Below are positions 1-34,054 of a stretch of 34,054 nucleotides of DNA, piece by piece (positions within the stretch are counted from its first letter, which is position 1; each line of letters opens with the position of its first letter). Source of the stretch: an uncultured Lachnospiraceae bacterium (lineage in GTDB: Bacteria > Bacillota > Clostridia > Lachnospirales > Lachnospiraceae). The notes under the pieces were generated by a model, which saw only the letters and a list, made by a program, of their open reading frames with translations, was not told where the DNA came from and did not search any database. The stretch covers positions 1-34,054 of the forward strand of contig CANDKY010000036.1 of NCBI GenBank assembly GCA_947385425.1, in the 5' to 3' direction. A program made the position numbers and the translations under genes.

Positions 1-13
1 TAACTTATTAACT

Positions 14-52
14 ATATAGCTCTTGTGGCTATATCATTATTATACTAGGAGG
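14..52 (+). promoter_or_regulatory. Inverted repeat and RBS upstream of lipoprotein gene
   Basis: Seven-base arms ATATAGC (14-20) and GCTATAT (28-34) flank a 7-base spacer. They are followed by a TATACT -10-like box at 41-46 and an AGGAGG ribosome site at 47-52, 8 bases before the ATG. No convincing -35 box is visible, so an operator role is inference only. Confidence 0.35.
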
Positions 53-60
53 ATAATGCT

Positions 61-1095
61 ATGAGGAAAGGGATAGGGATACTAATTCTGGTTACGGCAG
101 CAGTTGGAGGGTGCCTGTTTGGGTGCGGCGGAGATGCCCCGGCTGGGGAAATGCAGGAAGGGGCCAAGGAAACGGAAGAGGCAACCACTGGGGAAATGCA
201 GGAAGGAGAGGAGGAAACAGCGGAACTGTCTGCAGAGGGAGGCAGGGAAAGTAAGGAGGAAGATATTAATACAAAAGAGGATAACAAAATAGAACAGGCT
301 CCAAGTATTGAGTTACCGGATGGATTTGTAGTAATGAAGGAGAAGCAGTTGGAAAAATTGCGAGATATCGATGGATTAACTGCTGTAATTGATGATGCAT
401 TGGAAAGCATAGGAGTACAGGAAATAGTGGATACTGTTTATGGGAATTATGATGCAATAGCAACAGACATAATTTTTGTTGATATGTATGTAATAACAGA
501 ATCACGAAAACTTGTTATGAGAAATAATTTTCTTGAAGGGAGATGGGATGTTGTATACATAAGTGATGCGGAATCCGGGAATATGTATTATCCGATAACT
601 GGAAAAAATGCATATGATTATATTAATGGGGAACGTATTCATCCAGAACAAACTGAAGAAGAGTCGGAGAAAAATCAGGAGGAATCAGAAAATAAATATG
701 AGGAAAATAGTAAGCTTGAATTCAAGGTAAGTGAGCTTATTTTTAACGGTGAACCCATAACAGATGTTGCTATGCGGGATATGACGGAGAACGATTACAT
801 AAAGGATGTGTATATCGAAGTTGATGAAGGAAAAAAAGAAATTGATATTGTTGTCCAGGTTCCTTCAGGAACAGATGAAGATACTGCAAAAATGGCAGGG
901 GAGGATGTTGCCAGATATTTAGCGGCGTGTGCATCATGGGTCAACGAACACTATAAAATTCCCGGGAGCGATGATATAGGGGGCATATATGATACATATA
1001 ATTTGTTAATCTATGTCGATGATGGGCTTCATAATTATGACATATACGGGGCTAAGGTAACGACTTCCAAAAAAATTACATGGCGGGATGCATAA
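61..1095 (+). CDS. Putative secreted lipoprotein with acidic linker
   Basis: A 344-residue protein of unknown function. It starts MRKG, has a hydrophobic stretch at residues 5-17 and two candidate lipobox cysteines (VGG-C18 and LFG-C22), so it should be exported and lipid-anchored. Residues 28-80 are an acidic linker rich in Glu and Lys holding two copies of a 15-residue unit beginning GEMQEG; the DNA repeats with 45-bp spacing from 143 to 188. Two globular regions follow, about 85-195 and 225-344, joined by another Glu-rich linker. The start has a good AGGAGG site at 47-52. Base composition is more AT-rich than the phage late genes, so it could be a lysogeny-expressed cargo gene or host DNA. 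I do not recognise the family of the globular parts. Confidence 0.85.
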   Translation: MRKGIGILILVTAAVGGCLFGCGGDAPAGEMQEGAKETEEATTGEMQEGEEETAELSAEGGRESKEEDINTKEDNKIEQAPSIELPDGFVVMKEKQLEKLRDIDGLTAVIDDALESIGVQEIVDTVYGNYDAIATDIIFVDMYVITESRKLVMRNNFLEGRWDVVYISDAESGNMYYPITGKNAYDYINGERIHPEQTEEESEKNQEESENKYEENSKLEFKVSELIFNGEPITDVAMRDMTENDYIKDVYIEVDEGKKEIDIVVQVPSGTDEDTAKMAGEDVARYLAACASWVNEHYKIPGSDDIGGIYDTYNLLIYVDDGLHNYDIYGAKVTTSKKITWRDA

Positions 1096-1104
1096 GTATG
1101 ATAT

Positions 1105-1131
1105 AAAGAGGGTGTTATGCCCTCTTTTTTT
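1105..1131 (+). terminator. Rho-independent terminator after lipoprotein gene
   Basis: The stem AAAGAGGG / CCCTCTTT (1105-1112 with 1120-1127) has a 7-base loop, and an unbroken T run continues to 1131. It starts 9 bases after the lipoprotein stop codon and isolates that gene from the phage regulatory block. Confidence 0.9.
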
Positions 1132-1176
1132 GGGGAAAACGAAAAATTGTGTTGATTATTTTTTTTTAAATATGTA

Positions 1177-1220
1177 TTGACATTTATGTGTGTACAGTAT
1201 TATATTTATAGTGTGTACAG
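1177..1220 (+). promoter_or_regulatory. Promoter with two TGTACA operator-like repeats
   Basis: TTGACA at 1177-1182 lies 18 bases before TATATT at 1201-1206. The 10-mer GTGTGTACAG occurs twice, at 1188-1197 inside the spacer and at 1211-1220 just after the -10 box, 23 bp apart. Each contains the palindrome TGTACA. A repressor bound there would cover the promoter. The obvious candidate is the small ribbon-helix-helix protein encoded 19 bases downstream, which would make this an autoregulated promoter. The repeats are seen; the binding is inferred. Confidence 0.6.
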
Positions 1221-1238
1221 AAAGTGAGGTGAAAATAA

Positions 1239-1415
1239 GTGTCGCCACGTACAGGTAGGCCTAAAACAGATAATCCAATGAGTGAAAGACTACACATCAG
1301 AATTAGTCCACAAGAAAAAGAAGAAATTATGAAATTTGCTTCGGAATATGGATATACGCTTCTTGAACTTATTAGGATTGGAATTGAAAAGGTCAAAGAT
1401 AAAAAGAAAGAGTAG
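1239..1415 (+). CDS. Small ribbon-helix-helix DNA-binding protein
   Basis: A 58-residue basic protein starting at GTG 1239 with GAGGTG 8 bases upstream. The N-terminus reads SPRTGRPKTDNP, followed by a short beta stretch ERLHIRISPQEKEEI and two helices, which is the layout of Arc/MetJ-like or CopG-like ribbon-helix-helix proteins. Such proteins bind DNA as dimers through the N-terminal strand. The promoter just upstream carries repeated TGTACA sites, so autoregulation is likely. The GRPKTDNP opening is common in small mobile-element regulators of Clostridia. Assignment to the fold is fairly sure; the target genes are not known. Confidence 0.75.
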   Translation: MSPRTGRPKTDNPMSERLHIRISPQEKEEIMKFASEYGYTLLELIRIGIEKVKDKKKE

Positions 1416-1456
1416 TTGTCAACCGACCAAAGTTATCCAACTACTCTCGCCACAAG

Positions 1457-1498
1457 AGATAACTCCTGTATGAAATATATTAGCATACAAGGGTATCT
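1457..1498 (+). promoter_or_regulatory. Imperfect inverted repeat upstream of rha-like gene
   Basis: Outer arms AGATA (1457-1461) and TATCT (1494-1498) and inner arms TGTATG (1467-1472) and CATACA (1484-1489) surround an 11-base AT-rich loop. The internal bulge is 5 against 4 bases. The T run afterwards is only four bases, so it is a weak terminator at best. It may be an operator or leader structure in the 117-bp gap before the Rha gene. Confidence 0.35.
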
Positions 1499-1532
1499 TT
1501 TGCAAACAAAAATTTAGCAGGAGGTATTTTTT

Positions 1533-2222
1533 ATGTCTAGAATTGAACAGGTGCTCACTTCTTTGGAGGTGGCACAGATGGTTGGGAAAGACCACTCAAA
1601 ATTATTAAGGGATATTCGAAATTATGTTTCGCAATTGGGAGAGGCCAAAATTGGATTTACCGATTTCTTTACGGAATCGTCATATGTAACAGAACAAAAT
1701 AAAACGATGCCTTGTTATCTCATTACAAAGAAAGGATGCGAATTTATTGCCCACAAGCTGACTGGAAAAAAAGCAACGGAGTTTACAGCCACATACATAA
1801 ACCGTTTCCACGAAATGGAAAATGTGCTGGAAACCCAAACAGCCCCCGCTGCTATTCAGCAGTTTATGGAACGCCAGCAGAGTTTTATGGAAGAATTCCA
1901 GCGGAGCCTTATGGAAGAACTTGTTAAGATGAACCGCTCCATGTCGGACAAGCTGGCCGCGCTGGAATCCAAAAGCAGGGAACCTCTTGGCATTGCAGTA
2001 AACCCGGGGGCAAAGCCTTTCATGGTAGCAGAGAATGAAAATGCAACCAGGAAGAAGAACCTGAACAGGCTGGTCGCACAGATGGCAAAAGCCTGTGGGT
2101 GGACTAAGAGCTTCGCGTTGCACAGGCTGTATAAGACCTTGGAGGAAGTCCTTGACATCAGCATTGATGATTTCGTGGAGCTTTATAGAGAAGAAATACA
2201 GGAGGATGTGTGTCATGTTTGA
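1533..2222 (+). CDS. Rha family phage regulatory protein
   Basis: A 229-residue protein. Residues 5-95 match the Rha domain known from lambdoid and Firmicute phages: a leading VAQMVGKDHSKLLRDIR helix-turn-helix-like section, then FTESSYV and a LITKKGCEFIAHKL segment, ending in a helix with FTATYINRFHEME. Residues 100-150 look like a coiled coil with Met and Glu-rich repeats. The C-terminal 75 residues form a separate helical domain, like the second domains found on phage antirepressors. Rha-type proteins act in phage gene control, and some interfere with growth of phage in hosts lacking IHF. The start has AGGAGG 8 bases upstream. The gene overlaps the next by 8 bases. Confidence 0.85.
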   Translation: MSRIEQVLTSLEVAQMVGKDHSKLLRDIRNYVSQLGEAKIGFTDFFTESSYVTEQNKTMPCYLITKKGCEFIAHKLTGKKATEFTATYINRFHEMENVLETQTAPAAIQQFMERQQSFMEEFQRSLMEELVKMNRSMSDKLAALESKSREPLGIAVNPGAKPFMVAENENATRKKNLNRLVAQMAKACGWTKSFALHRLYKTLEEVLDISIDDFVELYREEIQEDVCHV

Positions 2223-2448
2223 TAACCTGAGCAATGATGCGCAGTATGAACTGCTTGGGTATGCAAAAAGATGTATATTTGGAGCCGGGCGGGATATAAG
2301 TTTGAGGGATCGGTTCTGGGCTGTCCTGGAAAAAGGTGGGAGCCGTGATGGCTCTTGGAATGATATTGAGGAATTTGCGGATGAGTTGATATGCCGGGAG
2401 AATATTTATAAAGGCCGTCCGGAGCATGTGAGAAAGGAGACACAATGA
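2215..2448 (+). CDS. Small hypothetical protein coupled to Rha gene
   Basis: A 77-residue protein of unknown function, MFDNLSNDAQYEL onward. The ATG at 2215 is chosen because GGAGG lies at 2201-2205, 9 bases upstream, and because it overlaps the Rha stop by 8 bases, implying translational coupling. It is charged and predicted helical with no membrane segment or known motif that I can see. The open frame extends further upstream, but that part is a shadow of the Rha gene. Confidence 0.6.
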   Translation: MFDNLSNDAQYELLGYAKRCIFGAGRDISLRDRFWAVLEKGGSRDGSWNDIEEFADELICRENIYKGRPEHVRKETQ

Positions 2449-2548
2449 AATTTTAGGGTCAGGGAAACCGCTGGCAGGGATGGAAAGTAAATTTTTGCAG
2501 GGGATTTTTTGAACGTTCAAGCAATCCTCCATCTCAAAAAAGTTTCCA

Positions 2549-2577
2549 TTGACATCCGACTATAAATGTGGCAAAAT
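2549..2577 (+). promoter_or_regulatory. Candidate promoter before terminator
   Basis: A consensus TTGACA at 2549-2554 is followed after 17 bases by CAAAAT at 2572-2577. It is the best promoter-like sequence between the Rha block and the methyltransferase and packaging genes. A terminator starts only about 25 bases after the expected start of transcription. Confidence 0.45.
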
Positions 2578-2608
2578 CGTATTTGTAAAATTCTAAATCA
2601 AACGTCGG

Positions 2609-2640
2609 GGAAGCCTTGTATCATAGGGCTTCCTTTTTTT
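2609..2640 (+). terminator. Rho-independent terminator close to candidate promoter
   Basis: The stem GGAAGCC (2609-2615) pairs with GGCTTCC (2627-2633) around an 11-base loop and is followed by seven T. It ends the Rha transcript or a very short RNA from the promoter at 2549-2577. Confidence 0.85.
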
Positions 2641-2690
2641 GTGCAATATTTCCGGGGAAGGGGAGATGGAAGGTTAGGATGGCACTGGCT

Positions 2691-2711
2691 CCTCCAGAAT
2701 AAAATTGGAGG
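2691..2711 (+). promoter_or_regulatory. Hairpin covering a ribosome binding site
   Basis: CCTCCA (2691-2696) can pair with TGGAGG (2706-2711). The second arm is the Shine-Dalgarno sequence of the 43-residue gene that starts at 2718, so folding would hide it. Regulation is inferred only. Confidence 0.35.
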
Positions 2712-2717
2712 AAATTT

Positions 2718-2849
2718 ATGGATTGTATTTTAACTGAGCAGCCAGCCTGTATAGAAATAATGATGGGCATGGCGTTATATGTGGTGAAAGGGGATAAGGC
2801 TGTCCATTATGATTCCACCAAGGAGCAGGAGGGACATAATGCCGGATAG
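2718..2849 (+). CDS. Small hypothetical protein (43 aa)
   Basis: A short frame starting at ATG 2718, with GGAGG 7 bases upstream, and ending at TAG 2849. It overlaps the start of the methyltransferase gene by 11 bases, as is usual in coupled phage genes. The product begins MDCILTEQPACIEIMMGM and has no recognised motif. Support is the ribosome site, the overlap with the next gene, and filling an otherwise empty gap. Confidence 0.45.
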   Translation: MDCILTEQPACIEIMMGMALYVVKGDKAVHYDSTKEQEGHNAG

Positions 2850-3651
2850 CGTTATCATGGCTCATGGTTTTCAAGAAGATGCAGAAGGAAATGAAAAAAC
2901 ATTAGTTCCTTCTGGATTATTTCTTATGGATGGAATTGAGGGTTTGCGTTCGCTTCCTAAATATTCGGTGGATATGCTTCTGGCAGATCCTCCATACGGC
3001 ACGACATGCAATGATTGGGATGTGCGTTTGCCGCTCCCAGAATTGTGGGAAGCAGTGCGTTGGGCTGTCAAGCCGAATGGGGCGGTGCTATTTTTTGCCC
3101 AATGCCCCTATGATAAGATACTTGGGGCTTCTAACTTGAAGATGCTCCGTTATGAGTGGGTATGGATAAAAAACCGCGCAACGAGTTTCCTTAATGCGAA
3201 CCGTGCACCGCTGAAAAAAACAGAGAATATTTTGGTTTTTTATCAAAAATTGCCTAATTACCAGCCACAATTTACTTTTGGAAAGCCTTACCAGAAAAGA
3301 CGTTCACATGGTAGCAATAGTTCCAATTATGGGAAATATGTGAATATAATGTCCGGATCTAGCGATGGGAGGCGTTATCCGGGAAATGTGCTGGAATTTA
3401 AGGTTGTTACCCATAATATCCACCCAACACAAAAGCCAGTGGAACTATGTGAGTATCTTATTATGACATATACCCGGCCGGGCGAGGTGGTGGCAGATAT
3501 CTGTGCAGGTTCTGGGACAACAGCTATTGCAGCCCTTAATACTGGGCGAAAATATATTTGTTTTGAAACATTGCCTTCTTTTGTAAGTTTGGCTGCAGAG
3601 AGGATAAAATGTGCACAGGAGGTTATAGCTGCAGGCGGGAAGGGGGTGTGA
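2839..3651 (+). CDS. DNA methyltransferase, beta-type (N6-adenine or N4-cytosine)
   Basis: A 270-residue S-adenosylmethionine-dependent DNA methyltransferase. The catalytic motif DPPY is at residues 50-53, inside LLADPPYGTTCNDWD. A HPTQKP motif follows near residue 195, and the cofactor motif appears near the C-terminus as DICAGSGTT at 220-228. The order catalytic motif before cofactor motif defines the beta class. No restriction enzyme gene is next to it, so it is likely an orphan phage methyltransferase that hides phage DNA from host restriction. ATG 2839 is preferred over the upstream in-frame ATG 2809 because GGAGG is 6-7 bases before it. Confidence 0.88.
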   Translation: MPDSVIMAHGFQEDAEGNEKTLVPSGLFLMDGIEGLRSLPKYSVDMLLADPPYGTTCNDWDVRLPLPELWEAVRWAVKPNGAVLFFAQCPYDKILGASNLKMLRYEWVWIKNRATSFLNANRAPLKKTENILVFYQKLPNYQPQFTFGKPYQKRRSHGSNSSNYGKYVNIMSGSSDGRRYPGNVLEFKVVTHNIHPTQKPVELCEYLIMTYTRPGEVVADICAGSGTTAIAALNTGRKYICFETLPSFVSLAAERIKCAQEVIAAGGKGV

Positions 3652-4230
3652 GTTTATCGGTAAATATAATGTGATATACGCAGACCCGCCTTGGCGGTAT
3701 AACCGAAAGGATGTTAAAGGAGCGGCAGAAAGCCACTACCCTACGATGGATATAGACGCATTAATCTCATTGCCTGTGGCTGATTTGGCCGCTCCGGATT
3801 GTGTTCTTTTTATGTGGGCTACATTCCCACAGATGCCAACGGCCATACTGTTAATCAAGGAGTGGGGATTTCAATATAAATCTGTAGGTTTTGTTTGGCT
3901 AAAGAAGAATCGTAAAGCAGATAGCTGGTTTAAGGGTTGGGGTTTTGGACACGGGGCAATGCAGAAGTGTGCCTGCTGGCAACACGGGGGCATCCACGAA
4001 GGCAGGCTGCTAATGTCCATCAATTCATTATTTCACCTATTGAGGAACATAGCAAAAAGCCAGATGAGGCCCGAAGCAAAATTGTTGCATTGATGGGGGA
4101 TGTTCCCAGGGTAGAGTTATTTGCGCGCCAGAGTACACCTGGTTGGGATGTATGGGGAAATGAAGTGGAATGTACTGTTGATAATTTTGGATTCCGTTTT
4201 TCTACATTTCAGACAGAAGGAAAATTATAA
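3629..4230 (+). pseudogene. MT-A70 family adenine methyltransferase, frame disrupted
   Basis: The first part carries the family signature YADPPWRYN (the DPPW catalytic motif) and runs to KKNRKADSWFKG. It then loses frame near 3937-3946, and the -1 frame continues naturally with FWTRGNAEVCLLATRG, IISPIEEHSKKPDEARSKI, MGDVPRVELFARQ and GWDVWGNEV. The two parts together cover a whole protein of about 190-200 residues. Either one T was lost at 3937-3938 or ribosomes slip at GGGTTTT (3940-3946). The start is also odd: the first usable GTG (3671) has no ribosome site and cuts off the conserved KYN before VIYADPPW, whereas CTG 3629 has AGGAGG 6 bases upstream. Left unfixed, the first frame ends at 4093. 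Confidence 0.8.
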
Positions 4231-4270
4231 CGAAGATTAAATGTTTTTACATATAATATTCGTGAGATAA

Positions 4271-4306
4271 CCAGCAGGAAGAGCATGCCCTTCCTGCTGG
4301 TTTTTT
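4271..4306 (+). terminator. Rho-independent terminator before terminase genes
   Basis: An 11-bp perfect stem CCAGCAGGAAG (4271-4281) with CTTCCTGCTGG (4290-4300) has an 8-base loop and six T. It separates the methyltransferase block from the packaging and structural operon. Confidence 0.92.
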
Positions 4307-4335
4307 AAAACAATACAATTAGCGAGGTGGTGGTA

Positions 4336-5127
4336 ATGGCAAGGGCAAGGAGCCCGGACAGCATTGAGGCAGAAAAGCTATACCACGAAGGGATGAAATT
4401 GGTTGATATAGCAAAGAAAATCGGAGTCCCGGATGGAACTGTCCGCAGGTGGAAATCAACACAGAAGTGGGATGGGGAAAAATGCGAACAGGGCAAAAAA
4501 AAAGAAAACGAACGCTCGGGTAAAAAGAAAGCGAGCGTTCGGAAATCCAAAGGGGCACCTAAAGGGAATAAAAATGCTGTTGGCCATGCCCCATCCGTAC
4601 CAAAGAAGAATAAAAATGCTGAGAAGCATGGGGCGTACGCTAAATTTTATTGGGATACCCTAAATGAGGATGAAATAGAACTTATGAATGATATTCCAAT
4701 GGGCGAAGAATTTGTTTTGCAGCAGCAGATTGCCATGTATACAATCAGGGAAAGGCGTTTGATGCATCAAATTGAAGAATTTAAAAGCAGTTCTCAGAAG
4801 GGGTTGTATGCGAAAGGGGTAAAAAAGAAGAAGCATGCTGTATATGATGAGGAAGGGAAAGCGGTTAATGAGTATGAAGACACAGTTACCGATACAGAGA
4901 ATGCCATAAAGGGTATAATAGCGTTGGAGGCAGAATTGACAAAAATGCAGAGGGCTAAAAACAAAAGCATAGACTCGTTGATTAAACTACGCGCAATTAA
5001 TGAACGTTATGATGACCTGTTGAATGGATGGAAAGCAAAAGCCGCTGCAGAGGCTAAGCCAGGGGAGGATGAAGAAGTGGAGGAGGTTCAGATTTATATC
5101 CCCCATAATGGCCGTGATGAGATATGA
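4336..5127 (+). CDS. Terminase small subunit
   Basis: A 263-residue DNA-packaging protein that recognises phage DNA. Residues 8-42 form a helix-turn-helix (AEKLYHEGMKLVDIAKKIGV then DGTVRRWKS), as in the XtmA/YqaS group. A Lys-rich stretch follows at about 50-95, with GAPKGNKNAVGH and KNAEKHGAYAKF repeats typical of these proteins, then a long helical oligomerisation part. ATG 4336 is used because GAGGTGG lies just upstream. The stop overlaps the large-subunit start in ATGA, as expected for a terminase pair. Confidence 0.88.
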   Translation: MARARSPDSIEAEKLYHEGMKLVDIAKKIGVPDGTVRRWKSTQKWDGEKCEQGKKKENERSGKKKASVRKSKGAPKGNKNAVGHAPSVPKKNKNAEKHGAYAKFYWDTLNEDEIELMNDIPMGEEFVLQQQIAMYTIRERRLMHQIEEFKSSSQKGLYAKGVKKKKHAVYDEEGKAVNEYEDTVTDTENAIKGIIALEAELTKMQRAKNKSIDSLIKLRAINERYDDLLNGWKAKAAAEAKPGEDEEVEEVQIYIPHNGRDEI

Positions 5128-6542
5128 AAAAGGTATTAAGGCCACAGGAGGGGCCGCAGGAAGTATTCCTATGCACACCGGCAGATATTGCAATATATGG
5201 AGGAGCTGCCGGGGGAGGTAAGACATTTGCATTGCTGCTGGAAGCACTTAGGCATTCAGCAAATCCAGGATTTGGTGCTGTTATTTTCAGAAGGCAATCT
5301 ATCCAGATCACACAGGAAGGAGGACTATGGGATTCCAGTTTTGAGGTATATGGGGGTATCAAAGGGGCTCTGCCAAAGACATCCCCCCGCAGGCATTGGA
5401 GATTCCGGTCAGGTGCGAGGGTTAATTTTGCGCATATAGATGGAGACAGGGATTTGTCAAAGTGGCAAGGAAGCCAGATAGCCATGATTGGATATGATGA
5501 ACTGACGCATTTTACTAAGCGCCAGTTTTTTTATATGCTTTCCCGTAACCGAACTAGTTGTGGTGTAAGGCCGTATATCCGTGCGACATGTAATCCAGAT
5601 GCGGATAGTTGGGTTGCGGAATTTATATCGTGGTGGATAGACCCTAATACAGGATATCCAATTCCGGAACGGAGCGGAAAAATCCGGTATATGGTAAGGC
5701 TGAATGAGGAAATCCGGTGGGCGGACACAAAAGAAGAACTTATTGCAGATGGAATTGATGCTGGGGACATAAAAAGTGTTACTTTTATTGCATCTACGAT
5801 TGAGGATAATAAAATACTTTTGCATAATGACCCTGGTTATTTGGCTAACCTTAAAGCACTGCCTTTGGTAGAGAGGGAACGGCTGCTGAAAGGCAACTGG
5901 AAAATTAAGCCTGCAGCGGGCCTGATGTTCAAGAGGACAAAAGTAAACCTGCTAGAGGACCTGCCCACAGATGTTATTTTATGGGCAAGGGGATGGGATT
6001 TGGCAGCAACGTCGGAGGATGAGGATGGAAACCCGGCATATACGGCAAGCGTGCTGATAGGTAAAAGGAAAAATGGAAGGTATATTGTGGCCGATGTGAT
6101 AAACAAGCGGTACAGTTCTTCCGAAGTCAGGGAACTGATAAAAATTACTTGCCTGGCTGACAGAGCGAAGTATGGCAGGGTGGTGACAAGGCTCCCGCAG
6201 GATCCCGGGCAGGCAGGAAAGGCACAGGCGGAAAGCTTCTTAAAATTTTTATCCGGGTTTACTGTGAAGATACTTCCGGAGTCCGGGGATAAGGTTACAA
6301 GGGCGGAGCCGTTCTCGGCGCAGTGGCTTGGCCTGGAAGGCATGGACAAGGGGAATGTGGATGTATTAATTGCTGACTGGAATGAGATGTATTTCAACCA
6401 GATGGAGAGCTTTCCGCAGTCGGCCTTTAAAGATATGGTGGATGCAAGCAGTTCTGCATTTAACGAGGTGGAGAGTGGGGCAATATATTCAGCGCCGCCG
6501 GAGGACAGCAGTTTAGGGAAGAGCAGTTATTGGAGAAGGTGA
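5124..6542 (+). CDS. Terminase large subunit
   Basis: A 472-residue ATPase-nuclease that drives DNA into the prohead. Walker A is GGAAGGGKT at residues 26-34. Walker B is IGYDELTHF with acidic residues D125 and E126. The C-terminal RNase H-like nuclease begins at GWDLAATSEDED (D292) and continues through QDPGQAGKAQ and DVLIADWNEMYF. Length fits PBSX XtmB and related terminases. It starts within the stop codon of the small subunit. Replication genes are not nearby. Confidence 0.94.
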   Translation: MKKVLRPQEGPQEVFLCTPADIAIYGGAAGGGKTFALLLEALRHSANPGFGAVIFRRQSIQITQEGGLWDSSFEVYGGIKGALPKTSPRRHWRFRSGARVNFAHIDGDRDLSKWQGSQIAMIGYDELTHFTKRQFFYMLSRNRTSCGVRPYIRATCNPDADSWVAEFISWWIDPNTGYPIPERSGKIRYMVRLNEEIRWADTKEELIADGIDAGDIKSVTFIASTIEDNKILLHNDPGYLANLKALPLVERERLLKGNWKIKPAAGLMFKRTKVNLLEDLPTDVILWARGWDLAATSEDEDGNPAYTASVLIGKRKNGRYIVADVINKRYSSSEVRELIKITCLADRAKYGRVVTRLPQDPGQAGKAQAESFLKFLSGFTVKILPESGDKVTRAEPFSAQWLGLEGMDKGNVDVLIADWNEMYFNQMESFPQSAFKDMVDASSSAFNEVESGAIYSAPPEDSSLGKSSYWRR

Positions 6543-6553
6543 GGTGAGAACAG

Positions 6554-7957
6554 GTGGCTAAAAGCGGAGAAATCGGCCGAATAGGGCAACGGCGGTATGG
6601 CGGGATAATCTATGAAGAATTCCTGCATGAACTCAGGGGCATGCGCGGAATTGAAGCTTACAGGGAAATGTCGGAGAATGATGATATAGTCGGCGCCATC
6701 CTGTTTGCCATTGAAATGCTGGTCAGGCAGTGTGACTGGACCGTGGAGCCTGCCGGGGGCACCGCAAAAGATAAAGAAGCGGCGGAGTTTGTGGAAAGCT
6801 GCATGGGGGATATGCAGGACACATGGATTGACACCATATCGGAGATCCTCTCTTTCCTTACTTACGGCTGGAGTTTCCATGAGATTGTATATAAAAGGCG
6901 GATGGGGCACACAAGGAACCCGCGGACAAAGAGCAGGTATGATGACGGCCTGATCGGGTGGAGGAAGCTGCCAATCAGGGCGCAGGAGACCCTTTACCAG
7001 TGGGAGTATGACAATGAGGACAACCTGCTTGGCATGACGCAACAGCCGCCACCGGATTACGGGATTTTGACAATCCCGGTGGAAAAGGCGCTGCTGTTCC
7101 GGACAAAAAGCCGGAAGAACAACCCGGAGGGGCGCAGCATCCTCCGGAATGCATATCGTTCCTGGTATTTCAAACGGCGCATCCAGGAGATAGAAGGGAT
7201 CGGCATTGAACGGGATCTGGCAGGGCTCCCGGTAATTTATGGGCCGACAGACCTTGATTTATGGAATAAAGCGGATCCGAATGCGGCCCGTATTTTATCA
7301 GGGCTGGAAGATATGGTAAGGAACATCCGCAGAGATGAGATGGAGGGTGCCGTCCTTCCTTCCGGCTTTAAACTGGAACTGCTCAGTACCGGCGGGGCAA
7401 GGCAGTTTGACACCAATGCCATTATAAACAGGTATGACACCAGGATTGCCATGACGGTGCTGGCGGATTTTATTTTCCTCGGGCATGACCAGACCGGGAG
7501 CTGGGCACTGAGTTCGGATAAAACGGAACTGTTTGCTGTGGCCATAGGCGCTTTCCTGGACATTATTTGTGAGACGTTCAACAGCCAGGGTATCCCGTCC
7601 CTGATTGATATAAACGGGCAGCATTTTGCAGGGATCACAGATTATCCGAAAATGACGCACGGGGACATAGAGGATGCAGACATCACGAAAGTAGCAGCAT
7701 TTATCAAAGACATGACCGGAATAGGCGTCCTGATACCGGATGATGGGCTTGAGGATTACATCCGGCGTGTCGGGCATCTTCCGGAAAGGACTGCCGAAGC
7801 AGGGGCAAGGCGTACATCCCCTGCTAGGCAGGAGCAGCAGGAGCAGAACCAGCCGCCGGAACCGGAAACGGCAGCAGGCGGGAAAACAGATGAAAAAGAG
7901 GAAGATATCCAGGAAAAAGAAATGGAAGCTGCAAAAAAACGGCTGGGGAGGGCATAG
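6554..7957 (+). CDS. Portal protein, Mu gp29-like (DUF935 type)
   Basis: A 467-residue portal subunit, forming the ring through which DNA enters the head. The start GTG 6554 follows GAGGTGAG. Segments such as MSENDDIVGAILFAIEMLV, CDWTVEPAGG, a WSFHEIVYKRR loop and LPIRAQETLYQWEYD match the Mu gp29/DUF935 portal group rather than the SPP1 type. The last 60 residues are Gln/Glu-rich and probably disordered. It lies between the large terminase and the Mu F-like protein, the usual place. Confidence 0.88.
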   Translation: MAKSGEIGRIGQRRYGGIIYEEFLHELRGMRGIEAYREMSENDDIVGAILFAIEMLVRQCDWTVEPAGGTAKDKEAAEFVESCMGDMQDTWIDTISEILSFLTYGWSFHEIVYKRRMGHTRNPRTKSRYDDGLIGWRKLPIRAQETLYQWEYDNEDNLLGMTQQPPPDYGILTIPVEKALLFRTKSRKNNPEGRSILRNAYRSWYFKRRIQEIEGIGIERDLAGLPVIYGPTDLDLWNKADPNAARILSGLEDMVRNIRRDEMEGAVLPSGFKLELLSTGGARQFDTNAIINRYDTRIAMTVLADFIFLGHDQTGSWALSSDKTELFAVAIGAFLDIICETFNSQGIPSLIDINGQHFAGITDYPKMTHGDIEDADITKVAAFIKDMTGIGVLIPDDGLEDYIRRVGHLPERTAEAGARRTSPARQEQQEQNQPPEPETAAGGKTDEKEEDIQEKEMEAAKKRLGRA

Positions 7958-7960
7958 CAT

Positions 7961-8911
7961 ATGGCAATCCTGATGCTGCCCGCAAAAAGGGTAAAAAAAG
8001 CAAGGACGTATAACGGCGCGGAAGTGCTTAAGCGCCTGCAGTCGTTCCTGGATAATAATACGGAAAATTTAGTACAGATACTGTGCGGTTTCTGGCAGGA
8101 TCAGCAGTACGCCATAAGCTACCAAGAACTTCGGGAGGCAGTGAAGCAGGGATACCTTGACGAGGCTGTTTTCCAGCAGTGGTCGCAGGACTATGCCCAT
8201 CTGGTGGCCACGGAGATAAGCAGGGCATGGATGGATGCCATAGTGGCAGGGCCATCGGGGCAGCCGGTACTGGACGGCTCTCCGTTTGTGTATGATACGC
8301 AGACACCTGGCATTTTAAGCTGGATCAGCGAACATGGGGCAGAATTTGTTACGTCTGTTACCCAGGATCAGAAAGACGCCATAGCAGCCCTGCTGGTGAA
8401 AAGGATGAAAGACGGGCATACTGTGGATGAGCTGTCCAGGCTTATCCGTCCATGTATCGGATTAACGGAAGGGCAGACAAAGGCAACAGCAAATTATTAT
8501 GACAGCATCGTGGAAAACCTGAAAAAAGAGCATCCGCGGATGAAGCAGGAAAGCATCCGGAAAAAAGCACAGGATGCGGCGCTGAAGTATGCGGAGAAGC
8601 AGCACAGGTACCGGGCGCTGACGATTGCACAGACAGAACTGGCTTTTGCTTATAACCGTGGGGCGGATGAGAGCGTCCGGCAGGCACAGGCGCAGGGGCT
8701 GATGGGCGAGTTGCGGAAGCGGTGGTGCTCTTCCGGCGATATGTCGGTATGTGATATGTGTGATGCGCTGGACGGTACGGAAATAGGCATGGACGAAGAG
8801 TTTGGCTTCAAAGGAAGAGTACTTTTCCGTGGGCATAAGCTGCTCCCGCCGGCCCATCCGAGGTGTGCATGCGCAGTTGAATACATAGAAGTCAGCCCGC
8901 CGGAATTTTAA
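7961..8911 (+). CDS. Phage head morphogenesis protein, Mu gpF/SPP1 gp7-like
   Basis: A 316-residue minor head protein. The C-terminal 110 residues carry the Mu F signature: ALTIAQTELAFAYNRG, then RWCSSGDMSVCDMCDALDGT with two cysteine pairs, and LLPPAHPRCACAVEY at the end, a probable metal-binding His/Cys cluster. Residues 90-210 are helical. Proteins of this group sit inside the head near the portal and help assembly or DNA entry. The start ATG 7961 is 4 bases after the portal stop. In PBSX-like phages this gene lies next to the portal, as here. Confidence 0.88.
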   Translation: MAILMLPAKRVKKARTYNGAEVLKRLQSFLDNNTENLVQILCGFWQDQQYAISYQELREAVKQGYLDEAVFQQWSQDYAHLVATEISRAWMDAIVAGPSGQPVLDGSPFVYDTQTPGILSWISEHGAEFVTSVTQDQKDAIAALLVKRMKDGHTVDELSRLIRPCIGLTEGQTKATANYYDSIVENLKKEHPRMKQESIRKKAQDAALKYAEKQHRYRALTIAQTELAFAYNRGADESVRQAQAQGLMGELRKRWCSSGDMSVCDMCDALDGTEIGMDEEFGFKGRVLFRGHKLLPPAHPRCACAVEYIEVSPPEF

Positions 8912-8922
8912 GGGGGTATAGG

Positions 8923-9387
8923 ATGAAAAAGTTTTCCGAATTGATAGGGAAAACGTCCGGTAAACAGGAAAAGCCGGAGGAAGTATTAAAAGGGCGTTTT
9001 AAGATTGCGAAATCAGACGATGAAAGGAGGCTCGCCTTTGGATGGGCGAGCGTCTCCATGCGTATAGGCGGGGAAGTCATTGAGGACTGGCAGGGGGACA
9101 TCATAGAGCCGAAAGAACTGGAAGAGGCAGTTTATGAGTATGTGAGGCTGTACGGGGAAGGCGGGGAGATGCATGAGCGGGGCGGGGTGGCTGTCCTGGT
9201 GGAAAGCGTTGTCTTTACGGAGGAAAAAATGCAGGCCATAGGGATCCCGCCGGGAACGCTCCCTGTCGGCTGGTGGATTGGCTTTAAAGTACTGGATGAA
9301 GACGTATGGAAAAAGGTTAAAGACGGTACTTATCTTATGTTTTCGATCGAAGGAGAAGCAATGAGGGAGGAAGTGGATGAGGAATAA
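8923..9387 (+). CDS. XkdF-like prohead protease
   Basis: A 154-residue protein matching the putative serine protease XkdF of PBSX: RRLAFGWASVSMRIGGEVIEDWQGDIIEPKELEEA near residues 35-70, MHERGGVAVLVESVVFTEEKM around 85-105 and PVGWWIGFKVLDEDVW. The His in MHERG and a Ser in the C-terminal FSIEG are candidate catalytic residues, by analogy with phage prohead proteases. It is shorter than XkdF of Bacillus; the missing C-terminal region is supplied by the next gene. ATG 8923 follows AGGGGG. Confidence 0.82.
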   Translation: MKKFSELIGKTSGKQEKPEEVLKGRFKIAKSDDERRLAFGWASVSMRIGGEVIEDWQGDIIEPKELEEAVYEYVRLYGEGGEMHERGGVAVLVESVVFTEEKMQAIGIPPGTLPVGWWIGFKVLDEDVWKKVKDGTYLMFSIEGEAMREEVDEE

Positions 9388-9404
9388 AGGAAGGAGGAGG
9401 AACA

Positions 9405-10712
9405 GTGGCAACAAGGCTTAAAAACCTTATAATCCGGAAAGTGGATTTTGTGGACGAAGGGGCAAACCCGGATGCACATATCGGGATGGTGAAGCGGAGG
9501 GGAGGGGCAGGGAGACAGGATGGGGGTGAAAGCCCGAAAGGGAACGGGAATGTATTGAAAAAGCTATTCGGCTTTATTGGGAAGGCAGCAGGCATGGCAC
9601 CGGAGGAAATTAACAGCACTATGGAAGAAATCCTGAAGGGGGATTCTTTCAGTTTTGATGACAGGCTGAACGCAGTAAAGAACCAGAAAATAGTAGATGA
9701 AATCTGGGATACATGCTATGCCCTGCAGGCTGCCCTCTGCTCAATCGTGAATGACGGGGATCTGGACAGTGCAGGGTCAGAAATGGCCATGAAGGAAAGC
9801 CTGGATGAGTTTTACTCAGTGGTGCAGGAGGCTGTTGCCAACTGGTCCGGGGGGAATGTAGCCAGCATCATCAGAAAAACGGACGGCCTGTCGGAGCCGG
9901 AACTGGAAGTTATGAAGTCTGCCGTGGAAAGGATGAGTGCGGAAATTGAAAAAGCCGCCGGAAAAGCCCCGGAAAAGGAGGAAGCGGAAAGCAGCAGAAA
10001 GGATGAAGAAGGCCAGGAAGGAGATGGAGAAGAGATGGGATTGAAAATTGATAAAAGTAAACTGACAGAGGCGGAGAAAGCTTTTCTGGAAAGCATTGAA
10101 AAACGCTATGGAATGGAAGAAGGCGCGGGACAGCCGGCAGGAGGGGCAGGCACCCCGGCAGTGAATGTTCCTGTTGTACAGCCGCTGGCAGCGCAGCCAC
10201 CGGCGGGGACGGTGATAGGGAAGTCCGTGGAACTTCCGGCACAGCAGCAGGAAATGCCCGCAGTACAGCAGGCAGACAGTGCGGAGGATGTATATAAGGG
10301 GCTGCACCCAGCAGTAAAGGCGGAACTGGAAGGGCTGAAAAAATTCCGTGAAGCTGCAGAGGAAAGGGAGATTGCCGCCATAGCAAAAAAATATGAAATT
10401 ATCGGCAAGAAAAGCGAGGAACTTGTGCCCCTGCTGAAAAGCCTCCGGGCGGCAGGCGGGACGGCATACAATGACATGATCGCCCTGCTGGACCAGACAG
10501 TAGATGCGGTTGAAAAATCCGGGATGTTTTCAGAGATTGGGAAATCCGGGCATGGATCTGATGAAGCAGGGGCAGCCGAGGCGAAAGTTGAGGCCATTGC
10601 GAAGGGGTATATGGAAAAGGATCCTTCCCTGGATTATGCTTCCGCAATGGCGAAAGCATGGGAGGACAACCCGGCGCTGATGGATGAATACGAAGCTGAG
10701 GCAGGGTTCTGA
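9405..10712 (+). CDS. Scaffold-type head assembly protein with XkdF-like N-terminus
   Basis: A 435-residue protein between the protease and the capsid genes. The first 35 residues (LKNLIIRKVDFVDEGANPDAHIGMV) resemble the C-terminal part of XkdF-type proteins. Residues 45-180 are helical. An acidic and Gln/Pro/Ala-rich linker spans about 185-295, and the last 45 residues (AIAKGYMEKDPSLDYASAMAKAWEDNPAL) are typical of phage scaffold or capsid-assembly proteins. GTG 9405 is the start, with AGGAGGAGG just upstream. A second in-frame start at 10035 probably gives a separate short scaffold. Scaffold role is inferred from position and composition. Confidence 0.75.
   Translation: MATRLKNLIIRKVDFVDEGANPDAHIGMVKRRGGAGRQDGGESPKGNGNVLKKLFGFIGKAAGMAPEEINSTMEEILKGDSFSFDDRLNAVKNQKIVDEIWDTCYALQAALCSIVNDGDLDSAGSEMAMKESLDEFYSVVQEAVANWSGGNVASIIRKTDGLSEPELEVMKSAVERMSAEIEKAAGKAPEKEEAESSRKDEEGQEGDGEEMGLKIDKSKLTEAEKAFLESIEKRYGMEEGAGQPAGGAGTPAVNVPVVQPLAAQPPAGTVIGKSVELPAQQQEMPAVQQADSAEDVYKGLHPAVKAELEGLKKFREAAEEREIAAIAKKYEIIGKKSEELVPLLKSLRAAGGTAYNDMIALLDQTVDAVEKSGMFSEIGKSGHGSDEAGAAEAKVEAIAKGYMEKDPSLDYASAMAKAWEDNPALMDEYEAEAGF
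10035..10712 (+). CDS. Nested scaffold protein from internal start
   Basis: In-frame ATG 10035 inside the 9405-10712 gene would give a 225-residue product starting MGLKIDKSKLTEAEKAFLES. GGAG lies 5 bases upstream and AGGAAGGAGA a little further. This opening looks like a natural protein start, since other phage scaffold proteins begin with such KIDKSKL-type helices. It would be the same arrangement as lambda Nu3 inside gene C: a long protease-linked form and a short scaffold from one gene. Sequence support is good, but expression is inferred. Confidence 0.5.
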   Translation: MGLKIDKSKLTEAEKAFLESIEKRYGMEEGAGQPAGGAGTPAVNVPVVQPLAAQPPAGTVIGKSVELPAQQQEMPAVQQADSAEDVYKGLHPAVKAELEGLKKFREAAEEREIAAIAKKYEIIGKKSEELVPLLKSLRAAGGTAYNDMIALLDQTVDAVEKSGMFSEIGKSGHGSDEAGAAEAKVEAIAKGYMEKDPSLDYASAMAKAWEDNPALMDEYEAEAGF

Positions 10713-10729
10713 GAAAGGAGGGCAGAAAG

Positions 10730-11152
10730 GTGGCAAATAGGAATTTTCACGGAGTGCAGATCAACCAGAGTGTGACCATCACGGAGAAAGCCGGGGCTGA
10801 CATTGAGGATGTGAGGAACCGGATTATGGCATATGATAAGGACGGCAATGTTATCCTGGCAGCGGACGGTTCCGTAATACCGGCAGGGATTGCGCTGGTT
10901 GAGGCCGGGATCAATGACATTTCCGGCGCAGAGTCCGGCAAGGTATATGCCGGCGATGATGTAGATATCCAGATTAAGGACATTGGCTATGTCCTGGCCG
11001 GGGGGGATATTGCCAAAGGCAATGAAGTCACGGCATCCGGAGGCATGGCAGTTAAAGCGGAATCCGGTAACTATGTAGTGGGTATTGCCATGTCAGCAGT
11101 AGAAAAAGACGAGTACTGCAGGATACAGATATCCAGGTACCAGAAAGCTTAG
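10730..11152 (+). CDS. Capsid decoration (head fibre/cement) protein
   Basis: A 140-residue beta-rich protein with GTG start 10730 after AAAGGAGGG. It has repeated short strands and Gly turns, such as AYDKDGNVILAADGSVIPAGIALVEAG and VYAGDDVDIQIKDIGYVLAGGDIAKGNEV. This pattern is that of DUF2190-like capsid cement proteins, which sit on the outside of the head and stabilise it. It precedes the major capsid gene, as is common. Confidence 0.72.
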   Translation: MANRNFHGVQINQSVTITEKAGADIEDVRNRIMAYDKDGNVILAADGSVIPAGIALVEAGINDISGAESGKVYAGDDVDIQIKDIGYVLAGGDIAKGNEVTASGGMAVKAESGNYVVGIAMSAVEKDEYCRIQISRYQKA

Positions 11153-11170
11153 AACAGGAGGTATAGAAGA

Positions 11171-12199
11171 ATGGCTAAAAGAACAGCAGCAGGCATCCAG
11201 GCTGACATTGCCAAGGGTGCTTTCAGGCCGCATACGGCGCTGTCCAACATGGCGCTGGCATATTACCAGAGTGACGCAAAGAGCTTTGCAAAGACAGTTT
11301 TCCCGATCTGCCAGGTTTCGCTGTCCTCTGACAATTATTATGTTTTTGACAAGGAGGACTTGCTCCGTGACAACTGGCAAAGGAAACCGGCATACGGCAA
11401 GGTTGACCCGGCAGTGCTCTCCGAGCATACGGAAACCTATGCCTGTGTGGTAGACCAGATGATTATGGGCATTGACCAGATACGGCAGACAGACCTTAAC
11501 AGGAGGATGGGGCCGAGGACGGCAGACCCTAAACAGCAGAGGACGAGGGCCATGGCCGGGCAGGCGAATATCCACCAGGACGCATGGTTTGCCCGCAGCT
11601 TTTTTAAGAAAGGAGTATGGGGGCAGGAGTATACCGGCGTGGATTCCACCACGCCTGCATCCGGGCAGTTCATTAAGTTCAGCAACGCGAACTCAGACCC
11701 GATATCCTTTGTGGATGAAAAGAAAACGGAAATGGAAGAGGCTACCGGGCGCACGCCGAACAGGCTGGCGATGGGCGTCAATGTGTTTAATGCGTTAAAG
11801 AAGCATCCGGCAATCCTGGAAAGGGTAAAATATGGCGGTTCCACGGCGAACCCCGCATCCGTCACGCTGAATGTGCTGGCGCAGCTTTTTGAGCTTGACA
11901 GGATTACGGTCCAGAGGTCCATCATGAATAAGGCGGGGCTGGGGCAGGCGGCAAGGATGGAGTACATTGGCGATCCCAATGCTTTCCTGCTGGCTTATGC
12001 AACGGATTCACCCTCCATAGATGAGCCTTCCGCCGGATATATCTTTACATGGGATATGCTGGGGAATGGGAATATCCTCCCTATCCTGAATTACTTGGGG
12101 GAAAACGGCACACATTCCGAATATATTGAGGGCCTTATGGCGGCGGACATGAAAAAGACGGCGGACGACCTGGCCATGTTTTTTGCAGAGGCAGTATAA
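11171..12199 (+). CDS. Major capsid protein
   Basis: A 342-residue structural protein, expected HK97 fold. Features typical of the group are the early LSNMALAYYQSDAKSFAKTVFP segment, a CVVDQMIMGIDQI strand, the P-domain region near GRTPNRLAMGVNVFNALKKHPAI and LNVLAQLFELDRITV, and the closing EYIEGLMAADMKKTADDLAM helix. The start ATG 11171 has AGGAGG 8 bases upstream. Position after scaffold and decoration genes and before connector genes supports the call. It corresponds in place to PBSX XkdG/skin YqbE. Confidence 0.88.
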   Translation: MAKRTAAGIQADIAKGAFRPHTALSNMALAYYQSDAKSFAKTVFPICQVSLSSDNYYVFDKEDLLRDNWQRKPAYGKVDPAVLSEHTETYACVVDQMIMGIDQIRQTDLNRRMGPRTADPKQQRTRAMAGQANIHQDAWFARSFFKKGVWGQEYTGVDSTTPASGQFIKFSNANSDPISFVDEKKTEMEEATGRTPNRLAMGVNVFNALKKHPAILERVKYGGSTANPASVTLNVLAQLFELDRITVQRSIMNKAGLGQAARMEYIGDPNAFLLAYATDSPSIDEPSAGYIFTWDMLGNGNILPILNYLGENGTHSEYIEGLMAADMKKTADDLAMFFAEAV

Positions 12200-12212
12200 G
12201 GGGGGATGTATT

Positions 12213-12851
12213 ATGAGGCTGGTTGCAAATAAGCCCTGTAGTTTCGGCGGCAGGAAGTTTTATATCGGTGAGGAAATACCGGGAAACCTTGTAGCGGATG
12301 CCAGGCTGCAGGAAAAGATGGGGGTAATTACCATTGTTAAGGATGGTACAGGGGAACCGGGCGAACAGTCCGGCACCCTCTTTACCCTGGAACAGGTGGA
12401 AAAAATGATTGAAGAAGCGGTTGATGAGGCGGTAAACAATACAGTTTCGGAAATGGGGCAGATAAATAAGGGGTTACAGGAAGCAGCGGGCACATTACAG
12501 ACGGGTATACTGCAGGGGGATGGCTTCCTTCCTGAGAATACTGTGGTTATTCCGGTAAAAGGAGATTCCAACGGGGATAGTGAGCAGCAGACGGCAGTCC
12601 CGGCAGACCCGGAGGAAATCCGGCAGGTGTTTGCCATCATGCAGATGAATGCCCCGGATGGGGCCGCGGCCATAGCAGGGGTAAAATCCGAAAATGTGCT
12701 GATACTCCTCCATGCGGCGGACAGCCGTAAAACAATCAAAGATGCGGCCAGAAAGCAGGCAGACAACATATTCCACGCCCAAAGCGGTACAAACGAACCT
12801 ACAGGCTGTAACGTAACCACAGGCGCCAATATGGAAGGGGCTGGTACCTGA
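12213..12851 (+). CDS. YqbF-position head-tail region protein
   Basis: A 212-residue protein. The start ATG 12213 is chosen because GGGGGG lies 7 bases upstream; the longer frame from 12183 runs back into the capsid gene. Residues 1-40 (MRLVANKPCSFGGRKFYIG, then EEIP) resemble the small N-terminal domain of skin YqbF. Residues 50-90 form a helix likely to be a coiled coil, and residues 130-175 contain a compact helical domain. The gene sits exactly where yqbF occurs, between capsid and connector. Its molecular role is not known. Confidence 0.65.
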   Translation: MRLVANKPCSFGGRKFYIGEEIPGNLVADARLQEKMGVITIVKDGTGEPGEQSGTLFTLEQVEKMIEEAVDEAVNNTVSEMGQINKGLQEAAGTLQTGILQGDGFLPENTVVIPVKGDSNGDSEQQTAVPADPEEIRQVFAIMQMNAPDGAAAIAGVKSENVLILLHAADSRKTIKDAARKQADNIFHAQSGTNEPTGCNVTTGANMEGAGT

Positions 12852-13294
12852 TGGCAAAAGGGACATATACCTATGACCCGGGAAAACTGAAAGAGGGTGG
12901 GAAGGACCTCATGCGGTTTGAACTTGGGGATACAATGGTGGAGGGCGGCCCCGATACTACAGCCCTGGCGGATGAGGAAATACAGGCGGTTTTGGATAAA
13001 TACCCGGAAGCGTGGAAACGTGCGAAGCTTATGCTGCTGGAAAGCATCTTCCGGCGGTTTTCCTATGAGGCGGATACAAAGACGGGTCCGCTTTCGCTGT
13101 CCCTGAAAGGCCGGGCGGAATTGTGGCAGAAGGAGTATGAAAAGCTGAAAAAAGAAGTGTCCGTGGAGTCCTGCAGCATACCGGGGACGGTGGATGGCGG
13201 GACTGTAAGGCCCCCTTATTTTTATTCCGGGATGCAGGGGAACCCACGGGCATATGGGAGGGGCAATGGTAAACGCAAACTTTATGTACCTTAG
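12851..13294 (+). CDS. Head-tail connector protein (YqbG position)
   Basis: A 147-residue protein that begins in the overlap TGATG with the previous stop. The central part, EIQAVLDKYPEAWKRAKLMLLESIFRRFSYEADT, is the helical core of gp6/YqbG-like connector proteins that extend the portal into the neck. The C-terminus is Gly/Pro/Tyr-rich. The identification rests on gene order and this helical pattern. Confidence 0.7.
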   Translation: MAKGTYTYDPGKLKEGGKDLMRFELGDTMVEGGPDTTALADEEIQAVLDKYPEAWKRAKLMLLESIFRRFSYEADTKTGPLSLSLKGRAELWQKEYEKLKKEVSVESCSIPGTVDGGTVRPPYFYSGMQGNPRAYGRGNGKRKLYVP

Positions 13295-13619
13295 GCCGGG
13301 GAACCTGTACAAAAATTTTATCATTGAGAGGAATGTGCAGGGCGTTTCCGAAAGCGGGAGGCCGTCAAACAACTATACGGGAGACGGTACGGAGACACTG
13401 AAAGGATGCCTGGCGGAAGCCTCCCCGGAAACAAAGGAAAGGTGGGGGCAGCTGGGACATGCAGTATCGCACACGGTTGTACAGACCGGGAGGCCGAAAG
13501 CAAAGGCCGGGGATCGGCTGGTGATGGGTTCCCGGCATTTTCATGTGGAAGGCCTGGACGATGCCGGGAGTTTGGGGGTTGTTGTTATGTATTATGTTTC
13601 GGAGCAGTATTTTGTATGA
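13266..13619 (+). CDS. Head-tail joining protein (YqbH position)
   Basis: A 117-residue protein from ATG 13266, with GGAGG 4 bases before it; ATG 13254 is an alternative without a ribosome site. The beta-rich layout with KGCLAEASPETKERWGQLGH, TVVQTGRPKAKAGDRLV and HFHVEGLDDAGSLGVVVMYY fits the head-closure or stopper family (skin YqbH/DUF3599), which seals the neck and joins the tail. The start overlaps the connector gene by 29 bases. Confidence 0.7.
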   Translation: MVNANFMYLRPGNLYKNFIIERNVQGVSESGRPSNNYTGDGTETLKGCLAEASPETKERWGQLGHAVSHTVVQTGRPKAKAGDRLVMGSRHFHVEGLDDAGSLGVVVMYYVSEQYFV

Positions 13620-14065
13620 AAGGGGATGGAGGGTTGGGCAGAGATGTATCGTCCCAGGTAAGGATTTGTGTTGAGAGATGTGTGAGAAAGATAAACAGGC
13701 AGACACTTTCAAGGGCAAGGAGGGCAGCAAACGCGCTGAGGAATGCAGAACTGAAAGTCCTAAAAGGGCAACGGAGTGGAAAAATTTACAGGAAGCCATT
13801 TTCCCGGGCAACATACAGGGCTTCGGCCCCTGGTGAAGCACCAGCAAGAAGGACGGGCGCATTGAGGCTGTCTTTTGTGCCGTATGTGGAGAGTTACGGG
13901 GACAGGGATTGTACAATCAAGGCAGGTATTGAAAGCGGTATGGATTATGCAGAAATTCTGGAAAAAGGATCGGGGCGCATGGCTCCAAGGCCATACCGGG
14001 AACCTATCCTTGAAAAAGCAAAACCGGAAATAGAACGTATTTTTAAGGAGCCATATAAGTTATAG
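13616..14065 (+). CDS. HK97 gp10-like tail completion protein
   Basis: A 149-residue basic protein starting at ATG 13616, which overlaps the previous stop as ATGA. There is no strong ribosome site, so translation is probably coupled. The C-terminal section YAEILEKGSGRMAPRPYREPILEKAKPEIERIF is the hallmark of gp10/YqbI-type proteins. N-terminal residues 12-60 are helical and Arg-rich. These proteins act in the neck region in tail completion. The frame is open further upstream but that portion lies inside the previous gene. Confidence 0.78.
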   Translation: MKGDGGLGRDVSSQVRICVERCVRKINRQTLSRARRAANALRNAELKVLKGQRSGKIYRKPFSRATYRASAPGEAPARRTGALRLSFVPYVESYGDRDCTIKAGIESGMDYAEILEKGSGRMAPRPYREPILEKAKPEIERIFKEPYKL

Positions 14066-14074
14066 GGGGCAGGA

Positions 14075-14422
14075 ATGGAACTGTTTTTGGAAAAATGCAA
14101 AGGTGTCTTTAATACCGGGATAAAAAAAGGTACATTGATCTGGGCAAAGAAGGATGGGTGGGATGCAGGAATCCCGGGTTTCGTTTCCTCCGTATCGGAG
14201 GACAGGCTGGTGGTAATGTTCCATCCAGATGTCAGCAATGTGGTAAACCACTATATAGTTCCTGCAGAAGAGGTTGCAGAAAACAGGTGGCAGGTCAGAT
14301 GGTCAGAAGATCTGGCGGAAATAAATGAATTGGTCATGGATGGAGGTGGTGACAGTGAAGCTGGAGGGACTTATACGGAAGAGGCTGCTGGAAAGCCGGG
14401 AATTGACCGGGATGCTGGCTGA
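14075..14422 (+). CDS. Small SH3-like hypothetical phage protein
   Basis: A 115-residue product starting at ATG 14075, with GGGGGCAGGA just upstream. The first 80 residues form a beta-rich unit (IKKGTLIWAKKDGWDAGIPG, SVSEDRLVVMFHPDVSNVVN and WQVRWSEDLAEI) resembling the DUF5026-like small proteins of clostridial phages; that name is from memory. The last 23 residues overlap the next gene by 68 bases in another frame and are probably less constrained. The role in the neck is unknown. Confidence 0.6.
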   Translation: MELFLEKCKGVFNTGIKKGTLIWAKKDGWDAGIPGFVSSVSEDRLVVMFHPDVSNVVNHYIVPAEEVAENRWQVRWSEDLAEINELVMDGGGDSEAGGTYTEEAAGKPGIDRDAG

Positions 14423-15269
14423 GTATTGCGGCACACCGGCTGTTTTCTTCGGGGATGCACCAGACGATAACCAGGACGGGTGGCCACACGGGCAGAGCAT
14501 GCCACGGATATCTTTCACTTATGATACCCTGGCGGATAAAGAGAGGAAAAGCGCAGGGTCGCTATATGTCAGTATATATTGTGTAAACAACGCATCCGGC
14601 AGGACGGCCTTTCCGGAAGACATTGCGCCATTGGTGATAAAATTATTGAAGGATGTTATTTTCAGCCCCGATGATTTCGGGGTTTTTTACTGTGCATGGA
14701 ACCGGACGGAGCAGTTTTCCCTTAAAGAGACAAAAAGCACAAGCGCGGCCTATACCAATAACCTGGTTGTGGGGTGCGATATTACTTTTGATATTCTAGA
14801 ATATCCGGTACAGACCAGTACGGACCCGGATCCCGTCATGGCGTTAAACCAGTATATAGCGGATGCAGTGCCGGAAGCAGTTATACTTCATCACCATGAA
14901 ATTGATGATTTTATTGAGACATCCGGCCGGAAACCGGTGGTATATGTCCGGAATGCAGGATACAGGCTGGACAGGCAGACAAATACAGTCTGCTGGATGA
15001 AAGGCGCCTTGTATATCCACCTGCTCTGCCCGGAAAGCAGTGTAAGGATGCAGGTGGTAACGGCGCTGGCAAACAGAATAGCCCTTGACGGGGAGATAAT
15101 TATGCTGGATGGCTCCCCCATGTTTGTTAACGCCATTGAGGGGAATAATTCCGCTGACTATATGGCGGAAGGGCAGATGAAGCTGGAAACTATGTATGGG
15201 ATACTAAGGACAGTAGGTGTTGGCACGGCCCTGAAGGGCACCATAGTATCAGAGGAAAGGGGGCAATAA
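14355..15269 (+). CDS. Tail terminator/neck protein with two similar halves
   Basis: A 304-residue protein in the YqbJ position, before the sheath. GTG 14355 is chosen because GGAGGTGG lies about 6 bases upstream. Residues 1-155 have an N-terminal helix then strands (SAGSLYVSIYCVN, FYCAWNRTEQFSLK and NLVVGCDITFDIL), as in tail terminator proteins. Residues 180-300 repeat the pattern (KGALYIHLLCPES, ANRIALDGEIIMLDGSPMF and GQMKLETMYGIL). It may be a fusion of two terminator-like domains. No internal ribosome site marks a second start. Function in tail completion is inferred. Confidence 0.62.
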   Translation: MKLEGLIRKRLLESRELTGMLAEYCGTPAVFFGDAPDDNQDGWPHGQSMPRISFTYDTLADKERKSAGSLYVSIYCVNNASGRTAFPEDIAPLVIKLLKDVIFSPDDFGVFYCAWNRTEQFSLKETKSTSAAYTNNLVVGCDITFDILEYPVQTSTDPDPVMALNQYIADAVPEAVILHHHEIDDFIETSGRKPVVYVRNAGYRLDRQTNTVCWMKGALYIHLLCPESSVRMQVVTALANRIALDGEIIMLDGSPMFVNAIEGNNSADYMAEGQMKLETMYGILRTVGVGTALKGTIVSEERGQ

Positions 15270-15270
15270 A

Positions 15271-15519
15271 GTGGCAAAAGCGACAGCTGAGGCAGGCGGG
15301 CCGGCAATAGTGCCGCCTGCTGGGAAGAAGAAAGCAGTGGAAAGCAAATATCCGTCCACCGAGCTTGCGAAAGCAGCCGGGACGGACAGCAGCTTATTCG
15401 GGGCGGGTGTCACGCCTGACATTGTGACGGCTGCTTTTTTTGTTGCCGGGAAACATGAGGCTACGAAGCAGGAAGCAAAGGAAATCGTGAGGGAATTTTT
15501 GAAAGGGGGCAGGAAATAG
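15271..15519 (+). CDS. Small protein before tail sheath
   Basis: An 82-residue protein starting at GTG 15271 after AAAGGGGGC. A Lys/Ala-rich N-terminus is followed by YPSTELAKAAG and a C-terminal helical region KHEATKQEAKEIVREFLKGG. Small proteins of this kind lie directly before the sheath gene in PBSX-type phages (YkzL position), where they have no settled role. The stop is directly next to the sheath start. Confidence 0.65.
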   Translation: MAKATAEAGGPAIVPPAGKKKAVESKYPSTELAKAAGTDSSLFGAGVTPDIVTAAFFVAGKHEATKQEAKEIVREFLKGGRK

Positions 15520-16923
15520 GTGGGTACGTTTCGCAAAGGTGAGGTTAAAATCCGGCCGGGTGTGTACCACAGGTATGAGAATTCCGGCGGGAGCCGGGTG
15601 GCCGAAGCCAGGAATGGCATAGGGGCCGGGCTGATCAGGGCGAAGTGGGGGCCGTTAAACAAAGCGGTGGAAATGGATGCCGTGTCAGACGTCAACGCAG
15701 TGTTTGGCTCCGGGATGACAGAGGATTTAATCACGGAGATGTTTGACGGCGGGATATCGTCCGGGAAGTTTGTCAGGATAGGGAGCGGCGGGAGCGCGCC
15801 ATCCATCGTGCTTAAGACGGAGGATGATACGGATGCGGTCACAGTCACAGGGGCATATGTCGGGAGCCGCCCGTTTTCCGTATCCGTGAGGGAGTCCATC
15901 ACGGGGGGAAATAAAGAATTTACCATCTATGAAGGCGCTGTGGCCGTTATCAGCGTAAATTTTGCAATCGCAGAGGATGAGGTTGCAGGGCTGGTGGAAG
16001 CCATCAACGGGGCGACGAAGGAATTCGGGGCGAAAGCAGCGGCAGGGGCATCCGGAAAGATTGCTATTATTGCCCAAGAGGCTATGACGGGAGGTATGGA
16101 TCCGGACGTGGATACAACAGACTACAGCAGGGGGCTTTCCGTCCTGGAGGCAGCAGCTTTTAACTGCCTGGCGGTGGATTCTGACGACGTGGCGGTCCAT
16201 GCGCTGGTAAATGCCTTTTTGACAAGGACATATACGGCTGGGGCCTACCCAATGGCATGCGTGGCTGAAAATAAGGATATTGACTTGGATACAAGGATAA
16301 GCCATGCGGCTGCTTATAACAATGAAATGATGCATGTGGTGTTAAACCCGGCCTACAGCGTCGGCGGGAAACTGGCGGAAGGGTACCGGTTGGCAGCACG
16401 TATTGCCGGGATGATTGCTTCCGTGGCATCCAATGCCAGCCTGACGCACCGGATTGTTTCCGGCTATGAGGCAGTGGCGGAACCGCTGACAAACACACAG
16501 ATCGAAAAGGCACTGAAAAATGGATGCATTGTCCTAACGGAAAATGCAGGCTCCCAGGTGTGGATCGAACAGGGGATTAACACCCTGGTTACACCCGGCG
16601 CGGAGCAGGATGAAGGGTTCAAGAAAATCCGCAGGGTAAAGACCAGGTTTGAACTGATGCAGCGGATTGACGATACCCTGGAAGTCCTGATCGGGAAGGT
16701 GAACAATGATACAGACGGGAGGGCAGCTCTGATTGCTTCCGCACAGGCTGTAATAGACCTGATGGCAAGCGAAGGCAAGCTGATCCCGGGCGGAACGTTC
16801 GGGGAGGACCCGAAGCAGGTATCAGAGGGGGACTATGCATATTTCATTATTGCCGTGGATGATATAGACAGCATTGAAAAAGTCTACCTGGATTATCAGT
16901 TCAGGTTCAGCCAAACATCATAG
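15520..16923 (+). CDS. Contractile tail sheath protein (XkdK-like)
   Basis: A 467-residue sheath subunit. It starts at GTG 15520 with MGTFRKGEVKIRPGVYHRYE, the normal opening of XkdK/YqbK sheath proteins. The mid region LSVLEAAAFNCLAVDSDD, MACVAENKDIDLDTRISHAA and YRLAARIAGMIAS and the C-terminal KIRRVKTRFELMQRIDDTLE with YLDYQFRFSQ are sheath-domain features. The N- and C-terminal strands interlock neighbouring subunits. Presence of this gene shows the tail is contractile. Confidence 0.93.
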   Translation: MGTFRKGEVKIRPGVYHRYENSGGSRVAEARNGIGAGLIRAKWGPLNKAVEMDAVSDVNAVFGSGMTEDLITEMFDGGISSGKFVRIGSGGSAPSIVLKTEDDTDAVTVTGAYVGSRPFSVSVRESITGGNKEFTIYEGAVAVISVNFAIAEDEVAGLVEAINGATKEFGAKAAAGASGKIAIIAQEAMTGGMDPDVDTTDYSRGLSVLEAAAFNCLAVDSDDVAVHALVNAFLTRTYTAGAYPMACVAENKDIDLDTRISHAAAYNNEMMHVVLNPAYSVGGKLAEGYRLAARIAGMIASVASNASLTHRIVSGYEAVAEPLTNTQIEKALKNGCIVLTENAGSQVWIEQGINTLVTPGAEQDEGFKKIRRVKTRFELMQRIDDTLEVLIGKVNNDTDGRAALIASAQAVIDLMASEGKLIPGGTFGEDPKQVSEGDYAYFIIAVDDIDSIEKVYLDYQFRFSQTS

Positions 16924-16936
16924 GAGGTGAAGCGGG

Positions 16937-17401
16937 ATGTCAGTATTAAACACACAAAGATACCGTGACACGAGGAACGTGCTCACCGGCAAGGACGGCG
17001 CTTTTTTTGATGATGAAGGGAACATGCTTGCCACTGTGGAGAGCTACAACGTGCAGGTAAGCAACAACAACGGGAATTACCAGCCTTTGGGGGCCATGCA
17101 GGAGATGGATATACCCCAGACCTTTAAAGTGACGCTTATAGTGACGGCGGTTGTCATTGAAAGTGATAAGTTTATCCAGGAGTACCTGGATGCGCTTGAC
17201 CAGGACACGCTCCCGCACTGGAATTTCCAGGGGATGATCCGGGGGAGGAACGGCTCCGAAGAGCGTATGAATTTCCGGGACTGTGTGCCTTCCGGGACGG
17301 TCGACCTGCAGAACCTTACGGTCGGAGATATCATAAGGCGGAACTGGAATTTAACGGTGAACCAGCCGCCTAAGCTGCAGTCGCTCTTGACAGCCGCATG
17401 A
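16937..17401 (+). CDS. Tail tube protein (XkdM-like)
   Basis: A 154-residue tube subunit starting at ATG 16937 after AGGAGG. It shows the usual XkdM order: RNVLTGKDGAFFDDEGNMLATVESYNVQV near the N-terminus, a PLGAMQEMDIPQTFKVTLI middle and FRDCVPSGTVDLQNLTVGDI near the end. It forms the inner tube that the sheath drives into the cell. It follows the sheath gene directly and ends before a strong terminator. Confidence 0.9.
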   Translation: MSVLNTQRYRDTRNVLTGKDGAFFDDEGNMLATVESYNVQVSNNNGNYQPLGAMQEMDIPQTFKVTLIVTAVVIESDKFIQEYLDALDQDTLPHWNFQGMIRGRNGSEERMNFRDCVPSGTVDLQNLTVGDIIRRNWNLTVNQPPKLQSLLTAA

Positions 17402-17431
17402 TCGGGGAATTAAATAGTAAACAATGGTAAG

Positions 17432-17460
17432 GAGACAGCCGCAGGGCTGTCTCTTTTTTT
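17432..17460 (+). terminator. Hairpin with T run between tube and chaperone genes
   Basis: A 9-bp perfect stem GAGACAGCC (17432-17440) with GGCTGTCTC (17445-17453), a 4-base GCAG loop and seven T. It would let high expression of the tube and sheath stop here, with reduced read-through to the tail assembly genes. Confidence 0.9.
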
Positions 17461-17479
17461 AATCCAGGAGGGAAAGGTT

Positions 17480-18180
17480 ATGGATAAGAAAAATATAGGA
17501 AGCATGGATGAAGCGCAGGAGGGAATGTACCTGACAGAGGAAGAAGAGAAAGAAGAAAGGAAGGAATTTTATCTCCGTAATGAGGCAGATATCCTGGAAG
17601 GGCTGCTGAAGACGGCATCCTATAAAAATGATGAAACGGAAACACACAGGATTGAGATTGCAAGGAATGGCGTTGTCACACTGTGTTTCCGTATCCATCC
17701 GTTATCGGAAGATGATTTTATCAAATGCCGTAAGGCCCATACAAAATATAAAAAGAACCGACAGGCAGGAGGCGTGAAAGTTGCGGACGATGTGGATGCC
17801 TCCGCATATAGGAGTTCCGTGATTTATGAGGCCACCGTGGAAGAGGACAGGAAGAAAATCTGGGACAATAAGGCCGCCTGGGATAAGCTGGATGTCCTTT
17901 CCGGGTACCAGTTAATCGAAAAGGTGCTGAAAGGCGGGGAGAAGGATGCCGTGTATGAAAAAGTTGAGGAAATCAGCGGGTACGGGACTGTGGAGGAAGT
18001 GGCAAAAAACTGATTGAGGCCGGAGGCATAGGTACGCTCCTGCATCAGATTTTCCAGCGGCACCATATCCCTCCGGATGAAGTGCTGACGAAGCCGCGCG
18101 GCGTACAGGCATTTATGCTCCACTCAATGCTTATTACGCTGGAAGCAGAGGAAAAAAGAAGGAACGGGGAGGAGGTGTGA
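17480..18180 (+). CDS. Tail assembly chaperone with -1 frameshift (XkdN/G-GT type)
   Basis: The zero-frame product is 177 residues, ending VEEVAKN at TGA 18011-18013. A slippery heptamer A AAA AAC at 18004-18010 lies directly before that stop, with GGAGG at 17992-17996, the arrangement of dnaX-type stimulators. Slipping back one base continues LIEAGGIGTLLHQIFQRHH for 56 more codons to TGA 18178-18180, giving about 233 residues. That matches the gpG/gpGT pair of lambda and its counterparts in contractile phages, which chaperone the tape measure during tail assembly. The N-terminus EEAQEGMYLTEEEEKEERKE-like acidic start is normal for this family. Translation starts at ATG 17480 after GGAGGG. 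Confidence 0.85.
18004..18010 (+). promoter_or_regulatory. Programmed -1 ribosomal frameshift site
   Basis: A AAA AAC is read in the zero frame as gca-aaa-aac-tga. A GGAGG element 7 bases upstream is the expected stimulator. Only a weak stem is visible downstream. Confidence 0.8.
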
Positions 18181-18183
18181 CCC

Positions 18184-21100
18184 ATAGGGGAAACATTCCG
18201 TATTGACATGGATGTCAATGTTAAAGACAACACGGAACCGGGCCTGTCAAGGGCGGGAAAGAAGATAAGCTCTTTTGAAAAGTCAATGAAAAGCGTGGAA
18301 GACCGCCTACGCAAGATGGGGAACACGAAGGTCAATATGGCGCTTGATGCCGTGGACAAAGCCTCCGCCGTGATAAAAAAGGTAAAAAGCAGCGTGAAAG
18401 ACTTGGCAGGCAAAGCGTGGAAGGTTACGGTTGGCGTTAAGGATATGGCAAGCAGTGCCATAAAAGGCATACTGGGGCTGGCATCAAAAGCCGGGGAGGT
18501 TATGGGCATATCCTTCGGTATTACAGACAGCATAGACACTTTTAAGGGGTTTGAAGCCGCCATGTCGCAGGTAAAGGCCATAAGCGGGGCCACTGCAGAG
18601 CAGATGGATCTGCTGAATGCGAAAGCGAAGGAAATGGGGGCCACAACGAAGTTCACGGCCACGGAAGCAGGCGAGGCTTTTAATTATATGGCTATGGCCG
18701 GATGGGAAACCGGGGATATGCTGAACGGCATTGAAGGCATCCTGAACCTGGCCGCAGCGTCCGGGGAAAGCCTGGGGACAACTTCTGACATTGTGACGGA
18801 CGCCCTGACTGCCTTCGGCCTGAAAGCAAGCGATGCAGGGCATTTTGCGGACGTCCTGGCGGTGGCATCATCCAGCGCAAATACGAATGTCAGCATGATG
18901 GGCGAGACGTTTAAGTATGTAGGCGCGGCATCCGGTGCCTTGGGATATTCCATTGAGGATGTCGCCCTTGGCATCGGCCTCATGGCAAATTCCGGCATAA
19001 AGGCATCCCAGGCGGGCACGGAGCTTAATTCCATCTTTACGCGGCTGTCTACGGACACCAACGGGGCGCGGAAGGCAATAGAAGCGCTGGGGGTAAGCTT
19101 TTACAGGTCTGACGGCTCTGCAAGGGCTTTTGGCGACGTCATGCTGGATTTGCGCGAAGCAACTAAGGAAATGACACAGGAAGAGAAAATGAACTTTGCA
19201 AACAAGGTGGCCGGCATGAGGGCGCAGGCAGGGCTGATAGCCATGCTGAATGCGACTACCGGGGATTACAATAAGCTGACACAGGCCATCAAAGCTTCCG
19301 ATGGCGCGTCAAAGGATATGGCGGATACGATGCTGGATAACCTGGAAGGCTCTTTTACCTTGTTGCAAAGCGCGGTGGACGGCGCTAAAATGAATTTAGG
19401 GGAAAGGCTGTCCCCTTACCTGAGGCAATTTGCCGACTGGCTTACAAGCGTAATGCCGCAGGTGAATAAAGCCATTGACAGCATGATGGATTTTGTGGAC
19501 GGAAAAATTGAAAATTTAAAAGGCCGGCTGGGGGAAATGACGGCGGGCATGGACTGGAAGAACGCCGATTTTTTTGGGAAAGTGAAGATTGCATGGGATA
19601 CCATCATTGCAGAGCCGTTTTCCGAATGGTGGAATACATCCGGCAAGGCTATGATGGCAGAGAAAGCAGCCAGTATCGGGCAGGGCATAGGCGCGGCAAT
19701 TTCCTCCGGGCTTATGGGGCTGCTGGGCATTGACATCGGCGGCGCAGCGGATGAGGGCGCAAGCATAGGCATGGCTTTTGGCAAAGGGCTGGCTTCCGGG
19801 TTTGACATCCAGGGGCTGAAATCCAAAGTCTGGGACGCCATAAAATCCCTTTTTTCCAATGCGGCGGATATCCTGCCGGGCGGCGATTCCGCGAAGCTCT
19901 CTTCATGGTTGTCAGCGGCACTGATAGCTAAGATGGGGAAAGGCGTGATTGGCGCCGGGTGGAAAGCGGCCGACATTGGGAAGAAAATAGCAGGGAGCAG
20001 TGTAATGGGCAGCTTCTCGCTTGCGGAAGATTTATCGGGAGCTGTTACGGCAAGTGGTGGTGGGATTCTTGGTTTATTGGGAAAAACCGGAATGGCATTG
20101 GGATCCGGCGCAACATCAAGCGCCGGGCTGGTTGCTGCAGGGGGCGGGGCCATAGCAGGCGGGGCAATTGGTGGCGCTGCTGTCATTTCCGGATTAAAAG
20201 ATTTATCCATTGCCCTGAAAGAAAGGGAAGATGCGGAGAAATCTAATGCATATGGTGAATCCAGCGCATGGAAAATTGGCGGTGTTGGTGGCGGTGCGGC
20301 GGCCGGTGCAGCGATCGGCTCCTTTTTTGGTGGGATTGGCGCTGTGCCTGGTGCTTTGATTGGTGCGGGCATAGGAGGTATAGCCGGATGGATAAAAGGT
20401 AAGAAAGCGGTGGAAGAATATCAGGAGGCTGTAGACAAAGCAGCCTTGGCAGACCAGGAAGCGGCATTGAAAGCGGCCCTGGCAACGGAGCAGGCTAAAT
20501 ATGCGTCGCAGGAACTTAAGGATGCATTGGCCAACGGAGTATCCGATTCAGAGTTTGCCTACATGTTGCAGCAGATAGAGTCCCAAAACCTAAAATCACA
20601 TTTTGGCGATATTACACTGTCACTGGAAGAGATAAAATCCCTGGCACAGAGCATCATGATACCTAAAGAAGCGGCCAGCAACCTGGATACTTTTGCATGG
20701 GCATCCCAAAGCGCGGAGAAAAGCCTGGGTAACCTGCAAAGTTCCCTTACTGCTATGGAAAAGCTGAACTGGCGGGCCGGCCTCGGCCTGGAACTGGATG
20801 AAACGGATATGGAGGCTTATAAGGCTGGGATTGATAACTTGATTGTAAGTGCAGAGCAGTACCTTGATTCAAAGCATTTTGAGGCAGGCATGGCGTTGAA
20901 TATACTGGTAGACGAGGGTGATCCATCCGGTATAATTGCAGGGGTGGATGCTATGTATGAAAAGCTCCAGGGCGAATTAAATTCTGCCGGGGAGGAACTT
21001 ACGGCGCAAGTGAATATTGCTTTGGAGGATGGCGTGATTGATGCGGATGAGCAGAAGATTATAGCGGAACTCCAACAGAAGGTACGGGAAATCACGGAAA

Positions 21101-22887
21101 GGGTAAGCAATGCGGAGCTGGATGCAAAGATGCAGGTACTCAATATGAAATACAGCGGTGCACAGCTTGATTATGATTCTTTTTCCAGCCTCCAACAGGA
21201 ACTTGCCGCACAGGTGCAGGCATATACTGACCAGTACCAGGAGGCGCTTACGGTAGGGATTACTGCCCTAAACCTTGAACTGGATGACAATGCAATTTCC
21301 AATGAAGAGTATAATGCGGCGGTGCAGGAGCTGCAGAATAATTATCAGGCCAGCATAGAAGACATGCAGGTCAAAGTGGAAAGTTTCCAGTTGGATGCCA
21401 TTGCAGGTGCCTATAGTGATGCCCTGGATGGCCTTCTGCCGGAAATGCAGGGAACAACAGCGGAGAAGCTTTCGGCAGGGCTGCATGATGCCATTGCTTC
21501 TGGCGTAGAAGCTGCTGACTGGAATGTAGACACGGTAAGGCAGTTCCTTGGCTTGGAAAACCTGCAGACAGAGGCGGCGGAAGAAATAGCGCAGCTTATG
21601 GGCATGGTAATGGAGACAGTACCAACGCAGATGGTAGATGCGATCCGGGAAACGGCAGAGCCAGCGGCCATCGGGGAGCCTGTCACGGAAATCCTGGATG
21701 AAGGGATTGCGGCAGGGGTGGAAAATATGGATGCGTCACAGGCCGGGCAGGCTATTGTGGACAAAGTAGGGGAATCCATTGTCCTTGCCGGCAACGAAGG
21801 GCTTGGCAGGGTGACAAAGGAGATGGTGGACGGCGCTTTCCGGGATATGGATTTTTCGGAAAGTGCCGAAGTAATGGTGGAGAACCTTGCAGGGAATATC
21901 GAGGCGGTTGACAGTTCTGCCATCCCGCAGGCAGTCGGGAACCAGGTAAACACCAGCCTAGAAGATTTGGATTTACTGCCTGCAGCGGAAAGCATTTTGG
22001 GAAATCTAACAGGCTCCTTGGCAGAGGCGGACTATACAGCCATAGGGGAAATGCTGCTGGGCGGGATGCTGGGATATTTTGAGGAAGCGGATTTTGCGGA
22101 ACTCGGGATGATGCTTACCATGCATATCGCGGAAAGCCTTACAGCAGAAGAGAACCTTGTTATGCTGGAAACGGCAGCGCAGACGATGGCATCGGCAACG
22201 GACACATACTTAAATAATGAATTTAGCTTGAATGTTGGCAATGAGGCAGGCAATGAGGTTCCGGGGAATATTTCCCAAAGCCTGGACAGGAATAAGGAGA
22301 ACGTGCATCCGGGGTGTGATGCGATTGTACTTGAGGTTGACTCATACCTGACAGGGCAGTTAAATTCCCTGACGGTAAATGCCTCGCCGACAGTTAATAT
22401 TACACCAAATTATGTAGTAAGTGGTGCCATGCCGGATCTTACCGGTGGTTTGGGTGCTGCCGGGAAACATGCATCTGGCGGTGTGGTTTCCGGCAAGCAG
22501 TTATCATGGGTTGGTGAGGAAGGGCCGGAAATGATTATCCCCCTGGTGTCAGGCAGGAGGCCGAGGGCATTGGAACTTTACGAGAAAGCCGGGGAAATGC
22601 TTGGTGTGGATAAAAATGCGGATGGGGGCATTATCGGGCTGAATGAAAGTTCCGTCCCTGTACAGGTACCGGATGGCAGGGGTAAGAATAACGAAAACTC
22701 CGGAGAAAACCGGGTAGTTGTGGAAATGTCTGTTGCACCTAATATTACTATTTCTTCCGGCAGCGGTTCAGACGCGGAGGAAATCAGGAGGATGGTTGAA
22801 CAGACGTTCAGGAACATGATGGAAGATGTCAGTGACGGGCTGTCAAGGAAGCTGGCCAGGCAGATGGCAAACATGGGAATGGTATAG
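18184..22887 (+). CDS. Tail tape measure protein (TP901 family)
   Basis: About 1567 residues from ATA 18184, or 1559 from ATG 18208. The conserved TP901 core spans roughly residues 115-330, with AMSQVKAISGATAEQM, ATTKFTATEAGEAFNYMAMA and MANSGIKASQAGTELNSIFTRL. Hydrophobic Gly/Ala-rich segments lie near residues 620-730, and may act in DNA passage. A long helical region follows, and the end carries ASGGVVSGKQLSWVGEEGPE. The ATG has no ribosome site, but AGGAGG sits well placed for ATA 18184, which adds MGETFRID, a typical opening for this family. At about 0.15 nm per residue the tail would be some 230 nm long. Confidence 0.92.
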   Translation: MGETFRIDMDVNVKDNTEPGLSRAGKKISSFEKSMKSVEDRLRKMGNTKVNMALDAVDKASAVIKKVKSSVKDLAGKAWKVTVGVKDMASSAIKGILGLASKAGEVMGISFGITDSIDTFKGFEAAMSQVKAISGATAEQMDLLNAKAKEMGATTKFTATEAGEAFNYMAMAGWETGDMLNGIEGILNLAAASGESLGTTSDIVTDALTAFGLKASDAGHFADVLAVASSSANTNVSMMGETFKYVGAASGALGYSIEDVALGIGLMANSGIKASQAGTELNSIFTRLSTDTNGARKAIEALGVSFYRSDGSARAFGDVMLDLREATKEMTQEEKMNFANKVAGMRAQAGLIAMLNATTGDYNKLTQAIKASDGASKDMADTMLDNLEGSFTLLQSAVDGAKMNLGERLSPYLRQFADWLTSVMPQVNKAIDSMMDFVDGKIENLKGRLGEMTAGMDWKNADFFGKVKIAWDTIIAEPFSEWWNTSGKAMMAEKAASIGQGIGAAISSGLMGLLGIDIGGAADEGASIGMAFGKGLASGFDIQGLKSKVWDAIKSLFSNAADILPGGDSAKLSSWLSAALIAKMGKGVIGAGWKAADIGKKIAGSSVMGSFSLAEDLSGAVTASGGGILGLLGKTGMALGSGATSSAGLVAAGGGAIAGGAIGGAAVISGLKDLSIALKEREDAEKSNAYGESSAWKIGGVGGGAAAGAAIGSFFGGIGAVPGALIGAGIGGIAGWIKGKKAVEEYQEAVDKAALADQEAALKAALATEQAKYASQELKDALANGVSDSEFAYMLQQIESQNLKSHFGDITLSLEEIKSLAQSIMIPKEAASNLDTFAWASQSAEKSLGNLQSSLTAMEKLNWRAGLGLELDETDMEAYKAGIDNLIVSAEQYLDSKHFEAGMALNILVDEGDPSGIIAGVDAMYEKLQGELNSAGEELTAQVNIALEDGVIDADEQKIIAELQQKVREITERVSNAELDAKMQVLNMKYSGAQLDYDSFSSLQQELAAQVQAYTDQYQEALTVGITALNLELDDNAISNEEYNAAVQELQNNYQASIEDMQVKVESFQLDAIAGAYSDALDGLLPEMQGTTAEKLSAGLHDAIASGVEAADWNVDTVRQFLGLENLQTEAAEEIAQLMGMVMETVPTQMVDAIRETAEPAAIGEPVTEILDEGIAAGVENMDASQAGQAIVDKVGESIVLAGNEGLGRVTKEMVDGAFRDMDFSESAEVMVENLAGNIEAVDSSAIPQAVGNQVNTSLEDLDLLPAAESILGNLTGSLAEADYTAIGEMLLGGMLGYFEEADFAELGMMLTMHIAESLTAEENLVMLETAAQTMASATDTYLNNEFSLNVGNEAGNEVPGNISQSLDRNKENVHPGCDAIVLEVDSYLTGQLNSLTVNASPTVNITPNYVVSGAMPDLTGGLGAAGKHASGGVVSGKQLSWVGEEGPEMIIPLVSGRRPRALELYEKAGEMLGVDKNADGGIIGLNESSVPVQVPDGRGKNNENSGENRVVVEMSVAPNITISSGSGSDAEEIRRMVEQTFRNMMEDVSDGLSRKLARQMANMGMV

Positions 22888-22897
22888 GAGGTGGCAC

Positions 22898-23554
22898 TTG
22901 GATTTTTACCTGACTGAGAAGTTAAGCGGGGGCGGCATAGCCCTTTCCATGCTGCCCGAACAGATTACACATAAGAGCAGCGCGTCTTTTGAGAGGTATA
23001 ATATTATCAGCATGGGGCCGGCCGAAGTGCATAACGGGAATGAGCTGCAGACATTTTCCTGGAACGGGCAGTTCCCAGGGCGGGGAATGAAAGGGATGGC
23101 TTTTGTGAAGGAATGGCACTGGCAGCCCCCGGAACAGTTGGAGAGGATTATACGGGGCTGGGAAGAGTCCGGCTCCGTCCTTAATTTTATGGTTACAGGA
23201 ACCAATATCAATTACGACGTGGTAATAAAGGATTTTGACATTATCCTGAAAGGGGTTAATTTCTGGGACTACAGCATCAGCCTGTCAGAGTTCCGGGAAC
23301 TGAAAATTTATACGGTACAGGAGGCAGCAAACAGGGATAAGGCAGGGAAGCGGCGGAGCATGAGCAATATGGCGTATGCAAGGGAAAAGCAGGTATCATA
23401 CACCGTAAAGCCAGGGGATACGCTGTGGGGCCTTGCCAGGAAGTACCTGGGGGACGGGGCGCAGTATACGGCTATTTACGATTTAAACCGGGATGTGATA
23501 GGGCAGGACCCGTCTATGCTGCACAGCGGAATGATCCTTATAATCCCGGTGTAG
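22898..23554 (+). CDS. LysM-domain baseplate protein (XkdP-like)
   Basis: A 218-residue protein starting at TTG 22898, with AGGAGG 6 bases upstream; this removes the spurious upstream extension inside the tape measure gene. Residues 1-150 are the N-terminal domain found in XkdP/YqbP, and residues 168-218 form a LysM module, YTVKPGDTLWGLARKYLG followed by QYTAIYDLNRDVIG and GMILIIP. XkdP-like proteins sit between the tape measure and hub and may link the tail tip to cell wall contact. Order between tape measure and hub is as in PBSX. Confidence 0.85.
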   Translation: MDFYLTEKLSGGGIALSMLPEQITHKSSASFERYNIISMGPAEVHNGNELQTFSWNGQFPGRGMKGMAFVKEWHWQPPEQLERIIRGWEESGSVLNFMVTGTNINYDVVIKDFDIILKGVNFWDYSISLSEFRELKIYTVQEAANRDKAGKRRSMSNMAYAREKQVSYTVKPGDTLWGLARKYLGDGAQYTAIYDLNRDVIGQDPSMLHSGMILIIPV

Positions 23555-23567
23555 GGAGGCGGGATAA

Positions 23568-25325
23568 GTGGTTGATGTAAAGAGCATTGCATATACGACG
23601 GTCCTCGTCAGGGAGGATGGGGAGCAGATGGATTTGTCAGAAATCCTGGAAGATTTAGAAATCGAAGAGGGGGAAAACCAGTGGGCGGAACAGGCCCATT
23701 TTTTTGTGCCTAATATTAGGTACCGGGGGTGCTATATATCCAGCCTTGCAAAGCTAAACTGCATGGTGCTTGTTATGGCATCGGCAGGAGGGGATCCGGA
23801 TGAGGTTTTCCGCGGGACAATTACTGATTGGGAAGTGGCAAGGCGGGACGATGAACACGGGTTTGATGTGTATGCGTATGACAATCTGTACTTTATGCAA
23901 AAAAATGAAGATAACCGCTATTTTTCGGAAGGGACGGGGACAAAGTCGGCCATAATGTCAATCATGGATGCCTGGGGAATACCGGTAGGGAGGTATGAGG
24001 GGCCGGATGTAAAACATGCAAAAACGCTTTTTAAGAACCGTTATATTTCGAAGATGGTGCAGGAACTGCTTGACGATGCGGTAAAAAAGGGCGCCCCGAA
24101 GTGCTGTATCAGGTCGGTTAAGGGGGCTGTGCATTTTGTCCCTAGGGGATCCAACCCAGATGTTTACTGTTTCACAGAGGAAGAAAATATTGAGGTGGCA
24201 TCGGATTCCTACGGGATGAAGAATATCATCACGCGGGTGAAGATTGTAGGGAAAGAGGATTCGGAGGGAAGGGTGCCGATAGAAGCAGTCGTTGATGGGA
24301 GGACGGAGTTTGGCATCCACCAGAGGATATACAACCGTAGCGAGGACGATTCGCTGGATGAGGCGAAGTCGGCGGCAAATGACATCCTGAGGGAGAACGG
24401 GATGCCGGAACGTGTTTCCAAGATAGAAGCCCCGGACGTCCCTTCCATGCGGCGGTGGGATAAGGTATATATAGAAGCTGGGACATTGAAAGGATATTTT
24501 TGGGTGTCTTCCATCACGCACAGGTGCAGTTCCGGGAAGATGAAGCTGCGGGTGGTGCCGGAAGGGAAGGAAAGCAATGATGATTTGTCCAGCCTTCTGG
24601 GGAATGCCATAAACAGCAGTAAAAAGTCGGAACTGCTGATTGATTTTGGCAGCATACAGGATGATATGAGCCTCCGGACGAACACGTTCCCAGACCCGAT
24701 ACCGCAGGGGGATTATTCGGTGCTCAGGCAGCTTACGCTTGGGGAGACAGGGTCTGTTCTGACGCTGACAGCCTGTGACGGGATGCATATGCACGGGCCA
24801 TCCGGCCCGCACGGGCATGGGCATTATAAGCCGTCAGGATTAAACGGTACGGGCGGAAGTGAGCCGCCGCCGATTGCTTTTGCGGCGGTAAAAGAAGAGG
24901 ACATGGATAAACAGCCGAAAAACACGTTGATATCCAAAGCTGTCCAGCAGCTTTTTAACAAGGAGGCGGAGGCAGCGGAAGAGGCAGGGGGGACGTACAC
25001 ATGGCAGGATTTTATGGCGGGGCATCCAAAAGCGGTTGACCCGCAGTTCCTCCCTGAGGACGATGGGAGCCAGTACCCTGCAGGGAGCGGGAGCCCGGTG
25101 CATAAGCACCCGCAGGATGATGTAGGGAGCAGGCACAGGCACCCGGCGGATTCGCGGGAAGTGCATACACATGCAACGTCCCCGGAGTCAAACCATGTAC
25201 ACCAGGTCCTTATACCAGAATCCATGCGGTGGCTGCATCCGGGGGACCGTGTGGTGGTGGCGTGGGTGCAGAATGAAGCGATAGTCCTGGATATAGTAAA
25301 AAAGGCAAGCGTGATAGGCGGATAG
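23568..25325 (+). CDS. Baseplate hub protein (XkdQ-like) fused to His-rich OB-like C-terminus
   Basis: A 585-residue protein starting at GTG 23568. Residues 1-335 match the gpD/XkdQ hub, for example TVLVREDGEQMDLSEILE, FRGTITDWEVARRDDEHGFD and RRWDKVYIEAGTLKGYFWVS. The rest is extra: residues 400-420 hold MHMHG and HGHGH, and residues 510-546 hold HKH, RHRH, HTH and HVH. The end, RWLHPGDRVVVAWVQNEAI, looks like the OB-type XkdR/DUF2577 protein that is a separate gene in PBSX. A fusion of hub with the spike-base protein is inferred, with a metal-binding tip suggested by HxH motifs, as in gpV-type spikes. Confidence 0.82.
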   Translation: MVDVKSIAYTTVLVREDGEQMDLSEILEDLEIEEGENQWAEQAHFFVPNIRYRGCYISSLAKLNCMVLVMASAGGDPDEVFRGTITDWEVARRDDEHGFDVYAYDNLYFMQKNEDNRYFSEGTGTKSAIMSIMDAWGIPVGRYEGPDVKHAKTLFKNRYISKMVQELLDDAVKKGAPKCCIRSVKGAVHFVPRGSNPDVYCFTEEENIEVASDSYGMKNIITRVKIVGKEDSEGRVPIEAVVDGRTEFGIHQRIYNRSEDDSLDEAKSAANDILRENGMPERVSKIEAPDVPSMRRWDKVYIEAGTLKGYFWVSSITHRCSSGKMKLRVVPEGKESNDDLSSLLGNAINSSKKSELLIDFGSIQDDMSLRTNTFPDPIPQGDYSVLRQLTLGETGSVLTLTACDGMHMHGPSGPHGHGHYKPSGLNGTGGSEPPPIAFAAVKEEDMDKQPKNTLISKAVQQLFNKEAEAAEEAGGTYTWQDFMAGHPKAVDPQFLPEDDGSQYPAGSGSPVHKHPQDDVGSRHRHPADSREVHTHATSPESNHVHQVLIPESMRWLHPGDRVVVAWVQNEAIVLDIVKKASVIGG

Positions 25326-25337
25326 GAGGCGGTATAT

Positions 25338-25778
25338 ATGGCAGGGCTGTTCCCGGTATTTGACGTACCGGAAGTTGTGGGGAAAGGAAAGGAGAGGCAG
25401 AAGTATAACCCTTCTGTGTATTTTGATTTTGAACTGGGGGATTTCCGGCGGGACGGGGCGCACCGTATGGCAGTGGCTGATGGGAAAGAGGCATATATGC
25501 AGTGGTGCAGGAAGATGGTGGAAACGGAACGTTTTTCCTGCCTTGCGTATGGTACGGATACCGGGGTTGAGATGCAGGATGCACTTGGCAGGGGTGACCA
25601 TGGCGCTGTTGAGTCTGCCGTGGAAAGGACTATCACGGAAGCCCTGATGGCCAACCCGAAAACGGAGTATGTCAGGGAGTTTGAATTTGGCTGGTCCGGG
25701 GATGGCCTGGCAGTGTCTTTTACCGTCAAGGGGAAAGAATACGATGAACAGAAATTGAGGACGCTGGCAAAAGCGTAA
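25338..25778 (+). CDS. Baseplate wedge protein, gp25/XkdS-like (DUF2634)
   Basis: A 146-residue protein starting at ATG 25338 after AGGAGG. Segments FDFELGDFRRDGAHRMAVADGKEAYMQWCRKM and TERFSCLAYGTDTGVEMQDA match the DUF2634/XkdS group, which corresponds to T4 gp25, the sheath-initiating wedge subunit. The gene follows the hub and precedes baseplate J, as in PBSX and Mu-like phages. Confidence 0.85.
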   Translation: MAGLFPVFDVPEVVGKGKERQKYNPSVYFDFELGDFRRDGAHRMAVADGKEAYMQWCRKMVETERFSCLAYGTDTGVEMQDALGRGDHGAVESAVERTITEALMANPKTEYVREFEFGWSGDGLAVSFTVKGKEYDEQKLRTLAKA

Positions 25779-25794
25779 AGGAGGGGTGTTGGGG

Positions 25795-26919
25795 ATGGAA
25801 ATTCCGGAATTTACCCTGCCTGACTGGCTGGAAAACTGTGATGCGGACACCATACTGCAGAGGATGATGGATAAGCTCCCGCCGGACATGGACAGGACGG
25901 AGGGAGGCTTCCCTTGGGATTTTACGGCGCCGGCTGCCTTGGAAGTGTCGGAACTGCTGCAGTTTTATATCCCGGAAACCTTAAAAACTATGCATCCCAT
26001 GTGGGCGTATGGGAGATGGCTTGATTACCATGCACAGGGGGTTGGCACGGAAAGGAAAAAGGCAAACCCTGCATCCGGGGTGGTGAGGGTTTCCGGGGTT
26101 GCCGGGACGGCCATACCGGAAGGTTTCCGGTTTGCGGTTCCTACAGACGGGACAGTGCCAGCAGTAGAGTTTTATGCATCCTGCAGCTGCCAGATTGGGG
26201 TAGAAGGGTATGTGGACATTGAAGTGGTTGCTGTAGAGCCGGGAACCAGGGGGAATGTTGCGGCCGGGACGGTTGCAGTCATGCCGGAGCCGGTTTCCGG
26301 CATTAAAAGCATCAGCAATCCGGAAAGGATAACGGGAGGCACGGCAGAGGAAAACGATGAGAGTTTAAGGAAAAGGATACAGGAAATTAACAGTTCGGCA
26401 GGGATGTCTTTTGTCGGGTGCGTGGCGGACTACAGGAGGTGGGCAATGGAGGTTCCCGGTGTCGGTGATGTTTTTGTAATACCACAATGGGATCCAGACA
26501 CGCCTAACAGCGTGAAGGTGGTCTGCATGGACTATAACGGGGAGCCTGCCAACGCGCATATCCTGCAGGCGGTTTACGACCATATCTACTCGGACAATGA
26601 CAATGACCGTCTGTGTCCGATTGGTGCAATCCTAACAGTGGCGCCGCCTTCCCCGGTGGATATCAGTATTTCTGCAAGGGTCAGGATAGAGGTTGGGGAA
26701 GTAAGGGAAACAGTATACGGGAGGTTCCTGGAAAATTTGCGGAGGTATTATAATACCGCGAAAAATGAAAAAGTGGTCAAGTACTCCATGGTTGGCGCGA
26801 TACTGGTAAACACGCCGGGGGTATATGACTATATGGATCTGGCCATCAACGATGCGGAAGGCAATATCCCGCTCGGGGATGATGAGTACCCGGTGACAAG
26901 GCTGGTGGAATGGAGGTGA
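25795..26919 (+). CDS. Baseplate J-like wedge protein (XkdT/gp47)
   Basis: A 374-residue wedge protein, equivalent to T4 gp6. ATG 25795 is used because AAGGAGGGG ends about 9 bases before; GTG 25786 and TTG 25789 are possible. Typical parts are GGFPWDFTAPAALEVSELLQFY, WLDYHAQGVGTERKKANPASG, GTAIPEGFRF, ITGGTAEENDESLRKRI and a C-terminal PLGDDEYPVTRLVEW. Baseplate J proteins dimerise to form the wedges that trigger sheath contraction. Confidence 0.92.
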   Translation: MEIPEFTLPDWLENCDADTILQRMMDKLPPDMDRTEGGFPWDFTAPAALEVSELLQFYIPETLKTMHPMWAYGRWLDYHAQGVGTERKKANPASGVVRVSGVAGTAIPEGFRFAVPTDGTVPAVEFYASCSCQIGVEGYVDIEVVAVEPGTRGNVAAGTVAVMPEPVSGIKSISNPERITGGTAEENDESLRKRIQEINSSAGMSFVGCVADYRRWAMEVPGVGDVFVIPQWDPDTPNSVKVVCMDYNGEPANAHILQAVYDHIYSDNDNDRLCPIGAILTVAPPSPVDISISARVRIEVGEVRETVYGRFLENLRRYYNTAKNEKVVKYSMVGAILVNTPGVYDYMDLAINDAEGNIPLGDDEYPVTRLVEWR

Positions 26920-26926
26920 GAAGGCC

Positions 26927-27565
26927 ATGGGGACAGACCTGGACAATTTCCCGACTTCGGGCACGGCAAGGCGTATGATGTCAAGGATAACGCCGATATA
27001 CGGGAAGTCATATGTGGCGAAGTGGATTTTTGAGGTGATGGGGTGTGAATTTGACGGCGTAAAGGGCAGGATGGATGAACTGAGGCTGCAGACATCCCCG
27101 GAAACGGCCACCTGGGGGCTGAAATACTGGGAGCAGCGTTACGGGATATACCCCGGGCCTGCATCGCTGGAAGAAAGGCGCAGGAGGGTCAGGGCAAAGC
27201 GCATTGCGCGGATGCCGATGAACCCGGAAAGGATGGCACGGATACTGTCTGCTGCTTACGGGTGCCCGGCAGGCGTGGAGGAAAACGTGGCTCCGTATAC
27301 TTTCCGGGTGGGGCTGGAAAGGGATGGCACCATACCGCTGAACATTGTGGATCTGCTTGCGTTAATCCACGAAATCAAGCCAGCACACCAGACATGCCGG
27401 ATCTGTTTTTCCATGGGACAGAAGGTTTATGCTGGCGCGGGGGTGTGGGCAGTATACCGGCCGGCGGCAGTCATGGACGGGTACAGCGCCCGGAGGGAGG
27501 CAGTGCTGCAGGTGCGGCACAGTGCGGCGGTGGCACAGGTAAGCAGGCAGGTAATAAGGAACTGA
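26927..27565 (+). CDS. Baseplate protein, YmfQ/DUF2313-like (XkdU)
   Basis: A 212-residue protein starting at ATG 26927, with GGAGGTGAG upstream. It has the DUF2313 pattern: an early helical region KSYVAKWIFEVMGCEFDGVK, then LKYWEQRYGIYPGPASLEERRRRVRAKR and a C-terminal half rich in small residues. It connects the baseplate wedge to the receptor-binding proteins in Mu-like (gp48) and PBSX phages. It follows baseplate J directly. Confidence 0.85.
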   Translation: MGTDLDNFPTSGTARRMMSRITPIYGKSYVAKWIFEVMGCEFDGVKGRMDELRLQTSPETATWGLKYWEQRYGIYPGPASLEERRRRVRAKRIARMPMNPERMARILSAAYGCPAGVEENVAPYTFRVGLERDGTIPLNIVDLLALIHEIKPAHQTCRICFSMGQKVYAGAGVWAVYRPAAVMDGYSARREAVLQVRHSAAVAQVSRQVIRN

Positions 27566-27591
27566 GGATATAAAGACAGGGAGGGGTGGAT

Positions 27592-28422
27592 ATGCCGCAA
27601 CTTTTTAACAATGCCGTGATTACGGATGGCGGCGCGGCGCTCTTAGCCATGGCACAGGCGGGGCAGGCCAAAGTAAAGTTTACGCGCATGGCAGTGGGGG
27701 ACGGGGTTTATGCCGCAGCGGAAAAGGATATGCGGTTTCTGCAGGCTGCAACCAGGCTTAAGGCGGAAAGGAACAGTTACCATTTGTCCGGGATTGAGGT
27801 TGTTTCCGGCCACAGCGTAAAGCTGACGGCGCTCATCACAAACCAGGATCCGGCCACATCAGCCACGCTGATAGATGCCGGGTACTATATCAATGAGCTG
27901 GGCATCTTTGCAAAGCCGGATGTGGCGGGCGGGCAGGAGGTGCTTTACAGCATAGCGGTTACGGCCGGGGACCATGGGGATTATATGCCGCCGTATAACG
28001 GGTACCATCCGGCGCAGATCATACAGGACTATTATGTGACGGTGGACAATTCTGCTGAGGCTGTTATCCAGGCGGGGACGGGTGCGGTGGCGCTGGCTGA
28101 GGATCTACAAGTGCTTAAGGAGCAAGTTGAACAGCACGCGGCCGGAAATGATCGGGAATTTGCACGGATATGGGGATTCCTGGGGGATTTGTACTGCCTG
28201 GCAGTGGAGATGGATATTGATAATATCATTGGGGGAACATATGTGGATGATGATACCACGGGAGGGGGATTTTTTGAAGTCGGTACAGATGGGGATATAG
28301 ATGCTATTATTAATGGAAGTTATGTGGGGGCAGATACAGGGACAGGCGGTGGTGGCGCCCAGGGGGGCGTGACTGGCCAGATGATAACAGAAATTGTGGA
28401 TAATGCATTCAGGGAGGTATAA
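27592..28422 (+). CDS. Tail fibre/collar protein (DUF3751-like N-terminus)
   Basis: A 276-residue protein. ATG 27592 is preferred over in-frame GTG 27586 for its distance from GGAGGGG. Residues 1-150 are the phage tail-collar fibre domain, with NAVITDGGAALLAMAQAGQAK, FTRMAVGDGVY and GYYINELGIFAKPD. The C-terminal part carries two imperfect DIDxII units (DIDNIIGGTYV and DIDAIINGSYV) with DDTTGG and DTGTGG loops, then TEIVDNAFREV. It probably attaches the later fibre proteins to the baseplate. The DIDNII motif occurs again at the end of the next gene. Confidence 0.82.
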   Translation: MPQLFNNAVITDGGAALLAMAQAGQAKVKFTRMAVGDGVYAAAEKDMRFLQAATRLKAERNSYHLSGIEVVSGHSVKLTALITNQDPATSATLIDAGYYINELGIFAKPDVAGGQEVLYSIAVTAGDHGDYMPPYNGYHPAQIIQDYYVTVDNSAEAVIQAGTGAVALAEDLQVLKEQVEQHAAGNDREFARIWGFLGDLYCLAVEMDIDNIIGGTYVDDDTTGGGFFEVGTDGDIDAIINGSYVGADTGTGGGGAQGGVTGQMITEIVDNAFREV

Positions 28423-28425
28423 TTT

Positions 28426-28737
28426 ATGACAAACATAACAAAGGAATTGCTGGCGGATTTTGCAGGGAAATTTGCGAACAAGGTGGCAGACATTTTTGCA
28501 AAGAAGACGGATATCCCGAAATCGCTTCCGGCTGACGGAGGGGATGCTGAGACGGTGAACGGGCATACGGTGGATGAGAATGTGCCTGAAGGAGCCAAAT
28601 TTATGGATACGACATACCAGGATGCAACTGCAAGCGTGGCTGGCCTTATGAGCGCGACAGATAAAGAAAAGCTGGACGGCATGACGGAGGCAACGGAAAC
28701 GGATATAGATAATATCATTGCAAACCTTTTTAAATAG
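28426..28737 (+). CDS. Short tail-fibre-associated protein
   Basis: A 103-residue protein starting at ATG 28426, 4 bases after the fibre stop, with GGGAGG upstream. It contains LPADGGDAETVNGHTVDENVP and ASVAGLMSATDKEKLDGMTE, motifs common in phage fibre shafts, and ends with ETDIDNIIANLFK. This last motif repeats at the DNA level a 19-bp stretch of the previous gene with one mismatch, so the two fibre genes probably exchanged or duplicated sequence. It may be a shaft segment or adapter. Confidence 0.72.
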   Translation: MTNITKELLADFAGKFANKVADIFAKKTDIPKSLPADGGDAETVNGHTVDENVPEGAKFMDTTYQDATASVAGLMSATDKEKLDGMTEATETDIDNIIANLFK

Positions 28738-28751
28738 TCTGGAGGTGCAGG

Positions 28752-29225
28752 ATGAAACTTGTAACAACGAATTTATTGAACCGGTTTTGGAAGAATGGTG
28801 TGAAACCGATTTTGACATCACTCGGAAATAAAATTGAAACATCAAAGATAGTAAATAATATGATGACAACAGTTGCAGGGTATGTTCTTGATGCACGGGT
28901 AGGAAAAACATTACATGATAAAGATGTCGAATTGGAGAATGCAGTTAATGAGATAAACAGCAATTTAGGCGGATTTTCCGTAAAAAGTGCTATGGGCGCT
29001 GAAATCCGGGATGCCAATGCCGCTGAGATGGGAATTTATCATATTGGAGAACGGATGCCAAACTCGGCTTTTACCTTTTGGTCAACCATTATCGCTACAT
29101 CATTTCGAGGCGGATGGATCCAACAAATAGCGTTGCCATGGTCAGCCGGTGAAAAGAAAATTGCATACCGGGTTAAAAATTCTGATGGCTGGCAAAGCTG
29201 GCATTATATTAATTTTGATAATTAA
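28752..29225 (+). CDS. Tail fibre protein with invertible C-terminus, current orientation
   Basis: A 157-residue protein, ATG 28752 after GGAGG. Residues 1-66 are a constant part with a helical section (KPILTSLGNKIETSKIV). At codon 67 the reading enters the 19-bp repeat 28950-28968, coding EINSNL. The following 85 residues resemble a pyocin-knob type tail-fibre tip: GIYHIGERMPNS, TFWSTIIATSFRGGWIQQIALP and VKNSDGWQSWHYINFDN. The stop at 29223-29225 is 5 bases from the stop of the opposite-strand cassette. The repeat at the domain border makes the C-terminus swappable by inversion. Role in receptor binding is inferred from fold and position. Confidence 0.85.
   Translation: MKLVTTNLLNRFWKNGVKPILTSLGNKIETSKIVNNMMTTVAGYVLDARVGKTLHDKDVELENAVNEINSNLGGFSVKSAMGAEIRDANAAEMGIYHIGERMPNSAFTFWSTIIATSFRGGWIQQIALPWSAGEKKIAYRVKNSDGWQSWHYINFDN
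28950..28968 (+). repeat. Left inverted repeat of fibre inversion segment
   Basis: GAGATAAACAGCAATTTAG, identical to the reverse complement of 29521-29539. A further CAGTT.A. outside it also matches apart from two bases (28942-28949 region). Sequence similarity stops abruptly on the inner side, so this is the probable crossover region. Confidence 0.85.
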
Positions 29226-29230
29226 TTATT

Positions 29231-29539
29231 TTAGGCAGCTACAAAAGAGTCAGATAACCTCAGTATTTCGGTGGTAGCGGCTCCGCCAAAGTAAACCTCA
29301 AACTTCCCGTTTGTATTGATTCGGTACCACCCATTCGCGTTAAAACCAATAATCCCGCCATGGATTGTTGCAGATGGACGGTATCCCGTGGGTAGCGTGG
29401 CTATTGTCTGCCATGTGCCGACTTTTGCGGCGGTGTGCTCATAATTTTTCCCGCAGGTTACGGTTACGATTTTACCCCATCTTGCATAAGTTATGATACC
29501 GTTACTTCCTGTTTTAACTTCTAAATTGCTGTTTATCTC
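29231..29539 (-). other. Silent alternative tail-fibre C-terminal cassette
   Basis: The minus strand is open for 103 codons from the repeat to TAA at 29233-29231, and has no start codon: going upstream it meets a stop at codon -8 with no ATG, GTG or TTG between. It begins EINSNL like the expressed fibre, then EVKTGSNGIITYARWGKIVT and later TLPTGYRPSATIHGGIIGFN, NGWYRINTNGKFEVYFGG and DSFVAA, typical of phage fibre distal domains. If inverted, it joins in frame to residues 1-66 of the 28752 gene, giving 168 residues. It has no promoter or ribosome site of its own. Confidence 0.82.
29521..29539 (-). repeat. Right inverted repeat of fibre inversion segment
   Basis: Read on the minus strand it is GAGATAAACAGCAATTTAG, the exact copy of the left arm. 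The two arms define a 590-bp segment (28950-29539). Confidence 0.85.
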
Positions 29540-29551
29540 TTCAACTGATGG

Positions 29552-29576
29552 AAGACCCTTGTGGTCTTATTTTTTT
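29552..29576 (+). terminator. Terminator outside the invertible segment
   Basis: A 6-bp stem AAGACC (29552-29557) with GGTCTT (29563-29568), a 5-base loop and a run of seven T after one A. It lies just outside the right repeat, so the fibre message ends here in both orientations. Confidence 0.7.
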
Positions 29577-29595
29577 ATAAAAGGAGGATATTATC

Positions 29596-29988
29596 ATGGA
29601 TCATGACAAATTAGTTTTAAGAGATGGGACAGAAATCATACTTGAATCATCCCAGGGAATTGGAACATTGCATGTTACCGTAGAAAGCAAAAGTGCAGCT
29701 TGCGCTTTATGGGAAGGTTTTACAAAGGATAATCTGTCAGTAGTAACAGTAAAAAATTCGGCGGGCGAGACTACAGGAGTTTATAAGGATATGGTTCTTG
29801 ACCATATCACAGGAACTGAAAACCAAGATGGCATGGTGAAGATCATGTTCAGCCTACGTGAGAGAACGGCGCAGGAAATTTTAGAGGAAAGAATTGCAGC
29901 TCTGGAGGAAGGACAACAGATACAGGATGCTGGGATTGGTGATTTAGGGCAGGCAATATCTGACATGATGGAAGGAGGAGTGCAGTAA
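29596..29988 (+). CDS. Hypothetical phage protein downstream of fibre
   Basis: A 130-residue protein starting at ATG 29596 with AAAGGAGG upstream. Residues 1-90 are beta-rich (LVLRDGTEIILESSQGIGTLHV and GVYKDMVLDHITG); residues 90-125 form a helix likely to be a coiled coil (AQEILEERIAALEEGQQIQDAGI). It is found next to XkdX-like genes in gut clostridial prophages as far as I recall; its role may be baseplate or fibre assembly. The stop overlaps the next start in TAATG. Confidence 0.68.
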   Translation: MDHDKLVLRDGTEIILESSQGIGTLHVTVESKSAACALWEGFTKDNLSVVTVKNSAGETTGVYKDMVLDHITGTENQDGMVKIMFSLRERTAQEILEERIAALEEGQQIQDAGIGDLGQAISDMMEGGVQ

Positions 29989-30116
29989 TGGGGAGCTTTT
30001 ATGGAAAGAAAATCCGTATAGGTGAGATTAATCCCAAAACCGGGACAGCATGGGCATTGGAAGACGTGCCGACGTACTGGGTAGCAGTGACTAAAAAGTG
30101 GCTGGAACAAAACTGA
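29988..30116 (+). CDS. XkdX-like small phage protein
   Basis: A 42-residue protein, MGSFYGKKIRIGEINP onward, ending VTKKWLEQN. It starts in the TAATG overlap with the preceding gene. Length, the W-rich PTYWVAVTKKWL end and position between fibre and lysis genes fit the XkdX family of PBSX. Function is unknown. Confidence 0.7.
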   Translation: MGSFYGKKIRIGEINPKTGTAWALEDVPTYWVAVTKKWLEQN

Positions 30117-30124
30117 TATGTGGG

Positions 30125-30157
30125 AGGGCTGGCAGGTTAGGGTTTGCCAGCCCTTTT
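30125..30157 (+). terminator. Terminator after tail genes
   Basis: A 10-bp stem AGGGCTGGCA (30125-30134) with TGCCAGCCCT (30145-30154), a 10-base loop, then TTTT. It separates the tail genes from the lysis cassette, whose first ribosome site is only 10 bases later. Confidence 0.8.
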
Positions 30158-30179
30158 GTGTAAGAAAGGAGATGGTATT

Positions 30180-30500
30180 TTGGAGATGGCAGCACTTATT
30201 ATGGCCATGGGTATCCCATCAGGGATAACAGGGTTCTGTTTCTGGATGTTGGAGCGGAAGATGGAAAGGCGAGAAAGGGAGCGGGAGAAAAAAGAAGATG
30301 TCAGGGAAAAGCAGGAGTTTCTGCTTGTTAAGGGTATAGGAGCCGCTATTGCGTTGGGTGAAGCGACAGCGGAAGCGGTTTCCAGGATTCCAGACGCAAA
30401 CTGTAATGGCGATATGCATGCTGCATTAGAGTATGCGAGAGAAGTTAAGCATGAACAGAAAGATTTTTTGACGCAGCAGGGTATTGGGGCTATATATTGA
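30180..30500 (+). CDS. Small membrane-anchored phage protein near holin
   Basis: A 106-residue protein. TTG 30180 is chosen because AAAGGAG is 8-9 bases upstream, though ATG 30186 is possible. Residues 1-20 are hydrophobic (MAALIMAMGIPSGITGFCFW) and probably cross the membrane; a strongly charged helix (ERKMERREREREKKEDVREK) follows. The C-terminal part has GIGAAIALGEATAEAV, CNGDMHAALEYA and HEQKDFLTQQGI. It lies before the holin, so a lysis role (holin partner or antiholin) is possible but unproven. Confidence 0.65.
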   Translation: MEMAALIMAMGIPSGITGFCFWMLERKMERREREREKKEDVREKQEFLLVKGIGAAIALGEATAEAVSRIPDANCNGDMHAALEYAREVKHEQKDFLTQQGIGAIY

Positions 30501-30548
30501 CTGCCCCATGGCATGTAAAGGTTTAATAGGGAGATTTAGGAGGTAAGT

Positions 30549-30791
30549 ATGAAAGGTATTGATTGGAAAAGAAAGCTGACAAGCAGGAAGCTGTGGACGG
30601 CAGTAGGGTCATTTGCATCTATGATGATTGTAGCTACGGGAGGGACAGAGAGTACTGCTGTCCAGGTGACAGGGTTGATTATGGCCGGCGCAACTGTGGT
30701 TGCATACATAATCGGGGAAGGGTTGACAGATTCGGCCAACGCTGGGATAGAAGTTGGTCTGGAGGTTGAAGAGGAAGATAAAGCTGAATAG
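30549..30791 (+). CDS. Phage holin
   Basis: An 80-residue protein starting at ATG 30549 after AGGAGG. A basic N-terminus (DWKRKLTSRKLW) is followed by two hydrophobic segments at about residues 17-32 and 38-56 and an acidic tail EVEEEDKAE. This is the layout of small phage holins that form lesions in the membrane at the end of infection. It lies directly before the endolysin gene. The exact holin family is not certain. Confidence 0.78.
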   Translation: MKGIDWKRKLTSRKLWTAVGSFASMMIVATGGTESTAVQVTGLIMAGATVVAYIIGEGLTDSANAGIEVGLEVEEEDKAE

Positions 30792-30858
30792 TGAATGTTG
30801 GAATGCCTGGGTGTATTGTATAAGCCTGGGCATTCTTTTATCCGGAAAGGAGTATTGT

Positions 30859-31896
30859 ATGACAGAAAAAGAAATGTTTGACATGTTGGTTGCAGGAGGG
30901 CTTTGTACACATGGGGCGGCAGTGCTTTTGGGGCATTTCAAGGCGGAAAGTGAGATGAACCCTAAGAACTTGCAAAACAGTTATGAAAAAAAGTTAAGGT
31001 ATACAGATGATACTTATACAATGGCGGTAGATAATGGCATGTATAAAAATTTTGTCCGGGATGCTGCGGGATATGGTCTTGCACAGTGGACATATTGGAG
31101 CCGTAAACAGGAGCTTCTGGATTTTGCTAGGAGCATGGGACGGTCAATAGGTGATCCTGAAATGCAAATCCGTTTTGCACTCAATGAACTTAGGACAGGC
31201 TTTAAAAAGGTTCTGCAGGTGCTTAAAACTGAAACCGATATCAGGAAAGCGTCGGATGTTGTACTTGAAAAGTATGAGATGCCCCAGGACCAGTCAGAAG
31301 CTATGAAACGCAAAAGGGCGTTTTACGGGCAGGAAATTTATAACCGGTGTGCTGGGGTGGTCGGGAGTGGTACAGGCAGCCTGACAGAGATACAGGCCAG
31401 GCAGAAGCTTGTATCAGTTGCGGTGGCATGGGAAGGCTGCAGGGAAGCTGATGGATCACATAAGACGATCATTGATACATATAACCGACATGTACCGCGA
31501 GCCCGGGGATATAAAGTAAAGTATACGGATTCGTGGTGTGCAACTTTTGGTTCTGCAGCAGCAATTGTTGCCGGATATACAGATATCATTCCTACAGAGT
31601 GCAGCTGTGGGAGACAGATTGAATTGTTTAAGAAGATGGGAAGATGGATGGAAGATGATGCCTATGTGCCGCAACCTGGGGATTATATTTTTTATGACTG
31701 GGATGACAAAGGGACAGGAGACTGTACTGGATGGCCGGAGCATGTGGGCATTGTGGAGTCTGTACATGGCGGCAAAATCAGAGTTGTAGAAGGAAATAAG
31801 GACGATGCAGTTGGTTACAGACAGATAGTGGTAAATGGGAAGTATATTAGAGGGTACGGCATACCGGATTATGCATCAAAGAGAAGTGATGTATAA
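30859..31896 (+). CDS. Two-domain endolysin (tail-lysozyme type + CHAP-like)
   Basis: A 345-residue cell-wall hydrolase. ATG 30859 is used because GGAAAGGAG is well placed; the longer frame runs into the holin gene. Residues 1-165 match the phage lysozyme domain found in tail or lysin proteins, with HFKAESEMNPKN (E30 likely catalytic) and AGYGLAQWTYWSRK. Residues 175-345 are a CHAP or NlpC-like amidase/peptidase: candidate catalytic C227 in SWCATFGSA and H295 in PEHVGIVES, with WMEDDAYVPQPGDYIFYDW between. No signal peptide is present, so it relies on the holin. Confidence 0.88.
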   Translation: MTEKEMFDMLVAGGLCTHGAAVLLGHFKAESEMNPKNLQNSYEKKLRYTDDTYTMAVDNGMYKNFVRDAAGYGLAQWTYWSRKQELLDFARSMGRSIGDPEMQIRFALNELRTGFKKVLQVLKTETDIRKASDVVLEKYEMPQDQSEAMKRKRAFYGQEIYNRCAGVVGSGTGSLTEIQARQKLVSVAVAWEGCREADGSHKTIIDTYNRHVPRARGYKVKYTDSWCATFGSAAAIVAGYTDIIPTECSCGRQIELFKKMGRWMEDDAYVPQPGDYIFYDWDDKGTGDCTGWPEHVGIVESVHGGKIRVVEGNKDDAVGYRQIVVNGKYIRGYGIPDYASKRSDV

Positions 31897-31992
31897 AATG
31901 TAATACTTCTTGACTTATTTCTTTTTTTGCTCCTAATGATATCTGGAATACTATATTTGTTTGTTATTCCGATAAAAAATATCAAGAATCGC

Positions 31993-32041
31993 TATAAAAT
32001 AACATAAGTAACATGAAATTGTAAAAATATGCTATTTTATA
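31993..32041 (+). promoter_or_regulatory. Inverted repeat upstream of XRE gene
   Basis: Arms TATAAAATA (31993-32001) and TATTTTATA (32033-32041) are perfect and 31 bases apart, just before the ribosome site of the XRE regulator. They could be operator halves or promoter elements. The rest of 31897-32060 is AT-rich with no gene. Confidence 0.4.
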
Positions 32042-32060
32042 ACGGAAGGAGCAAAGACGT

Positions 32061-32345
32061 ATGATACGAATTTTACTATCTACAAAGCTCGGAGAAATCA
32101 GATGGACACAAGCAGACTTAGCGAGAGCTACAGGCATTAGACCAAACACGATTAGTGAATTGTACCACGAGTTGGTTGAAAGGGTAAATTTGGAACAACT
32201 GGATTTGATTTGCGAAGCCTTAAATTGCGAACCAAGTGAACTAATCGTAAGGGAGCCAAACAAGAGTCCAAAGAATGAAAAGGGTTCGCTGATTTCGCAG
32301 ATAGATAGTGCTGCAACACATCTGTCAAAAAGGAAGCGCCCATAG
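32061..32345 (+). CDS. Small XRE-family helix-turn-helix regulator
   Basis: A 94-residue protein starting at ATG 32061 after AAGGAG. Residues 5-65 are a compact helix-turn-helix domain (EIRWTQADLARATGIRPNTI then SELYHELVERVNLEQLDLICEALNCEPSELI), as in small Cro/CI-like regulators. The C-terminal tail is basic and flexible. The stop codon lies inside the loop of a strong hairpin. It may act in lysogeny control or be an accessory regulator at the phage right end; targets are not known. Confidence 0.85.
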   Translation: MIRILLSTKLGEIRWTQADLARATGIRPNTISELYHELVERVNLEQLDLICEALNCEPSELIVREPNKSPKNEKGSLISQIDSAATHLSKRKRP

Positions 32346-32365
32346 GAGGCGCTTCCTTTTTGACA
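32323..32365. terminator. Strong bidirectional hairpin overlapping XRE stop
   Basis: Perfect 18-bp arms TGTCAAAAAGGAAGCGCC (32323-32340) and its reverse complement (32348-32365), with a 7-base loop. The T run inside the second arm is enough for termination on the plus strand, and the symmetry gives one on the minus strand. The TAG of the XRE gene is in the loop. Confidence 0.88.
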
Positions 32366-32444
32366 ATTTGGAACAATTATAAGTAATAAAAGTAAACCGT
32401 ATTATTTCTTAACATCATATTAACATCACAGAGAAATATAAAAG

Positions 32445-32477
32445 GCTGGAAATCCTTATAAAATAAGGATTCCCAGC
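32445..32477 (-). terminator. Hairpin, likely minus-strand terminator
   Basis: 15-base arms GCTGGAAATCCTTAT (32445-32459) and ATAAGGATTCCCAGC (32463-32477) pair with one mismatch around AAA. On the minus strand the second half is followed by CTTTTATATTT. It would end transcripts coming from the right. A partial copy of the core lies at 32744-32761. Confidence 0.55.
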
Positions 32478-32761
32478 AACAAATTCCATTATTCGAACTC
32501 GGCGTGTTCTTTGTTGTTCTTAACTTCATTTGTTTAAGTTTTATACAAATACACGCCTGTTTTTATATCAATTACATCATTTATTATGGCTTGCTGATTT
32601 TCTGTTGCCAAAATGTTGCCACGCATTTATTATAGCAAATCCCGGTAATTTAGCAACCCATTTTTGAAATGTTACGCAGTAAAAGCACTTTTTTAAGATA
32701 AATGTATAATATACCACCTATGCCTTTTTTGAGTCTAAAATTCCTTGCAAAATAAGGATTT
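32454..32761. repeat. Two copies of an 18-bp dyad element
   Basis: CCTTATAAAATAAGGATT at 32454-32471 and CCTTGCAAAATAAGGATT at 32744-32761 differ at two positions and are 290 bp apart. Each can pair its CCTT with AAGG. They flank the minus-strand promoter. The remaining 32366-32923 sequence is AT-rich with no convincing gene. Confidence 0.5.
32629..32656 (-). promoter_or_regulatory. Minus-strand promoter in the phage-flank gap
   Basis: On the minus strand TTGCTA (32656-32651), 16 bases, then consensus TATAAT (32634-32629). No good gene starts behind it; the transcript would reach the hairpin at 32445-32477 after about 180 bases, so a small RNA is possible. Confidence 0.4.
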
Positions 32762-32831
32762 CAAAAGAGTTAATGCGTAACAAACACTAACCATAAGCCA
32801 AACACTAATTTTCTCCTTAATTATCTTAAAT

Positions 32832-32853
32832 TACATGGTGCTAGCACCATGTA
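32832..32853. promoter_or_regulatory. Perfect 22-bp palindrome
   Basis: The half TACATGGTGCT is followed directly by its exact reverse complement. It lies 71 bp beyond the stop of the minus-strand lipoprotein gene. No T run follows, so it is more like a protein-binding or recombination site than a terminator. Confidence 0.55.
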
Positions 32854-32923
32854 TAAAGAACATTAACAGGGAATATATCAATTTGCCACTTGCCACTACC
32901 TTAATCAACAAATATGAAAGTTA

Positions 32924-33757
32924 TCATTTAGTTGTAGTTTCTTCAGTTGCAAAAATCTTGCTGCATAATTCAAAATACTCATCATAAGATATTTCCGTTC
33001 CATTCAATGTATATTTTTCTTCGCCCTCCACATTATCTTCATCAACAAGTTCTTCATAAAAACTCATTTCTGCAACTAAATTATCTGCTCCTTCAAATTT
33101 TTCCATATGGTATGCTTCATATCCTGTATGCATTCTGTTGCTGTGCATAATCCATGTGGAACCATTATAAACAACATAAGAAAGCACAAGCGCATCACCC
33201 TCTCCCACAGCAAATTCATAGACCTTATTATCACGCGCATCAAGATATATGCCACCATAAGGTCCGCAAATAATCAGTTCATTTTCTCCATCATTGTCAA
33301 GATCGACTCTTTCACCAATGGAATAAGAATCCATATCTAAATCGGTAATATAGAGTGCCGATGTAGAATCCTCGGAACTGATTGCACTTATTGAACCATT
33401 GATAAACAAGTCTAATAATTCTTCTGTTGTCATTTCTGTACCTATATTCTCACCCGTTTGTGCATTGGATTCTTCTGCACCAATGGTTTTATCTTCTTCC
33501 GTTTCTAAATTTTTACTTTCAACTGTCTGCATACTGCTTTCTTGTTGATTTCCAGAAGATTCATCTGCATTTGCAGTTTCATCTTCTTTTATTTCCAAAT
33601 CTGTACCTTCAACTGTCTGCACACTGCTTTCTTGCTGTCTTGTAGAAGGTTCATCCGTATTGACAACTTCATCTCCTGTTGCTTGTCCACAAGCAACAAC
33701 ATTTAATGCTGTCATAAAAACACATACAGATATTGCTATCTTTTTACATCTGTTCAT
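32924..33757 (-). CDS. Putative lipoprotein with Asp-rich repeat-like domain
   Basis: A 277-residue exported lipoprotein on the minus strand. Start ATG 33757 is chosen because GGAGGG (33770-33765) is 7 bases upstream. The signal runs MNRCKKIAISVCVFMTALNV and the lipobox VVAC places the lipid on C23 or so. A 30-residue unit with QQESSxQTVE and LExxED is present twice and partly a third time, forming an acidic linker. The C-terminal half (MDSYSIGERVDLDNDGENEL and beyond) has a D-x-D-x-DG calcium-loop-like motif and a beta-rich domain. It lies outside the phage block, probably in host or other element DNA. Function unknown. Confidence 0.85.
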   Translation of the reverse strand: MNRCKKIAISVCVFMTALNVVACGQATGDEVVNTDEPSTRQQESSVQTVEGTDLEIKEDETANADESSGNQQESSMQTVESKNLETEEDKTIGAEESNAQTGENIGTEMTTEELLDLFINGSISAISSEDSTSALYITDLDMDSYSIGERVDLDNDGENELIICGPYGGIYLDARDNKVYEFAVGEGDALVLSYVVYNGSTWIMHSNRMHTGYEAYHMEKFEGADNLVAEMSFYEELVDEDNVEGEEKYTLNGTEISYDEYFELCSKIFATEETTTK

Positions 33758-33828
33758 ATACATACCCTCCAATAAATCACTGCTAAAATTTTCCGACAAA
33801 TCACTTTGTCTATATTTTTCACATTTTA

Positions 33829-33857
33829 GTTATACCACTTTTATCCTCTATCTTCAA
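33829..33857 (-). promoter_or_regulatory. Promoter of the minus-strand lipoprotein gene
   Basis: On the minus strand TTGAAG (33857-33852), a 17-base spacer and TATAAC (33834-33829), about 70 bases before the start codon. Confidence 0.5.
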
Positions 33858-33899
33858 CCTTAAAATACAGGGCATAGCAATCGCCACACCCCGCATTTC

Positions 33900-34054
33900 T
33901 TATCGTTCTAATGATTTTTCTATTTTGTATTTCTGTCCTTTCAAGTCATTCTGCTTCTCGTACAAACTGTTGCGCTCTTTGCAGAGTTCTTTCATACGCT
34001 CCAACTGCGCCCGCACTCCCTCCCGGCAATCCGGCTCTATCTTTTTATATTCCC
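33900..34054 (-). CDS. 3' end of coiled-coil protein, possibly mobilization protein (partial)
   Basis: The minus strand is open from the window edge for 51 codons to TAA at 33902-33900. It reads EYKKIEPDCREGVRAQLERM, then KELCKERNSLYEKQNDLKGQ and KYKIEKSLER: a charged coiled coil. From memory such ends close relaxase or mobilization proteins in clostridial integrative elements, but the catalytic part lies outside the window, so this is a weak call. If right, the flank of the prophage is another mobile element. Confidence 0.5.
   Translation of the reverse strand, partial: EYKKIEPDCREGVRAQLERMKELCKERNSLYEKQNDLKGQKYKIEKSLER

What the first reader, a model, noticed from the sequence alone, without database searches (positions are those of the whole stretch)
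28950..29539. Invertible tail-fibre tip: a minimal host-range switch
Seen: 19-bp perfect inverted repeats bound a 590-bp segment holding two fibre C-termini tail to tail, 5 bases between their stops. Both start at the same codon phase (EINSNL). The minus cassette is fully open but has no start codon, so it can only be used after inversion, where it joins residues 1-66 of the 28752 gene without a frame break. Known: phage Mu and P1 switch fibres with invertible G and C segments. Inference: this phage does the same, in a stripped form with no fibre chaperone in the segment and a small 157- or 168-residue fibre.
Basis: partly seen in the sequence, partly recalled or inferred. Interest (0 to 1): 0.88.

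Follow-up and report, generated by a model that had tools for sequence, protein, structure and literature searches.

The report
Two-tip tail-fibre switch lacking its recombinase
A prophage of a gut-type bacterium carries two alternative ends for its tail fibre between matching flip sites, but the flipping enzyme that its relatives carry inside the same cassette is missing here, so the switch is probably locked unless something else in the cell supplies the enzyme.

Summary
The inversion reading is supported, but Mu/P1 is not the nearest model. In relatives the same anatomy is a shufflon with a Xer-like tyrosine recombinase, typically ordered site+ site- [recombinase] site+ site-, close in design to the Rin shufflon of bifidophages (PMC6109161). 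The closest relative, L061, has the window's site core and an intact recombinase. The window keeps both outer boundaries of such an array but lacks the recombinase and two tips, as one recombination between two direct sites would leave it. No recombinase of this family was found in the window's genome, so the switch is most likely locked or dependent on an enzyme in trans. Other recombinase-less two-tip phages carry the site types of two other recombinase groups (L003, L170, L171; L021), and L170/L171 hold homologous tips in opposite orientations. No reads were available: flipping of this copy is unproven. New variant of a known kind.

The parts
28752..29225 (+). switched fibre gene in its present form (157 aa); residues 1-66 constant
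   Evidence: N-terminus 77% identical to L061. No Pfam, NCBIfam or PHROG hit
28950..28968 (+). recombination site 1 (19 bp, codes EINSNL; core GATAAACAGCAATTTA 28952-28967)
28969..29225 (+). tip A, in use
29231..29539 (-). tip B, silent, open, no usable start
29521..29539 (-). recombination site 2, exact copy of site 1 inverted; matches the outermost site of L020
29552..29576 (+). terminator-like hairpin and T run just outside the array
   Evidence: consensus match only
29596..29988 (+). next gene downstream of the array, function unknown
   Evidence: alignment with the L020 flank
28426..28737 (+). small protein before the fibre gene, 86% identical in L061
27586..28422 (+). tail-fibre protein (phrog_7037, Pfam Phage_tail_fib)

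Best explanation
This is the two-tip derivative of a phage tail-fibre shufflon found in Lachnospiraceae-type phages. The full form has four sites in the order + - [Xer-like tyrosine recombinase] + - and four alternative tips. The enzyme exchanges strands at a short site whose codons (INSNL here) form the joint between fibre shaft and tip, so inversion swaps tips in frame. Because sites 1 and 3, and sites 2 and 4, are direct repeats, one recombination between them would remove the recombinase with two tips and leave [site, tip, reversed tip, site], which is the window's layout. Shown: anatomy, open frames, matching outer boundaries, the same site core as enzyme-bearing relatives, no recombinase of the family found in this genome. 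Inferred: the deletion; tyrosine-recombinase chemistry at this site; that the tips bind receptors; and that the switch is now locked or works only when a matching enzyme is supplied in trans.
For: Same anatomy and both orientations in frame in L003, L006, L009, L018. L061, the closest relative, has the identical 16-nt site core three times around an intact recombinase. 15 phage arrays with a recombinase, eight showing all four sites in the order + - REC + -. Recombinase orientation differs between arrays, 10 with the fibre and 4 against, as flipping of its segment predicts. Window homology to L061 ends at site 1 and to L020 begins at its outermost site; hairpin outside the site in window, L020, L021 and L003. 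Recombinase-less two-tip loci with the site types of the other two recombinase groups. L065: recombinase broken by an internal deletion, array kept. L170/L171: homologous tips (52%, E 2e-36) in opposite orientation on 90% identical backbones.
Against: No reads, so no direct view of inversion or deletion. The L170/L171 tips (dS 1.64) are much more diverged than the preceding gene (dS 0.41), so exchange of tips between phages can explain them, and the L170 site pair is imperfect (20 of 22). L018 shows a recombinase with only two sites found, which one site-by-site deletion does not explain. The direction of change (loss rather than gain of the recombinase module) is not shown. The genome is a 198-contig draft, 97% complete, and the prophage's left arm is not on this contig, so the enzyme may be in a gap.
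Confidence: 0.7

Rival explanations
1. The switch is live: a matching tyrosine recombinase acts in trans, from a co-resident phage, a host hsdS array, or the unassembled left arm of the same prophage.
For: Both sites and both tips are intact. In G048 a recombinase-less locus (L021) and an enzyme-bearing array (L135) share the core TAAATAGTGATTTA. The window's site shape TAAA-N6-TTTA is that of most hsdS sites, 44 of 48. PMC6109161 suggests trans action for a recombinase-less phage locus (passage).
Against: No family member in the window's genome at E<=1e-60; best partial matches 30% and 35% identical. The site core occurs, with up to one mismatch, only at the window pair and one other place. 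The shared G048 core is a recurrent site type (also L141, L142), so it may be coincidence.
Confidence: 0.25
2. The two-tip, enzyme-free layout is the older state, and the recombinase with two tips was inserted later in L020, L061 and others.
For: The same single recombination run backwards; closely related backbones differ in having the enzyme (L018 against L003, L170, L171).
Against: Enzyme-free loci appear with site types matching three recombinase groups, and L065 shows outright decay of the gene. Neither excludes insertion.
Confidence: 0.15
3. A Mu/P1-type switch driven by a serine invertase.
For: The genome holds 25 serine-recombinase places.
Against: None of them is on this contig; the enzyme in relatives is a tyrosine recombinase.
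Confidence: 0.03
4. Chance repeat or assembly artefact.
For: The genome is a draft in 198 contigs.
Against: Same anatomy in independent records; 200 shuffles reach 16 bp at most, not 19.
Confidence: 0.02

Closest known systems
Rin shufflon of Bifidobacterium prophages (PMC6109161; passages read)
   Same: Constant N-terminal receptor-binding protein, alternative C-termini joined at a short repeat, Xer-like tyrosine recombinase without arm domain, tail context, gut prophages.
   Different: Rin lies at the edge of several cassettes with 11-bp sites; the arrays here place the enzyme in the middle between inverted sites of about 14-21 bp; the window has no enzyme. Sequence kinship to Rin was not tested.
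Recombinase-less inverted locus of tRNA-Met bifidophages (same paper, passage)
   Same: About 500-bp inverted tail segment, no recombinase flanking it, trans action suggested by the authors.
   Different: 8-bp site CAGGGTTA; genes without identified function; no enzyme-bearing relatives mentioned in the passage.
Gin (Mu) and Cin (P1) fibre switches (recalled; mentioned passages)
   Same: Inversion chooses the fibre C-terminus.
   Different: Serine recombinase and a larger segment (recalled); no serine recombinase found on this contig.
hsdS shufflons such as pneumococcal cod/PsrA (PMC7096588; passages)
   Same: Tyrosine recombinase inverts gene segments between short repeats; hsdS arrays in the host family use enzymes of the same wider family and often the same site shape.
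   Different: They switch DNA-methylation specificity, not phage tips. Kinship to PsrA itself was not tested.

Membership tests
Lachnospiraceae-phage fibre arrays with Xer-like recombinase (as found here) | Inverted sites at the shaft-tip joint, convergent tips in the same frame | tested here: met
Lachnospiraceae-phage fibre arrays with Xer-like recombinase (as found here) | Same site core as enzyme-bearing relatives | tested here: met
   GATAAACAGCAATTTA in window (2) and L061 (3), no mismatch
Lachnospiraceae-phage fibre arrays with Xer-like recombinase (as found here) | Recombinase inside the array | tested here: not met
   No gene between or beside the window sites; no tyrosine recombinase on the contig
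Rin shufflon | Tyrosine recombinase gene flanking the tip cassettes | tested here: not met
   met in relatives L018, L020, L061
Rin shufflon | Constant N-terminus joined in frame to alternative C-termini at a short repeat | tested here: met
Rin shufflon | Recombinase homologous to Rin | not tested
   The Rin sequence was not fetched
Gin/Cin serine-invertase fibre switch | Serine invertase gene beside the segment | tested here: not met
   25 Resolvase-family places in the genome, none on contig C36
Active invertible switch of any kind | Both orientations present in one population | not testable with these tools
   No raw reads; only one orientation in the assembly
Phage tail fibre | Switched protein belongs to a known fibre family | tested here: inconclusive
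   No hit itself; lies two genes after a tail-fibre protein; in relatives 4 of 10 array ORFs tested have a tail family as best hit

The most novel reading that the evidence does not exclude
Tail-tip shufflons of this kind amputate themselves. Their + - [recombinase] + - geometry lets the enzyme excise its own gene with two tips as a circle, leaving two-tip loci such as the window's that stay switchable only when a matching enzyme arrives in trans or the circle re-enters. The recombinase with its tips would then be a small mobile module that spreads tips between phages.
Probability: 0.3. Interest if true: 0.72.

Novelty: new variant of a known kind. Interest (0 to 1): 0.5.

Why it matters
The paper that described Rin asked how an arm-less tyrosine recombinase flips inverted sites yet avoids deletion between direct ones (PMC6109161, passage). 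Here are loci in the form such a deletion would leave, with site types matching three recombinase groups, so the question can be tested with full and reduced forms side by side. If right, it also means that annotation of one assembled orientation understates the tips a prophage can use.

Tried and rejected
Mu/P1 serine invertase: rejected, none on the contig. Chance repeat: rejected by shuffles and relatives. A flipped copy of the window phage itself: not found; scans of IMG/VR gave only distant relatives and the phage collection none. A recombinase for the window elsewhere in its genome: not found. Nine regions around the nine Phage_integrase places of the genome: no convergent-tip array was seen; L163 and L164 hold inverted repeats of 15-17 bp beside integrase-like genes, of unknown meaning. 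Terrisporobacter phage TPELB_ph1 has an 'integrase' (33.9% identical to the L061 enzyme) between tail genes and holin, but the scan showed no matching site pair around it. MT835621 and MT838471 look like hsdS arrays, judged from protein ends by recall, not by HMM. The site pattern in IMG/VR (10 stretches): four are one phage (L065, L067, L069, L070; 100% identical where compared); the other six (L062, L063, L064, L066, L068, L071) show a single exact site and are not counted as arrays. The site pattern AGATAAAYRGYRATTTA in 397 family genomes hit 10 places in 7 genomes (reversed control: 1 place): seven places lie in or at the edge of arrays (G343, G000, G048, G450), three do not clearly (G004, G288, G408). 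L170/L171 as proof of simple inversion: weakened by tip divergence and by an imperfect L170 site pair. Structure prediction: not available. A single site shape for all arrays: rejected; TAAA-N6-TTTA fits 44 of 48 hsdS sites but 21 of 56 phage sites examined.

Left out of counts: of the 63 recombinase places, 40 were fetched (G043's had been fetched as L022, and was left unclassed); 16 of the 40 were not recognised as arrays by the scans (L148 showed one site pair and was also left out). Places below E 1e-60 were not examined.

Paper searches, none of which listed a Lachnospiraceae phage array of this kind: (listings and abstract starts only). Passages were read of PMC5903667, PMC6109161 and PMC7096588; no paper was read whole. 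The library lacks most subscription journals and all bioRxiv preprints.

Full report
Observation. The repeat, the two tips, the 5-base gap between their stops and the in-frame junction are all as described. The pair is the only perfect inverted repeat of 15 bp or more with arms under 6 kb apart found in the window; 200 dinucleotide shuffles of the surrounding 3.5 kb gave at most 16 bp, and the silent frame stays open in 0.5% of 5,000 shuffles. The window is the whole contig C36 of a 4.42-Mb, 198-contig genome, 97% complete. Its neighbours make it a contractile-tailed prophage: terminase, portal, tail sheath, tape measure, baseplate wedge, with a tail-fibre protein (phrog_7037) two genes upstream. 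The switched protein itself has no Pfam, NCBIfam or PHROG hit; that it carries the fibre tip is inferred from its place and from relatives.

Relatives. With the fibre as query, the same anatomy (constant N-terminus, inverted repeat, convergent tips, both orientations in frame) appeared in L003, L006/L020, L009/L021 and L018; most of the other 15 loci of those three searches showed no such repeat. L018 and L020 also hold a Xer-like tyrosine recombinase beside the tips. A scan with the L020 enzyme found L061, the closest relative of the window phage: 86% identity in the preceding small protein, 77% in the fibre N-terminus, the site core GATAAACAGCAATTTA at three places, and an intact 329-aa recombinase between two of them.

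The family. A profile of four such recombinases hit 54 of 397 genomes of the host family at E<=1e-60, 63 places in all; the window's own genome was not among them. I fetched 40 loci around these genes; 24 were recognised as inverted-site arrays and 16 were not. Twelve of the 24 I class as phage fibre arrays and twelve as type I restriction hsdS arrays. Of the twelve hsdS loci ten were given to Pfam, and ten of ten hit Methylase_S. Of the twelve phage loci ten were given to PHROGs: four (L115, L117, L119, L126) have a 'tail' family as best hit, two more (L118, L130) have weaker tail hits, three (L120, L135, L142) hit families of unknown function only, and L116 had no hit. For those four, and for L121 and L141 which were not scanned, the class rests on layout and recombinase group. 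With L018, L020 and L061 there are 15 phage arrays that hold a recombinase. Eight show all four sites (L117-L121, L126, L130, L020); L115, L116, L061 and L135 show three, with L116 and L061 cut by contig ends; L018, L141 and L142 show two by this scan, though L141 and L142 have a variant second pair.

Geometry. The usual order is site+ site- [recombinase] site+ site-. Sites 2 and 3 are inverted around the recombinase, so its own segment should flip too. It lies in the fibre's direction in 10 arrays (L018, L020, L115, L118, L119, L120, L130, L135, L141, L142), against it in 4 (L061, L116, L117, L126), and L121 could not be judged (read). Sites 1 and 3, and 2 and 4, are direct repeats, so one recombination between them should delete the recombinase with two tips and leave a two-tip, two-site locus.

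The window fits that product. Its homology to L061 ends at site 1 (27588-28973, 75.6%), and its homology to L020 begins at the outermost site of L020 (29522-29646 to 8531-8660, 74.6%). A terminator-like hairpin (29552-29568), then the next gene, follow the outer site in the window, L020, L021 and L003. Between the outer sites only two tips remain. Other recombinase-less two-tip loci carry the site types of the other two phage recombinase groups of the tree: L003, L170 and L171 an L018-like site, L021 the L135-type site. In that tree the L018 and L135 groups are firm (100/99, 100/100), while the group of L020, L061, L115, L116 and L126 is weak (84/86) and the deepest branches are unsure, with two long branches flagged. 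The records holding L003, L170, L171 and L002 show no such recombinase elsewhere, but they may be fragments. L065 and three identical contigs show another route: the first 31 codons of the recombinase and its 3' flank remain and the middle is gone. L018 does not fit neatly: it has the enzyme but only two sites were found.

Does it still flip? Against: no family member in the window's genome; best partial matches are 30% (L018 enzyme) and 35% (L061 enzyme) identical, both in one gene of contig C30, which lies beside tilS- and lexA-like genes (those names are recalled from sequence, not from a search). The site core, with up to one mismatch, occurs in the genome only at the window pair and one 1-mismatch place. 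For: both sites and both tips are intact; in G048 a recombinase-less locus (L021) and an enzyme-bearing array (L135) share the core TAAATAGTGATTTA, though that site type recurs elsewhere. In L170 and L171, whose flanks are 90.5% and 88.8% identical, the tip in use in L171 is homologous (52%, E 2e-36) to the silent tip of L170. That is not proof of simple inversion: the tips (dS 1.64) are far more diverged than the preceding gene (dS 0.41), so tips may have been exchanged between phages; dN/dS of 0.28, with dS near saturation, suggests that tips are kept under selection. The window's silent tip is weakly similar to the tip in use in L170 (24%, E 3e-6). Several contigs of relatives end 50-230 bases past an array site (L061, L116, L121, L002, G343:C121) or at its expected place (L019), as mixed orientations would do to an assembly, but contigs break for other reasons too.

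Mechanism, marked. Shown: sites, frames, boundaries, enzyme-bearing relatives with the same site core, no such enzyme found here. Inferred: a tyrosine recombinase exchanges strands within TAAA-CAGCAA-TTTA, whose asymmetric centre sets direction; inversion exchanges receptor-binding tips; the window lost the enzyme by recombination between direct sites and is now locked or trans-dependent. Receptor binding and host-range change are inferred from the class, not tested.

Known or new. The nearest published system is the Rin shufflon of bifidophages, and the same paper reports a recombinase-less inverted phage locus with trans action suggested (PMC6109161, passages). So neither a phage tyrosine invertase nor a recombinase-less locus is new in kind. 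Not found in print by the searches (listings): central-recombinase four-site arrays in Lachnospiraceae phages, the reduced two-tip form with boundaries that fit a deletion product, and one wider recombinase family serving both phage fibres and hsdS genes. The hsdS enzymes form one clade (100/100) among them. The site shape TAAA-N6-TTTA is common to most hsdS sites (44 of 48) and to some phage arrays, the window's among them, but not to the majority of phage sites (21 of 56).

Noticed in passing
L129, L131-L134, L136-L139, L143, L145, L150: Type I restriction hsdS arrays in the host family have the same + - [recombinase] + - layout and a related recombinase as the phage fibre arrays; their sites often encode INxNL too.
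   Followed up: partly
L065 2227-2530 (also L067, L069, L070): Tail-tip array whose recombinase keeps only its first 31 codons and 3' flank: an internal deletion with the array kept.
   Followed up: partly
G048: L021 and L135: One genome holds both a recombinase-less two-tip locus and a recombinase-bearing array with the same 14-base site core, a candidate for action in trans.
   Followed up: partly
L116 end (G343:C46) and L215 end (G343:C121): Two contigs of one genome each end about 50-55 bases past a site of the same type, as if one array was split by the assembler.
   Followed up: partly
L126 5498-8235: The four tips of this array are similar to one another (45-74% identity), unlike the unrelated tips of most other arrays.
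   Followed up: no
window 2809-4093: Two neighbouring ORFs each match part of DNA methyltransferase families (phrog_67 and phrog_359); possibly one gene split or two genes.
   Followed up: no
L163 (G000:C4) 2353-2934: Several inverted copies of ATATAATATGCTTAAC lie between an integrase-like gene and an HTH-like regulator in the window's genome.
   Followed up: no
G000 whole genome: 25 places matching the Resolvase (serine recombinase) family, several in tandem groups.
   Followed up: no
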